A stretch of 64,000 nt of DNA, taken from positions 207,501 to 271,500 of the forward strand of contig NZ_CP025628.1 of the NCBI RefSeq assembly GCF_003072465.1. The letters are read 5' to 3'. Shown here piece by piece: positions 1-64,000 of the stretch. This DNA comes from Candidatus Kinetoplastibacterium sorsogonicusi. Its GTDB lineage: Bacteria > Pseudomonadota > Gammaproteobacteria > Burkholderiales > Burkholderiaceae_B. The notes beneath the pieces were generated by a model that saw only the letters and a list, made by a program, of their open reading frames with translations, was not told the DNA's origin and searched no databases. Positions within the stretch are counted from its first letter, which is position 1. The number at the start of each line of letters is the position of its first letter. Made by a program: the position numbers and the translations under genes.

Positions 1-571
<571 letters not shown>

Positions 572-721
572 ATAACTCTAAAGGTTATATTGATTATATA
601 TTTTAAGAAAATTGTATAATATAATGCGATCTATTTTTTATTAATTAAATTAATTAATATATAGAAGTTGTGTTTCTTCGAATTGATTTAAGGATTATAA
701 TTTTATATAATCTTAAAGGTT

Positions 722-838
722 TTGCCTGATCACTATAGCAAAGTTGATCCACTCCTTCCCATCTCGAACAGGAAAGTTAAACGCTTTTGCGCCGATGATA
801 GTAGATGTACATCTGTGAAAGTAGGTTATGGTCAGGCT
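722..838 (+). rRNA. rrf: 5S ribosomal RNA
   Basis: About 117 nt starting TTTGCCTGAT and ending GGTCAGGCT, so the two ends pair as the terminal helix. Internal conserved stretches ATCTCGAAC and GCGCCGATGATAGT match loop B/C and helix IV of bacterial 5S. It follows the 23S gene after an AT-rich spacer of about 150 nt with no tRNA, and it is followed by a terminator. The exact ends are good to a few bases. Confidence 0.95.
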
Positions 839-855
839 TCTTTTTTTAATTAAAA

Positions 856-889
856 GCCCTAATATATTAAATTATATTAGGGTTTTTTT
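856..889 (+). terminator. Rho-independent terminator of the rRNA operon
   Basis: A 10-bp stem (arm CCCTAATATA at 857-866, complementary arm ending GGG at 882) with a 6-nt loop is followed by seven T residues. It lies just after 5S and ends the rrn transcript. It also separates it from the convergent rsfS gene. Confidence 0.85.
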
Positions 890-912
890 ATGCTTTAATG
901 GTTTTATGGTTC

Positions 913-1254
913 TTAAAATGTATTAAATAATTCTTCTATATTATAATATGATCTACATTTAGATTGCATTATATGTATAATAATATAGCTTGTATCAATT
1001 ACAATCCATTCACCATTTTTTTCACCTTCTACTCTAATGGATTTTAAATTTAATTTTTTCTTGATTTGTTTTATAGTATTATATGCTAAAGCACGTGTAT
1101 GAGTATTTGATGTACTAGTAGCAATAATAACTTTATCAAAAAGTACGCTTGTTTCTCTATTAGTATCAAATACTTTAATATCTTGTGCTTTAATATCAGA
1201 TAGAGCATTTATTATAGTGAATTCTAATTTATTGATATTTTTGTCTATATTCAT
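913..1254 (-). CDS. rsfS: Ribosomal silencing factor RsfS (Iojap family)
   Basis: The 113-aa protein shows the whole RsfS/DUF143 pattern: KAQDI (22-26), ATSTSN (45-50), VEGEKNGEW (75-83), HIMQ (94-97) and the YYNIEELF end (103-110). The family binds ribosomal protein uL14 and blocks subunit joining during starvation. It sits 10 nt downstream of nadD, the usual nadD-rsfS pairing. The rlmH gene that normally follows in betaproteobacteria is absent: the rRNA operon terminator comes next. Length is normal for the family. Confidence 0.93.
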   Translation of the reverse strand: MNIDKNINKLEFTIINALSDIKAQDIKVFDTNRETSVLFDKVIIATSTSNTHTRALAYNTIKQIKKKLNLKSIRVEGEKNGEWIVIDTSYIIIHIMQSKCRSYYNIEELFNTF

Positions 1255-1264
1255 ATGATTTATT

Positions 1265-1882
1265 TTATTTATTAATATATAAATTAAATTTTTTTATATA
1301 TTCTATTATAGGTTTTTCAAGTTCATTAATTTTATCAAAGTTTAATTTTTTATTATTTATTTTATGTCTTATAGAAGTTGATGAAATTTTGTGAAATAGA
1401 TTTGGCAATAATCTTATATATTTATTTTTTTCTAGTAATTTACGATTTAGATCATTTGGTATAAATATTTTTTTATTAGCACGTGAAAAAACAACTAAAT
1501 CTACTAAATCAATAATTTTATCCCATTCTAGCCAAGAACAAAAATTAATTAATTGATCTGATCCTATTATTAAATAATATATATGATTTTTTCTTTGAGT
1601 ATAAAAATATTTTATAGTATCTATAGTATAGTTAATTTCATTAACTTTAGTTTCTATTTCATCAACATAAATATTATTTTCATATTGGACGGCTATTTTT
1701 AACATAGATAGTCTATGTTTAATAGAAGCTATTAATTGAGATTTTTGAGAATGTATAGCACATGGTATTAATAATATTTTATTAAGTTTTAAAATATTAA
1801 TAGCACTTCTTGCTATAGCTATATGACCTTTATGTACTGGATCAAAACTGCCGCCTAAAATTCCTATATGTTCTTTATACAT
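1265..1882 (-). CDS. nadD: Nicotinate-nucleotide adenylyltransferase NadD
   Basis: The 205-aa enzyme adenylates nicotinate mononucleotide in NAD synthesis. The nucleotidyltransferase signature GSFDPVHKGH is at residues 11-20 and contains the HxGH-type motif. GSDQ is at 107-110, and the C-terminal ISSTSIR motif at 166-172 matches the ISSTxIR ATP-binding signature. It starts with ATG and heads a short minus-strand pair with rsfS. The hemF gene expected upstream in Bordetella-like genomes is not recognisable. Confidence 0.95.
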   Translation of the reverse strand: MYKEHIGILGGSFDPVHKGHIAIARSAINILKLNKILLIPCAIHSQKSQLIASIKHRLSMLKIAVQYENNIYVDEIETKVNEINYTIDTIKYFYTQRKNHIYYLIIGSDQLINFCSWLEWDKIIDLVDLVVFSRANKKIFIPNDLNRKLLEKNKYIRLLPNLFHKISSTSIRHKINNKKLNFDKINELEKPIIEYIKKFNLYINK

Positions 1883-2096
1883 TCCATTTTGTTATAAATT
1901 TTTTGAAGAATTCATATTTTTTTAATAAAATTTAAAGAAAATTCAAATAAAAAATATATTTTGACGATTGATTCTATACTAAAAATTGATCTCTATCAAA
2001 TAAAATAAATTTAAAAAATTTTTATTTCATTAAAACTTAATATATTAAATACCATTACAATTGAAATTATTTAATTGATTTTTAGTAAAGACATAA

Positions 2097-2133
2097 TATA
2101 TTGATATTTTAATTTATTAAAAATATCAATATA
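2097..2133 (-). terminator. Hairpin downstream of purD, possible terminator
   Basis: A perfect 14-bp AT-rich stem (2097-2110 with 2120-2133) with a 9-nt loop lies about 40 nt past the purD stop. The arm itself contains a TTTT run, but no clean U tract follows the stem on the minus strand. Terminator function is therefore an inference from position. The rest of the 1883-2171 spacer is plain AT-rich DNA. Confidence 0.4.
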
Positions 2134-2171
2134 AAAATAATTTGATATTCTTAATAAATTTTTTATATATT

Positions 2172-3461
2172 TTAATTATTTTTTTTGTTAGATTTCATAG
2201 CTCGCCATCCTATATCTTTGCGATATTGCATTCCATCAAAATGAATATTACTAATAATATCATAAGCTTTTTCTCTAGCTATACGAATAGAATCTCCCAA
2301 TGTAGTAACACATAATACTCTACCACCAGAAGTAATAATTTCATTATTTAATTTTTTTGTAGCTGAATGAAAAACTACACATTCATCAGTATCTTTTGGT
2401 AACCCAGTTATAGGAAATCCAAGTTCAGGATTATCTGGATATCCTTTTGAAGCAATAACTACACCTACAGCAGTTCTACGATCCCACATAATTTCTGCTT
2501 TATCAAGGGAATTATTAATAGCATGCTCAAAAATATCTACTAAATCTGTTTTCATCCTCATCATGATTGGTTGAGCTTCTGGATCTCCTATACGACAATT
2601 AAATTCTAATATTTTTATATCTTTTTCAGCAGAATTATTTAATTTATTTGATATCATAACGCCAGCATATAAAAATCCAGTAAATGGTATACCATCTTTA
2701 GACATACCATTAATAGTTGGTAAAATTACATCTCTCATAATTCTATTATATATATCAGGAGTAATTATACTTGCTGGTGAATATGCTCCCATACCTCCAG
2801 TATTTGGACCTAAATCTTCATCTAATAGTCTTTTATGATCTTGACTTGTTGCTAAAGCTAATACATTAGTTCCATCAGACATTACTATAAATGATGCTTC
2901 TTCTCCTTCTAAATATTCTTCTATTAATATATTTTGGCTATAAAAATTATTAGTAAATTTATTAATAGCATCATGTGCTTCTTCTTTGCTTTTAGCTACC
3001 ACTACACCTTTTCCTGAAGCTAACCCATCAACTTTTATTACTATAGGCATTTCTTCATTATCTATATAGTTATGTGCTTCAACAGCATTTTCAAAACAAG
3101 CATATTTAGCAGTAGGAATTTTATGTTTTATCATAAAATTTTTAGCAAAAATTTTTGAACTTTCTAACTGTGCTGCTGCTTTAGTTGGGCCAAAAATTTT
3201 TAATCCTGCTTCTCTAAAATTATCAACTATTCCAGCAGCTAAAGGAGCTTCTGGACCTACAATTGTCATATTTATATTATGTATTTTCGCAAAATTAATT
3301 AGATCGTTTATATCTGTTTCAGATATGTTTTCTATACGGTCATTATTAGCAGTACCAGCATTTCCTGGTGATACATAAATTTTTTTCACTCTTGGTGATA
3401 AAGATAAACGCCAAACAAGAGCATGCTCTCTACCACCAGATCCTATAACTAGTAATTTCAT
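2172..3461 (-). CDS. purD: Phosphoribosylamine-glycine ligase PurD
   Basis: GAR synthetase, step 2 of de novo purine synthesis, 429 aa. The N-terminal GSGGREHA (7-14), ATP-grasp motif GLASGKGVVV (147-155 region), GGMGAYSPA and the metal-binding RIGDPEAQ are all present. I place the start at the ATG at 3461 (MKLLVIGSGG). A TTG four codons upstream is in frame, but it only adds MWLI, which the family lacks. Length is normal. The gene is followed by yebC upstream on the same strand, as in Bordetella-type genomes. Confidence 0.95.
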   Translation of the reverse strand: MKLLVIGSGGREHALVWRLSLSPRVKKIYVSPGNAGTANNDRIENISETDINDLINFAKIHNINMTIVGPEAPLAAGIVDNFREAGLKIFGPTKAAAQLESSKIFAKNFMIKHKIPTAKYACFENAVEAHNYIDNEEMPIVIKVDGLASGKGVVVAKSKEEAHDAINKFTNNFYSQNILIEEYLEGEEASFIVMSDGTNVLALATSQDHKRLLDEDLGPNTGGMGAYSPASIITPDIYNRIMRDVILPTINGMSKDGIPFTGFLYAGVMISNKLNNSAEKDIKILEFNCRIGDPEAQPIMMRMKTDLVDIFEHAINNSLDKAEIMWDRRTAVGVVIASKGYPDNPELGFPITGLPKDTDECVVFHSATKKLNNEIITSGGRVLCVTTLGDSIRIAREKAYDIISNIHFDGMQYRKDIGWRAMKSNKKNN

Positions 3462-3555
3462 AATTAACCACAATTTTTAATTTAAAAAAAATTTTTTAAT
3501 ATAATTAATAATAGACATAAAATTAGAATGTAATTATTATGCTATATTTAACAAT

Positions 3556-4287
3556 TTAAAAAATTACATTTGAATATACTTCTTTTATATCATCAAGAGC
3601 TTGTAAATTTTCTATCATTTCTTTAAATTTAATAAGATCATTATCATTAAGTCTAATTTCATTAATAGGTTTCATAGTCAAGCATTCTATTTCTGTTTTT
3701 AATCCTAAATTTTTAAAATCTAAATGTAATTCACTATATTTTTTAGGAGCACAAATTATTTCAATAAACCCATCATCATCTACAATAATATCTTCTGCAT
3801 CATGAAATAAGGCAATATCTATAATTTTATTTTCTATATCTGCATTTTCTATAATATTAGGTGAAAATACAATTTGTCCACAATAATTAAATAAAAAAGA
3901 TACAGAACCTTCTTGACCTAAATGACCTTGGTATTTATTAAAAATACTTCTTACTTCTGAGGTAGTACGAATTTTATTATCAGTCATAGTATCAACTATA
4001 ATAGCTGATCCAGAAATACCATAACCTTCATACCTAGCTTCAATATAATCCATTTGGGTATTATCAATACCACGTTTAATCGCTCTTTGTATATTATCTT
4101 TTGGCATGTTTACATTATTAGCTTTTTCGCATGCTATACGAAGTTTTGAATTATTATTAATATCTTTACCACCTTCACGTGCTGCAATTGTAATTTCTCT
4201 AATTAATTTTGTCCAAAGTTTTCCTTTTTTGGAGTCTTGACGATTTTTACGATGTTGAATATTAGCCCATTTACTATGTCCAGCCAT
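3556..4287 (-). CDS. yebC: YebC/PmpR family protein
   Basis: A 243-aa member of the YebC/TACO1 family, opening with the diagnostic MAGHSKWANIQHRK and followed by TKLIREITIAAREGG. Family members were first described as transcriptional regulators and are now linked to translation of difficult motifs. Which role applies here cannot be told from the sequence. Full length. An AGG ribosome binding site precedes the ATG. It is transcribed divergently from pyrB. Confidence 0.93.
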   Translation of the reverse strand: MAGHSKWANIQHRKNRQDSKKGKLWTKLIREITIAAREGGKDINNNSKLRIACEKANNVNMPKDNIQRAIKRGIDNTQMDYIEARYEGYGISGSAIIVDTMTDNKIRTTSEVRSIFNKYQGHLGQEGSVSFLFNYCGQIVFSPNIIENADIENKIIDIALFHDAEDIIVDDDGFIEIICAPKKYSELHLDFKNLGLKTEIECLTMKPINEIRLNDNDLIKFKEMIENLQALDDIKEVYSNVIF

Positions 4288-4450
4288 AATTTACCTAAAA
4301 CATATAATTGATTAAAAATATATCATAAAAAATCTATTTATCTATAGATAGATGTTTATTATACTTCTATCAGTATATGATTTGTATTATTAATATTAAA
4401 AAAATAATTCACATATAATCAATAACTAATTTATATATTACTACTTTATA

Positions 4451-4480
4451 TTGATAGTTTATAATTTATATAAATATTAT
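4451..4480 (+). promoter_or_regulatory. Candidate sigma-70 promoter for pyrB
   Basis: TTGATA (4451-4456) and TATTAT (4475-4480) are separated by 18 nt and lie about 25 nt before the pyrB start. The surrounding DNA is so AT-rich that such matches arise easily, so this is only a candidate. Confidence 0.35.
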
Positions 4481-4505
4481 AATTATTAAAAATAGGAATA
4501 AAACT

Positions 4506-5540
4506 TTGAAAAATACTATTAGTTATAATAACACAAACCATCTTTTATCTATTGACCAATTTGATAGAGATAGTGTTGAAAAACTTTTTAGAATAGCAGA
4601 TATGATGAAACCTATTACAACTCGACAAAAAATTTGTAGAGTTTTGGAAGGAGCAGTATTAGGGAATTTATTTTTTGAAGCTAGCACTAGAACTAGAGTA
4701 AGTTTTGGAGCTGCATTTTGTAGACTTGGAGGATCTGTATGTGATACTACAGGATTTACATTTTCTTCGATGGCTAAAGGAGAATCTATTAGTGATACTA
4801 GCAAAGTTATTAGTGGCTATGTTGATATTATGGTAATTAGACATCCAGAAATTGGATCTGTAGCTCAATTTGCTAATGCAACAAATATTCCAGTAGTAAA
4901 TGGTGGAGATGGTCCTGGAGAACATCCTAGTCAAGCATTATTAGATTTATATACCATATTAACTGAATTTGATAAATTAAATAAAACTATAGATGGATCC
5001 CATATAGCTATAGTAGGAGATTTAAAATATGGTCGGACTGTACATTCACTTATAAAATTATTATCTCTTTATAAAGGTCTTAAAATTTCATTAATTTCAC
5101 CTAATATTTTAAAAATGCCAAAATATTTAATAGACCAAGCTTCTACTAAAGGTAATGTAATAGAGGAAAAAAATTCTATAACTAGTGGACTAGAAAATGT
5201 TGATGTGATATATGCTACAAGATTACAAAAAGAACGTTTTACTTCTGAGATAGATATTGATTCTGAATCTAGTTTTCAAATTAATTTAGCAAAATTAAAT
5301 TTATATTGTAAGAAAGATACTATAGTTATGCATCCTTTACCTAGAGATAGTAGGCCTGGATCTTATGATCTTAGTACAGATCTTGATAAAGATCCTAGAT
5401 TAGCAATATTTCGTCAAGCAGATAATGGTATTAATATAAGAATGGCAATATTTTCTTCTTTATTAGAAGTAGATGATTTAATAGAAAGGTCTATGAAAGA
5501 TGCAAAATGGAAAAGTCCAAAAATTTTACGTCCTATTTAA
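4506..5540 (+). CDS. pyrB: Aspartate carbamoyltransferase catalytic chain
   Basis: The 344-aa enzyme catalyses the first committed step of pyrimidine synthesis. The carbamoyl-phosphate loop STRTR is at 60-64, HPSQ at 140-143, GDLKYGRTVHS at 171-181 and HPLPR at 276-280. It resembles the E. coli-type catalytic chain but is longer, with extra residues at both ends. The start is a TTG at 4506, with AGGA at 4494-4497 placed 8 nt upstream. No pyrI regulatory chain or adjacent pyrC is seen here. Confidence 0.93.
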   Translation: MKNTISYNNTNHLLSIDQFDRDSVEKLFRIADMMKPITTRQKICRVLEGAVLGNLFFEASTRTRVSFGAAFCRLGGSVCDTTGFTFSSMAKGESISDTSKVISGYVDIMVIRHPEIGSVAQFANATNIPVVNGGDGPGEHPSQALLDLYTILTEFDKLNKTIDGSHIAIVGDLKYGRTVHSLIKLLSLYKGLKISLISPNILKMPKYLIDQASTKGNVIEEKNSITSGLENVDVIYATRLQKERFTSEIDIDSESSFQINLAKLNLYCKKDTIVMHPLPRDSRPGSYDLSTDLDKDPRLAIFRQADNGINIRMAIFSSLLEVDDLIERSMKDAKWKSPKILRPI

Positions 5541-5604
5541 TATTAAATTTTAAAAAATATTTTTTGTATAAACATCTATAAAATTAATAAGGAACATATT
5601 GTAA

Positions 5605-6657
5605 ATGATCGATAAAACAAATAATGATAAGAGTAAGATATTAGCAACAACTATCTCTCAAATTGAAAAACAATTTGGCAAAGGCTCTGTAATGATTTAT
5701 GGAGATAATAATATACAAAATGATATACAAGTTGTTTCTACAGGTTCTATCAGTTTAGATATAGCTTTAGGTGTTGGTGGCATACCAAGAGGTAGAGTTA
5801 TAGAGATATATGGACCTGAATCATCAGGTAAAACAACTTTAACTTTACATACTATAGCTGAAATGCAAAAAACAGGTGGTATTTGTGCATTTATAGATGC
5901 TGAACATGCTTTAGATGTAAAATATGCCTCTAAATTAGGTATTAATTTAGTTGATCTACTTGTTTCTCAACCTGATACTGGTGAACAAGCATTAGAAATT
6001 ACAGATGCTTTAGTAAGATCTGGATCAGTTGATTTAGTAATAATAGATTCTGTTGCTGCTTTAGTACCAAAAGCTGAAATAGAAGGAGAGATGGGTGATT
6101 CTTTACCTGGATTACAAGCACGATTAATGAGTCAAGCTTTACGTAAATTAACATCTAATATCAAAAAAACAAATTGTATAGTTATCTTTATCAATCAAAT
6201 AAGAATGAAGATAGGCGTAATGTTTGGAAGTCCTGAAACAACTACAGGAGGTAATGCTTTGAAATTTTATTCTTCAATACGTTTAGATATTAGACGCATT
6301 GGCTCTATTAAAAAAGGAGATGAAGTAATTGGTAGTGAAACTAGAGTCAAAGTAGTAAAAAATAAAGTAGCTCCTCCTTTTAAACAAGCAGAATTTGATA
6401 TTTTATATGGGACAGGTATTTCAAAAGAAGGAGAAATCATAGATTTAGGAGTTAATTTAAATATTATAGATAAATCAGGTTCTTGGTATAGTTATAAAGG
6501 TAATAAAATTGGTCAAGGTAAAGATAATGTTAGAGAATTTTTAAGAACAAATAAAGAAATTTCTCTAGAAATAGAAAATATGATCAGAGAACATTATAGT
6601 ACACAAGTGCGTAAGGTAATATTATTAGATAATATGATTGATGAAAAGACTACTTAG
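5605..6657 (+). CDS. recA: Recombinase RecA
   Basis: The 350-aa strand-exchange ATPase is complete. It has Walker A GPESSGKT (70-77), the Walker B VIIDS segment, the [14 protein letters not shown] loop and the L2 region [24 protein letters not shown] lies about 11 nt before the ATG. No CTG-N10-CAG-like LexA box is visible in the 64-nt spacer after pyrB, so SOS control has probably been lost. Its usual partner recX follows only as a pseudogene. Confidence 0.97.
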
Positions 6658-6676
6658 ATTAAGAATTTTTTATATA

Positions 6677-6868
6677 ATGAATCAATTATTCATTTCTATA
6701 AAATTAAATTTATTATCTAAAAAAGATTTTTCTATATATTAATTGTTTTTAAAACTAAAAATTTTTAATTATGAAAATGATGATATAAAATTTTTATTAG
6801 ATACATTAGACTAAAATAATTTTCTATCAAGTGATAGATTTGCAACAAATTTATCACTTGATAGAAAA
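6677..6868 (+). pseudogene. recX: Decayed recX (RecA regulator) remnant
   Basis: From an ATG at 6677, one reading frame carries RecX-like sequence through two in-frame TAA codons (codon 22 at 6740-6742, codon 46). The stretches are LNLLSKKDFSIY, then ENDDIKFLLDTLD, then NNFLSSDRFATNL. These resemble the RecX pattern of an xLLxxRExSxxEL helix followed by a linker and a (F/Y)LSDxRFAxxL helix. The position right after recA is where betaproteobacteria keep recX. The distal two thirds are not recognisable beyond about 6870. Family assignment is by eye and should be checked by profile search. Confidence 0.68.
6820..6868. repeat. 23-bp inverted repeat with a 3-nt loop
   Basis: Arm 6820-6842 pairs with 6846-6868, with only one G-U pair (6837/6851) and the loop CAA. 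The core arm is CTATCAAGTGATAGATTTG, flanked by TTTT and AAAA that also pair. It lies in the recX ruin, about 165 nt after the recA stop. There is no T tract on either side. It is therefore not a standard intrinsic terminator, although it could protect the recA mRNA 3' end. Confidence 0.85.
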
Positions 6869-7246
6869 AAATTAAATATAGTATTTTTATATAGTTCAGA
6901 CATAAAAAATAAAGACTGAATTAAATGAATATGAGCGTATAAAGATAATTTTAAATAAACGTTTTTATGTAAGATTTATAAATAAATTAGAATATTAAAA
7001 AAGTAAAATTTTTGTTATCAAGAAGTTTTATATATGACTTGATATTTTAAACTATTAAATAATTATATTTTAATAAATCACTGTTTTGCTTGAATTTAAT
7101 ATACATGCATTGGTACAATTAAATTATACATATTTTGTTTAATGTTATTTTTTATATATTAATTTTCTTTCATAAGAAAATTTTCATGACATATTAATTA
7201 TGTCTTTGCTATTATTTAGTTCTTAATAAAATATTGTAGGTAACAA
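6869..7246. other. Non-coding spacer before sucC
   Basis: This 378-nt AT-rich spacer has no supported gene. It holds small inverted repeats: a 7-bp pair TATCAAG/CTTGATA (7016-7022, 7038-7044), a 9-bp stem with loop TCAT (7161-7182) and a 6-bp stem GACATA/TATGTC (7188-7204). The first part may contain unreadable recX sequence. The last two stems could sit in the sucC leader RNA, but no known leader class was recognised. Confidence 0.5.
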
Positions 7247-8407
7247 ATGAAAATCCATGAATATCAAGCTAAGGAATTGCTTAGAAAGTTCGATGTGACA
7301 GTACCACAAGGCATGGCAGCATTTTCTGTAGATGAAGCAGTTAAAGTTGCTAAAAAACTAGGTGGTCCAGTTTGGGTAGTGAAAGCTCAAATACATGCTG
7401 GAGGAAGAGGTAAAGGTGGTGGAGTAAAGATTGCTAAATCTATTGAAGAAGTTCAAAAATATGCTTCTGAAATTTTAGGAATGCAATTAGTCACTCATCA
7501 AACAGGTAGTGATGGACAAAAGGTTCGTCGTCTATTAATAGAAGAAGGTGCTGATATTCAAAAAGAATATTATTTAGGCATAGTAACTGATCGTAGTTCA
7601 CAAAAAATTTGTATGATGGCCTCTAGTGAAGGTGGTATGGAAATAGAAGAAGTAGCTAATAAATTTCCTGAAAAAATTGTTAAAATTTTTATCGATCCAA
7701 TAAATGGATTGAATGATAAAGATGCAGAATATTTAGCAAAAAGTATTGGTATACCAAATACTTCCTTAGAAAACGCCATTAAAGAATTCAAAAAACTTTA
7801 TAAAACTTATTGGGATACAGATGCTTCATTAGTGGAGATTAATCCTCTTATTTTAGATAGCAAAGGAAAAATTATAGCACTTGATGCAAAATTTAATTTT
7901 GATGCAAATGCAATATTTAGACATAAAGATATACTAGAATATAGAGATTTAGACGAAGAAAATTCAGCTGAAATAGAAGCTAGTAAATTTGATTTAGCTT
8001 ATATACAACTTGATGGTAATATAGGATGTTTGGTTAATGGTGCTGGATTAGCTATGGCTACTATGGATACAATCAAACTATTTGGTTGTGAACCTGCAAA
8101 CTTTCTTGATGTTGGTGGAGGAGCAACAGCAGAAAAAGTAACAGAAGCTTTCAAAATTATGTTAAAAAATAAAAGTGTCAAAGCTATTTTAGTAAATATT
8201 TTTGGTGGCATAATGCGTTGTGATGTAATTGCAGAGGGTATAATATCAGCATGTAAGGCTGTAAATTTGCAAGTTCCTCTTGTAGTAAGAATGAAAGGAA
8301 CAAATGAAGAATTAGGCAAGAAAATGCTTGCTGATTCTGGATTACCTATTATTAGCGCAGATACTATGGCAGATGCTGCAAATAAAATAGTAACAGCTAC
8401 TAAATAA
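7247..8407 (+). CDS. sucC: Succinyl-CoA synthetase, beta subunit
   Basis: The 386-aa ATP-grasp subunit is complete. It opens [12 protein letters not shown] and has the grasp-loop GGRGKGGG near residue 45, VEINPL, and the C-terminal GGGAT and [10 protein letters not shown] segments of the CoA ligase fold. With SucD it interconverts succinyl-CoA and succinate with nucleotide phosphorylation. It is 19 nt upstream of sucD, so the pair forms an operon. Retention suggests the succinyl-CoA branch of the TCA cycle is still used for energy or for succinyl-CoA supply to DapD. Confidence 0.97.
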
Positions 8408-8426
8408 ATTCCAAAGGATTTATAAA

Positions 8427-9308
8427 ATGTCAATTCTGATAGATAAAAACACTAAAGTAATTACTCAAGGTATTACTGGTAAGACAGGTCAGTTTCATAC
8501 ACGCATGTGTCGTGATTATGCTAATGGAAAATCAGCATTTGTAGCTGGTGTTAACCCTAAAAGAGCTGGTGAAGATTTTGAAGGAATACCAATTTTTTCT
8601 TCTGTAAATGAAGCTAAAAAAGTTACAGGTGCTACTGTATCAGTTATATATGTGCCACCATCAGGTGCAGCAGCAGCTATATTAGAAGCAGTTAATGCTC
8701 AGTTAGATTTAGTCATATGTATTACTGAAGGCATTCCAGTTAAAGATATGTTAGAAGTAAGAAATCATATGCGTCATATGAATAGTAAAACGTTACTTTT
8801 AGGACCAAATTGTCCTGGATTAATTGTTCCAGAAGAAATAAAAATAGGAATTATGCCAGGGCATATACATCGTAAAGGTAAAATTGGTATTGTTAGTAGA
8901 TCAGGTACTTTAACTTATGAGGCAGTAGCTCAAGTTACTGAATTAGGTTTAGGTCAATCAAGTGCTGTTGGTATTGGTGGAGATCCAATAAATGGTTTGA
9001 AACATATTGATATTCTTAAATTATTTAACGATGATCCAGATACTGAAGCTGTAATAATGATTGGTGAAATAGGTGGCCCTGATGAAGTAGAGGCTGCTAT
9101 TTGGGCAAAAAATAATATGCGTAAGCCTATTGTAGGATTTATTGCTGGTGTGACAGCACCAGCAGGAAAAAGAATGGGTCATGCTGGTGCTTTAATTTCT
9201 GGCGGTGCTGATACTGCAGATGCTAAATTAAAAGTCATGGAAGAATGTGGAATAAAAACTACTCGCAATCCTTCTGAAATGGGTAAATTATTAAAATCAA
9301 TAATTTAA
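8427..9308 (+). CDS. sucD: Succinyl-CoA synthetase, alpha subunit
   Basis: 293 aa. The CoA-binding Rossmann region starts with TQGITGKTGQFH (13-24). The phosphohistidine is His252 in GHAGALISGG (251-260). GPNCPG (126-131) is also typical. AAAGGA precedes the ATG. It forms the alpha-beta enzyme with SucC. A strong terminator follows at 9341-9382. Confidence 0.97.
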   Translation: MSILIDKNTKVITQGITGKTGQFHTRMCRDYANGKSAFVAGVNPKRAGEDFEGIPIFSSVNEAKKVTGATVSVIYVPPSGAAAAILEAVNAQLDLVICITEGIPVKDMLEVRNHMRHMNSKTLLLGPNCPGLIVPEEIKIGIMPGHIHRKGKIGIVSRSGTLTYEAVAQVTELGLGQSSAVGIGGDPINGLKHIDILKLFNDDPDTEAVIMIGEIGGPDEVEAAIWAKNNMRKPIVGFIAGVTAPAGKRMGHAGALISGGADTADAKLKVMEECGIKTTRNPSEMGKLLKSII

Positions 9309-9340
9309 CAAAGTTATCAATTTTATCAATTTGTAAAAAA

Positions 9341-9382
9341 TAAAGCATAAATTTTATTAATTAAAATTTATGCTTTATTTTT
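9341..9382 (+). terminator. Terminator of sucCD
   Basis: A perfect 16-bp stem (9341-9356 with 9362-9377), core AAAGCATAAATTTTA, has a 5-nt loop and is followed by TTTTT. A run of A residues precedes the stem, so it would also work in reverse. It ends the sucCD transcript 32 nt after the sucD stop. Confidence 0.85.
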
Positions 9383-9760
9383 ATACTTGCTAAATTTATT
9401 ATAAAGCAAATTATCTATAATTATAAAAAAATTATGTGATAGTTATAAATTTAATATTTAATAATAACCTGAAAATAACAATTATTTGAGTATTTATTTA
9501 AATTTTAAAATATGAAAATTTATAATTTTCAAGCATTTTTAAATAGCAAAAATTAAACATATATGTTTAATTTTTAACAAATATGAAATATGTATTATCA
9601 ATAAAATTAAATTTTTTAATTTTTTTGAATAAATTTAATAATTTTTTAAAAATTTATCTACTTTATCAAAATAATATTGTTTATTAGTTTCAATCAATTG
9701 CATGATTGTGAATCAAATCTGATATTCTATATCAAGTTTTAATTTACATAGGTTTATTAT
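9383..9760. other. Non-coding spacer before the hemY-like gene
   Basis: A 378-nt AT-rich region with no supported gene. It contains a perfect 28-bp palindrome at 9548-9575 (half-site AAAAATTAAACATA) that ends in five T residues and may be a second terminator. The hemC, hemD and hemX genes that precede hemY in Bordetella-like genomes are not recognisable here. Confidence 0.5.
9548..9575. repeat. 28-bp perfect palindrome
   Basis: The half-site AAAAATTAAACATA (9548-9561) is followed immediately by its exact reverse complement (9562-9575). As RNA it would form a hairpin ending in a U run. A back-up terminator of sucCD or a DNA-binding site are both possible. Confidence 0.7.
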
Positions 9761-11029
9761 ATGTCATATTATCGTTTATTAATGATATTAATATCTACAA
9801 TTTTTTGCTCAATTTTATTGAAATTTAATCCAGGTAATATATGGATAATATTAGATCCATGGTATATTCATTTTTCCTTGTTTTCATTTTTATTTTCTAT
9901 AATTCTATTTTTCTATATATCAAATATTTTAATTAAAATATTTTTTGATTTATTTAAGATTCCTAGAAAAATTTCTAATTTGAGAAAAAAATACATATTT
10001 CAAAATAGTATAAATTTATTAGAAAAATCAATCATATTATTAATAATTGATAAAGATTTGGAAGCTAAAACTTTTTTAGAAAAATTATATAATTTAAATA
10101 ATTATCAATATTTTAAATATATTGCTTTGATATTATTGATCAAATTAAATTTGAAAATAAATAACTTACAAGATGTTAATAATAGATTAAAAGACTTTCA
10201 AAATTTTACATATCAAAAATACTATAAAACAATAAACAATATTTTTTTAACACATATACTACTTAAAGAAAAAAAATTTGATGAATGTTTATTGATATTA
10301 AATTTTCTAATGAAAAAAAAAGAATTTAAATCTTTTGCAATGATGACAATGTTAAATATTAATTTACATTTGAAAAATTATAAAGAAGCATTTATTTTAA
10401 ATAAAAAACAATTGCATATGAAAATTATTAATAAAGATACTTATATTATTAATAATAAATTATTAATTCCTAAATTAATTTATGATAGTCAATCTTATGA
10501 AGAATTTATCAAAATATGGGATAGTTTACAAAAATATGAAAAAATATTACCAGAAATAGTATTAGCAGGTTCTTGTACTTACAAAAATTTTGGATATTAT
10601 GATTCTTCTTCAAGATTAATAGAAGATTATTTATTTCATGAAAATACAAAAATATTAGATACAAAAATATTAGATCAATATACTAATGATAGTATTAAAA
10701 GAATTCCTAAAAAATTAGCAATATTAGAATCATTATTATCAAAAAAACCAAATAATTTTATTTTATTTTATTATATTGGTTATTTATGTTTTTTAAATCA
10801 ATTATGGGGGCAAACTGAATATTTTCTTATTAAAAGTATATCAAGCAATATTAATAAAACTAAAAAAATAAATTCTATTATATTACTTTGTAACTTATAT
10901 AAAATACTTGATCGCAAAAATGATTTTGAAAAATACTGGAAGCTATTATTTAGTTATACAATCAATTTGCCTTTAGATTTTTCTAATTTAATATTACCAA
11001 TAGATGATATTAAAAATAATCCGTTATAA
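9761..11029 (+). CDS. hemY: HemY-like membrane protein with tetratricopeptide-type repeats
   Basis: The 422-aa protein has two N-terminal membrane segments (about residues 5-22 and 38-60), a short basic stretch, then a long helical repeat region. That is the layout of the HemY_N family (TPR). Sequence similarity is weak, and assignment rests on topology and on being next to ppa, as hemCDXY-ppa is in Bordetella-type genomes. The protein is very rich in Lys, Asn, Ile and Leu, a sign of AT-driven drift. HemY here is not protoporphyrinogen oxidase; its molecular role is unsettled. An alternative is a generic TPR membrane protein. Confidence 0.62.
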   Translation: MSYYRLLMILISTIFCSILLKFNPGNIWIILDPWYIHFSLFSFLFSIILFFYISNILIKIFFDLFKIPRKISNLRKKYIFQNSINLLEKSIILLIIDKDLEAKTFLEKLYNLNNYQYFKYIALILLIKLNLKINNLQDVNNRLKDFQNFTYQKYYKTINNIFLTHILLKEKKFDECLLILNFLMKKKEFKSFAMMTMLNINLHLKNYKEAFILNKKQLHMKIINKDTYIINNKLLIPKLIYDSQSYEEFIKIWDSLQKYEKILPEIVLAGSCTYKNFGYYDSSSRLIEDYLFHENTKILDTKILDQYTNDSIKRIPKKLAILESLLSKKPNNFILFYYIGYLCFLNQLWGQTEYFLIKSISSNINKTKKINSIILLCNLYKILDRKNDFEKYWKLLFSYTINLPLDFSNLILPIDDIKNNPL

Positions 11030-11065
11030 TATTAATTATTTGATTAAATTTTTATAAGGTGATAT

Positions 11066-11608
11066 ATGAGTTTAAAGTATATTGATTCTGGCATTAAATT
11101 GCCAGATAGTTTTAATGTAATTATAGAAATTTCAATGAATTCTGATCCTGTGAAATATGAAGTTGATAAAGATTCAGGTGTAGTGTTTGTTGATCGTTTT
11201 ATGTTAACTTCTATGCGTTATCCCTGTAACTATGGATATATACCTGAAACATTATCTGATGATGGTGATCCATCAGATGTATTAGTAATTACTCCTTATC
11301 CAATACAAACTGGTACTGCAATTAAATGTCGTGCTATAGGTTTATTAGATATGGAAGATGAATCAGGTCAGGATAAAAAAATTTTAGCATTACCTATTGG
11401 TAAAATTTATCCTCCATATAACAAAATAATTAGTTATTTAGATTTATCTAAATATGAGCTGGAAAAAATTCAAAATTTTTTTGAACACTATAAAGATTTA
11501 GAAAAGGGTAAGTGGGTAAAAGTAAATAAATGGGAAAATATTGATATAGCTCATAAAGAAATTCTTGATAGCCATAAAAAATATATTGAAAATTCTAATA
11601 AAAGTTAA
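11066..11608 (+). CDS. ppa: Inorganic pyrophosphatase
   Basis: A 180-aa family I soluble pyrophosphatase that hydrolyses PPi made by biosynthetic reactions. The metal-binding signature DDGDPSDVLV is at 65-74, preceded by YGYIPETL. AAGG lies upstream of the ATG with normal spacing. Length matches bacterial enzymes. It sits between the hemY-like gene and dusA on the same strand. Confidence 0.96.
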   Translation: MSLKYIDSGIKLPDSFNVIIEISMNSDPVKYEVDKDSGVVFVDRFMLTSMRYPCNYGYIPETLSDDGDPSDVLVITPYPIQTGTAIKCRAIGLLDMEDESGQDKKILALPIGKIYPPYNKIISYLDLSKYELEKIQNFFEHYKDLEKGKWVKVNKWENIDIAHKEILDSHKKYIENSNKS

Positions 11609-11627
11609 TATTTTTAACAAAATTGTA

Positions 11628-12614
11628 ATGAATAATAAAAACAAATGGCAACTATGTGTAGCTCCTATGTTGGGTATTACTGATGTTCATTATAGGTTTT
11701 TTTTAAGGTTATTATCTAAAAATACTCGTTTATATACTGAAATGTTGCATGTAAATGCTGTTTTAAATACAAATAAGATTATTAAAGATTTCGATTTTTG
11801 TCCATCACAACATCCTGTTGCTTTGCAATTGGGAGGTAATAATGCATCTATGATGTATAAAGCAGCTAAAATAATAGAAAAAATTGGTTTTGATGAAATC
11901 AATTTAAATTGTGGTTGTCCTTCGTATAAAGTGCAACATGGTTTATTTGGTGCTATTTTAATGAAGCATACATCTGTTATAACTGATTGCATAAAATCAA
12001 TGATGGATGCTGTTAACTATATACCAATCACTATTAAACATCGTATTGGGCTGGATCATAATTACTCATATGATTATTTGTGTGATTTTGTAGGTAAAAT
12101 TTATGATACTGGATGTAGAATATTTATAGTACATGCTAGAAATGCAATATTAGATAAGATGTCTCCTAAAGAAAATAGAAAGATTCCACCATTAAATTAT
12201 TGTTTTGTATATAAATTAAAAAGAGATTTTCCTAATGCTACTATTGTTTTAAATGGTGGGCTAAACAATGTAGAGCAATCTATATTAGAATTATCTAAAT
12301 TAGATGGAATTATGCTTGGAAGAGCAGTTGTAAATAATCCACGTATTATTTCAAATATTGCTAAATATATTTGGGAAGAAGACAAACTAAAGAGCGATAT
12401 TGAAGTTATTCAAATAATGACAGAATATATGAAAAGAGAATATTATAAAACATATAATATAAAACCAATAGCTAAAGTTCTTTCTAAATTTATAAGTGGT
12501 ATTCCAGGTAGTAAAATTTGGAGAAAAAATCTTACAAATTGTTCATCTCATGACTATATGGTAGCATTAGATAGTTGGAATGAATTATTTGAAATTAACA
12601 AATTTATTCATTAG
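11628..12614 (+). CDS. dusA: tRNA-dihydrouridine synthase A
   Basis: The 328-aa FMN enzyme reduces uridine in the tRNA D-loop (positions 20/20a for DusA). APMLGITD (12-19), LQLGGNN (67-72) and the catalytic-cysteine motif NCGCPS (94-99, Cys97) are present, as is the phosphate-binding NGG and GRA pair. The ATG at 11628 is chosen because it begins 19 nt after the ppa stop and gives the usual N-terminus. An in-frame extension back to 11565 would overlap ppa and adds only low-complexity sequence. Confidence 0.93.
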   Translation: MNNKNKWQLCVAPMLGITDVHYRFFLRLLSKNTRLYTEMLHVNAVLNTNKIIKDFDFCPSQHPVALQLGGNNASMMYKAAKIIEKIGFDEINLNCGCPSYKVQHGLFGAILMKHTSVITDCIKSMMDAVNYIPITIKHRIGLDHNYSYDYLCDFVGKIYDTGCRIFIVHARNAILDKMSPKENRKIPPLNYCFVYKLKRDFPNATIVLNGGLNNVEQSILELSKLDGIMLGRAVVNNPRIISNIAKYIWEEDKLKSDIEVIQIMTEYMKREYYKTYNIKPIAKVLSKFISGIPGSKIWRKNLTNCSSHDYMVALDSWNELFEINKFIH

Positions 12615-12627
12615 TGTTGTTTTTTTG

Positions 12628-12667
12628 TACAAGTTAATATACATATTAACTTGTATGTATTTTTATA
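12628..12667 (+). terminator. Terminator after dusA
   Basis: Arm TACAAGTTAATAT (12628-12640) pairs with 12643-12655, a 13-bp stem that in practice opens one pair to form a 4-nt loop. TGTATTTTTAT follows. It lies 13 nt after the dusA stop and before aroC. The T run is interrupted, so efficiency is uncertain. Confidence 0.6.
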
Positions 12668-12731
12668 CAAAAATTTTTAGTATAGTATTTTATCATTTTC
12701 ATTTTAAAAATTAACTTATATCATATCTTTT

Positions 12732-13790
12732 ATGTCAGGTAACTCATTAGGTAATTTATTCCGTATTACAAATTTTGGTGAATCTCATGGTCCAGCTATA
12801 GGATGTATAGTAGATGGTTGTCCGCCAGGGCTACAATTGGATATTGATGATATACAAAAAGAATTAGATCGCAGGAGACCAGGTACTTCACGCCATGTTA
12901 CTCAAAGGCAAGAACTTGATAAAGTTGAGATATTATCAGGTATTTATAATGGAGTAACAACTGGATCCCCAATAGCTATGGTGATTAAAAATATTGATCA
13001 TAAAAGTAATGATTATTCTAATATTGCTAACTCATTTAGGCCTGGTCATGCTGATTTTACATATTATAAAAAATATGGAATTAGGGACCCAAGAGGTGGT
13101 GGCAGATCATCTGCTAGAATGACAGCTCCTACTGTTGCTGCAGGTGCTATTGCAAAAAAATGGTTATTAGAAAATAATAATGTTATTATCCGTGGATATA
13201 TGAGTCAACTTGGTAAAATTCATATACCTTTTATATCTTGGGATCATGTTAATAAAAATTTATTTTATGCACCAAATATTGAAATAATATCAAAACTTGA
13301 AGAATATATGGATCAACTTAGAAAAAAAGGTGATTCTATTGGTGCTCGTATTGAAATAATAGCAGAAAATATACCTGTTGGTTTAGGACAACCAATATAT
13401 AATCGTTTAGATGCAGATATTGCATATATTATGATGGGATTAAATGCAGTAAAAGGTGTATCTATAGGCTCTGGTTTTAATTGTGTAGAACAATTAGGCT
13501 CAGAACACGGTGATGAAATTTATCCTGAAGGATTTAAAACCAATCATTCAGGAGGTATATTAGGAGGTATTTCTACTGGACAACCTATAAATGTTTCTTT
13601 AGCTATTAAACCAACTTCTAGTATAAGAATACCTAGACATTCAATAGATATAAATAATAATCCAGTTATAGTACAGACTTTTGGTAGACATGATCCTTGT
13701 GTTGGAATAAGAGCCATACCAATAGCAGAAGCTATGTTAGCTATTATTCTTATGGATCATTTTTTATTAAATAGAGGTCAATGTGGATAA
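12732..13790 (+). CDS. aroC: Chorismate synthase
   Basis: 352-aa FMN-dependent enzyme that makes chorismate, the last shikimate-pathway step. It opens [20 protein letters not shown] with the GESHG signature, and has [17 protein letters not shown] and the C-terminal GRHDPC signature. Complete in length and motifs. There is no clear Shine-Dalgarno sequence. Chorismate feeds the aromatic routes represented in this window by trpF and tyrB. Confidence 0.96.
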
Positions 13791-13871
13791 TTAAAATTAA
13801 TTTTATTAAAAAATATCAAATTAGATTTATTTATCTATTTATTCTTATTTCGTTTTTATAAAGAGATTTTT

Positions 13872-15275
13872 ATGAACCAAACTTTATATGATAAATTGTG
13901 GGATTCTCATGTAATTTATCAAGAATCAGATGGTACATCTGTATTATATATAGATCGTCAATTGTTACATGAAGTAACTAGTCCTCAAGCCTTTGAAGGA
14001 TTATCTATTGCTAATAGAAAACCTTGGCGTATTGAATCTAATATAGCAGTAGCTGATCATAATGTTCCTACTATTAATAGGATTAATGGTATATCAGATC
14101 CTATATCCAAATTACAAGTACAAACTCTAGAAAATAATTGTAAAAAATATAATATAAAAGAGTTTAGTATGAATGATATTAGGCAAGGTATTGTTCATGT
14201 AATAGGTCCAGAACAAGGCATTTTACTACCTGGAATGACAGTTGTTTGTGGTGATTCTCATACTAGTACACATGGAGCTTTTGGTGCATTAGCTTTGGGT
14301 ATTGGTACATCAGATGTAGAACATGTATTAGCTACTCAAACTCTTCTTATGAAAAAAAGTAAGAACATGTTAATTAATGTTAATGGAGCACTTCCAATAG
14401 GGTGTACTGCTAAAGATATTATATTATATATTATTGGAATAATTGGTACAGCTGGTGGTACAGGTTATGCAATAGAGTTTTCTGGTTCGGCTATTATGGA
14501 TTTATCATTAGAAGGTCGTATGACTGTTTGCAATATGGCTATAGAAGCAGGTGCTAGATCAGGTATAGTAGCTGTAGATGATAAAACTATAGAGTATTTT
14601 AAAGACTTACCATTTGCTCCTAAAGATAAAAATTGGGATTTAGCAGTAGAATCTTGGAAAAATCTTCATAGTGATAAAGATGCTATTTTTGACTCTATTA
14701 TTAATATAAATGCAGCAGATATTACTCCTCAAGTAACATGGGGTACATCACCAGAAATGGTATTATCTATAGATTCAAAAGTTCCAGATCCAATGCATGA
14801 GAAAGATCCTGTTAAACAAAAAAGTATTGAAAGAGCTATAGAATATATGGGATTAAAACCTAATATACCTTTAACCGATATATATATAGATCGGGTATTT
14901 ATTGGATCTTGTACTAATTCTCGTATAGAAGATTTAAGATTAGCAGCAAAAACAATAAAAGGTAAAAAAATTGCAAATAATGTCAAACAAGCAATGGTAG
15001 TTCCTGGATCAGGAATAGTCAAAAAACAAGCAGAACAGGAAGGTTTAGACAAAATTTTTATGGATGCTGGCTTTGAATGGAGAGATCCAGGTTGTTCTAT
15101 GTGCCTTGCAATGAATGCAGATAGGTTAAATCCAGAAGAAAGATGTGCTTCTACATCTAATAGAAATTTTGAAGGACGTCAAGGACAAAAAGGTAGAACT
15201 CATTTATTAAGCCCTTCTATGGCTGCAGCAGCTGCTATAGCTGGACATTTTGTAGATATTCGTAAATTTAATTAA
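13872..15275 (+). CDS. leuC: 3-isopropylmalate dehydratase, large subunit
   Basis: The 467-aa aconitase-family subunit (E. coli LeuC is 466 aa) carries the 4Fe-4S cysteine in GSCTNSR and the CSMC pair in the [11 protein letters not shown] segment, plus [12 protein letters not shown]. It isomerises isopropylmalate in leucine synthesis together with LeuD. It is the first gene of leuC-leuD-leuB, with 26 nt to leuD. leuA is not in this cluster. Confidence 0.97.
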
Positions 15276-15301
15276 CTAAAAATAAAAAGGTTTCATGTAA
15301 T

Positions 15302-15943
15302 ATGCAAGCTTTTAAAAATCATTATGGTATAGTTGCACCTTTAGACAGAGAAAATATAGATACAGATTTAATTATTCCAAAGCAATTTTTAAAATCTATA
15401 AAAAAAACAGGTTTTGGTCCCAATTTATTTGATGAATTAAGATATATGGATCATGGTGAACCAGGAATGGATAATAGCTCTAGACCTATTAATCCAGATT
15501 TTATTTTAAATAAAATTCCATATAATAATGCATCTATTTTATTAACTCGTAAAAATTTTGGATGTGGATCTAGTAGAGAGCATGCTCCTTGGGCTTTAAT
15601 ACAATATGGATTTAAAGTAATTATAGCGCCTTCTTTTGCAGATATCTTTTTTAATAATAGTTTTAAAAATGGTCTATTACCTATTATTTTGCCAGATGAT
15701 GAAATTGATTATCTTTTTAAAGAAGCATTATCTGATATATTAAAATTAAGTATTGATTTAGAAAAACAAATTATTATTTTACCTTCTGGTAAAGAAATAT
15801 TTTTTAATATAGATGATTTTAGAAAATATTGCTTATTAAATGGTTTAGATGATATAGCATTAACATTACGTTATGCTGAAAAAATCAAATCATTTGAAGA
15901 AAATTATTTTAAAAAAAATATATGGTTGAAAAATGTATTTTAA
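15302..15943 (+). CDS. leuD: 3-isopropylmalate dehydratase, small subunit
   Basis: The 213-aa swivel-domain subunit has [15 protein letters not shown] near residue 85 and the [12 protein letters not shown] opening. The start at 15302 gives the conserved MQAFKNH N-terminus. Between the AAAGG at 15287-15290 and this ATG there is a start-stop pair (ATG TAA at 15295-15300), which may modulate initiation. The C-terminus is about 10 residues longer than usual. Confidence 0.95.
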
Positions 15944-15986
15944 TATAAGTTAAAAATTATATTTTTTAAATTTTTTGGAATTTTAA

Positions 15987-17069
15987 ATGAGTAAAAATAT
16001 TGCTGTATTAGCTGGTGATGGTATAGGACCAGAAATTATCGAACAAGCTATTCGTGTTATTAAATTTATAGATCCTACATTAATACTAAATGAAGCACCT
16101 ATTGGTGGAGCAGCATTTGATTTATTAGGACATCCGTTACCAGAATCTACATTGGAATTAGCCAAAAAAAGTGATGCAGTTTTATTTGGTGCTGTTGGTG
16201 ATTGGAAATATGATAATTTACCAAGACATTTACGCCCAGAACAAGCAATTTTAGGATTAAGGAAATCTTTAAAATTATTTGCTAATTTAAGGCCTGCTGT
16301 TTTATATCCTGGATTATTAAATGCATCGACATTGAAAAAAGAAATTGTTTCTGGATTAAATTTATTAATAGTTAGAGAATTAACAGGTGATGTATACTTT
16401 GGTATGCCTCGTGGAGTTAGAAAAGTAATAGATGGTGAATTTATAGATGATTTAGAAGGTTTCGATACCATGAGATATGCAGAATCAGAAGTACGTCGCA
16501 TAGCAAAAATAGCATTTGAAATTTCACGTTCTAGAAACAAAAAGTTATGTAGTATTGATAAAGCTAATGTTTTAGAAACATCGCAATTTTGGAGAAACAT
16601 CATAATAGATGTTTCTAAAAATTATCCTGATGTTGAATTATCACATATGTATATAGATAATGCTGCGATGCAATTAGTAAAAAATCCTTTACAATTTGAT
16701 GTAATTGTAACTGGTAATTTATTTGGAGATATATTATCAGATGAAGCCTCTATGCTAACTGGTTCTATTGGTATGTTACCATCAGCATCATTAAATGCAA
16801 ATAAACAAGGATTATATGAACCAAGTCATGGATCAGCTCCTGATATTGCTGGAAAAAATATAGCTAATCCATTAGCAACAATATTATCAGCAGCTATGTT
16901 ATTGCGTTATTCTTTAAATAGAGAAAAAGATGCATTAAAAATAGAAAATGCAGTACAACAAGTTCTTAATGATGGATTAAGAACTTCTGATATTTATGAA
17001 GAAGGATATTATAAAGTTGGTACAAAAGAAATGGGTGATGCCATTTTAAAAAAATTATCTAATAAATAA
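15987..17069 (+). CDS. leuB: 3-isopropylmalate dehydrogenase
   Basis: The 360-aa NAD-dependent decarboxylating dehydrogenase has LAGDGIGPE near the N-terminus, [10 protein letters not shown], the substrate site [10 protein letters not shown], and [14 protein letters not shown], which contributes to cofactor binding. It is third in leuCDB and completes the isopropylmalate part of leucine synthesis. The final transamination could be done by another aminotransferase or by the host. Confidence 0.97.
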
Positions 17070-17126
17070 TTAATTATATTTATCAATTTTTATAACAATA
17101 ATAATTATCAAATAAGGATGATTAAA

Positions 17127-18251
17127 ATGAATCAATCAGTAGGATTTATTGGTTGGCGTGGTATGGTCGGATCTGTACTTTTACAACGTATGAGAGAAGA
17201 GGGTGATTTTTTCTCTATAAATCCAGTATTATTTTCAAGTAATAATTCTGGTATTTGTAAGCCATCATGGCTAGAAGGTACAGAAAAAATTAAAAATTCC
17301 TATGATATAGAGTCACTTAAAAAATTACCTATTCTTGTCAGTACTCAGGGAGGTGATTATACATCTGAAATATTTCCAAAATTAAGATCATCTGGTTGGA
17401 ATGGAATTTGGATAGATGCAGCAAGTACTTTAAGAATGGAAGATAATTCAGTAATAGTATTAGATCCAGTAAATTTAGATGTAATTCAAAATTCTCTTAA
17501 ATCTGGTATACGTAATTTCATAGGTGGTAATTGTACTGTTAGTTGTATGTTAATGGGATTAGCTGGTTTATTTCATCTTGATTTAATAGAATGGGTCTCT
17601 TCTATGACTTATCAAGCTGCATCGGGTGGTGGTGCTCAACATATGAGAGAATTATTAACACAATTCGGAATCATTAATAAATCTATACAAGGTCTTTTAG
17701 ATGATCCTGCATCTGCTATATTAGATATCGATAGAGAAGTTTTATCTACACAAAAAGATATTAGTTTACCTGTAAAACAATTTGGTATTCCGTTAGCAGG
17801 AAATTTGATTCCATGGATTGATAAAGATCTTGAAAATGGTATTTCTAAGGAAGAATGGAAAGCAAGCGTTGAAACTAATAAAATTTTGAATAGAAAAAAT
17901 AAGGGGTTATCATCAGTTATTATTGATGGATTATGTGTACGTATTGGTGCTTTGCGTTGTCATAGTCAAGCTTTAACAATTAAGCTGAAAAAAGATGTTC
18001 CTATTGATGAAGTAGAAGATATTATATCTAAAAGTACAAAATGGTCTAAACTGATTCCTAATAATAAGCAATCTTCCATTACACAATTAACTCCTGTAGC
18101 TGTTACAGGTACATTAAATATACCTGTAGGCCGTATTAGACATTTATCGATGGGTAAACAATATTTGAGTGCTTTTACTGTTGGTGATCAACTATTGTGG
18201 GGTGCTGCTGAGCCTTTACGTCGTATGTTACGTATAGCTTTAGAAAATTAA
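17127..18251 (+). CDS. asd: Aspartate-semialdehyde dehydrogenase
   Basis: 374 aa. It opens [18 protein letters not shown], and the catalytic Cys136 lies in GGNCTVSC. It reduces aspartyl phosphate to the semialdehyde, the branch point to lysine/DAP, threonine and methionine. A second in-frame ATG at 17118 overlaps the AAGGA at 17114-17118, so it cannot use that site; 17127 has 8-nt spacing and is preferred. It follows leuB as in Bordetella. The fimV-like gene that normally separates asd from truA is gone. Confidence 0.95.
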
Positions 18252-18274
18252 ATTAATGTATTAACAAAAAAATT

Positions 18275-18305
18275 TCCTAAAAAATATATTAAATATTTTT
18301 TAGGA
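18275..18305 (+). promoter_or_regulatory. Hairpin covering the truA ribosome binding site
   Basis: A 13-bp stem (18275-18287 with 18293-18305) with loop ATTAA ends in TAGGA. That AGGA (18302-18305) is the only good Shine-Dalgarno for the truA ATG at 18315. The 3' arm carries a T6 run, so it could end the asd transcript. It could equally mask the truA start site in the mRNA. Confidence 0.6.
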
Positions 18306-18314
18306 TAATATATT

Positions 18315-19130
18315 ATGAATAGAATAGTAATGGGCATTTCATATGATGGCTCTAAATGGTTAGGATGGCAAACTCAAAAACATAAAAATACTGTTCAAGA
18401 TGTTTTAGAATATGCTATAAGTAAATTTATTTCGTCTTCTTGTGAACATAAAGTTTCTATAATATGTGCTGGTAGAACTGATGCAGGTGTACATGCAATA
18501 ATACAAGTTATTCACTTTGATACTATAATTAATAGAGATATGAAATCATGGATAAGAGGCACTAATGCTTTTTTACCAAGTAGTATATCTGTATTATGGG
18601 CACGTAATTTAAGTTTTGAATTTCATTCAAGATTTAGTGCTATTGCTAGAAACTACACATATATTTTATATAGAGGTAAGATTAGACCTAGTATTCTATA
18701 TAAAAAAGTAGGTTGGACATTTAAAGATATAAATATCAATAAACTTCATAATTTATCTAAAAATATACTAGGAACTCATAATTTTAATAATTTTAGATCA
18801 TCAGGATGCCAATCTAAAAATCCTATAAAAACTATATATGATTTCAATATATATGAATATGGTTCTTTTATAATTTTTAATATTAAAGGTAATGCTTTTT
18901 TATATCATATGGTAAGAAACATTATAGGAGCATTATTACAGGTTGCATCAGATAAAAAAAATGAAGATTGGTTTATTAATTTAATTAATGATCCATACAA
19001 TAAAAAACCTATATGTACATTCTCCCCATATGGTTTATATTTATCATCCATTATATATCCAGATAAATTTAATTTACAAGAATCTAGAATAGAAAATAAT
19101 AACTTATTTTCTATTTTCAAATTTCAATAA
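18315..19130 (+). CDS. truA: tRNA pseudouridine(38-40) synthase TruA
   Basis: The 271-aa pseudouridine synthase has the catalytic Asp56 in CAGRTDAGVHA (51-61), RYTY-like NYTYILYRG, and the C-terminal FLYHMVRNIIGAL. It modifies uridines 38-40 of the anticodon arm. It ends 9 nt before trpF, so both are likely on one mRNA. Its binding site lies in the hairpin at 18275-18305. Confidence 0.95.
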   Translation: MNRIVMGISYDGSKWLGWQTQKHKNTVQDVLEYAISKFISSSCEHKVSIICAGRTDAGVHAIIQVIHFDTIINRDMKSWIRGTNAFLPSSISVLWARNLSFEFHSRFSAIARNYTYILYRGKIRPSILYKKVGWTFKDININKLHNLSKNILGTHNFNNFRSSGCQSKNPIKTIYDFNIYEYGSFIIFNIKGNAFLYHMVRNIIGALLQVASDKKNEDWFINLINDPYNKKPICTFSPYGLYLSSIIYPDKFNLQESRIENNNLFSIFKFQ

Positions 19131-19139
19131 AAATTTAAT

Positions 19140-19805
19140 ATGAAGAGAACTAGAGTTAAAATTTGTGGTTTTACAGAAGAAAATGATATCTATGAAGCAG
19201 TAAAAATTGGTATAGATGCAATTGGTATAGTTTTTTATGAAAAAAGTAAAAGATTTGTAGATATTAATAAAGCAATCAAATTAAGAAAAGAAATTCCTAT
19301 ATTCGTTAATTGTGTGGCTTTATTTGTAAATGCTACTAAAGATTTCATTATGAAAGTACAAGATAAAGTTTGTCCTGATATACTTCAATTTCATGGAGAT
19401 ATAGAATCTCAACAATTTTGTGAAAGTTTTCATCAAAAATTTATTCGTGCTATCAGAATTGGTTCAGATCATCTAAATAGTACAGAACAAATTTATTTAG
19501 AATGTAAAAAATATAATAATGCTTCAGGAATATTATTTGATAGTTATACTAACAATTACGGTGGTAGTGGTAAAATTTTTCAACATGATTTAATTAAAAA
19601 TCTTGATAAGAAAATAAATTGTCCTATAATATTATCTGGTGGTATAAATCATGATAATTTAGAGACAGCCATAAAAAATATCCAACCATGGGCTATTGAT
19701 GTAAGTAGTGGTGTAGAGTCGTCATGTGGAATAAAGTCAAAAAACAAAATGAAAGATTTAATTTCCAAACTATATCATATAGATATTAATAATTCTCGTT
19801 TATAA
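19140..19805 (+). CDS. trpF: Phosphoribosylanthranilate isomerase
   Basis: A 221-aa TIM-barrel enzyme of tryptophan synthesis. KICGFT at the N-terminus contains the catalytic Cys9, and the general-acid aspartate lies in LFDSYT. LSGGINHDN and DVSSGVESSCGIKS form the phosphate-binding end. trpB and trpA, which normally follow in this gene order, are absent: a tRNA gene comes next. Confidence 0.94.
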   Translation: MKRTRVKICGFTEENDIYEAVKIGIDAIGIVFYEKSKRFVDINKAIKLRKEIPIFVNCVALFVNATKDFIMKVQDKVCPDILQFHGDIESQQFCESFHQKFIRAIRIGSDHLNSTEQIYLECKKYNNASGILFDSYTNNYGGSGKIFQHDLIKNLDKKINCPIILSGGINHDNLETAIKNIQPWAIDVSSGVESSCGIKSKNKMKDLISKLYHIDINNSRL

Positions 19806-19871
19806 AGAATATATACATTGAAAATATTTGAATTTCTTATAAATCAAATGTAAAATCTTAAATATCATAAT

Positions 19872-19948
<77 letters not shown>

Positions 19949-20022
19949 ATAAAAAATCAATTTTTAAAACTAAAGGCACACTATTAAGTGTTTTACATTC
20001 ATATTTCTGGGAAATATTATTT

Positions 20023-21951
20023 ATGATACAGATTACTTTGCATAATGGATCTATTTTTGAATATTCTCATCCAGTGACTGTTTCACATTTAGCCCATATG
20101 ATAAGTAAAGATCTTTTTAAAAAAGCTTTAGGTGCTATTATTTTATCTAATAAAAATTATCCTTTAGTAGATGTTAATTATCTAATAAAAGAAGATATTA
20201 ACATAAAAATAGTCACAGCAGAAGATCCTGAAGGATTGGATATAATTCGCCACTCCACTGCTCATTTATTAGCTTATGCTGTTAAATCCTTATTTGATGA
20301 TATTAAAATTGCAATAGGTCCAACTACTAAAGATGGTTTTTTTTATGACTTTTCATATAAACGCTCTTTTACTCCAGATGATCTTATTTTAATAGAAAAT
20401 AAAATGAAAGAGCTAGCAAAAAAAAATGAACCGATCATAAAAAAAGAATTATCTCGAGAAGATGCTATTAATCTTTTTGAATCTTTAAATGAAACATATA
20501 AGGTATCACTAATTGTTAATATACCTAATAATGAAAAAATTACTATTTATCAAGAAGGTGATTTTATAGATTTATGTAAAGGACCACATGTGCCATCTAC
20601 TGGTTTTTTAAAAGTATTTAAATTAACTAAAATTTCTGGTGCTTATTGGCAAGGCAATAGTAAAAATGAAATGTTACAACGTATATATGGTACTGCCTGG
20701 AATAGTATAGAAGATCAAAACAATTATATACATATGCTTGAAGAAGCAGAAAAGAGAGATCATCGAAAAATAGGAAAAGAATTAGATTTATTTCATTTTC
20801 AAGAAGAAGCTCCAGGATTAATTTTTTGGCATGAAAAAGGTTGGGTAATTTGGCAGCAAATAGAATTATATATGAGAGGAATTTATAAAAATAATGATTA
20901 TAAAGAAGTTAAATCACCTCAAATTATAGATATATCTTTGTGGAAAAAGACAGGTCATTGGGATAATTATAGAGAAAATATATTTACTACTGAATCAGAA
21001 AATCGTATTTATGGAATTAAACCGATGAATTGTCCTGGTCATATACAAATTTTTAAATCAAAGTTACATTCATATCGTGAATTGCCAATTAGATATGGAG
21101 AATTTGGACAATGTCATCGTAACGAATCTTCTGGATCTTTGCACGGAATTATGCGAGTACGTGGATTTACACAAGATGATGGACATATATTTTGTACTCC
21201 AGATCAAATACAAGAAGAATGCATAAAATTTACATTATTATTGCAGAAAGTATATAGAGATTTTGGATTTACTGATATTTTATATAGAGTTGCTACAAGA
21301 CCTAAGAAAAAAATAGGTACAGATGCAATTTGGGATTTATCTGAAAAAGCTTTGGTAGATAGCTTAAAAAAATCTAATTGCAATTTTGAAATTATGCCGG
21401 AAGATGGTGCATTTTATGGCCCTAAAATAGAATATACTCTTAAAGATGCAATAGGGCGTTTTTGGCAATGTGGTACTTTACAGGTTGATTTTTCTATGCC
21501 TTCATTACTTGGAGCAGAGTATATTGATAAACATGATCAACGCATAAACCCAGTTATAATACATCGTGCTATTTTAGGATCTTTTGAAAGGTTTATAGGA
21601 ATGTTAATTGAACATTATGTTGGTGCTATGCCAACTTGGTTAGCTCCTATTCAGGTAGTTATATGTTGTATTTCTGATATATATTCAGAATATGTAGAAA
21701 AACTTAATCATTTATTTTTGAAAGAAAATTTTAGATCTATTACAGACTTAAGATCAGAAAAAATTAATAAAAAAATACGAGAACATAGTTTACAAAAAAT
21801 TCCATATATATTAATTATTGGTGAAAAAGAAATGAATACAGATACTGTATCAGTTAGAGGCTTAAAAAATTTAAATTTAGGATCTATGTCTATAGAAGCA
21901 TTTATCAAAATACTAAAAGAAGATATTAATAGTAAGCGTTGTATTTTATAA
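20023..21951 (+). CDS. thrS: Threonyl-tRNA synthetase
   Basis: A 642-aa class II synthetase with all domains. An N-terminal TGS domain spans roughly residues 1-60. The editing domain has HSTAHLL near residue 76. The catalytic core contains KPMNCPGH, the motif 2 region GQCHRNESSGSLHG and the motif 3 region with RAILGSFERF. An anticodon-binding domain follows. Unlike many reduced symbionts, it has kept its editing domain. infC follows after 47 nt. Confidence 0.97.
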   Translation: MIQITLHNGSIFEYSHPVTVSHLAHMISKDLFKKALGAIILSNKNYPLVDVNYLIKEDINIKIVTAEDPEGLDIIRHSTAHLLAYAVKSLFDDIKIAIGPTTKDGFFYDFSYKRSFTPDDLILIENKMKELAKKNEPIIKKELSREDAINLFESLNETYKVSLIVNIPNNEKITIYQEGDFIDLCKGPHVPSTGFLKVFKLTKISGAYWQGNSKNEMLQRIYGTAWNSIEDQNNYIHMLEEAEKRDHRKIGKELDLFHFQEEAPGLIFWHEKGWVIWQQIELYMRGIYKNNDYKEVKSPQIIDISLWKKTGHWDNYRENIFTTESENRIYGIKPMNCPGHIQIFKSKLHSYRELPIRYGEFGQCHRNESSGSLHGIMRVRGFTQDDGHIFCTPDQIQEECIKFTLLLQKVYRDFGFTDILYRVATRPKKKIGTDAIWDLSEKALVDSLKKSNCNFEIMPEDGAFYGPKIEYTLKDAIGRFWQCGTLQVDFSMPSLLGAEYIDKHDQRINPVIIHRAILGSFERFIGMLIEHYVGAMPTWLAPIQVVICCISDIYSEYVEKLNHLFLKENFRSITDLRSEKINKKIREHSLQKIPYILIIGEKEMNTDTVSVRGLKNLNLGSMSIEAFIKILKEDINSKRCIL

Positions 21952-21998
21952 TCTAATATTTTATACTAAAAAATAATATTTTTTTATTGGAGGTTAAT

Positions 21999-22517
21999 AT
22001 CGCTACCGAAAAAGCTAATCGTACTAATGGAGAAATTAGAATCTCTGAAGTACGTCTCATAGGAGTTGATGGAGAACAATTAGGCGTTATGAAAACTGCA
22101 GAAGCTTTACGTTTTGCAGAAAAAAATAATTTAGATCTTGTGGAAATTGCTCCAAATGCCAGTCCACCTGTTTGTCGTATAATGGATTATGGTAAATTTA
22201 AATATCAAGAACAAAAAAAACAAGCTGAAGCAAAAACAAAACAAAAAGTAGTACAGATTAAAGAAGTGAAATTTAGACCATCAACAGATGAAGGTGATTA
22301 TCAAGTTAAATTAAGAAATTTACGTAGATTTTTAGATGAAGGAGATAAAGCTAAAGTTACAATGAGATTTCGTGGTAGAGAAATGGCACACCAAAATTTA
22401 GGTGTTAAAATGCTAGAAAGAATTAGAGAAGATTTAAAAGAACATATCACTGTTGAAGCTATGCCTAAATTAGAAGGGCGTCAAATAGTAATGATCTTAT
22501 CACCTAAGAAAAAATAG
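21999..22517 (+). CDS. infC: Translation initiation factor IF-3, starting at ATC
   Basis: IF-3 prevents premature subunit joining and checks the start codon. This copy is about 172 aa with the usual two-domain layout: [13 protein letters not shown] opening, [18 protein letters not shown], and the C-terminal [11 protein letters not shown]. The ribosome binding site GGAGG is at 21989-21993. The only in-frame codon at proper distance (5 nt) is ATC at 21999, giving (M)ATEKANR. The TTG at 21987 overlaps the binding site and is unlikely. A rare start codon lets IF-3 repress its own synthesis, as AUU does in E. coli infC. rpmI and rplT do not follow. Confidence 0.92.
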
Positions 22518-22560
22518 AAAATTACATACATCATTATAATTTTTGTATTTCATAAGTTGC

Positions 22561-22594
22561 TAGCAACTAAATATCTATTTAGTTGCTATCTTTA
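22561..22594. terminator. Terminator between convergent infC and dut
   Basis: Arm TAGCAACTAAATA (22561-22573) pairs with 22576-22588. This 13-bp stem would open at the tip to make a loop of four. TCTTTATT follows on the plus strand. It lies 43 nt after infC and 14 nt before the dut stop. Confidence 0.7.
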
Positions 22595-22602
22595 TTAAAT
22601 TA

Positions 22603-23064
22603 CTATCCTGTAGAACCAAATCCTTTTTCTCCTCTAACTGAATTCTCTGAGAAAGCTTCTACTATATTAAAATTTGTTCTTATAATAGGTACAAATATTA
22701 ATTGTGCTATTCTTTCACCAGGTTCTATTATTATAGGTATAGTATTTTTAGGATTACGGTTCCATACACTGATAAAAATAGTTCCTAAATAGTCAGCATC
22801 TATTATTCCAATAGAATTACCCAATATTAATCCTTTTTTATGACCACAACTAGATCTAGGAACTATCATTGCCATAATATTTGGATTAGATATAGATATA
22901 GCTATGCCAGTAGAAATTAATTTTGCATTTTTACAAGGAAATATTTTTATTGGATTTTCTATACATGCATATAAATCTAAAGCAGCAGCTTTTTGAGTTT
23001 GATATTTTGGTATACCAAATTTTTTAACAAGTTCATCATTAATTTTTAATTCAATTGTATTCAT
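22603..23064 (-). CDS. dut: Deoxyuridine 5'-triphosphate nucleotidohydrolase
   Basis: The 153-aa trimeric dUTPase hydrolyses dUTP, keeping uracil out of DNA and supplying dUMP. Motif 2 PRSSCGHKKG, motif 3 GIIDADYLG, motif 4 PGERIAQLIF and the C-terminal motif 5 RGEKGFGSTG are intact. It is 14 nt downstream of coaBC, the common coaBC-dut arrangement. Confidence 0.96.
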   Translation of the reverse strand: MNTIELKINDELVKKFGIPKYQTQKAAALDLYACIENPIKIFPCKNAKLISTGIAISISNPNIMAMIVPRSSCGHKKGLILGNSIGIIDADYLGTIFISVWNRNPKNTIPIIIEPGERIAQLIFVPIIRTNFNIVEAFSENSVRGEKGFGSTG

Positions 23065-23078
23065 ATTATTAAATAGTT

Positions 23079-24266
23079 TTATTTATTAACTTTCATAGCA
23101 ATTTTTTCTATTAATTTCATAGCAGCATCAATTTTGCTAGTGTTGCTTATGAATTCTCTTTGACCATCTTTATTAAAAATAATGAATTCTGTCATATCAC
23201 TATTCATTACTTGGGTGGCCATGTTAGCAATTATCATGTCTATTTTTTTCTCTTTTAGTTTTTTAATGGCATATTCTTCAATATTTTCAGTTTCTGCAGC
23301 AAATCCAATACAAAAAATCTTATCATATGTTTCTGATACTGTAGATAATATATCTACAGTAGGATGTAGTATAAATTCTGGTATATAATTTGATTTTTTT
23401 TTAATTTTATTTATATTAATATTTTTTATATACCAATCTGATACAGCTGCTACTGAAATAAAAACGTCTATATTATCAATATTTTTTATTACTGATTCAT
23501 ACATTTCGTTAGCAGTATTAATAAAAACAGTTTTAATATTATTAGGAGTTTTTAAATAAGTAGGTCCAGTTACAAGAGTTACTTTTGCTCCTGCATTTTT
23601 TGCAGAGTTAGCAATAGCATAACCAGTCTTTCCAGAAGAATGATTACTTATATATCGAATAGGATCTATAGGCTCTATAGTTGGACCAGCTGTGATCAAT
23701 ATATTCATATTTTTTAAAATTTTAGGAGAAAAAAATTCTATTAAATATTCTAATATTTCTTCTGGCTCAACCATTCTACCAACTCCTATTTCACCACAAG
23801 CTTGTTCTCCAAAATTAGGACCTATTAAAATTACATTATCATTTAATAATATTGATATATTTGATTTTGTTCTATTATTATTCCACATAAATTTATTCAT
23901 AGCAGGAATTAATACTAAGGGGCATGATCTAGCTAATATCATTGTAGATAAAAAATCGTCAGCTATACCATTTGCAAGTTTTGCTATAATATTGGCCGTA
24001 GCTGGAACAATAATAATCAAATCATGATTTCTTGTAAGATTAATATGATCCATATTATATTTTACAGTATCATCATTTATATATACTTTGCTACATGATA
24101 TTGTTTCTATAGTTAAAGGTGTAATAAAATTAGTTGCGTTTTTTGTCATTATGACAGTAATAATTACATCATATTTTCTTAATATGCGTATTAATTCGAC
24201 TACTTTATAACAAGCTATACCACCTGTTAAAGCAATAATTATGCGTTTATTTTTTATAATATTCAT
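23079..24266 (-). CDS. coaBC: Bifunctional phosphopantothenoylcysteine decarboxylase/synthetase
   Basis: This 395-aa fusion does two steps of coenzyme A synthesis. The N-terminal CoaC half (about 1-185) has the flavin-binding IALTGGIACYK, AMNKFMWNN and the catalytic-Cys loop QACGEIGVGRM. The C-terminal CoaB half starts at ITAGPTIEPIDPIRYISN and has GPT- and KK-containing nucleotide-binding segments. Both halves look complete. It is part of the minus-strand lspA-coaBC-dut run. Confidence 0.95.
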   Translation of the reverse strand: MNIIKNKRIIIALTGGIACYKVVELIRILRKYDVIITVIMTKNATNFITPLTIETISCSKVYINDDTVKYNMDHINLTRNHDLIIIVPATANIIAKLANGIADDFLSTMILARSCPLVLIPAMNKFMWNNNRTKSNISILLNDNVILIGPNFGEQACGEIGVGRMVEPEEILEYLIEFFSPKILKNMNILITAGPTIEPIDPIRYISNHSSGKTGYAIANSAKNAGAKVTLVTGPTYLKTPNNIKTVFINTANEMYESVIKNIDNIDVFISVAAVSDWYIKNININKIKKKSNYIPEFILHPTVDILSTVSETYDKIFCIGFAAETENIEEYAIKKLKEKKIDMIIANMATQVMNSDMTEFIIFNKDGQREFISNTSKIDAAMKLIEKIAMKVNK

Positions 24267-24287
24267 AGCTTATTTTTTGATTAAATA

Positions 24288-24785
24288 TTAATTTTTAAAT
24301 GTTTTATTAATTATATAATCATTGATTATAATGATAGTTATTCCAATACTAATACATATATCTGCAACATTGAATATTGGAAGATATAAATCTTTATAAT
24401 GAACAAAAATAAAATCAATTACATATCCTTGCCTCATTCTGTCAATTAAATTTCCAATAATTCCACCTAATGATATTGATAAAGCATAATATTTAATATT
24501 ATTTTTTTCTATATTTATTAAAATCAAAAATATTAAAGTGGCTATTGAACTAATAATTATCAAAAACCATATTTGCCATCCATTTTGATCAGATAAGATA
24601 CTAAAAGCAGCACCATAGTTATATATTAAAGTAATACTCAATATATTGGATATATTGAGTATATGATTATATTGAATATGATTTTCAACATAATTTTTTG
24701 TAATTTGATCAATAATAATTATAAAAAAAGCTATAAGAATACTAATATACAAGTTATTTTTAAAAATTAAATTTTTATATATCAT
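24288..24785 (-). CDS. lspA: Lipoprotein signal peptidase (signal peptidase II)
   Basis: A 165-aa inner-membrane aspartyl protease that cleaves prolipoprotein signal peptides. Four hydrophobic segments are visible. The catalytic aspartates fall in GNLIDRM and FNVADICIS. It starts 5 nt after the ileS stop, so translation is probably coupled. A substrate is present in this window: the NlpD-like lipoprotein at 59648. Confidence 0.95.
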   Translation of the reverse strand: MIYKNLIFKNNLYISILIAFFIIIIDQITKNYVENHIQYNHILNISNILSITLIYNYGAAFSILSDQNGWQIWFLIIISSIATLIFLILINIEKNNIKYYALSISLGGIIGNLIDRMRQGYVIDFIFVHYKDLYLPIFNVADICISIGITIIIINDYIINKTFKN

Positions 24786-24790
24786 AAAAA

Positions 24791-27631
24791 TTATGAAAAA
24801 TATCTAATTTCACCAGCACCAAAAATATTTTCAAAACATCTATTACATATTTTTTGATGTTCTTTATGTAAATCATTATGATTACAAAAATTCCAACAAC
24901 GCTCACATTTAATACCATTAGATGGAGTAATAACTATTTTCAAATCATTATCAGTTTCTTTAATTGTAACTTTAGATACTATAAAAACAAATCTTAATTC
25001 TTCACCAATACTATCTAATAATATTTTTTCATTAGATTTAGCATATATTTCTACTTCAGCTTGTAAAGATGATCCTATTGCTCCTGTCATTCTTGATTTT
25101 TCTAATTTATTTTGTACATTTTTTCTTATTATTCTAATTTGGTTCCATTTATGCAAAATATTAGCATTATCTGAAATATTCATTTCATGATAATTTTCTA
25201 TAAAAATAGTTTTTGATTGTTTATAATTATTATTTAATAAATATTGCCATGCCTCTTCTGTAGTAAATGATAATATTGGTGACATTAATTTTAATAATAT
25301 CAAAGCTATATTATATAAAGCAGTTTGAGCGCTACGTCTAATTTTGCCATTAGATTTAGTTGTATAAAGTCTATCTTTTAATATATCTAAATAAAAAGAT
25401 CCTAAATCTTCAGAACAAAAATTTTGTAACTTTGATATAACATTATGAAATTCATATTTATTATAATATTGAATAATTTCATTTTGTAAATTTTTAGTTA
25501 TTAATAGTGCATATTTATCTATTTCTAATAATTGATCATTTTGTAATGCATCTGATATAGGATCAAAATCAGATACATTAGCTAGTAAAAATCTTATAGT
25601 ATTACGAATTCTACGGTAACTTTCTACAACTCTTTTTAATATTTCGTCTGATATATATAATTCTCCAGAATAATCTGTTGTAGCTACCCATAATCGTAAT
25701 ATTTCTGCACCAAATTTATTAGTAATTTCTTTAGGTAAAATAACATTACCAATAGATTTACTCATTTTTTTACCATTACCATCTACAACAAAACCATGAG
25801 TTAGTAATGCTTTGTATGGAGCCTGTTTATATAGCATACATCCGATTAATAATGAAGAATGAAACCAACCTCTATGTTGATCAGATCCTTCTAAATATAA
25901 ATCTGCTGGCCAAGTAAGATTTTTCAAAGAAGCTAATTCTTTTCCTCCCAAAACAGTAATATTTGTTGATCCTGAATCAAACCATACATCTAAAGTATCT
26001 TTACTTTTTTCATATTCATTAACTTCATTGCCTAATAATTCTTGAATATCTATATTTTGCCAAGCAGATATTCCATATTGCTCTATTTTTTTACATATTA
26101 ATTTTATGATGCTTATGGTATTTGGATGTAATTGACCATTTTTTTTATGTATAAAAAATGGTATTGGAACACCCCATTGACGTTGCCTAGAAATTGTCCA
26201 ATCAGGTCTATTAAATATCATAGAATATAATCTTGATTTACCCCATTCTGGATAAAATTTAACATTATTTAAAGCACTTAATGCATTTTCTCGTAATGAT
26301 TTATTACTATTTTTAGGAATAATATCCATATTTACAAACCATTGATGGGTAGACCTAAAAATTAATGGAGATTTATGTCTCCAACAGTGCATGTAACTAT
26401 GATTATATTTTTCATAAAATAATAAAGTATTATTTGTTTTTAAAAATTGGATTATTTTTTCATTAGCTTCCCATATTTTCATATTACCAAAAAATGGTAA
26501 AGAATTTACAAAAAAACCATTTTCATCTATAGGATTAATAATTTCATCATCTGTAAAACCATTAGATTTAAAACATTCAAAATCTTCTATTCCAAAAGCT
26601 GGCGCAGAATGCACAATACCAGTACCATTATCTATATTAACAAAGTCTCCATGAAAAATCTTAGCAGTACGATTGTATATAATATCAGTTCCATATAAAG
26701 GATGATAAAACTCTTCACCTAAAAGTTCTTTTCCTTGTATTGATGATAAAATTTCTCCTTTTAAAGAAAGTGTTTTTAAATAATTTTCTACAAGATCTTT
26801 TGCTACGATTAATAGTAAATCATGATTATTATAAGAAGAATTAACTTTTAATAAAGAATATTTTATATTTGCATTTATTATAAGAGCTTGATTAGCAGGT
26901 ATAGTCCATGGTGTTGTAGTCCATATTGCAATAGCTCCATAAAATTGATTTTTGAAATTAATACCAAATTTTTTTAAAATACTATTATTATTTGAAAATT
27001 TAAAAGCAACATATATAGCATAATCTAACTTATCTTTATATTCTATTTCAGCTTCTGCTAAAGCTGATTTACAATCAAAACACCAATTGACTGGTTTTAA
27101 TCCACGGTTAACATAACCATACTCTAATATTTTAGATAAAACTTTGACCTCATCAGATTCATTTTGAAAATTCATCGTTAAATATGGATCATCCCATTGC
27201 CCTAATACACCTAATCTTTTAAATTCTTTTTTTTGCTTCTCTATTTGTTCTAAAGCATATTCTCTAGCTTTTTTTTGTAATTCTATTGTAGGCAAATATT
27301 TACCATATTTTTTTTCTATTTGAATTTCTATAGGCATACCATGGCAGTCCCATCCAGGTATATAACATGCATTAAATCCTAATAATCTTTTATGTTTTAA
27401 AATAATATCTTTTAATATTTTATTTACTGCATGACCTAAGTGAATATCTCCATTTGCATAAGGAGGACCATCATGTAACAAAAATTTTGGTTTATTTTTA
27501 TTTAACTCAGATAGTATATTATATATATTTTCTTCTTCCCATTTTTTAATAATAATTGGTTCTTTATTTGGTAAATCACCTTTCATTGGAAAAGGAGTTT
27601 CTGTTAAATTTAAAGTATTTTTATAGTCCAT
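24791..27631 (-). CDS. ileS: Isoleucyl-tRNA synthetase (open in frame with upstream ribF)
   Basis: From the ATG at 27631 this part is 946 aa, close to E. coli IleS (938). It starts MDYKNTLNLTETPFPM, has the HIGH motif as HLGH, a CP1 editing domain with TTTPWTIPAN, the KMSKS loop in GKKMSKSIGN, and a C-terminal zinc site CERCWNFC...CNRC. No stop codon separates it from ribF, so the full open frame (24791-28555) reads 1254 codons. No good ribosome binding site precedes the ATG. Either a fused RibF-IleS is made or internal initiation occurs. Confidence 0.93.
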   Translation of the reverse strand: MDYKNTLNLTETPFPMKGDLPNKEPIIIKKWEEENIYNILSELNKNKPKFLLHDGPPYANGDIHLGHAVNKILKDIILKHKRLLGFNACYIPGWDCHGMPIEIQIEKKYGKYLPTIELQKKAREYALEQIEKQKKEFKRLGVLGQWDDPYLTMNFQNESDEVKVLSKILEYGYVNRGLKPVNWCFDCKSALAEAEIEYKDKLDYAIYVAFKFSNNNSILKKFGINFKNQFYGAIAIWTTTPWTIPANQALIINANIKYSLLKVNSSYNNHDLLLIVAKDLVENYLKTLSLKGEILSSIQGKELLGEEFYHPLYGTDIIYNRTAKIFHGDFVNIDNGTGIVHSAPAFGIEDFECFKSNGFTDDEIINPIDENGFFVNSLPFFGNMKIWEANEKIIQFLKTNNTLLFYEKYNHSYMHCWRHKSPLIFRSTHQWFVNMDIIPKNSNKSLRENALSALNNVKFYPEWGKSRLYSMIFNRPDWTISRQRQWGVPIPFFIHKKNGQLHPNTISIIKLICKKIEQYGISAWQNIDIQELLGNEVNEYEKSKDTLDVWFDSGSTNITVLGGKELASLKNLTWPADLYLEGSDQHRGWFHSSLLIGCMLYKQAPYKALLTHGFVVDGNGKKMSKSIGNVILPKEITNKFGAEILRLWVATTDYSGELYISDEILKRVVESYRRIRNTIRFLLANVSDFDPISDALQNDQLLEIDKYALLITKNLQNEIIQYYNKYEFHNVISKLQNFCSEDLGSFYLDILKDRLYTTKSNGKIRRSAQTALYNIALILLKLMSPILSFTTEEAWQYLLNNNYKQSKTIFIENYHEMNISDNANILHKWNQIRIIRKNVQNKLEKSRMTGAIGSSLQAEVEIYAKSNEKILLDSIGEELRFVFIVSKVTIKETDNDLKIVITPSNGIKCERCWNFCNHNDLHKEHQKICNRCFENIFGAGEIRYFS

Positions 27632-28555
27632 AATTTTTTTAAAGTATTCTAAAGCATTATTAACATCATGTTGAATTGCAATAGTAAGTTCTTCCATATT
27701 ACAAAATTTTTCTTCATTGCGTAGTCTATATAAAAATTCAACCCTTATGATTTTTCCATATACATTAACTGTATTATTTAATAAATATATTTCTAATAAA
27801 ACTTTACCATTATCACCTAATGTTTTTCTAATTCCTAAATTAGCTACTCCCATTATAGGGAATTTATAAATATTATGTATATATACACAATATACCCCAT
27901 GTTTGATAGCTATATTTTGTGGTACATTAATATTGATAGTAGGAAAACCTATTTGACGACCAATTTTATTACCATGAACAACATGTCCACTAATATAAAT
28001 ATTATTACCAATTAAATACTTAGCCCTATCAATATTTCCATTAATTAATTCTTTTCGTAATAAGGAACTTGATATTCGTTCTTTATATGCATTAATAAAA
28101 TCATCTAATATTATTATTTCAAAATCATATTTTTTTGCTAAAGATTTTAGTAAATGTATATTCCCTTCTCTGTTATATCCAAAATGAAAATCTTTGCCTA
28201 TAATTAATAATTTTAAATTTAATTTATGTATTAAATCTTTTATAAATTCTAAAGCAGAAATTTTATAGAAACTTTCATTGAATTTTTTAATTATAATTTC
28301 TTCTATATTAGTTTCTAAAATTCCATAAATTCTATCTCTAAGATTACTTATAGTAAAATTATTATTTTTTTTAGAAAAATAATTTTTAGGATGAGGATAA
28401 AAAGTCATAACTGAGGATACTAAATTTCTTTTTTTAGCTTCAATATAAAGTGTATTTAGTATTTTTTTATGTCCTAAATGTATACCATCAAAATTACCTA
28501 TAGTAATAGCTCTTTGTTTCTTTTTTATAAATGTTAGTTTATTATATATTTTCAC
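27632..28555 (-). CDS. ribF: Bifunctional riboflavin kinase/FAD synthetase, reading into ileS
   Basis: These 308 codons cover a whole RibF. The N-terminal FMN adenylyltransferase domain has NFDGIHLGH at 21-29 and SSSLLRKELINGN at 162-174. The C-terminal riboflavin kinase domain has HGNKIGRQIGFPTIN at 194-208 and ends with LRNEEKF...ALEYFKK. It converts riboflavin to FMN and FAD. There is no stop: after EYFKKI the frame enters IleS. The join lies on TTTAAAAAAATT (A7); one more or one fewer A would end RibF within a few codons. ribF-ileS adjacency is the usual order in betaproteobacteria. Confidence 0.9.
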
Positions 28556-28616
28556 TAATCTTTTTCTTCATTAAAAGGTTATATTAATTTAATTAAGTAT
28601 GGGATGGGAATATTAC

Positions 28617-29273
28617 ATGACTATAAACACTCAACAAAATAGAAAAAAATTAGTTATATTAATTTCAGGCCGTGGTAGTAATATGCTTGCTTTACTAAAG
28701 GCAAACATTACAAATAAATGGCCAGCTGAAATTTGTTGTGTAATATCTAATAATCTAAATGCTGAAGGTATTAAGTCTGCCCAATCCTTGGGTATAAATA
28801 CTAAAATAATAAATCATCTTGATTATAACAGCAGAGAAGAATTTGATGAAGCTTTATTAAAAGAAATAGATAAAAGCAATCCAGATTATATTATTTTAGC
28901 TGGTTTTATGAGAATTTTAACAGAAACATTTGTAAAATATTATTATGGACGTTTAATTAATATACACCCTTCATTATTACCATTATTTAAGGGATTAAAT
29001 ACTCATGAAAGAGTTTTAAATTCTGGATTATGCTTTCATGGATGTACTGTACATTTTGTTACTCCTTTATTAGATGATGGACCAATAATAGCTCAAGGCA
29101 TAGTACCAGTATATTTAGATGATACTATTGATACTTTATCAAATAGAGTATTACAAATAGAACATATAACATTAGTTAATACTGTTGAATGGTTAATATA
29201 TGATTATATTCAATTAAATGGAAATATTGTGAAAATTAAGAATAAAAAACATAAATTATTTATTATGGAATAA
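28617..29273 (+). CDS. purN: Phosphoribosylglycinamide formyltransferase PurN
   Basis: The 218-aa folate-dependent GAR transformylase has ISGRGSNM near the N-terminus, the catalytic loop INIHPSLLPLFKG and GCTVHFV with the active-site His, then LDDGPIIAQG. I prefer the ATG at 28617, because GGGA (28606-28609) lies 7 nt upstream. An ATG at 28599 adds six residues without a binding site. Together with purD it shows de novo purine synthesis is kept. Confidence 0.94.
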   Translation: MTINTQQNRKKLVILISGRGSNMLALLKANITNKWPAEICCVISNNLNAEGIKSAQSLGINTKIINHLDYNSREEFDEALLKEIDKSNPDYIILAGFMRILTETFVKYYYGRLINIHPSLLPLFKGLNTHERVLNSGLCFHGCTVHFVTPLLDDGPIIAQGIVPVYLDDTIDTLSNRVLQIEHITLVNTVEWLIYDYIQLNGNIVKIKNKKHKLFIME

Positions 29274-29280
29274 TTAAAAA

Positions 29281-30558
29281 TTGGAAATAAAAAATATCAA
29301 TATTCGCATATCTCAAATTGTAAATATATTAAATAAATTATTAAGTTTTAATAATGTTATTGATATCAATGTTATAGAAAATTATTTTAGATCTCACAAA
29401 AACATTGGTTTATATGATAGAAATGAAATTAATAATGCCATTTATGATATTTTACGCCATTTAACTTTGTATAATTATTTAGTTAATAGTAAAAAAACTA
29501 ATTTAGAAAAAAATATTTGTTTAGCAATTCTAGGTTTGATAAATACTAATAATAGATTATACAATTATCTAGACAATGATCAAAAAGAATGGATTGATAA
29601 AATATACAACTATGATATATCAAGTTTGAATGCTAATATAAAGTATAGTATTCCAGAATGGATATATAAATCATATGATAATATTTTCAATAGTGAAGCA
29701 TTATTTAATAGTTTGAATTCTAGAGCTAAATTAGATATTCGAGTAAATCCTATAAATATTAATAGAAAATCTTTTGTTAAAAATATTAAACAAGATTTTA
29801 ATTTAATAGAAAATGAAGATTTTGTAATAACTAAATTTTCACCATTTGGTATTCGCTTTAATAAAAATATAAAAATTAATAAATGGAAATACTATTTTGA
29901 TGGTGATATAGAAATTCAAGATGAAGGCAGTCAATTAATTTCAATATTAGTAAATCCTCGTCGTTATGAATTAATTATTGATTTTTGTGCTGGTTCAGGT
30001 GGTAAAAGTTTGCTAATGAGTGCTTTAATGCATTCTAGTGGACATATTTATGCTTTTGATATATCTAATAAAAAATTATTAGAAGCAAAAAAAAGATTTG
30101 ACAGATCAAAATTAAATAATATTTCCTTCATACATATAAAAGATGAATGTGATCAAAAAATTAATAGATTCTTTGGTAAAGCTAATAAAGTTTTGGTAGA
30201 TATTCCTTGTACAGGGTCAGGTACTTTACGTAGATATCCAAATTTAAAATGGTTACATACAAATGAAAGTATTAATAAAATTATTAAATTACAAACTAAA
30301 ATTTTAATAAAAGCATCACAATGCGTTAAAAAAGATGGTTATTTAATATATTCGACATGTAGTATTCTTCCAGAAGAAAATCAACTGCAAATTGCAAAAT
30401 TTATTGATAAAAATGATTCTTTTCAAATTATTGATATTAAAACTTTATTAAAAAATCTTAAGATTGATTTACCTTGCAAAGGCCCATTTTTAGAATTAAG
30501 GCCTGATATACATCATACAGATGGTTTTTTTATAGCAATTTTGAAAAAAATAAAATAA
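29281..30558 (+). CDS. RsmB/NOP family rRNA (cytosine-5-)methyltransferase
   Basis: The 425-aa SAM-dependent RNA m5C methyltransferase has the family's two cysteines: DIPCTGSGT (motif IV) and the catalytic YSTCSILPEEN (motif VI). The SAM-binding FCAGSGGKS is also present. The N-terminal helical part resembles the NusB-like region of RsmB. The start is a TTG at 29281, 7 nt after purN, so translation is likely coupled. It follows purN as in Bordetella. The rRNA target (C967 for true RsmB) is not certain for this betaproteobacterial subgroup. Confidence 0.85.
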   Translation: MEIKNINIRISQIVNILNKLLSFNNVIDINVIENYFRSHKNIGLYDRNEINNAIYDILRHLTLYNYLVNSKKTNLEKNICLAILGLINTNNRLYNYLDNDQKEWIDKIYNYDISSLNANIKYSIPEWIYKSYDNIFNSEALFNSLNSRAKLDIRVNPININRKSFVKNIKQDFNLIENEDFVITKFSPFGIRFNKNIKINKWKYYFDGDIEIQDEGSQLISILVNPRRYELIIDFCAGSGGKSLLMSALMHSSGHIYAFDISNKKLLEAKKRFDRSKLNNISFIHIKDECDQKINRFFGKANKVLVDIPCTGSGTLRRYPNLKWLHTNESINKIIKLQTKILIKASQCVKKDGYLIYSTCSILPEENQLQIAKFIDKNDSFQIIDIKTLLKNLKIDLPCKGPFLELRPDIHHTDGFFIAILKKIK

Positions 30559-30672
30559 ATTTTTTAATAGCAATAAACTATATAATTAGATAAAATTTTA
30601 ATGAATATAGCAATTTTTAATTCTTAGAGTATTAATTCAATATTAAAATTTTTCTCATAAAATAAAAACATT

Positions 30673-32853
30673 ATGTTTCATAATAAATTACTCAATTCTC
30701 TAAATAATGAACAATACAAAGCAGTTACTATCAAATCTGGACATACACTTGTTTTGGCTGGTGCTGGTAGTGGAAAAACAAAAGTCCTAACTACAAGGAT
30801 ATTTTGGTTAATAGATACATTACAAGCTATTCAATCTGATATGTTTATAGTTACTTTTACAAATAAAGCAGCTAAAGAATTAGTAATGAGATTATCTAAA
30901 TCTTTATATATTTCTACAAAAGATACATGGATAGGTACATTTCATGGTTTATGCCATAAAATGTTAAGAATTAATTATGCTTTTGCTGATTTACCATCAT
31001 CATTTCAAATACTTGATGTATCTGATCAATTATCTGTTATAAAAAAAATATATAAAGATTCAAATATCGATGACAAAATTTGTAATCCTAAAGATGCACA
31101 GAGGTTTATAAATTTACAAAAAGAAAATGGTATACGTTGTAAAGATTTAATTTTTATTAATAAAAATAGTTATAAATATTTATGCGAAATATATTCTATA
31201 TATGAACAAAAATGTAAAAATGAAGGTTTAGTAGATTTTTCAGAACTTTTATTAAAATCTTATGAACTTTTAAAAAATAATCAAAATATTAGAGAATTTT
31301 ATAATCAAAAATTTAAACATATTCTTATAGATGAATTTCAAGATACCAATAAATTACAATATAGTTTTATTAAATTATTATCTGGAAAAAAATCTTCTAT
31401 ATTTGCTGTGGGTGATGATGATCAATCTATTTATGCCTTCCGTGGAGCAAATGTAGGAAATATGACAGATTTTGAAAATAATTTTGCAAAAAAACAAGTT
31501 ATACGCTTAGAACAAAATTATAGATCATTAGGATACATTTTGAATGCAGCTAATTCTCTCATTGAACATAATGAGGATAGATTAGGCAAAAAATTATGGA
31601 CAGATCAAGGTGATGGTGAAAAAATTCATGTAATTGAAAATAAAAATGATACATTAGAAGCTCAGTATATATCTAATGAAATTTTACATTTAGTTAAAAA
31701 TGGAACAGATATGAGTAATATTGCTATATTGTATAGGAGCAATGCTCAATCTCGTATATTTGAACATGCTTTATTTTTAGCTAATATACCATATAAAGTA
31801 TATGGTGGATTAAGATTTTTTGAGCGTCAAGAAATTAAACATATACTTGCTTATTTAAAATTAATAGCAAATAAAAATGATAACATATCTTGGTTACGTG
31901 TAGTAAACTTTCCACCTAGAGGTATAGGATCGAAAACTTTAGAAATACAAGCTTCAATAGTTGAAGAAAAAAATATTAGTTTTTATGAATCTATAAATTA
32001 TATAGATAACAAATATAAAAATGCTATAAAAAAATTTTCTAATATCATTGATTATTTATTTGAATACTCTAAAAAAGTTAATTTAGTTACTTTAATAGAA
32101 AAAGTTTTGGAATATAGTGGATTAAATGATTACTATAATAATACACGTGATGGTAACAATAGATTAGAAAATATTAGCGAATTAATAACAGCTGCTAAAA
32201 CTTTTTCTATTGAAGAAAATTGTGAAAATTTGCCTGCAGGAATAAATTATCATAATGATAATTATAATGAAATTAATCAAACACCTTTGTTACTTTTTCT
32301 TTCATATGCATCTTTAGAGGCAGGAAGTAGTGATAATGACAATCAAAAATTAGTACAAATGATGACAGTACATGCTGCAAAAGGCTTAGAATTTGATACT
32401 GTATTTATTACTGGATTAGAGGAAGGATTATTTCCTCATGAGAATAGCATAAATGAAAAAAACGGTATTGCAGAAGAAAGGAGACTAATGTATGTTGCTA
32501 TTACCAGAGCAAGAAAAAAATTATACATCACATATTCTAAAAATAGAATGTTAAATGGGCAAATAAGGCATTTTCTTAAATCAAGATTCTTATCAGAAAT
32601 AAAGAATATAAATTTACATTTTCATAATTTTAATCACCAATTTAATGAAAATTGTTCTAATACTAAAAAGATAGCACCAACATTTAATAATACAAGAAAT
32701 TTATATAATATTGGTCAGCAAGTAAAACATTTCAAATTTGGAAAAGGTATTATATTAAATATAATTGGTAATGGTAAAAATACAAAAATAATAATTAAAT
32801 TTGATAATTTTGGAATAAAAGAATTATTATTAGAATTTGCAAAATTAGAATAA
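30673..32853 (+). CDS. uvrD: UvrD-type superfamily 1 DNA helicase
   Basis: The 726-aa 3'-5' helicase (E. coli UvrD is 720 aa) works in excision and mismatch repair. Walker A AGAGSGKT lies at 30-37, with TFTNKAAKEL, the Walker B DEFQDTN, GDDDQSIYAFRGA, and the C-terminal MTVHAAKGLEFD and YVAITRARKKL motifs. Rep and PcrA are related alternatives; the C-terminal tail with GKGIIL and a basic beta-rich end favours UvrD/PcrA. No LexA box is seen upstream. Confidence 0.9.
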   Translation: MFHNKLLNSLNNEQYKAVTIKSGHTLVLAGAGSGKTKVLTTRIFWLIDTLQAIQSDMFIVTFTNKAAKELVMRLSKSLYISTKDTWIGTFHGLCHKMLRINYAFADLPSSFQILDVSDQLSVIKKIYKDSNIDDKICNPKDAQRFINLQKENGIRCKDLIFINKNSYKYLCEIYSIYEQKCKNEGLVDFSELLLKSYELLKNNQNIREFYNQKFKHILIDEFQDTNKLQYSFIKLLSGKKSSIFAVGDDDQSIYAFRGANVGNMTDFENNFAKKQVIRLEQNYRSLGYILNAANSLIEHNEDRLGKKLWTDQGDGEKIHVIENKNDTLEAQYISNEILHLVKNGTDMSNIAILYRSNAQSRIFEHALFLANIPYKVYGGLRFFERQEIKHILAYLKLIANKNDNISWLRVVNFPPRGIGSKTLEIQASIVEEKNISFYESINYIDNKYKNAIKKFSNIIDYLFEYSKKVNLVTLIEKVLEYSGLNDYYNNTRDGNNRLENISELITAAKTFSIEENCENLPAGINYHNDNYNEINQTPLLLFLSYASLEAGSSDNDNQKLVQMMTVHAAKGLEFDTVFITGLEEGLFPHENSINEKNGIAEERRLMYVAITRARKKLYITYSKNRMLNGQIRHFLKSRFLSEIKNINLHFHNFNHQFNENCSNTKKIAPTFNNTRNLYNIGQQVKHFKFGKGIILNIIGNGKNTKIIIKFDNFGIKELLLEFAKLE

Positions 32854-32878
32854 TAAATTATGTATTATATAAAGATTT

Positions 32879-33757
32879 CTATAATTGGTCATATTTTAAC
32901 ATAAGTATTTTTTTATATAAATGATCTTCATGAAACCAATGAGGTTTTAAATATTTAAACATTTTCATAAAATTATTAAATTCATTTCCTATTTCTAATA
33001 GGATAATACCATTATCTTTTAAGTAATGTTTAGATTGTTTAATAATTTTTTCTATTAAGTCCATACCATTAATCCCTCCATATAGAGCTATTTTTGGTTC
33101 GTATGAATATTCTTTAGGTAAAATATTCATTGATTCCATATTTACATATGGAGGATTACAAATAATTAAATCATATTTTTTATTTTTTTCTAAACTACTA
33201 TACAGATTACTTTTATATGTTTTGATTTGTTGATTTAATCTATATAGATTTATATTTTTATTTGCTACTTCTAAAGCATCTTCTGATATATCTATTGCAT
33301 CTATATTAGCATTTTTAAATTTAATAGCGGCAAGAATAGCTAAACAACCAGACCCTGTACAAAGATCTAATATATCTTCTATATTATTATCAATAATATC
33401 TTTGTCCAGCAAAATTTCTGCTAAATAAGATCTTGGTATAATTACTCTTTCATCTACAAAAAATTTATATCCATTTAACCAAGATTCTTTAGTTAAATAT
33501 GCTATAGGTATTCTATCTTTAACTCTTTTTTCTATATAATCTAAAATTAAAGATATTTCTTTTTCTAACAATCTTGCATCTAAAAATATTTCTAATAAAT
33601 CTGGTTCTAACTTAAGTGTTTGCAGAATTAAATTTACTGCTTCATCAAATGAATTATCATTACCATGACCAAAGAAAATTTGATTTTTATTAAATTGTGT
33701 CACAGCATAGCGAATAATATCTCTAATACATATTAATTCTGGAATATTTCTTATCAT
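32879..33757 (-). CDS. prmB: Ribosomal protein uL3 N5-glutamine methyltransferase
   Basis: A 292-aa HemK-family enzyme. The SAM motif LDLCTGSGCLAI and the catalytic NPPYV are followed by EYSYEPKIALYGGINGMDL. The EY-x-EPxxAL form fits PrmB, which methylates uL3, rather than PrmC. It ends the dapC-dapD-dapE-prmB run, the same arrangement as in Bordetella, and begins 5 nt after dapE. Confidence 0.9.
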   Translation of the reverse strand: MIRNIPELICIRDIIRYAVTQFNKNQIFFGHGNDNSFDEAVNLILQTLKLEPDLLEIFLDARLLEKEISLILDYIEKRVKDRIPIAYLTKESWLNGYKFFVDERVIIPRSYLAEILLDKDIIDNNIEDILDLCTGSGCLAILAAIKFKNANIDAIDISEDALEVANKNINLYRLNQQIKTYKSNLYSSLEKNKKYDLIICNPPYVNMESMNILPKEYSYEPKIALYGGINGMDLIEKIIKQSKHYLKDNGIILLEIGNEFNNFMKMFKYLKPHWFHEDHLYKKILMLKYDQL

Positions 33758-33762
33758 ATTTA

Positions 33763-34896
33763 TTAAATTAATAATAACTCTAAAGTATGTTTATATATAT
33801 TTTTCATTTTTTCTAAATCAGAAATTTTGATACATTCATTATATTTGTGTATTGTATTATTACATGGTCCAAACTCAATAACTTCATCTGCAATATCTAT
33901 TAAGAATCTACCGTCAGATGTGCCACCAGAAGTAGATAATTTAGTTTCTATCCCTGTTTCTGATTTTATAGCTTGTATAATACTTTTAGTCAAAAGACCT
34001 GATTTTGTTATGAATGGCTTAGCATTTAAATTCCAATTTATATCATAAATAGTATTATATTTTTTTAAAATATTATTAACAATATTTTTAATTTTAATGT
34101 CATCAATTTCAGAAGAAAATCTTAAATTAAAATCTAATTCCACAGTTCCAGGAACAACATTAGTAGCTCCATTACCAGCATGAATATTAGATATTTGGAA
34201 AGATGTTGGTTCAAAATATTCATTACCGTTATCCCATTTTGTATTTACCAAGTCTGAAATAATTATTGAAATTTTATGTATTGGATTATCTATAATTTTA
34301 GGGTATGCTATATGTCCTTCTATTCCCTTTACTGATAAATGCGCTGATAAAGACCCTCTTCTGCCTTTTTTACAAGTATCACCTAAAATAAATTCCGAAG
34401 TAGGTTCTCCAACTATACAATAGTCTATATTTAAATTTCTTTGTTTTAATTGTTGACATACATGTAATGTACCATCTTTGGCAGGACCTTCTTCATCAGA
34501 AGTTAATAAAATTCCTATTGAGCCAAAAAAATTATTACCATTATCTCTTATTAATTCTTCTATTGCAATTATGAATGCAGCAATAGAACTTTTCATATCT
34601 GCGGCACCTCTTCCATATAAAAAACCATTTCTTTCAGTAGCATGAAAAGGATCACTATTCCAACAATTTAAAGGACCTGGAGGTACTACATCTGTATGAC
34701 CAGCAAATACTAATAACGGAGAATTATTTCCATAAACTGCCCATAGATTAGTTACCCCATTTTTATTAAAAAATTCAATTTTAAACCCAATAGAACTTAA
34801 TTTATCAACGATTATTTTTTGGCAATTATGATCATCTGGAGTAATTGAAGGACAATTTATTAAATCTTTAACTAATTTCAGTACTAAATTACTCAT
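33763..34896 (-). CDS. dapE: Succinyl-diaminopimelate desuccinylase
   Basis: 377-aa zinc M20-type amidohydrolase that frees LL-diaminopimelate from its N-succinyl form. GHTDVVPPG and GRGAADMKSS give the metal ligands, and DEEGPAKDGT contains the catalytic Glu pair. GGTSDGRF and the end of the domain are intact. Its ATG shares one base with the dapD stop, so the two are translationally coupled. DAP is needed for peptidoglycan and is the lysine precursor. Confidence 0.96.
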   Translation of the reverse strand: MSNLVLKLVKDLINCPSITPDDHNCQKIIVDKLSSIGFKIEFFNKNGVTNLWAVYGNNSPLLVFAGHTDVVPPGPLNCWNSDPFHATERNGFLYGRGAADMKSSIAAFIIAIEELIRDNGNNFFGSIGILLTSDEEGPAKDGTLHVCQQLKQRNLNIDYCIVGEPTSEFILGDTCKKGRRGSLSAHLSVKGIEGHIAYPKIIDNPIHKISIIISDLVNTKWDNGNEYFEPTSFQISNIHAGNGATNVVPGTVELDFNLRFSSEIDDIKIKNIVNNILKKYNTIYDINWNLNAKPFITKSGLLTKSIIQAIKSETGIETKLSTSGGTSDGRFLIDIADEVIEFGPCNNTIHKYNECIKISDLEKMKNIYKHTLELLLI

Positions 34897-35720
34897 TAAT
34901 CTCTCAATAAATCATTTATACTAGTTTTAGAACGTGTTTGAGCATCAACTTTTTTCACAATTACAGCACAATACAAACTATGTGATCCATCAGAAGATGG
35001 TAAAGATCCAGGTACTACTACAGAACCAGAAGGAATAATACCGTATGTAATCTTTCCTGTAGCTCTATCATAAATTTTAGTACTTTGAGAAATATAAACA
35101 CCCATTGATAGAACAGAATTTTTTTCTATAATAACTCCTTCTACTATTTCAGATCTTGCACCAATAAAGCAATTATCTTCAATTATAGTAGGATTAGATT
35201 GCAATGGTTCTAAAACTCCTCCTATACCTACACCTCCAGAAAGATGTACATTTTTACCTATTTGAGCACAAGAACCAACTGTTGCCCATGTATCAACCAT
35301 AGTGCCTTCATCTATATATGCACCTATATTTACATATGAAGGCATAAGTACAACATTTTTTCCTATAAATGATCCAGATCTTACTACCGCAGAAGGTACA
35401 ACTCTATATCCACCATCTTTAAAATCTTCTTCACTATATTTAGAGAATTTTAATTCAACTTTATCATAAAAAACATTAGGATGTTGACCGATTTTTTTAT
35501 TATTTTTTATTCTAAAAGAAAGTAGCACTGCTTTCTTTATCCATTCATTCACTATCCACTGATTATTTTGTTTTTCTGCTATTCTAATTTTTCCTAAATT
35601 TAACAAAGAAATAATTTTTTCAATAGTTTGTGATAAATCTTCTGAGACATTATTTGGAGAAATATTTGATCTATGATTCCAAGATGTTTCTATGATATTT
35701 TGCATATTTTCTATTTTCAT
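34896..35720 (-). CDS. dapD: Tetrahydrodipicolinate N-succinyltransferase
   Basis: The 274-aa hexapeptide-repeat enzyme transfers succinyl from succinyl-CoA to tetrahydrodipicolinate. The left-handed beta-helix is seen as isoleucine/valine-rich repeats (for example [20 protein letters not shown] and [11 protein letters not shown]). Succinyl-CoA would come from the SucCD branch. It lies 43 nt after dapC. Confidence 0.96.
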
Positions 35721-35763
35721 AATTTACTCATTAATGATTTATTAAATATTATTTAATTTCATA

Positions 35764-36963
35764 TCAAGATATAGAATTAATAAAACTTACCATTCTATTT
35801 GCAGCTTCAACACAGTCTTCTATAGTATCTACTAAAGCAATTCTTATATAATTTTTACCTGGATTGATACCATTAAAATCTCTGGATAAAAAACTACCTG
35901 GTATTACTTTAACATTATATTGTTTATAAAGTTCTTTAGCAAAAATTTCATCAGAAATTGGTGTTTTAATCCACAAATAAAATGAAGCTTCTGGTTTGTT
36001 TATATCTATAGCTTTATTTAAAATAGGTATTACTTCACTAAATTTTTTTCTATATAATATTCTATTTTCTATTACATGTTGCTCATCTGACCAAGCTGCA
36101 ATACTAGCTTCAGAAATTAATTTGCTCATAGCACTTCCATGATAAGTTCTATATAATAAAAAATCATTAATAATTTTTCTATCACCAACTACAAAACCAG
36201 ATCTTAATCCTGGCACATTAGATCTTTTAGAAAGACTAGATAGTACTATTAATTTATTATGATCTTTATTCAATAAAGAAGCTGCTTGCAATGCACCTAA
36301 AGTTGGTTTTTTTTCATCTAAATATATTTCAGAATAACATTCATCAGATGCTATAACAAAACCATATTTTTCTGATAAGTTAAATATTTTTTTCCAAGTA
36401 TCTAAATCAATAACATTACCAGTAGGATTACCAGGAGAACATACAAATAGTAATTGAGTATTTTTCAAAATATTGGATGGTATTTCATCTAAGTTGTAAG
36501 CAAACTTATTATTTTCATTAATAGATGTATAATAAACATCTGCTCCAGCTAATATTGCTGCACCTTCATATATTTGATAACAAGGATTTGGGCAAATAAC
36601 TAAAGGATTTTTATTATTAGAATCTATTATAGTTTGAGTTAAAGAAAATAAAGCTTCTTTAGATCCTAAAACAGGTAAAATATCATTATTTGGATCAGGA
36701 GCTATAATATTATATCTTTTAGCAATCCATTGAGATACAGTTTCACGAAATTTATTACTTCCTTTAGTTGCAGGGTAAACTGAAATACCTTCTAAATTTT
36801 TTTTTATAGCTAATTTTACACAATCAGGTGTAGCATGTTTAGGTTCTCCTATAGATAAATCTATTTGGTGCAATTTTATATTTTTGATTTTCTCAACAGG
36901 ATTTAATAATATACGTAATTTTTCAAATGGATATGGATGTAATTTTGATAATTTATTATTCAT
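35764..36963 (-). CDS. dapC: Succinyldiaminopimelate aminotransferase
   Basis: A 399-aa class I PLP aminotransferase. The PLP lysine lies in VLSSLSKRSNVPGLRSGF, and CSPGNPTGN and SDECYSEIY are typical. Position as first gene of dapC-dapD-dapE supports the DapC role over other aminotransferases of the class. It supplies the amino group in the succinylase branch of lysine/DAP synthesis. No lysA is seen in this window. Confidence 0.9.
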   Translation of the reverse strand: MNNKLSKLHPYPFEKLRILLNPVEKIKNIKLHQIDLSIGEPKHATPDCVKLAIKKNLEGISVYPATKGSNKFRETVSQWIAKRYNIIAPDPNNDILPVLGSKEALFSLTQTIIDSNNKNPLVICPNPCYQIYEGAAILAGADVYYTSINENNKFAYNLDEIPSNILKNTQLLFVCSPGNPTGNVIDLDTWKKIFNLSEKYGFVIASDECYSEIYLDEKKPTLGALQAASLLNKDHNKLIVLSSLSKRSNVPGLRSGFVVGDRKIINDFLLYRTYHGSAMSKLISEASIAAWSDEQHVIENRILYRKKFSEVIPILNKAIDINKPEASFYLWIKTPISDEIFAKELYKQYNVKVIPGSFLSRDFNGINPGKNYIRIALVDTIEDCVEAANRMVSFINSIS

Positions 36964-37057
36964 AATTTTTTTAAATAAAATATATAGTTATTGAGTTTAT
37001 AGATAAATTTAAATTAGTAAAACATAATGATTTATAATAAAATATTGTAATGTTAAC

Positions 37058-37085
37058 TTGATTATCAGTATTATAGACTTATAAT
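37058..37085 (+). promoter_or_regulatory. Candidate promoter of the tRNA-Leu/tig region
   Basis: TTGATT (37058-37063) and a perfect TATAAT (37080-37085) are separated by 16 nt, about 80 nt before tRNA-Leu. A 10-bp hairpin (37126-37150) lies between this promoter and the tRNA and would be in the leader. The rest of 36964-37166 shows nothing else. Confidence 0.45.
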
Positions 37086-37166
37086 ATAAGTAATATGATT
37101 AATGTATATACAAAATTTTTTATATTATGTATTTATTCATTAAATACATATAAAAACATATAAAAA

Positions 37167-37251
37167 GCGAAGGTGGCGAAATTGGTAGACGCACCAGGTT
37201 TAGGTCCTGACGCTTAAATGCATGTGGGTTCGAATCCCATCCTTCGCACCA
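37167..37251 (+). tRNA. tRNA-Leu (anticodon TAG)
   Basis: An 85-nt type II tRNA. The acceptor GCGAAGG pairs with CCTTCGC, the D arm has GGTAGAC, the anticodon loop TTTAGGT carries TAG, and there is a long variable arm and T loop TTCGAAT. The encoded CCA ends at 37251. The top pair of the anticodon stem is a C-A mismatch (first base C of CCAGG against last base A of CCTGA). It precedes tig-clpP. Confidence 0.96.
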
Positions 37252-37387
37252 CAATGAATCAGTATAATATTAAAAATTAACTGGAATATCATTGAATAAT
37301 TTTTAAATTTTGTTATTTATTTAAATAAACAATACATTATCTAATAATTTTATTAGATTTTATTATAACACTCTTATAGGTTTTAAA

Positions 37388-38686
37388 ATGCAGTCAATGA
37401 TTGAAATAGTATCTGGTCTTGAACGTCGTATAAAGTTATCTATTAACGAAAGTGATGTTAAAAAAGAAGTACAGAATCAATTAAAAAAATTATCTAAAAC
37501 AGCAAAAATTTCAGGTTTTAGACCAGGTAAAGTACCAATCAATATTTTGTCTAATACTTATGCTGCAAATATAAGATATGATGTAATTACAAATATGATT
37601 AATGATCAATTTAAAAAACAAATTGATTCTAGTGGTTTAAAGATAGTAGGAATACCGGATATAAAGCCTATAGATAGTAATCAAGATAATAATTTGATTT
37701 TTGATGCAAAATTTTATATTTATCCAGAAATTAGTTTACCTGATATTAAAAATTTATCTATAAAGCATTATATATGTAATATTACAGATGAAGATGTAAA
37801 TAAAACAATAGATATATTGCGTAAGCAACAAGCCAAATATTCTGTGATTAATAATAGAGCAGCTAAACATGAAGATAAAGTCGTTATTGATTTTGAAGGA
37901 ACTATAGATAATATAGCATTTGCAGGTGGACAAGCAAAAGATTTTTCTTTTATTATTGGTCAGAAACAAATGTTAGAACAATTTGAATCAGAAATTATTG
38001 GAATGCTCAGTGGTGAACAAAAATCATTTTCATTGCAATTCCCTGCAGATTATCATAACAAAGAATTATCGCAAAAAATTGCTAAATTTAATGTAAGCTT
38101 AAAATCTATATCTGAACCATTATTACCACCTTTTGATGAAAATTTTATAAAATCTTTTGGTTACAAAGATATTGACTTGGAACATTTTAAACAAATTATA
38201 AAAAATAATATAGAAAAAGAATCTTTGATTCAAATTAAAAATAAAAATAAATTTGCTATATTTTCTGAATTAATAAGTAATACTGAATTTGATTTGCCTA
38301 AACCATTAATAGATCAAGAGATAGATAATTGTATTTCACAAATGCAATCAGAAATGAAAAATTATAATGAAAATCAAAATCGTGAAATACCAAGAGATAT
38401 TTTTGTTGAAGAAGCCAGTCGTAGAGTTAAAATTGGACTATTATTGTCAAAAATAATAGAGGAATATAATTTATCTGTTAAATTTGAAGAAATACAAGAA
38501 CGAATTAATACATTATCAAAAAATTACGATCATCCTGAAAAATTTATAAAAAAATATTCATCTGATACTAATTTTATATCTAATATAAAGGCAATAATTT
38601 CTGAAGATAAAGTTATTGAATACATATCTCAGATAGCTAAAATGAATGATGAAATTATCAATTTTGAAAATTTAATGAGAATATAA
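37388..38686 (+). CDS. tig: Trigger factor
   Basis: The 432-aa ribosome-bound chaperone has the signature GFRPGKVP in the N-terminal domain near residue 43. A PPIase domain (about 150-245) has [13 protein letters not shown] and the glycine-rich [10 protein letters not shown], and a long helical C-terminal arm follows. Length equals E. coli Tig. It begins the standard tig-clpP-clpX-lon run, and clpP starts 6 nt after its stop. Confidence 0.96.
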
Positions 38687-38691
38687 ACAAA

Positions 38692-39336
38692 ATGAAATTT
38701 ACAGATTTTTATGCTTCATTATATAGTGAAGATTTTTTACGTAAAACTACTGCTGGATATGTTCCAGTTGTTGTAGAACAGTCTGGATATGGTGAAAGGT
38801 CTTATGATATATATTCTCGTTTATTGAAAGATAGGATAATTTTTATTGTAGGTCCAATTAATGATTATTCTGCTAATTTAGTAGTTGCGCAATTATTATT
38901 TTTAGAATCTGAAAATATAGATAAAGACATATATATATATATAAATTCACCAGGTGGTTCTGTATATGCTGGATTATCTATTTTTGATACTATGAAATTT
39001 ATTAAACCAGATGTTTCTACATTTTGTGTAGGATTAGCTGCTAGTATGGGCGCTTTTTTGTTATCAGCTGGTAAAAAAGGAAAAAGATTTTCTTTACCAA
39101 ACTCAAGAATTATGATACATCAACCATCAGGTGGAGCAGAAGGTCAAGCTAGTGATATTCAAATACATGCGAAAGAAATTATTGATTTGCGTGAACGTTT
39201 AAATGCTATTTTATCTGAAATGACAGGTCAATCTAAAGAAAAAATATCTATTGATACTGAAAGAGATAATTTTATGTCAGCAAATGATGCTGTGTCTTAT
39301 GGAATCATAGATAAAGTTTTATTGTCTAGATCTTAA
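38692..39336 (+). CDS. clpP: ATP-dependent Clp protease proteolytic subunit
   Basis: The 214-aa serine protease forms the barrel used by ClpX. The catalytic Ser118 is in [11 protein letters not shown] and His143 in MIHQPSGG; the Asp of the triad is in the ERDNFMS segment. [11 protein letters not shown] forms the oxyanion and substrate strand. There is a short N-terminal propeptide. It lies between tig and clpX. Confidence 0.97.
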
Positions 39337-39418
39337 TTATTTCAAATTTTATTAAAATACAATTTTTAAATTTATTTTAATTATTAGAATATCATTAATA
39401 TATCGGAAATTATTAAAT

Positions 39419-40645
39419 ATGTCTGAAAAAAATAAATCACAGGAATCTTATTTGCTGAGATGTTCATTTTGTAATAAATCTAAAAATGATGTGATTGATC
39501 TCATAGAAGGACAATCTGCTGTTTTCATTTGTAATGAATGTGTTTTAGAATGTGATAATATTCTTAAAGAAAAATCTTATAAAAATAATAAAAATTTACA
39601 AGAATCATTTCTAACTCCTTCTGAAATTAATGCAATTCTTGATCAATATATAGTTGGACAAGAAGAAGCTAAGCGTATATTATCTGTTGCTGTGTATAAT
39701 CATTATAAAAGAATTAATTATTCTGATTTTGAAAACGATGTAGAACTCACAAAAAGCAATATATTAATATTAGGTTCTACAGGCTCTGGTAAAACATTGC
39801 TTGCTCAAACATTGGCAAAAATATTAAATGTACCATTTGTGATAGCTGACGCGACTACATTAACTGAAGCTGGTTATGTAGGAGATGATGTTGAAAATAT
39901 CATTCATAAACTATTACTAAGTTGTGATTATGATATAGAAAAAACAGAAAAAGCTATTGTTTATATAGATGAAATTGATAAAATTTCTCGTAAATCAGAA
40001 AATGTTTCAATTACTAGAGATGTTTCTGGTGAGGGAGTACAACAAGCTTTATTAAAACTTATAGAAGGTACAATTGCATCTGTTCCTAAAAAAGGTGGAA
40101 GAAAGCATCCCAATCAAGATTTTGTTAATATTGACACTACTAATATTTTATTTATAGTTGGTGGTGCTTTTGATGGTCTTAATAAGATTATAGATAGTAG
40201 AATAGACAGCTCTAATATAGGATTTATTTCTAATATTAATAATAGAAATAATAATAAATCAGATATTGAACCTGAAGATTTAATTAAATTTGGATTAATA
40301 CCTGAATTAGTTGGAAGATTACCTATTATTACTAAGTTAAAAGATCTAGATGAAAAAGATTTGATAAGAATTTTGACTGAACCTAAAAATTCTATTGTTA
40401 AACAATTTATCAAATTATTTTCAATGGATAATGTTGAATTAGAATTTACAGAACATGCATTGCAGTCTATTGCTCATCAAGCTTTTACTAGAAAAACAGG
40501 TGCTAGGGGATTACGATCTATAGTAGAAAAATTATTGTTCAATATCATGTTTGATATACCTACAAATAAAAATATTAAAAAAGTAGTAATAGATAAAGGT
40601 CATGTAGAAAACTCTTGCTTACCTGTAATTTTTTATCATAATTAA
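39419..40645 (+). CDS. clpX: ATP-dependent Clp protease ATPase subunit ClpX
   Basis: The 408-aa AAA+ unfoldase has the zinc-binding domain cysteines at 15, 18, 38 and 41. [11 protein letters not shown] (Walker A), VYIDEIDKI (Walker B) and the [10 protein letters not shown] sensor region are present. It is slightly shorter than E. coli ClpX (424). The spacer after clpP is 82 nt with CGGAA near the start. Confidence 0.96.
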
Positions 40646-40682
40646 GATAAAAATATTAAGTTAAGTTATATTAAATTATACA

Positions 40683-40710
40683 TTGAATTATATATTATAG
40701 ATCCCATATA
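40683..40710 (+). promoter_or_regulatory. Candidate sigma-32 (heat-shock) promoter of lon
   Basis: TTGAAT (40683-40688), a 13-nt spacer and TCCCATATA (40702-40710) match the sigma-32 pattern TTGAAA-N13-CCCCATNT. It lies about 47 nt upstream of the lon ATG. The C-rich -10 stands out in this AT-rich DNA. Lon is a classic heat-shock gene in proteobacteria. rpoH itself is not in this window. Confidence 0.6.
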
Positions 40711-40756
40711 CAACTTAATATGTTAAAAATTTTAAAAAATAAATTGAGGATATTTT

Positions 40757-43087
40757 ATGCCTGAAAGCCAGATTACAACTTCAGAACAAATTAAGTTACC
40801 TCTGCTTCCATTGCGTGATGTCGTGGTATTTCCTCATATGGTTATTCCATTGTTTGTGGGACGTACTCGTTCTATTAAAGCATTAGAAATTTCAATGGAA
40901 GCAGATAAAAAAATTGTTTTAGTTGCTCAGAAAACGTTAGGACAAGAAGATCCTGGTATCAATGATATATATAATATTGGTTGTTTATCCAATGTTATTC
41001 AAATGCTTAAATTACCAGATGGCACTGTTAAAGTACTAATTGAAGGGGTTAAACGTATTACCATTGAAAATATAGATGAAAGTAATGGATATTTTGAATG
41101 TGAAGGAAAAGATTTTAATACTGATTATTCTACTGGTGCTGAAATAGAAGCTTTACGTAGAACATTAATAGATATATTTGAACAATATATTAAGTTAAAT
41201 AAAAAAATTCCGGCTGAAATTTTATCTTCTTTGCGTGATATAGAAGATCCAGAACGTATTGTAGATACAATATCAGCGCATTTTCCTTTAAAATTAGAAC
41301 AAAAACAAAATCTTTTAGAAAATACGAATTTAGTAAATAGATTTAATGAGTTATTATCTAAAATAGAATCAGAAATTGACATTCTCCAAATTGAAAAACG
41401 TATTAAGGGTAGAGTAAAAAAACAAATGGAGAAAAGTCAACGTGATTATTATTTACACGAACAATTAAAGGCAATTCAAAAAGAATTAGGTGATAATGAT
41501 GATATTAGTGGCTTTGATGAATTAGAAAAAAAAATTATTGCTGCTCAAATGTCAAAGGAAGCTAAAAAAAAGGCAGAATCTGAATTATCAAAATTACGTC
41601 TTATGCCACCTATGTCAGCAGAATCAACAGTTGTAAGAAATTTTATAGAAACTTTAATATCACTACCGTGGAAAAAAAAGAGTAAAGTTAGCTATAAATT
41701 AGATGATGCTGAAGCTATTCTAGATGCAGATCATTATGGTTTAGAAAAAGTTAAAGAGCGTATTCTAGAACATCTTGCTGTGCAGCAAAGAGTTAAGCAT
41801 GTTAAAGCTCCTATATTATGTTTAGTTGGTCCTCCTGGAGTAGGAAAAACTTCTTTAGGTCAATCCATAGCAAAAGCTACAAATCGTAAATTTACTCGTA
41901 TTGCTTTAGGAGGAATTAGGGATGAAGCTGAAATTAGAGGTCATAGAAGAACTTATATAGGATCTATGCCTGGTAAAATTATGCAAAATATTTCTAAAGT
42001 CGGAGTAAAAAATCCAATATTTTTATTAGATGAAATAGATAAGTTGGGAATGGACTATAGAGGTGATCCATCTTCTGCTTTATTAGAAGTTTTAGATCCA
42101 GAACAAAATAATGCATTTCAAGACCATTATATTGAAGTAGATTTTGATTTATCAGATGTAATGTTTTTAGCTACTAGTAATACTATGAATATACCATCTC
42201 CATTATTAGATAGAATGGAGATCATTCATCTTTCTGGTTATACCGAAGAAGAAAAATCTAGTATTGCAAAAAATTATTTAATCCCTAAGCAAAAAGTAAA
42301 TAATGGTATTGAAAAAAATGAATTAACAATAGAAAATGAAGCTATATTAGATATAATTCGTTACTATACTAGAGAAGCTGGAGTACGTTCTTTAGAAAGA
42401 GAAATTGCAAAGATATGTCGCAAATTTGTAAAAAATAATTTATTACAGAAATATCAACAAAATATCAATGTTTCTTCTTCAAATTTGAAAGATTTTTTAG
42501 GTATATATAAATTTGATTATGGTATAGCTAAAAAAGAAAATCAAATAGGACAAGTGACTGCATTAGCTTGGACAGAAACAGGTGGGGATTTATTAACGAT
42601 AGAAGTGGCAAATGTACCAGGTAAAGGTGTAGTACAAAGAACAGGATCTCTTGGTGATGTAATGAAAGAATCTATAGAAGCTGCATTAACAGTCGTCAGA
42701 TCACGAGCTGCTAAATTAAATATAGATAATATAATTTTTGAAAAATTTGATATACATGTACATGTTCCTGAAGGTGCAACACCAAAAGATGGTCCATCTG
42801 CCGGTATTGCTATTACTACTGCTATGGTATCTTCTTTAACAAATAAAGCAGTACTTTTTGATGTTGCTATGACTGGTGAAATAACATTGAGAGGTGAAGT
42901 TTTACCAATAGGTGGGTTAAAAGAAAAGCTTCTTGCTGCTTTAAGAGGTGGAATTAAAACAGTATTAATACCTGAGGATAATTTAAAAGATTTATCTGAA
43001 ATACCTAATAATGTAAAAGAAGGTTTAAAAATAATACCTGTAAGATGGATAGATCAAGTTTTAGAATTATCTTTATATAATCAATAA
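40757..43087 (+). CDS. lon: ATP-dependent protease Lon
   Basis: The 776-aa protease (E. coli Lon is 784) has an N-terminal substrate domain opening LPLLPLRDVVVFPHM, Walker A GPPGVGKTSLG and FLLDEIDK, and the Ser-Lys dyad: Ser in PKDGPSAGIA and Lys in LPIGGLKEK. AGGA precedes the ATG. The sigma-32-like promoter at 40683-40710 suggests it can be expressed apart from clpPX. Confidence 0.97.
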   Translation: MPESQITTSEQIKLPLLPLRDVVVFPHMVIPLFVGRTRSIKALEISMEADKKIVLVAQKTLGQEDPGINDIYNIGCLSNVIQMLKLPDGTVKVLIEGVKRITIENIDESNGYFECEGKDFNTDYSTGAEIEALRRTLIDIFEQYIKLNKKIPAEILSSLRDIEDPERIVDTISAHFPLKLEQKQNLLENTNLVNRFNELLSKIESEIDILQIEKRIKGRVKKQMEKSQRDYYLHEQLKAIQKELGDNDDISGFDELEKKIIAAQMSKEAKKKAESELSKLRLMPPMSAESTVVRNFIETLISLPWKKKSKVSYKLDDAEAILDADHYGLEKVKERILEHLAVQQRVKHVKAPILCLVGPPGVGKTSLGQSIAKATNRKFTRIALGGIRDEAEIRGHRRTYIGSMPGKIMQNISKVGVKNPIFLLDEIDKLGMDYRGDPSSALLEVLDPEQNNAFQDHYIEVDFDLSDVMFLATSNTMNIPSPLLDRMEIIHLSGYTEEEKSSIAKNYLIPKQKVNNGIEKNELTIENEAILDIIRYYTREAGVRSLEREIAKICRKFVKNNLLQKYQQNINVSSSNLKDFLGIYKFDYGIAKKENQIGQVTALAWTETGGDLLTIEVANVPGKGVVQRTGSLGDVMKESIEAALTVVRSRAAKLNIDNIIFEKFDIHVHVPEGATPKDGPSAGIAITTAMVSSLTNKAVLFDVAMTGEITLRGEVLPIGGLKEKLLAALRGGIKTVLIPEDNLKDLSEIPNNVKEGLKIIPVRWIDQVLELSLYNQ

Positions 43088-43105
43088 TTTAAAAATGTAA
43101 TATTT

Positions 43106-43145
43106 TTTTAAAATAACAAGTATAGTTATACTTGTTATTTTAAAA
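43106..43145. terminator. Bidirectional terminator between lon and tyrB
   Basis: A 19-bp perfect inverted repeat (43106-43124 with 43127-43145) has core arm AAAATAACAAGTATA and T runs on both sides. It lies 18 nt after lon and next to the stop of the convergent tyrB gene, so it can serve both transcripts. Confidence 0.85.
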
Positions 43146-43146
43146 T

Positions 43147-44352
43147 TTATTTTGAAATAACTTGAGAAATACTATTTGCAATTTTTGTTATATTACTGTC
43201 ATTAATAGCAGCAATACATATCCTACCATTACCTATTATATAAATTGCATATTCAGAAATAAGTTTATCTACCTCATTTTTATTTAATCCTGAATAAGAA
43301 AACATGCCTATTTGTTTATTAATAAAACTAAAATCTTTATTAGAAATTTCATTAAGTTTATTAGTTAATTTATTACGCATATCTTTAATTCTATTGCGCA
43401 TGATACTTAATTCATCTTTCCATTTACTAAATAAAATTTGATCATTCAAAATAGTAGAAACAATCTTTGCTCCATGAGTAGGAGGATTAGAATAGTTAGA
43501 ACGAATAATTCTTTTTATTTGACTTAATAAGCAATCTGATTCTTTTTGATTACCTGTTAATACAGTTAATGCACCAACCCTTTCTCCATATAAAGCAAAT
43601 GATTTTGAAAAAGACGAACTTATTAAAATAGGTATATCCATTTCAGCAAAGATTCTTATAATAGCAGAATCATCTTCAAGATTATTACCAAATCCTTGAT
43701 AAGCTATATCAATAAATGGAATTAATTTTTTTTGTTTTATAATGTTAGCTATTTCTTTCCATTGTGTATTAGAAGGGTCCACTCCTGTAGGATTATGACA
43801 ACATGCATGTAAAATAACTATTGAGTGTTCATCTAATGTCTCAAAATCTTTTAACATTCCATTAAAATCTAAATTATGACTATTTTTATCATAATATTTA
43901 TACTGCTTAACTTCAAAACCTGAACCTTCAAATATTGTTCTATGATTTTCCCAACTAGGATTACTAATATATACTTTAGAATTAGGTAGAATAGTATATA
44001 ATAAATCAGAACCAATTTTTAAAGCACCAGTACCACCTAATGTTTGTACTGTAACTATTCTATTTTGATTACTATATTGAATTTGATAATCTCCTAATAA
44101 AAGTTTTTGGACAGATTTATTATAATTTTGGATTCCATCTATTGGTAAATATGCTCTAGATGATGATATTTTAACTAGTTCCTTTTCTACTTGAGATACC
44201 ACAGATAGTGTTGGTATATTACCACTTTCATTGTAATAAACTCCAATTCCTAAATTGATCTTATCTTTTCTATTATCTTCTTTATATTGTTCGTTTAGTC
44301 CTAATATTGGATCTTTAGGAGCAAGTTCTATTGATTTAAATATAGTTTCCAT
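43147..44352 (-). CDS. tyrB: Aromatic/aspartate aminotransferase
   Basis: The 401-aa class I PLP aminotransferase of the AspC/TyrB group has the PLP lysine in SSSFSKSFALYGERVG, HACCHNPTGVD and GIGVYYNESG. Which substrate it prefers (aspartate, tyrosine, phenylalanine) cannot be read from these motifs. I use tyrB because the gene next to uvrB in Bordetella-like genomes carries that name. It may do the last step of phenylalanine and tyrosine synthesis. It is divergent from uvrB. Confidence 0.85.
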   Translation of the reverse strand: METIFKSIELAPKDPILGLNEQYKEDNRKDKINLGIGVYYNESGNIPTLSVVSQVEKELVKISSSRAYLPIDGIQNYNKSVQKLLLGDYQIQYSNQNRIVTVQTLGGTGALKIGSDLLYTILPNSKVYISNPSWENHRTIFEGSGFEVKQYKYYDKNSHNLDFNGMLKDFETLDEHSIVILHACCHNPTGVDPSNTQWKEIANIIKQKKLIPFIDIAYQGFGNNLEDDSAIIRIFAEMDIPILISSSFSKSFALYGERVGALTVLTGNQKESDCLLSQIKRIIRSNYSNPPTHGAKIVSTILNDQILFSKWKDELSIMRNRIKDMRNKLTNKLNEISNKDFSFINKQIGMFSYSGLNKNEVDKLISEYAIYIIGNGRICIAAINDSNITKIANSISQVISK

Positions 44353-44447
44353 AATTTAATATAATTGTTAGTTGAAATAGTTTACAAATTTATTAATATA
44401 ACTAAATTAATATATATCTTTTATAAATATAAATAAAGTATAGGATT

Positions 44448-46475
44448 ATGACATATTTAAGATCAGCAAATTTTTCAAAGAATCAATTTTCATTATATAA
44501 AACTTATTTGCCTTCTGGTGATCAGCCTAAAGCTATAGACAAAATTGTATATGGATTGAAAAATAACTTTAAATATCAAACTTTACTTGGAGTTACAGGT
44601 TCAGGAAAAACATATACTATGGCAAATATTATTGCTGCTGTAAATCGCCCTGCAATAATTTTAGCACCAAATAAAACATTAGCAGCACAAATTTATTCAG
44701 AAATGAAAAATTATTTCCCTAATAATGCAGTAGAATATTTTGTATCTTATTATGATTATTATCAACCAGAAGCATATGTTCCATCTAAAGACATGTTTAT
44801 TGAAAAAGATGCTTCTATAAATGCACATATAGAACAAATGAGACTATCTGCTACTAAAAGTGTAATGGAACGGAGTGATACTATTATAGTAAGTACTGTA
44901 TCATGTATATACTGTATAGGAAATCCAAGAGCATATTTGTCTATGGTATTATTTTTACGTGTAGGTGATAAAATATCTAGATATGAAATTTTAGAAAAAT
45001 TAGTTTCTATGCAATATGAAAGAAATGATATTGAATTTTCTAGAGGAAAATTTAGAGTTCGAGGAGATTATATAGATATATTTCCTTCAGAAAATGCTGA
45101 AAATGCTATTAGAATCACTATTTTTGATGAAAAAATTGATAATTTACAAAATTTTGATCCATTGAATGGGAGAATAAACTCTAATATATTAAGATATACT
45201 GTTTATCCAAGTTCCCATTATGTAGCACCCAAAGAGACTATAAAAAATGCTATAAAATTAATTAAGGAAGAATTGAAACTACAAATTGATTATTTTATGA
45301 AAAATAATCAATTCTTAGAAGCACAAAGATTAGAGCAAAGAACTATGCTAGATATAGAATCATTAGTGGAATGTAATTTCTGCAAAGGTATTGAGAATTA
45401 TTCTCGTCATTTGTATGGCAGTAAAGCTGGTGAAGCTTTACCAACATTAATAGATTATTTGCCTAAAGATGTGTTAATCTTTATAGATGAAAGTCATATT
45501 ACTGTAGGCCAATTACGTGGTATGTATCTTGCAAATCTTTCTCGTAAAAATAATTTAATTCAACATGGTTTTAGATTACCTTCAGCATTAGATAATAGGC
45601 CATTAAAACTTGAAGAATTTGAAAGTAAAGTTCATCAATGTATTTTTGTTTCAGCTACTCCATCAGAATATGAAAAACAAAAATCTGAACAGATAATAGA
45701 ACAAATTGTTAGACCTACAGGAATACTAGATCCAGTTATTGAAGTACGTCCAGCTATTAATCAGATTGATGATTTAATCAGTCAAATAAAAATAAGAATT
45801 CAAGAAAAAGAAAAAATTTTAGTAACCACATTAACAAAAAAGATTGCAGAGGAATTAACAGAATTTTTATTAGAAAATAATATTAAAGTTAGATATTTAC
45901 ATTCTGATGTAAATTCTATAGAAAGAGTACAGATTATTAAAGATTTACGTTTAGGTATATTTGATGTATTAATAGGTATTAATTTATTAAGGGAAGGATT
46001 GGATATCCCAGAAGTATCATTAGTTGCTATATTAGATGCAGATAAAGAAGGTTTTTTAAGGTCTGAGAGAAGTTTAATTCAAACTATAGGACGTGCAGCT
46101 CGTAATTTAAAAGGCTATGTTATTATGTATGCTGATAATATGACTGATTCTATGTTAAAAGCAATTAATGAGACTAATAGACGTCGTCAAAAACAGATAG
46201 AATTTAATATAAAAAATAATATAGTTGCCAAAGGAATCATAAAAGACGTAAAAGATATGATAGAAATATCTAATGATAATAAAAATAATAATTTTTCTAA
46301 TGTAGATAATATTTTAAATAAATATAGTAATTTAACTAATACAAAAAAAATTTTAAAAGAGATAGAAAAATTAGAAAAAATAATGATGAAACATGCAAAA
46401 AATCTTGAATTTGAAAAAGCTGCTACTATTAAAGAATTAATCGAACATTTAAAAAGTAAAATATTATTTTCCTAG
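44448..46475 (+). CDS. uvrB: Excinuclease ABC subunit UvrB
   Basis: The 675-aa damage-recognition helicase of nucleotide-excision repair has Walker [14 protein letters not shown], the beta-hairpin segment [10 protein letters not shown], and motif [15 protein letters not shown] and [11 protein letters not shown]-terminal UVR motif for UvrC contact follows ([20 protein letters not shown]). Complete in length. No LexA box is evident in the 95-nt divergent spacer. Confidence 0.97.
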
Positions 46476-46597
46476 ATAGAAAATTTATGAATAAGTTTGT
46501 TAAAAATTTTTATTTTTTTTATTTATAATCTTTACTTTTATATTAATATATATGAAAAATTTATTAAATAATTGCTTGATATTAATATTATATTTTA

Positions 46598-46622
46598 ATT
46601 CCCTAGTAATTTAATCGGAATT
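46598..46622 (+). promoter_or_regulatory. Candidate IscR type 1 operator upstream of iscR
   Basis: ATTCCCTAGTAATTTAATCG and the following bases match about 18 of 25 positions of the type 1 IscR box (ATASYYGACTRwwwYAGTCRRSTAT), and it is partly palindromic (AATTCC/GGAATT). It lies 51 nt before the iscR ATG. A possible -10 TATATT is at 46630-46635. IscR with its Fe-S cluster would repress the isc operon here. Confidence 0.55.
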
Positions 46623-46672
46623 TTGATATTATATTTAATAATAAATGCATTTATTATTAAACAAGAACATTA

Positions 46673-47134
46673 ATGAAATTAAATACTAAAGGTAGATTTG
46701 CTGTTATAGCTATGATAGATATAGCTATTTTTCAGCGTGATGGAAGAGTGAATGTTTCAGATATAAGTAAAAGACAAAATATCTCTATGTCTTATTTGGA
46801 ACAATTACTTGGAAAACTAAGGAATGGTGGTTTGTTAAATAGTATGAGAGGACCTAAAGGCGGATATTTACTTAACAAATCTGATAAAGATATTAAGATA
46901 GCAGATATTATATTTGCTATAGAAGAATCTCTAGATACTACTAGTTGTCATGGCAAAATGAATTGTAACATTGGTAAAATGAAAAATTCAAAAATTTGTA
47001 TTACTCATAATTTATGGACTTCTTTAAATAAAATTATTTGGAATTATTTAAAATCAATAACTCTACATGACTTAATAAATAATAAACTTAATAATATAAA
47101 TAACTTTAAAAAAGAAATGGAAATTTTCACATGA
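46673..47134 (+). CDS. iscR: Rrf2-family regulator IscR
   Basis: The 153-aa winged-helix regulator of Fe-S genes opens [11 protein letters not shown] and has [12 protein letters not shown] and RGPKGGYLL. The cluster ligands are Cys92, Cys98, Cys109 and His112. E. coli IscR has Cys92, 98, 104 and His107, so about five residues are inserted between the second and third cysteine. Its TGA stop overlaps the iscS ATG by 4 nt. An IscR-like operator precedes it, suggesting feedback control is retained. Confidence 0.94.
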
Positions 47135-48336
47135 AACATAATCAAATTTATATGGATTATTCTGCTACTACACCAGTAGATAAAAGGGTTGTAGAAAGTA
47201 TGTTACCATGGTTATATAATAATTTTGGTAATCCAGCTTCACGTAGTCATAGTTTCGGTTGGGAAGCAGAAAATGCTGTAGAAAATGCAAGAACAAATGT
47301 TGCTAATCTTATAAATGCAGATCCTAGAGAAATTATTTGGACTTCTGGTGCGACTGAATCAGATAATCTTGCTATAAAAGGAGCTGCAGAGTTTTACTCT
47401 GATAAAGGTAAACATATTATTACTAGTAAAACAGAACATAAAGCTGTTTTAGATACTTGTAGAGAATTAGAAAATATAGGTTTTGAGGTAACTTACCTAG
47501 ATGTTAATGAAGAAGGATTAATAGATTTAAAAAATTTGGAAAGCAATATACGTAAAGATACTATTTTGGTATCTATTATGATGGTTAATAATGAAATAGG
47601 TGTAATACAAGATATTGCTTCTATAGGAGAAATTTGTAGAGATAAAAAAATAATATTTCATGTTGATGCAGCTCAAGCTAATGGTAAAGTAGAAATCGAT
47701 TTACAAAAGTTAAAAGTGGATTTAATGTCTTTTTCAGCACATAAAATATATGGACCTAAAGGCATAGGTGCATTATATGTACGTCGTAAACCACGTGTTA
47801 GAATAAAGGCTCAAATTCATGGAGGAGGTCATGAAAGAGGACTAAGATCAGGTACATTACCAACACATCAGATAGTTGGTATGGGAGAAGCTTTTAAAAT
47901 AGCTAAAGATGAAATGCATCTTGATAATGAAAGAATTTTAAAATTACGTAATTATATGTGGGATAAAATTTCTAAAATTCCTAATGTATATTTAAATGGT
48001 AGTATTAAGAATAGCATTCCACATAATTTAAACGTTAGTTTTAATTATATTGAAGGTGAATCTCTTATGATGGCTATAAAAGATCTAGCAGTATCAAGTG
48101 GTTCTGCTTGTACCTCTGCAAGTTTAGAACCTTCTTATGTATTAAGAGCCTTAGGTCGTAGTGATGAATTAGCACATAGCTCTATTAGATTTACATTAGG
48201 AAAATTTACTACCATGGAAGAAGTTGAATTTGCTGTAGATTTAATAAATAAAAAAATTAAAAAATTAAGAGATATGTCACCTTTATGGGAAATGGCGCAA
48301 GAAGGTATAGATTTAAATAATGTTAATTGGTCTTAG
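47131..48336 (+). CDS. iscS: Cysteine desulfurase IscS
   Basis: The 401-aa PLP enzyme takes sulfur from cysteine for Fe-S clusters and tRNA thiolation. It begins [17 protein letters not shown], and the PLP lysine is in [12 protein letters not shown]. The catalytic loop [16 protein letters not shown] carries the persulfide cysteine, and the IscU-binding tail ends [13 protein letters not shown]. It overlaps iscR by ATGA. Confidence 0.98.
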
Positions 48337-48361
48337 TTAAATAAATAATTACGAGGTTATT

Positions 48362-48748
48362 ATGGCATATAGCAATAAAGTTATAGATCATTATGAAAAT
48401 CCAAGAAATGTTGGATCTTTAAATAAAGATGATATATCTGTAGGTACTGGTATAGTAGGTGCTCCAGCATGTGGAGATGTTATGAAATTACAAATTAAAG
48501 TTAATAAAGATAATATCATTGAAGATGCAAAATTTAAAACTTATGGATGTGGTTCTGCAATAGCATCAAGTTCTTTATTAACAGAATTAGTAAAAGGAAA
48601 AACTTTAGATGAAGCAATGCAAATTCGTAATGTTCATATAGCTGAAGAATTATCTTTGCCACCAGTAAAAGTACATTGTTCAATTTTAGCTGAAGATGCA
48701 ATTAGGGCTGCAATAGAGGATTTTCAAAAAAAGAAAAATAATATTTAA
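48362..48748 (+). CDS. iscU: Fe-S cluster assembly scaffold IscU
   Basis: The 128-aa scaffold has the three cluster cysteines in GAPACGDVM, YGCGSAIASS and VHCSILAEDA. The HscA-binding LPPVK motif immediately precedes the last cysteine. It starts MAYSNKVIDHYENPRNVG. Clusters built here by IscS are released with help from HscA and HscB. Position follows the canonical isc order. Confidence 0.98.
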   Translation: MAYSNKVIDHYENPRNVGSLNKDDISVGTGIVGAPACGDVMKLQIKVNKDNIIEDAKFKTYGCGSAIASSSLLTELVKGKTLDEAMQIRNVHIAEELSLPPVKVHCSILAEDAIRAAIEDFQKKKNNI

Positions 48749-48765
48749 TTATATAAGGATAAATG

Positions 48766-49089
48766 ATGTCGATTACTATTACTGAAAAAGCTGCACAACA
48801 TATAAAAAATTTTTTATATAAAAAGCAGAATAATATTGGTATACGTGTTGGTGTTAAAAAAACTGGTTGTTCAGGTTTCTCTTATATTATTGAAAGTGTT
48901 AGTTCACCCAATTATAATGATTTCATTTTTGAATCTTTAGGTATAAAAATTTTTATTGATGCAAATGATTTGTCATACTTCAATGGTGCTGAACTAGATT
49001 ATGTAAAAGAAGGATTTAGTGAGGGGTTAAAATTTAATAATCCTAACGAAAAAGCATCTTGTGGCTGTGGTGAATCTTTTATGTTTTAA
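48766..49089 (+). CDS. iscA: Iron-sulfur carrier IscA
   Basis: The 107-aa A-type carrier has GCSG and the terminal CGCGESF, which provide its three cysteines. The second ATG (48766) is chosen because AAGGA (48755-48759) is then 6 nt away and the protein has the same start and length as E. coli IscA. The ATG at 48763 is only 3 nt away. Confidence 0.95.
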   Translation: MSITITEKAAQHIKNFLYKKQNNIGIRVGVKKTGCSGFSYIIESVSSPNYNDFIFESLGIKIFIDANDLSYFNGAELDYVKEGFSEGLKFNNPNEKASCGCGESFMF

Positions 49090-49090
49090 T

Positions 49091-49582
49091 ATGTTAAATA
49101 TCAATTATTTCAGTTTATTTGGATTAGAAAAAAAATTCAATATTGACTTAGTGAATTTAAAGAATCGTTGGATGTCTATGATAAAAAATATACATCCTGA
49201 TAGCTTTGCTAATTTATCAGATATTGAACAAAAATTATCATTAGAATATTCTGCATATATTAATCAAGCATATTTTGAATTATTAAATCCAATCAAAAGA
49301 GCAACTTATATATGTAATGAAAATAACGTTAATGTAGAATCAATATCATTATCAAAAGATTTTTTAGAACAACAAATGGTCTGGATGGAACAATTAAGTA
49401 GTAATGATAATGTAATCATACAAAATTTATATAATAATTTAAAAAAAATATATGATATAAGATTATTAGAGTTAGGAAATATTTTAGATAGTGATAAAAA
49501 TTACTATTTAGCAGGTTCTAAATTATCAGAATTTATTTTTATTGATAAATTACTTCATAAAATTATTCATAGGTTAAACTAA
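49091..49582 (+). CDS. hscB: Fe-S co-chaperone HscB
   Basis: A 163-aa J-domain protein that delivers IscU to HscA and stimulates its ATPase. The HPD motif is at 35-37 (IHPDSFANL), followed by a three-helix IscU-binding C-terminal part. The ATG at 49091 comes right after the iscA stop and gives the family N-terminus MLNINYFSLFGL; an upstream in-frame GTG would overlap iscA. Confidence 0.94.
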   Translation: MLNINYFSLFGLEKKFNIDLVNLKNRWMSMIKNIHPDSFANLSDIEQKLSLEYSAYINQAYFELLNPIKRATYICNENNVNVESISLSKDFLEQQMVWMEQLSSNDNVIIQNLYNNLKKIYDIRLLELGNILDSDKNYYLAGSKLSEFIFIDKLLHKIIHRLN

Positions 49583-49612
49583 TAGAAAATAATTCTATTA
49601 AAAATTAAAATA

Positions 49613-51433
49613 ATGTCATTAATACAAATATCAGAATCTGATAGTAAAAATAATAAACGCAAAACTATTGGTATAGATTTAGGAACTACTAATTCTTTAG
49701 TAGCTTATATAAAAAATGGTAAACCAGAAATATTAGAAATATCTAATGGTAAATATATGATGCCATCTATTGTATCTTTTAATTCTAGTGGAGATATGGT
49801 AATAGGTGAACTTGCATTATTAAATCAATATAAAGATCCATTAAATACTATATCTTCTGTTAAAAGATTAATAGGCAAAGACTTATCTGAATTAAACAAT
49901 TATCATTGTAAATTAACAAATAAAAATAATCTATTAGAAATACATACAGATTATGGTGTATTTAATCCTATACAGATTTCATCTGAAATATTATCAACAT
50001 TAAAAAATATTGCAAAAAAAACGTTAGGTTCAAATATATTTGGTGCTGTCATTACAGTTCCTGCATATTTTGATGACTCTCAACGTCAAGCTACTCGTGA
50101 TGCAGCTAATATAGCTGGTATAAATGTTTTGAGACTTTTAAATGAACCAACTGCTGCAGCAATAGCATATGGCATAGAAAAAAATTATGAAGGTTTATAT
50201 GCTATATATGATTTAGGTGGTGGTACTTTTGACTTATCTATTTTGCGTTTAAGTAAAGGTATATTTGAAGTGATTGCTACAAAAGGAAATACATCTTTAG
50301 GTGGTAATGACTTTGATATGAATATAGTTAATAATATTCTTCAAGAATATTCTATTAAAGAAATATCAATTACTTCTAAACATGAAATGTTGATGTTAGC
50401 AAAAATAGCTAGAGAAACATTATCAAAAAAAGATTGTTTTAAATTTCAATTTAATATCAATAATATACATATTGATAAAATAATAGATAATGAATGGCTA
50501 GAAAATATTAGCCAAAATTTGATTAAAAGCACTATAAATTATCTTAAAATTGCATTACAGGAATCTAATTTAACCATAAAAGATATAAAAGATATAGTAA
50601 TGGTTGGTGGAGCAACACGTATGCCAATTATTTATAATAATGTTAAATCTTTTTTTAGTAAATCTCCACTTATTGATATTGATCCAGATAAAGTAGTAGC
50701 ATTAGGTGCAGCATTACAAGCAGATTTGTTATCAGGGAATAATAATGATCAAAAATGGTTATTATTAGATGTTTCTCCATTAACTTTAGGTATTGAAGTT
50801 TTTGGAGGTTTAGTAGAACAAATTATACCTAGAAATAGTAAGATTCCTACTTTTAGATCTCAAGAATTTACTACATTTCGTGATGGGCAAACCTCAATAG
50901 AAATTCATATTGTACAAGGTGAAAGAGAGCTTGTAGAAAATTGTAGATCTTTAGCTAAATTTAAGCTAGATATTCCACCTATGCCTGCAGGTATTCCGCG
51001 TATTACAGTAAAATTTCAAATAGATGCTGATGGTATACTTGATGTTATAGCTATAGAAAAATTTACAAAAAAAGAATGTCATATTTCTGTAAAACCATCA
51101 TATGGATTATCTAAAAAAGATATATCTAATATATTAAAAGATAGTATTGAAAATAAAGAAATGGATTTGCAAAAAAAATCTATTGTTGAGGCTAAAAATA
51201 ATCTCAATAAATTGATATTTTCGCTTTCAGATAAAGTATTATTAGAAAATGATTTAACACAAAAACAAGAAATCGATAAATATATTATTTTTGCAAAAGA
51301 TATTTTAGAAAATTCTTCCTCTTTAGAAATAATTCAGGATATTACAAAAAAATTATCTAATTTAGCTAAAAACATTTTTGTTTCTAATTTTCATAATTCA
51401 ATTAAAAATTTAAATAATAACAATATTGATTAA
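49613..51433 (+). CDS. hscA: Fe-S chaperone HscA (Hsp70 family)
   Basis: The 606-aa Hsp70-type ATPase (E. coli HscA is 616) has [13 protein letters not shown], the adenosine motif [12 protein letters not shown], and VGGATRMP. A substrate-binding domain starts near [13 protein letters not shown]. It pulls clusters from IscU through the LPPVK motif. Position between hscB and fdx separates it from DnaK. Confidence 0.96.
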
Positions 51434-51450
51434 AAACTATAAGGACTAAT

Positions 51451-51786
51451 ATGCCTAAAATTACTGTATTACCACATATTGAAATATGTCCTTCAGGAAA
51501 AGTAATAGATAATGTTCCTGTAGGTAGTTCTATATGTAAAATATTACTTGAAAATCATATAAATATAGAACATGCATGTGAAATGTCTTGTGCTTGTACA
51601 ACTTGTCATATTTTAGTTAGAGAGGGGTATAATGAATTATTAGATATGGAAGAAGATGAAGAAGATTTATTAGATCGAGCTTGGGGTTTATCTCCTATTT
51701 CCAGATTAGCTTGTCAAATTAAAATGCCAAATGTAGATTTAATATTAGAAATACCTAAATATAGTATAAATCATGCAAAAGAATAG
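51451..51786 (+). CDS. fdx: ISC-type [2Fe-2S] ferredoxin
   Basis: The 111-aa adrenodoxin-type ferredoxin has its cluster cysteines in CEMSCACTTCH and a distal LACQI. It provides electrons for cluster assembly. AAGGA precedes the ATG. The gene overlaps iscX by 14 nt. Confidence 0.96.
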   Translation: MPKITVLPHIEICPSGKVIDNVPVGSSICKILLENHINIEHACEMSCACTTCHILVREGYNELLDMEEDEEDLLDRAWGLSPISRLACQIKMPNVDLILEIPKYSINHAKE

Positions 51787-51985
51787 TGAAATTAATTGGA
51801 TTGATATATATCAAATTGTAGATTTATTAATACAATTACATAGTAATGAAAATCCTAAAACAATTAGTTTTGTTAAATTACGTGAATTAATAGTGAATTT
51901 ACCAAATTTTAAAGGCGATAAAAACCGTTGCAATGAAAAAATACTAGAATCAATCCAAATGACTTGGATTGATGAAATTTCTTAA
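51773..51985 (+). CDS. iscX: Fe-S assembly protein IscX
   Basis: A small 70-aa acidic protein that binds IscS and modulates cluster assembly. The W-x-D-(I)-x-x-I start (NWIDIYQI) and the MTWIDEIS end fit the IscX family. It is the last gene of the isc operon, overlapping fdx by 14 nt, and faces lysS with a gap of 14 nt. Confidence 0.93.
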   Translation: MQKNSEINWIDIYQIVDLLIQLHSNENPKTISFVKLRELIVNLPNFKGDKNRCNEKILESIQMTWIDEIS

Positions 51986-51999
51986 ATTTTTAAGAATTT

Positions 52000-53511
52000 T
52001 TAAATTTCTGGTCTTAAATGTGGAAAAAATATTACATCTCTTATATTTGGGCTATTTGTCATTAACATAATAAGTCTATCTATTCCTATTCCACATCCTC
52101 CTGTAGGAGGCATACCATATTCTAATGCTTTTATATAAGAATCATCGTAAAACATTTTTTCATCATCAGCTAAACTTTTAGATGCTATTTGCTGTTTAAA
52201 TCTTAAAGATTGTTCTTCAGGATCATTTAATTCAGAAAAACCATTTGCTAACTCTCTTCCAGCAATAAATAATTCAAATCTTTCTGCTATATTTGGTTTG
52301 TTTTTTGAAGCTTTAGCTAAGGGAGAAATTTCAAGTGGATAATCTATGATGAATGTTGGAAAATAAATTTTTTCTTCTATTTGATTTTCAAATAAAATTA
52401 ATTGTAAAGAATATATATCCATTTCTTCTAATGAAATTGATTGGTATTTTGCATCTAATCTTTTTATTTCTTTTTTCAAAAATGAAATATCATTAATTTT
52501 ATCAAAATCATATTGATTAGAATATTTAATAATTGCTTCACAAATAGTTAATTTATCGAAAGATTTAGAAAAATCCAATAAAATATCTTGATATTTTATC
52601 TTTAAAGAACCCATGATTGTTATCATTAATTCTTTTATTAAATTTTCAGTAAATGTCATCATCCAATTATAGTCTGTATAAGCAGCATAAAATTCTATCA
52701 TTGTAAATTCTGGATTATGTCTAGTACTAATACCTTCATTTCTAAAATTTCTATTTAATTCAAATACTCTTTCAAAACCACCTACTATTAACTTTTTAAG
52801 GTATAACTCTGGTGCTATACGTAAAAACATATCTGTATTCAATGCATTATGATGAGTTATAAAAGGTTTAGCATTTGCTCCACCAGGAATTATATGTAAC
52901 ATAGGAGTTTCTACTTCTAAAAATTTTTCCCTAGTCATAATTTGTCTAATCAAAGATATAGTTTTACTTCTAATAAAAAAAATATTTTTAACTTGTTCAT
53001 GCATAATTAAATCTAAATATCTTTGTCTATAGCGTAATTCTTTATCAGATATTCCATGAAATTTATCAGGTAATGGTCTTAAAGATTTTGCAAGCAAAAC
53101 TATTAATTCTGCTTTAATAGATAATTCATCTTTATGGGTTTTAAAAATATAACCTGTTATATAAACTATATCTCCAATATCAAGTTGTTTAAAATTATCA
53201 TATTCATTTTGTCCAAGTATGTTTTTTTCAATATATATTTGAATACGTCCAGATTCGTCTTGAATATTTATAAAGCTAGCTTTACCCATTATGCGTTTTA
53301 ACATAATTCTGCCAGATATTTTGACGAATATATTATTCATTAATAATTCTTCTCTTGTAGAATTATTAAAATTTTCATGTAATTCTTTTGTATTATGGCT
53401 TGGAAAAAAATTATTAGGGTAAGCATTTTCAGTTTTTTTATGTTTTTTTAATTTCTCATATCTTTCAGAAATTAATCTGTGCATATTTTCAATTGTTTGA
53501 TTATTATTCAT
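52000..53511 (-). CDS. lysS: Lysyl-tRNA synthetase (class II)
   Basis: A 503-aa class II synthetase. The N-terminal OB-fold anticodon domain (about 60-170) has GRIMLKRIMGKASF. The catalytic domain has motif 2 FRNEGISTRHNPEFT and motif 3 GCGIGIDRLIML, and the protein ends FFPHLRPEI. It lies downstream of prfB, the common prfB-lysS order, with 36 nt between them. Confidence 0.97.
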   Translation of the reverse strand: MNNNQTIENMHRLISERYEKLKKHKKTENAYPNNFFPSHNTKELHENFNNSTREELLMNNIFVKISGRIMLKRIMGKASFINIQDESGRIQIYIEKNILGQNEYDNFKQLDIGDIVYITGYIFKTHKDELSIKAELIVLLAKSLRPLPDKFHGISDKELRYRQRYLDLIMHEQVKNIFFIRSKTISLIRQIMTREKFLEVETPMLHIIPGGANAKPFITHHNALNTDMFLRIAPELYLKKLIVGGFERVFELNRNFRNEGISTRHNPEFTMIEFYAAYTDYNWMMTFTENLIKELMITIMGSLKIKYQDILLDFSKSFDKLTICEAIIKYSNQYDFDKINDISFLKKEIKRLDAKYQSISLEEMDIYSLQLILFENQIEEKIYFPTFIIDYPLEISPLAKASKNKPNIAERFELFIAGRELANGFSELNDPEEQSLRFKQQIASKSLADDEKMFYDDSYIKALEYGMPPTGGCGIGIDRLIMLMTNSPNIRDVIFFPHLRPEI

Positions 53512-53547
53512 AATATTTAAAATAATGGAATTATGTTTTACAAAAAT

Positions 53548-54652
53548 TTATATATTATGTTTTAGATTAGCCATAATAAAAATATCTAAATCTCCATCTA
53601 GAACTTTTTGTGTATCAGATATTTCTATATTAGTACGTAAATCTTTTATACGACTTTGATCTAAAACATAAGATCTTATTTGATGTCCCCAAGCTACTTC
53701 AGATTTAGAATCTTCTAACTTTTTTTGTTCTAAATTGCGATTTTTTAATTCTAAATCATATAACTTAGATTTAAGCATTTGCATAGCTTCTTGTTTATTT
53801 CTATGTTGAGAACGATCTCCTTGACATTGTACTACTATGTTAGTTGGTATATGAGTTATTCTAACAGCAGAATCTGTTTTATTAATATGTTGTCCACCAG
53901 CTCCACTAGCACGATAAGTATCTATTTTTAAATCACTAATATTAATATTAATATTAATAGAATCATTTATTTCAGGGTAAACAAATATACTTGCAAAAGA
54001 TGTATGTCTATTACCTGAAGAATCAAAAGGACTTTTTCTAACAAGTCTATGTATTCCAGATTCTGTTCTTAGATAGCCAAATGCATAATCTCCCATTATT
54101 TTTAATGTTGCAGATTTAATTCCAATAATTTCTCCATTAGATTGTTCTAAAATTTCTATTTGAAAATTTTTTCTTTCAGCATATCTAATATATTGTCTCA
54201 TAAGCATAGCTGCCCAGTCTTGAGATTCAGTACCACCAGCACCAGATTGAATATCTATAAAACAATTTAATGAATCATAAGAATTAGTGAACATCATATT
54301 AAATTCTAATTCTTCTATATCAGACTTAAATTTATTGATTTCCTCTTTAACTAAATTCATAGTATTATAATCTTTATCATTTTGAGCTAATAAAAAAATA
54401 TCTTTATAATCCTCAAAATTATTTTTTAAAAAATCTAACTTATTTACAATTTTTTCTAAATTTTTTTTATCTTTTAAAAGGTTTTGAATTTTTTCTACAT
54501 TATTCCATATCTCAGGGTTTTCTAATTCTAAATTAATTATATTAAGATTATTTTTTTTTTGATCATAGTCAAAGATACCTCCTGAGAAGAGCTTCTCTTT
54601 TTTGATATTCATATATCATTTCTATAATATTATTTTGTATTTCATTATCCAT
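53548..54652 (-). CDS. prfB: Peptide chain release factor 2, with programmed +1 frameshift
   Basis: RF2 terminates translation at TGA and TAA. The true start is the ATG at 54652, 8 nt after AAGG. Twenty-seven codons (MDNEIQNN...LLRRYL) end at an in-frame TGA (54571-54569). A +1 shift at CTT-TGA-C enters the frame of DYDQKKNNL, which runs to 53548. The product is about 367 aa, with SPF at [10 protein letters not shown] and the GGQ loop [14 protein letters not shown]2 shortage raises shifting, so synthesis is self-regulated. An A10 tract lies 9 nt after the shift. Genes with TGA stops exist here (iscR, queE, surE), so RF2 is needed. Confidence 0.95.
54568..54583 (-). promoter_or_regulatory. prfB programmed +1 frameshift site
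   Basis: AGG AGG TAT CTT TGA C is the classical RF2 shift signal. An internal Shine-Dalgarno-like AGGAGG lies 3 nt before the slippery CTT, which is followed by a TGA and a C. It differs from E. coli (AGG GGG TAT CTT TGA C) at only one base. Confidence 0.95.
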
Positions 54653-54802
54653 TGATATAACCTTATTTTTTTAAATAAATTATTTTTATTAAATAAATAG
54701 TATTATGTAAAATAATATGAAAATTAAAGTATAAAATTATTTATTTTTATATAAAAGAATTTATACAATCATTTATCACTTTTTTAATTATAAATATTAT
54801 AT

Positions 54803-55441
54803 ATGACTTACTCAGTGAAAGAAATTTTTAAAACATTACAAGGTGAAGGAGCTCAAACTGGTAAAACTGCTGTTTTTTGCCGCTTTTCAGGTTGTAATTT
54901 ATGGTCAGGTAGAGAAAAAGATAGAAAAAATGCAATTTGTAATTTTTGTGACACTGATTTTATTGGTACCAATGGAAAAAATGGAGGAAAATTTAAAAAT
55001 GCTGAAATATTAGCAGAAATAATAAATAAAGAATGGGGATCTGATTATAAATCCATACATAAATATGTAGTTTTTACTGGTGGAGAACCACTTTTACAGT
55101 TAGATCATGCATTAGTAAATGCAGTAAAAAATTTAGGATTTCAAATAGCTATAGAAACTAATGGAACAATTAATATAGATTTATCTATTGATTGGATATG
55201 TGTTAGTCCAAAATCTTATGATAAATTAGTTGTTACTAGTGGAGATGAAATTAAATTAATTTATCCACAAAATCATTTGCATCCTAGTTTATTTGAAAAT
55301 TTGAAATTTAAACATTTTTTTTTGCAACCAATGTATAACAATGAAATTGATAATAATATAGAATTAACCGTAAATTTTTGTATGAATAATGCTAAATGGA
55401 AATTAAGTTTGCAAACCCATAAATTAATAGGTATACAATGA
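54803..55441 (+). CDS. queE: 7-carboxy-7-deazaguanine synthase QueE
   Basis: The 212-aa radical SAM enzyme of queuosine synthesis has its three cluster cysteines as C31-x14-C46-x2-C49 (GCNLWSGR, CNFCDTDF), the extended spacing of the proteobacterial QueE group. TGGEPLLQ follows. Its TGA overlaps the queD ATG by 4 nt. The pathway product modifies the wobble base of four tRNAs. Confidence 0.94.
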   Translation: MTYSVKEIFKTLQGEGAQTGKTAVFCRFSGCNLWSGREKDRKNAICNFCDTDFIGTNGKNGGKFKNAEILAEIINKEWGSDYKSIHKYVVFTGGEPLLQLDHALVNAVKNLGFQIAIETNGTINIDLSIDWICVSPKSYDKLVVTSGDEIKLIYPQNHLHPSLFENLKFKHFFLQPMYNNEIDNNIELTVNFCMNNAKWKLSLQTHKLIGIQ

Positions 55442-55881
55442 TTAATGTCACTAAAAAATTAGAATTTGATGCAGGACATCGTATTCCTCATCATAAAGGT
55501 AAGTGCAATAATTTACATGGACATAGGTATATTTTACAGATAACTATTAGTGGATTTTTAAATGATAATTTTGGTGAATCAGATTATGGTATGTTAATAG
55601 ATTTTTCTAATATAAAAAATATTGCACAGAAATATATATTAGATATATGGGACCATGCTTTTTTAGTATATGAAAAAGATCAATTAGTACTAGATTTTTT
55701 AAAATCAATACCTAACCATAAAACAGTAATTTTATCAAATGTACCAACTGTAGAAAATTTAGCTAAAGAAATATATAAAATATTAGAACCATTATATGAA
55801 AAACATTTTTCTAATATTTTATTTTTAAAAAGCATAACTTTATATGAAACCCCAACATGTTGGTCTGAATATTCAAAATAA
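55438..55881 (+). CDS. queD: 6-carboxy-5,6,7,8-tetrahydropterin synthase QueD
   Basis: A 147-aa T-fold enzyme, the step before QueE. Zinc-binding His14 (DAGHR), His27 and His29 (LHGHR) and the catalytic Cys23 (GKCNN) are present, as is the C-terminal ETPTC with its Glu. It is coupled to queE by an ATGA overlap. Confidence 0.94.
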   Translation: MINVTKKLEFDAGHRIPHHKGKCNNLHGHRYILQITISGFLNDNFGESDYGMLIDFSNIKNIAQKYILDIWDHAFLVYEKDQLVLDFLKSIPNHKTVILSNVPTVENLAKEIYKILEPLYEKHFSNILFLKSITLYETPTCWSEYSK

Positions 55882-55925
55882 ACTGGTTATGCAAATAAAA
55901 TATTTTTAATTTAATATAATATAAT

Positions 55926-56399
55926 ATGGTAGATGATAACTATTTAATGTTATTTGCATTACAACAAGCAGAGATTGCAGAGCAATTAGGAGAAATTCCT
56001 GTCGGTGCTATAATTACTGACTCTAATGGTATGATTATATCAAAAGGATATAATAGGACTATTATAGATAATGATCCAACAGCGCATGCAGAGGTAGTAG
56101 CAATTAGAAATGCAGCAAAACAAATATCTAATTATCGTTTGAATAATTTAAATATATATGTGACTTTAGAACCATGTTTAATGTGTATAGGAGCATTGTT
56201 TCATTCTAGAATTGAATCTATATTTTTTGGTGCATATGATTATAAAACTGGAGCTTGTGGTAGTGTTATAAATGCAATATCTTTAAAAAAATTAAATCAT
56301 CATGCTACTAGTAAAGGAGGGATTCTATCATGTAAATGTAGTGAAATTTTGATTAACTTCTTCAAATCATTAAGAAAAAATAAGAAATATATAAAATAA
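55926..56399 (+). CDS. tadA: tRNA-specific adenosine deaminase TadA
   Basis: The 157-aa enzyme makes inosine at position 34 of tRNA-Arg(ACG). HAE at 54-56 and PCLMC (Cys84, Cys87) coordinate the zinc and give the proton-shuttle glutamate. GEIPVGAII and the family C-terminus are present. It is retained even in small symbiont genomes because it is needed to read CGN codons. Confidence 0.95.
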   Translation: MVDDNYLMLFALQQAEIAEQLGEIPVGAIITDSNGMIISKGYNRTIIDNDPTAHAEVVAIRNAAKQISNYRLNNLNIYVTLEPCLMCIGALFHSRIESIFFGAYDYKTGACGSVINAISLKKLNHHATSKGGILSCKCSEILINFFKSLRKNKKYIK

Positions 56400-56404
56400 T
56401 TATT

Positions 56405-56962
56405 ATGTATATAATAGATTCTGAAATAGAATATAAAAAATGTATAAAAAATAGTATTTTTATAACTCATGCAAAGCATGTTCATGATATTGAACAAGCT
56501 ATATTTTTTTTAAAAAATAAAAAAAATCATAAAGCTACACATAATTGTTGGGCATATCGTATTGGAGAAAAAATTAAATTTTTTGATGATAATGAACCTT
56601 ACGGAACAGCAGGTAAACAAATACTTAATGCAATTTTAGCACATGAATTTGATTTCATATGTATTTTAATCTCTCGTTGGTTTGGTGGGATTAAACTTGG
56701 TACTAAATTAAGTAAAGCTTATTTCACATGTACATCAGAATGTTTAAAAAATGGCAAAAAATCAGAAATTGAAATAAATGAGATATTAAATATAAAATTA
56801 AATATCTCTTTTTTTAAATATTTTTCAAACTGGCTTCAAAATAATAATATCAAAATATTATCAAAAATTTTTGAATATAATATGGTATATATTACTATTC
56901 AAATTGAAAAAACTAAAATATATGATTTTAGAAATTTTGAAAAAAGTCTATATAAAAAATAA
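56405..56962 (+). CDS. YigZ/IMPACT family protein
   Basis: A 185-aa UPF0029 member with the domain signature DDNEPYGTAGKQIL and SRWFGGIKLGT. Family members are linked to translation or stress responses, but the bacterial function is not settled. The second half of the signature, usually LGTGGLVRAY, reads LGTKLSKAYF here, so the glycine pair is lost. The gene is 5 nt after tadA and meets the thioredoxin gene tail to tail with 1 nt between. Confidence 0.85.
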   Translation: MYIIDSEIEYKKCIKNSIFITHAKHVHDIEQAIFFLKNKKNHKATHNCWAYRIGEKIKFFDDNEPYGTAGKQILNAILAHEFDFICILISRWFGGIKLGTKLSKAYFTCTSECLKNGKKSEIEINEILNIKLNISFFKYFSNWLQNNNIKILSKIFEYNMVYITIQIEKTKIYDFRNFEKSLYKK

Positions 56963-56963
56963 T

Positions 56964-57296
56964 TTAAATATATTTCCTAGATTCTATTAATAAATCATCT
57001 AATTGAGATGGTGATAATACACCAGATCGTGATATAATGTTTTTTCCATTAACAAATATTATAATGGTTGGGATAGATTTTATTTGCATTTCAATAGATA
57101 ATTCTACTTCCGTATCTGTATTAACTTTGCAGAATGTTATATCTGAATTTTTTTCTTCAATACTTGCCTGTGCAAATATATGCGAAAAATTTTTGCAAGG
57201 ATTACACCAAGGAGCCCAAAAATCTATTATTACAATATTGTTATTTTTGATAACTTCGTCAAATGATTGCTTATCCAAATTTTTTATATTTTCCAT
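56964..57296 (-). CDS. trxA: Thioredoxin-family protein with a WCNPC active site
   Basis: A 110-aa single-domain thioredoxin. FWAPWCNPCKNF holds the redox pair Cys31-Cys34, and SIPTIIIF supplies the cis-proline. The middle residue is Asn instead of the Gly found in most thioredoxins (WCGPC), which could shift the redox potential. The KVNTDTE and SGVLS segments fit the thioredoxin subgroup of betaproteobacteria. It may be the general thioredoxin or a second, specialised one. No signal peptide, so cytoplasmic. Confidence 0.82.
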   Translation of the reverse strand: MENIKNLDKQSFDEVIKNNNIVIIDFWAPWCNPCKNFSHIFAQASIEEKNSDITFCKVNTDTEVELSIEMQIKSIPTIIIFVNGKNIISRSGVLSPSQLDDLLIESRKYI

Positions 57297-57406
57297 AATA
57301 TTTTATTTATCCTATATAATTATTAATATATTTTAACAATTATATATTGTATTTAAATAAATATAAATTCGTTTGTTATAATAATATTATTTTTGATAAA
57401 TTTAAA

Positions 57407-58444
57407 ATGATAATTCTAGGAATTGAAAGTTCTTGTGATGAAACTGGTATATCTGTATTTTGCACAGAAAAAAATATTGTGATAGCTAATGTTATAAATA
57501 GTCAAGTTAATTTACATAGTAAATATGGAGGTGTAGTACCTGAACTTGCTTCTAGAGATCACATGATTAATATTATACCAACTATAAAAGAATCTCTTAA
57601 AATTGCAAATATAAAAATAACAGATATTGATTTAATAGCATATACTGTAGGACCAGGTTTATCTGGTGCACTAATGGTAGGATCTACAATAGCTAATTCT
57701 ATTGCATGGGCTTTAGATATACCTATAATAAAAATTAATCATTTAGAAGGTCATATATTATCTCCATTGTTAGATTGTAGTATAAAATTTCCATTTATTT
57801 CTTTATTAGTATCTGGAGGAAATACTCAATTAATATTAGCAAAAAAAATAGGTGAATATGTAATATTAGGCGATACTTTAGATGATGCAGCAGGTGAAGC
57901 TTTTGATAAAACAGCTAAATTAATGGGTTTATCATATCCTGGAGGTCCTGAAATTGCAAAATTAGCAAAATTTGGTGATAGCAAAAAATATATATTACCT
58001 AAGCCATTATTAAAAAGTAATAATTTAGATTTTAGCTTTAGCGGTTTAAAAACAGCAGTATCACTAAAAATAAATTCTTTAAAGTTAAAAAAAGAATGGA
58101 ATTTACAAGTTATATCAGATCTATCAGCATCTATACAGGAAACTATAATTGATATTCTTATATTCAAATCTTTAAAATCTTTAAAATTAACAAAAATTAG
58201 TAACTTATTAGTATCTGGCGGTGTATCTGTAAATCAATTATTGCGTAGTAAATTATCTAAAGAAGTTATTAAAATAGGAGGCAATGTATTTTTTCCACCT
58301 ACAGAATTATGTACAGATAACGGTGCTATGATAGCTTTTGCTGCAGCTTTGAGATTAAAACATAATATGTTAGATATTAGTTTACAAAAAAATTACGACT
58401 TATCAATTAATACTAAATTTAATATAGAAGATATTAATTATTAA
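57407..58444 (+). CDS. tsaD: tRNA threonylcarbamoyladenosine transferase TsaD
   Basis: The 345-aa ASKHA-fold enzyme makes t6A37 in tRNAs reading ANN codons. It opens MIILGIESSCDETG. The metal motif HLEGH is at 112-116, and SGGNTQLIL and GEAFDKTAKL are present. The ATG at 57407 gives the conserved start; an in-frame ATG at 57347 adds 20 residues that the family lacks. Confidence 0.95.
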   Translation: MIILGIESSCDETGISVFCTEKNIVIANVINSQVNLHSKYGGVVPELASRDHMINIIPTIKESLKIANIKITDIDLIAYTVGPGLSGALMVGSTIANSIAWALDIPIIKINHLEGHILSPLLDCSIKFPFISLLVSGGNTQLILAKKIGEYVILGDTLDDAAGEAFDKTAKLMGLSYPGGPEIAKLAKFGDSKKYILPKPLLKSNNLDFSFSGLKTAVSLKINSLKLKKEWNLQVISDLSASIQETIIDILIFKSLKSLKLTKISNLLVSGGVSVNQLLRSKLSKEVIKIGGNVFFPPTELCTDNGAMIAFAAALRLKHNMLDISLQKNYDLSINTKFNIEDINY

Positions 58445-58834
58445 CTACGCATTATGTAGTCATATTATCATCAATAATATAATATATTGCAATAATTCTT
58501 TTGTATATATAAAATAACATTAATATATAGACATAAGTTATGCATATTAGAAAATTTAATAGATATATTAAAAAAATTTATTAATATCAAAAATTATATT
58601 TATTTATGTCATTATATTTTAAAAATTAAAAACATAGAAAATATATTAATAAAATTAAAATTTTTTATAAACATATTTAAATATTATTAATTTTTAAAAA
58701 TTGATATTGCATAAATTTAAGGTTTTTAAAATTTTTTTGAATATAATATTTGTGTAAATAATTGAAAAAATGTAATTTTTCATATCAATAAAAAATTTTA
58801 TTAATTTAATAATTATAATATTTTTAGGTTTTTA
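58445..58834. other. Non-coding spacer between tsaD and surE
   Basis: 390 nt of extremely AT-rich DNA without a supported gene or RNA. I see only short self-complementary pieces: a 5-bp stem right after tsaD (ACTAC/GTAGT), a 14-bp palindrome AATTTTTAAAAATT at 58689-58702 and a 7-bp stem at 58763-58782. None makes a convincing terminator or regulatory element. It may be the site of a lost gene. Confidence 0.6.
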
Positions 58835-59578
58835 ATGAAAATTTTAATATCAAACGACGATGGTTATTTTTCACCAGGTATCAATGCTTTAATAAAGGCT
58901 TTAGAAGGATTATGTGAAGTAGTTGTTGTAGCTCCTGAAACTAATCATAGTGGCACTTCTAGCGCTTTAACTTTAAATAGACCTTTGTGTGTGAGAAAGT
59001 TGCATGATAATTATTTTATTGTCAATGGCACTCCAGCTGATTGTATACACATAGCTCTAACACATTTATTAGATTATAAACCTGATTTGGTATTATCTGG
59101 TATTAATAATGGAGCTAATATGGGAGAGGATGTTATTTATTCAGGTACTGTTGCAGCAGCAAGAGAAGCAAATATATTTAATATTTCATCAATGGCATTC
59201 TCATTAGTAGAAAAAGGATGGAAACATATTGATTCTGCTGCAATAATAGTGCGTGAGATAGTAGAAAAACAAATGAAATATAAAATATTAGAACCATATT
59301 TATTAAATATTAATATACCTAATTGTGCATATAAAAATATTACATCTATATTATCTACTCGTCTTGGCAAAAGATTTAAAGCAGAGCCACCTTTAAAAAT
59401 CAAAACTCCATATGGAGAAGAAGTATATTGGATTGGTAAATCAGGATTACCAGATGATATTTCAATAGGAACAGATTTTCATGCTATATCAAACAATTCT
59501 GTTTCTATTACACCTTTAATTCAAGATTTTACTAAACATGATCAAGTTGTCAATATTAATTATTGGATACATAAATGA
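58835..59578 (+). CDS. surE: 5'/3'-nucleotidase SurE
   Basis: The 247-aa metal-dependent nucleoside monophosphatase has the metal-binding SNDDGY at 6-11 (Asp8, Asp9), NHSGTSS from 37, and NGTPADC with SGINNGANMG. Length is normal. It ends in TGA. In related genomes surE is followed by pcm, nlpD and rpoS; here only nlpD remains. Confidence 0.95.
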   Translation: MKILISNDDGYFSPGINALIKALEGLCEVVVVAPETNHSGTSSALTLNRPLCVRKLHDNYFIVNGTPADCIHIALTHLLDYKPDLVLSGINNGANMGEDVIYSGTVAAAREANIFNISSMAFSLVEKGWKHIDSAAIIVREIVEKQMKYKILEPYLLNINIPNCAYKNITSILSTRLGKRFKAEPPLKIKTPYGEEVYWIGKSGLPDDISIGTDFHAISNNSVSITPLIQDFTKHDQVVNINYWIHK

Positions 59579-59647
59579 TTTTGATTTTATAAAAAATTAT
59601 TATTCGTATAGCACTATACTTTTTAGAAAAACTTTTGGGAGATATAT

Positions 59648-60442
59648 ATGTATGTGTTTTTGCAAAAGAAATTTTTTCTTATATCTAAAAAATATATAAA
59701 ATTAATCTTTTTTGCTAAAAATATTATTTTTATTTGTATTTTATTGCAAGGATGTGTACATTCTAAAATATCTAATTCAGCTTTAATTTATGATATTTCG
59801 CAGTCTAAAATGAAACCAGCTGTAGCAAATTATGATTATATATATGTAGTAAAAGAAGGAGATACATTATATAAAATTGCTCAAGATAATAAAATTAGTA
59901 TTGAAAAATTAAAAAAAATTAACAATATAAACAATTCTAATTATCTTAATGTAGGTCAAATTCTAATTTTCCATGATAAAAAAATTACTACTAAAAAATT
60001 CAATAATTCTAAACCAATAATCAGTAATTCTAAACCAATAATCAGTAATTCTAATATTCATTCTAACTTAAAAAATAATGAAAATTGGGCATGGCCATCT
60101 TCAGGTAAAATAATTAATAATTTTAGTATTAATCAAAAAGGTATAGATATAACAGCAAATATTGGATCTCCTATAATTTCTGCTGCTGATGGAAAAGTTG
60201 TTTATTGTGGTAATGGAGTAAAAGGATTAGGAAATTTAATAATATTAAGTCATAAAAATAATTTTATTACTGCTTATGCTCATATTGATAATATTTGTGT
60301 AGAAAAATCACAAAATGTTAAAAAGGGAGAAAAAATTGCTGAAATGGGCTTATGCGATAATATGAATACACCAAAATTACATTTTGAAATTAGATCAAAC
60401 GGTACACCAGTTAATCCTATCAATTATTTACCAATTAAGTAA
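59648..60442 (+). CDS. nlpD: NlpD-like lipoprotein with LysM and degenerate M23 domain
   Basis: A 264-aa envelope lipoprotein. A signal sequence ends in the lipobox LLQGC (Cys36). A LysM domain (about 70-115, YVVKEGDTLYKIA) should bind peptidoglycan, and the C-terminal M23 domain starts near residue 145. The first zinc site reads QKGID instead of HxGxD, and the HxH reads KLHFE, so the enzyme is probably inactive, as E. coli NlpD is. Such proteins activate the cell-division amidase AmiC. GGGAGA lies 5 nt before the ATG. Confidence 0.9.
   Translation: MYVFLQKKFFLISKKYIKLIFFAKNIIFICILLQGCVHSKISNSALIYDISQSKMKPAVANYDYIYVVKEGDTLYKIAQDNKISIEKLKKINNINNSNYLNVGQILIFHDKKITTKKFNNSKPIISNSKPIISNSNIHSNLKNNENWAWPSSGKIINNFSINQKGIDITANIGSPIISAADGKVVYCGNGVKGLGNLIILSHKNNFITAYAHIDNICVEKSQNVKKGEKIAEMGLCDNMNTPKLHFEIRSNGTPVNPINYLPIK
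60005..60053 (+). repeat. 21-bp tandem duplication in nlpD
   Basis: The 21-bp unit AATTCTAAACCAATAATCAG+T is repeated exactly (60005-60025 and 60026-60046), then begins a third time (60047-60053). It encodes NSKPIIS twice in the linker between LysM and M23. The identity of the copies points to a recent slip in the linker. Confidence 0.95.
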
Positions 60443-60445
60443 ATT

Positions 60446-61309
60446 TTATTTGATATTAGTTTTCAAACTATAATTAGAAAATTTATCTTGACCTAAATTT
60501 TTTACTAAGAAAGGTAACGATTCTTGCAAATTTTTGTATAAAGTCCATGGAGGATTTATTATAAAAACTCCACTACCATACATTCCTATATTATATGGTT
60601 TATGTATAGATAAATTAGTATGTAACCATTTATGATTGACAAATATATTTTCCAATTTTCTAGATAAATTTATAGCAAATAAATTTTGTATTTTGGGGTA
60701 CCAAATCATAAAAATACCATTTGGAAATTTTTGTAAAGAACTTTTTAATATTAATATAATTTTTTTATAATCTAATTTATTTTCGTATGACGGATCAATA
60801 AAAATTAATCCACGACGTGATTTCATTGGTAATAATTTAGATAATTTTTGAAAACTATCTTCATAATTAATACATATATTTTTTTTAATGTTATTAAATT
60901 TATTAAGATATAAGTTTACATTATTTTTTAATAAATGAATTTCAGATGGATGATTTTCAAATAAATTTAAAAATTTTGCATATTTCATTAATGACATAAC
61001 TATAAAAGGAGATCCTGGATATTTCTCTAATTTTACAGAGTTAAATTTTTTGATTACATCTATGTAATTTTTTATAATTTGAGGTAATTTTTCTTTACTG
61101 TTCCAAATTTTTTCAATACCATTTTTATATTCACAATTTTTTTGACTCCAATTACTATTTATACAGTATAATCCTGCACCAGAATGAGTATCTATAAAAT
61201 CAAAGGGTTTTTTTTTATCCTGTAAATATTCTAAAATGTTTATGAGAATTGAGTGTTTTAAAACATCAGCATGATTACCAAAATGAAATTCATGTCTATA
61301 GCTATGCAA
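60446..61309 (-). CDS. rlmJ: 23S rRNA (adenine2030-N6)-methyltransferase RlmJ
   Basis: A 287-aa SAM-dependent methyltransferase with the family opening MHSYRHEFHFGNHADVLKH. DTHSGAGLY is the SAM motif, and the catalytic FIDPSYE is the DPPY-type motif with Ser at the third place, as is usual in RlmJ. The C-terminal GSGVFIINPPWTL also fits. It converges with nlpD, with a gap of only 3 nt. Confidence 0.93.
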   Translation of the reverse strand: MHSYRHEFHFGNHADVLKHSILINILEYLQDKKKPFDFIDTHSGAGLYCINSNWSQKNCEYKNGIEKIWNSKEKLPQIIKNYIDVIKKFNSVKLEKYPGSPFIVMSLMKYAKFLNLFENHPSEIHLLKNNVNLYLNKFNNIKKNICINYEDSFQKLSKLLPMKSRRGLIFIDPSYENKLDYKKIILILKSSLQKFPNGIFMIWYPKIQNLFAINLSRKLENIFVNHKWLHTNLSIHKPYNIGMYGSGVFIINPPWTLYKNLQESLPFLVKNLGQDKFSNYSLKTNIK

Positions 61310-61367
61310 AAAATATACTCCATAATATTGTGTATTTAAAATGTTAATATGTATTATAATATTTTTT

Positions 61368-61428
61368 TATGTTTTAATAAATAATATTACGGTTCTGTTA
61401 ACTATCTAATATTATTTATTAAAACATA
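61368..61428. repeat. 22-bp perfect inverted repeat between rlmJ and ppiD
   Basis: Arm 61368-61389 (core ATGTTTTAATAAATAATATT) matches the reverse complement of 61407-61428 exactly, with a 17-nt middle. It lies in the divergent promoter region (rlmJ starts at 61309, ppiD at 61460), so it is not a terminator. It could be a paired operator site, a cruciform, or a leader hairpin. Confidence 0.85.
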
Positions 61429-61459
61429 TATATATTTTAATAAAAATTTTGGAAATTCT

Positions 61460-63394
61460 ATGTTTGAATTCATGCGTAACTATAAAAAATGGTTTTTATT
61501 AATATTATTAATTTTTATTATTCCTTCATTTATTTTAGCTAGTTTTTATACTTTTTCTGAAAACAAATATGATAAATATACTAAGCAAGATTTAGTTGTA
61601 ATAGGTAAGCATGCAATTTCTTTGGATGATTTTAGAAATACATATATTAAAGTTATCAAAAAAATAGAAAGTGAAATAGGTGATCAATTTGATTATAAAA
61701 AATTAGATACTATTAATATGCGTATTAAAGTTTTGCATGATATGATTAGAGAGAAATTATTACATATTGTAGCTACTGATAATAATTTTAAAGTTTCTGA
61801 AGATTTTGTTCGTAATGCTATTAAAGCTATTGATTGGGGTCAAGGGAACAATAATTTTTCTTTTGATCATTATGCAAATTTTTTATCTACAAGAGGCATT
61901 GATCCATATGTTTTTGAAAATTTTTATAGAAATAAATTAAGTGCTGAGCAAATACTAAATAATATTACAATTTCTTCTCATTTTCCAGAATCATTAGCAA
62001 ATTTATACGCTAAATCTTTTTTTCAAAAAAGATTTATAAAAATAATTGATTATCAATCTAAAATGTTTAATGATAAAAATTCATTTACTGATGAAGAAAT
62101 TAAAGATTGGTATTATAAATATAATAGTAAACTTATATTACCTGAAAACATTGATTTAGAATATATTGAATTAAACTTTGATTCAATAATTAAAAATTTA
62201 GTAATCAATAATGATGAATTATTATCTTTTTATAAAAAAAATAAAATTAATTTTATTACTCCAGAAAAACGTAAATTTAATTATATTAAAATATTCTTAA
62301 ATCACAATATTTCTCAATTAGAAAAGAGTAATATTTTAAAAAATTTTATTGATATAAAAGCAAATATTAATACTAAAACATATAGTATTGATAATTTAAA
62401 AAAAGATTTAATGTTAATAAAAGGTATAAACAAAATTGATTTATTTTTAGATAATTATTTAACTGAGGAAGAATTTATTAATAAATTTAATATAAATATT
62501 AAAAATGATATTTTCAAAATGAAACATAATGAGATTTCAAATATTATTGATTTCCAAAATGATTTTTATATTTTTGAAATTAAAAACATAGAAAATGCTA
62601 ATGTTTTATCTTTTGACCTTGTAAAAGATAAGATACAGCAGAAATTAAGATTAGAAAAAGCAAATTTAATTTTTTATGAAAAATATAATATGCTTAGTCA
62701 AAAAATATCCAAGAATATTGATTTAAAAGAAATTGCAAAAAATTTGAATTTAAAATACGAAAAATTAAATATTAAAAAAAATGTGACTGTTGATAATCAT
62801 TCGATTTTTAATAATAGCAAAATTATTTCAGAACTATTTAAACCTGAATTTTTAAAAAATAAATCAAATTCTGATATTATAAAATTATCAAATCAAAACT
62901 TTATTGCATGCAAAGTAATAAAACATAATCTTTCTTATCTACCTACATTAGAAGAAGCTAAATTTAATATTCAATCTATATTAGATAATGAAATTTCAAT
63001 AAAAAATGCTATATCATATGGCCAAAATGAGTTAAAATTATTAAAAAATGGTGATAGAAGATTAGAAAATCTAAAATTTTCTGAAATTATAGAAATTTCT
63101 AGAAATAGTAATTGTTATAATTTATCTGATAAACTAATTGATTATGTTATGAAAATACCATTAAATGAAATACCTGGATATTTTGGTTTACCTTATGATA
63201 ATGGATTTTTTTTAATTTATATAGAAAAAGTCGAAGATATAAATGATTTTGCTTTAACACAGGAATTTAATACATTTCTTTCAAATTCTTATGGTGATTG
63301 TGAAGCTTATTCAATATTTCATGAATTATGTGATCAATATAAAGTAAAAATTTTAGATTCAACAAAAAATTTACTAGAACTACAAACATTTTAA
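61460..63394 (+). CDS. ppiD: Membrane-anchored periplasmic peptidyl-prolyl isomerase PpiD
   Basis: The 644-aa SurA_N/parvulin-type chaperone (E. coli PpiD is 623) has one N-terminal membrane segment (about 10-30, LLILLIFIIPSFILA) after MFEFMRNYKKW, which resembles the PpiD start. A SurA-like N-terminal domain follows (about 40-190) with EFRN-type DFRNTYI, and a parvulin-like region is in the middle. Sequence is rich in Lys, Asn and Ile, and the parvulin domain is hard to see, so it may act only as a chaperone. It overlaps the convergent rsmD by 4 nt. Confidence 0.85.
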   Translation: MFEFMRNYKKWFLLILLIFIIPSFILASFYTFSENKYDKYTKQDLVVIGKHAISLDDFRNTYIKVIKKIESEIGDQFDYKKLDTINMRIKVLHDMIREKLLHIVATDNNFKVSEDFVRNAIKAIDWGQGNNNFSFDHYANFLSTRGIDPYVFENFYRNKLSAEQILNNITISSHFPESLANLYAKSFFQKRFIKIIDYQSKMFNDKNSFTDEEIKDWYYKYNSKLILPENIDLEYIELNFDSIIKNLVINNDELLSFYKKNKINFITPEKRKFNYIKIFLNHNISQLEKSNILKNFIDIKANINTKTYSIDNLKKDLMLIKGINKIDLFLDNYLTEEEFINKFNINIKNDIFKMKHNEISNIIDFQNDFYIFEIKNIENANVLSFDLVKDKIQQKLRLEKANLIFYEKYNMLSQKISKNIDLKEIAKNLNLKYEKLNIKKNVTVDNHSIFNNSKIISELFKPEFLKNKSNSDIIKLSNQNFIACKVIKHNLSYLPTLEEAKFNIQSILDNEISIKNAISYGQNELKLLKNGDRRLENLKFSEIIEISRNSNCYNLSDKLIDYVMKIPLNEIPGYFGLPYDNGFFLIYIEKVEDINDFALTQEFNTFLSNSYGDCEAYSIFHELCDQYKVKILDSTKNLLELQTF

Positions 63395-63969
63395 TTTATC
63401 TGACGTGTTCTAAATAAACCAAAATTTACATTACCAAATTTTGATTGTTTTATTGGGTCTAATAAAAAAATATCGCTCTCTATTTTATTATTAGACTCTA
63501 TATATATCAAAGATTCTTTCGAGATATTGCTTGATATATATGGTAAAAGTTGTTGTAAATAATTACTGTTAAATGGAGGATCTAAAATGATTAAGTCAAA
63601 TATTTTAATATCAATTGTATAAATAAATTTTGTAGAATCAGCATGATAGATATTAATTGTATTTGCATTTATTTTGTTTTTTGTGGTTTGCATATTTAAA
63701 ATTGCTTGTATATGATTTTCTATCATATATATATGCTTTACTCCTAGTGAAGCAGCTTCAAAACCTATAGCTCCACTTCCAGCAAATAAATCTATTATAT
63801 GCTTTTTATCAAAATCTGCATTCCATATATTTTTAAGCCAATTAAATAAAGTTTCTCTAATTTTATTTGGTGTAGGTCTTAAATCAGGTATATTAGCTAC
63901 TTTAAGTTTAGTATGTTTATATTTTCCACTTATTATTTTAACAAAATTTTTTATGTTTAATTTTTTCAA
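63391..63969 (-). CDS. rsmD: 16S rRNA (guanine966-N2)-methyltransferase RsmD
   Basis: A 192-aa methyltransferase. ISGKYKHTKLKV is followed by RPTPNKIRETLFNWL, the SAM motif LFAGSGAIGFEA and the catalytic DPPF, all characteristic of RsmD. The start is a TTG at 63969; AGGAG (63978-63982) is 8 nt upstream, which decides it. The stop overlaps the ppiD stop. The upstream neighbour lies beyond the window edge. Confidence 0.93.
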   Translation of the reverse strand: MKKLNIKNFVKIISGKYKHTKLKVANIPDLRPTPNKIRETLFNWLKNIWNADFDKKHIIDLFAGSGAIGFEAASLGVKHIYMIENHIQAILNMQTTKNKINANTINIYHADSTKFIYTIDIKIFDLIILDPPFNSNYLQQLLPYISSNISKESLIYIESNNKIESDIFLLDPIKQSKFGNVNFGLFRTRQIN

Positions 63970-64000
63970 GAAAAATACTCCTAAAACGCTTATTAATGAA

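Follow-up and report, generated by a model that had tools for sequence, protein, structure and literature searches.

Positions 24791..28555 on the minus strand of the window, the whole stretch of 64,000 nucleotides of Candidatus Kinetoplastibacterium sorsogonicusi that was analysed, are occupied by a single open reading frame covering both ribF and ileS. The features of the locus are given below.

24791..28555, minus strand: fused ribF-ileS open reading frame, 1254 codons (open reading frame and family models)
27632..28555, minus strand: RibF part (bifunctional riboflavin kinase / FMN adenylyltransferase), residues 1-308, GTG start (family models)
24791..27631, minus strand: IleS part (isoleucyl-tRNA synthetase), residues 309-1254, with the putative ancestral ATG at 27631-27629 (family model and relatives)
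27634..27640, minus strand: A7 tract (T7 on the plus strand), probable site of a net indel relative to the overlap in relatives
27621..27623, minus strand: putative old ribF stop TAA, in the -1 frame within ileS and not met in the zero frame
24288..24785, minus strand: next downstream gene, which we take to be LspA-like from operon order and sequence; it starts 5 nt past the ileS stop

The sequence-only reading had described ribF and ileS as one uninterrupted frame of 1254 codons, and the open reading frame of the window agreed, running from the GTG start to the stop with no internal stop, as a bifunctional gene fusion would. The RibF end passes into the IleS start without a stop, as that reading had also stated, and both parts are complete. 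The junction on the minus strand is GAA TAC TTT AAA AAA ATT ATG GAC TAT AAA. Single-base changes in the tract, read by hand, had the effects foreseen: one added A gives ...FKKNYGL followed by the TAA at 27623-27621, and one removed A gives ...FKKLWTIKIL followed by a stop. The computed masses are 145.7 kDa for the fusion, 109.8 kDa for IleS and 36.0 kDa for RibF.

Both parts were recognised by family models. The RibF part matched FAD_syn (PF06574, residues 12-164) with 150.9 bits against a curated cut-off of 27 and Flavokinase (PF01687, residues 183-305) with 109.7 bits against 19.6, the two domains that define membership, and the RibF model TIGR00083 with 248.3 bits (cut-off 184.35). The IleS part matched TIGR00392 (residues 322-1171) with 876.9 bits (cut-off 621.4), and its translation contains HLGH, KMSKS and CxxC pairs, which we take to be the HIGH-like motif, the KMSKS motif and the C-terminal cysteines. 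A chance open frame was ruled out, as both parts exceed their family cut-offs. The family search of the genome gave one RibF match, which is the fused frame itself, and one full-length IleS match, the other five being partial with at most 77 bits. The branch of RibF was 0.361 against 0.237 in the sister (1.5 times) and that of IleS 0.296 against 0.230 (1.3 times); judged from these branch lengths, no decay of RibF is apparent. A fold model of residues 1-1199, computed from an alignment of read-through rows of 20 relatives and five IleS proteins, had a mean pLDDT of 81 and a pTM of 0.61, a value that does not fix the relative placement of the two enzymes. In this model the last helix of RibF stops at residue 308, residues 309-317 have a pLDDT below 50 and the next long helix begins at 328, with further weak segments at 489-506, 723-732 and 931-936. 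The predicted structure fits two folded enzymes with a loose linker between them.

The annotation of the locus gives a different picture. The protein collection lists the IleS of this genome with 946 aa (P0001), a length that starts at the internal ATG. For RibF, the searches yielded nothing from this genome, the best match among shorter proteins being P0121 with 62% identity. These records would suit an IleS made from the internal ATG only, with the ribF part an untranslated or decaying remnant. This explanation is considered very improbable, as RibF scores above its family cut-off, is not evolving unusually fast and is the sole RibF match in the genome. Inventories built on such annotation could therefore report a loss of FMN/FAD synthesis that never happened.

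The comparison of ribF-ileS junctions in relatives, proposed earlier as a check, was carried out. The genes were adjoining and separate in all 20 fetched relatives, in accordance with the claim that they are common neighbours as two genes. They overlap in different frames in 16 of the 20, including all seven same-genus genomes searched, the ribF stop lying over the ileS start in the frame of ribF; here the corresponding TAA lies in the -1 frame. The overlap is 11 nt in 14 relatives (ATGGACTATAA and close variants) and 23 nt in two (G002 and G005), and ribF and ileS do not overlap in four (G017, G055, G043 and G052). In G002 and G005 the IleS codon is TAC, not TAT, the overlapping ribF stop is gone and RibF is four codons longer; from these two genomes the ribF end is, on present sequences, labile in this genus. 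RibF of the 16 overlapping relatives ends in F, three residues, G, and L or I (followed by four more residues in G002 and G005). The same pattern was seen in P0121, from the closest relative found, and in P0122, while P0126 has a RibF of equal length with E replacing G, and P0150, from Buchnera, has a different RibF end. The nearest relative, represented by proteins only (P0121/P0002), has separate RibF and IleS, its RibF ending in NALNYFANYGL. The RibF end is conserved because it is encoded by the ileS start, and its conservation follows from that of IleS. The comparison upheld the two-gene state elsewhere and added a probable origin, the loss of an out-of-frame overlap.

F-K-K-N-Y-G-L-stop is still encoded in the -1 frame of the studied locus and exceeds the RibF end of those relatives by one residue. 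An A5 tract would give exactly their RibF length, and A7 gives the fusion. In the simplest history, therefore, the tract would have grown by two A net, or three A would have been gained and one lost. The old ribF stop is preserved because it lies within ileS codons.

If the true genome has another number of A in the tract through a sequencing or assembly error, ribF and ileS would be separate and overlapping as in the relatives. A single-base difference would suffice to undo the fusion, and the overlap in 16 of 20 relatives is consistent with such an error. The A or T runs of at least 7 elsewhere do not point this way. The window holds 118 such runs in 54 conserved gene stretches with no frame break, and 144 kb hold 277 runs in 123 conserved stretches with no break at a run; homopolymer errors therefore look rare. 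No frame break was found at any of the 237 runs lying well inside these stretches, at a distance of over 20 codons from the nearest alignment end, the other 40 being within 20 codons; the control is blind at gene ends, the junction A7 lies in no aligned stretch of it, and five stops close to where an alignment finishes (residues 6-10, or 140 of 147) were not counted as frame breaks. With an A8 tract, moreover, RibF would exceed by one residue the end found in P0121, P0122 and the 16 relatives with an overlap, and the exact length of the relatives' RibF needs A5, that is, an error of two bases. The genome is a single contig of 741,697 bases, rated 99.97% complete. On the other side, one further frame break, in guaA, was found within the 144 kb examined, and other indels therefore exist in this assembly or genome. 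Most annotated pseudogenes are frameshifted in two strains of Ca. K. crithidii, a sister symbiont, according to the portion of PMC8229890 drawn upon, and real indels are therefore plausible. Taken with this evidence, an error at the tract is regarded as unlikely.

The guaA gene (GMP synthase; L130:6732-8307, G000:C1:338232-339807, minus strand, outside the window) is split by a frameshift near residue 322, outside any long run. Its first piece ends in TAA and the ATG of the second piece follows one base on (TAATATG), and the gene is in one piece in G001 and G004; the split guaA is in decay or else consists of two coupled pieces. A candidate frame break at 36981/37151 of the window was discarded, its 37-residue protein-like match to G004 (37151-37252) being the antisense of a tRNA-Leu (37167-37251).

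The ribosome-binding site of ileS was also analysed. The earlier remark that no good site precedes the internal ATG was found correct, no 4-nt Shine-Dalgarno core being present in the 24 nt upstream. The core, for which a generic anti-Shine-Dalgarno sequence was assumed in place of that of the 16S of this genome, is absent before ileS in all 21 genomes (the studied one and 20 relatives). The missing site is, from this comparison, ancestral, and therefore does not count against internal starts. Among the 58 gene starts of the window, which are mechanical open reading frame starts and perhaps wrong in some cases, 46 lack a 4-nt core and 20 are as weak as ileS. The start region of ileS has an MFE of -4.2; 24 of the 58 gene starts are as open, against 36 of 321 internal ATGs. 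The suggestion that IleS is also started internally is thus plausible, its start region being as open as those of real starts. An aminotransferase open reading frame (window 35764-36963) has its start preceded by TTTAAAAAAATT-ATG, the same context as ileS, and this context therefore occurs at an ordinary gene start here.

The sequence-only reading had further suggested that transcriptional slippage at A7 yields a mix of free RibF and fusion. In the wider form of this idea, slippage or a -1 frameshift at A7 would, besides the fusion, produce free RibF with the KKNYGL end in substantial amounts and bring back termination and restart at ileS. As this would need, the -1 frame still contains the ancestral RibF end and its stop; the ileS coding alone keeps them, and their presence is therefore no sign of use. 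Rescue of frameshifted genes at poly(A) is described for Buchnera and Blochmannia in parts of PMC5009743 and PMC3017870, and the latter lists the ribF of Blochmannia vafer as frameshifted in a polyA or polyT tract. The strong cases of rescue, as presented in PMC5009743, involve long poly(A) runs and 12-50% of transcripts. In genes rescued in this way full reading depends on slippage and the A or T tract is long (at least 9 in the relevant sections of PMC3017870 and PMC5009743); here neither gene depends on slippage for an open frame, and the tract has seven A. Runs of exactly 7 are common in this genome, conserved stretches of the window having 80 such A/T runs. Transcription indels in Buchnera occur at about 3.1e-5 per nucleotide and rise with run length, and the account of PMC5574713 used here reports low rates and no restored frame. 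Short as the tract is, these low rates do not support slippage as the main route.

A programmed -1 frameshift follows the rule of a slippery heptamer X_XXY_YYZ read in register with the zero frame. Examples of such heptamers appear in the consulted part of PMC5009743. The zero-frame codons TTT AAA AAA ATT of the junction contain no canonical heptamer in register. Slippage at A7 would at most be a minor source of free RibF, with a small share expected, and substantial use of the tract as a slippage or frameshift site is judged quite improbable. Any ribosomes shifting to the -1 frame would terminate at the old stop and might then reinitiate at ileS, by a mechanism of the kind treated in part of PMC6728339, as a remnant of coupling.

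The rarity of the fusion was assessed by searching 399 genomes of the order and 398 of the phylum, counts that include the studied genome (G000) and some genomes twice. Matches spanning both genes numbered 30 in the order and 24 in the phylum among the matches listed, from 53 distinct genomes. Only G000 had a stop-free span of both genes among these, all others having at least one internal stop; weaker spans beyond the matches listed could be missed. None of 42 listed genomes in which the frame of the ileS match is at least 1179 aa, without the match spanning both genes, was fused; in six of the 42 an extended open frame precedes ileS, but ribF is read in a different one. A widespread fusion was ruled out for the matches listed. 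G017, considered as a fused candidate, was dismissed on account of stops between ribF and ileS. Among 5.77 billion proteins, searched by a method that sees only relatives with shared exact words, the RibF part had no match at 1e-5 in the length range of about 690-2195 aa (3363 candidates). The contig search, from which very near records may be left out, gave four loci with a best identity of 25%. Among the papers searched, none brought isoleucyl-tRNA synthetase, riboflavin kinase and fusion together, and none came up for a fused rpoB-rpoC in Wolbachia. The kind of event, fusion of neighbouring genes in a shrinking genome, is known, and the ribF-ileS instance looks new.

Several known systems resemble the locus in part. 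The overlapping ribF-ileS pair of the Burkholderiales relatives has the same genes, order and ileS start, and likewise no Shine-Dalgarno core; in that pair ribF stops inside ileS in another frame, whereas here the two are in frame with no stop. In Blochmannia pennsylvanicus and B. vafer, yidC-yidD is counted as one fused gene in the section of PMC3017870 concerned, again adjacent genes becoming one open frame in a shrinking genome. The genes are other ones, however; the two enzymes joined here have unrelated functions, and the path by which they came together, via an out-of-frame overlap, is traceable. The poly(A) frameshifts of Buchnera and Blochmannia (portions of PMC5009743 and PMC3017870) share the AT-rich symbiont, the A-tract indel and, in B. 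vafer, a hit in ribF, but there the indel breaks the frame and slippage restores it, whereas here the frame is unbroken, with a tract of A7. Termination-reinitiation at overlapping genes, as covered by part of PMC6728339, may by analogy explain the ancestral ribF-ileS junction, although in the present ribF-ileS the ribosome-releasing stop is out of frame.

The preferred reading, with a probability of about 0.66 from the sequence evidence, is a lineage-specific fusion of overlapping neighbours in which a RibF-IleS chain is made and the old ATG gives some free IleS as well. The ancestral ribF would have stopped 8 nt inside ileS in a different frame, with ileS having no Shine-Dalgarno core. From this overlap and the missing core, translation of ancestral ileS probably depended on ribosomes terminating at the end of ribF and then restarting. 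The shift of ribF into the ileS frame would have come from a net indel in the A-tract, which lies a few codons upstream of the ribF end. Ribosomes coming from ribF would then read on into one 1254-residue, 146-kDa RibF-IleS chain, the first IleS residues would serve as a flexible linker, and the coupling by termination and restart would be lost. The old ileS ATG probably still yields some free IleS, because many genes here start without a Shine-Dalgarno core. As a tentative extension, less probable than not, the only isoleucyl-tRNA synthetase of this obligate symbiont may exist chiefly as the 146-kDa RibF fusion, with the flavin enzyme and the synthetase supplied at a fixed 1:1 ratio and covalent linkage replacing restart coupling, the fusion being the main working form of both enzymes.

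By these comparisons of sequence the fusion is real and, within the scope searched, singular; it would have arisen by loss of the overlap, through an ordinary mechanism. The change was probably near-neutral and no special function is proposed for it; the fusion is unusual, yet a simple outcome of genome decay. Provided that the fused chain is produced, the locus shows that an out-of-frame overlap, which is common in operons, can become a covalent fusion by one small indel, with no selection for joint function needed. The locus is a natural test of whether an essential tRNA synthetase tolerates an N-terminal addition of 36 kDa.
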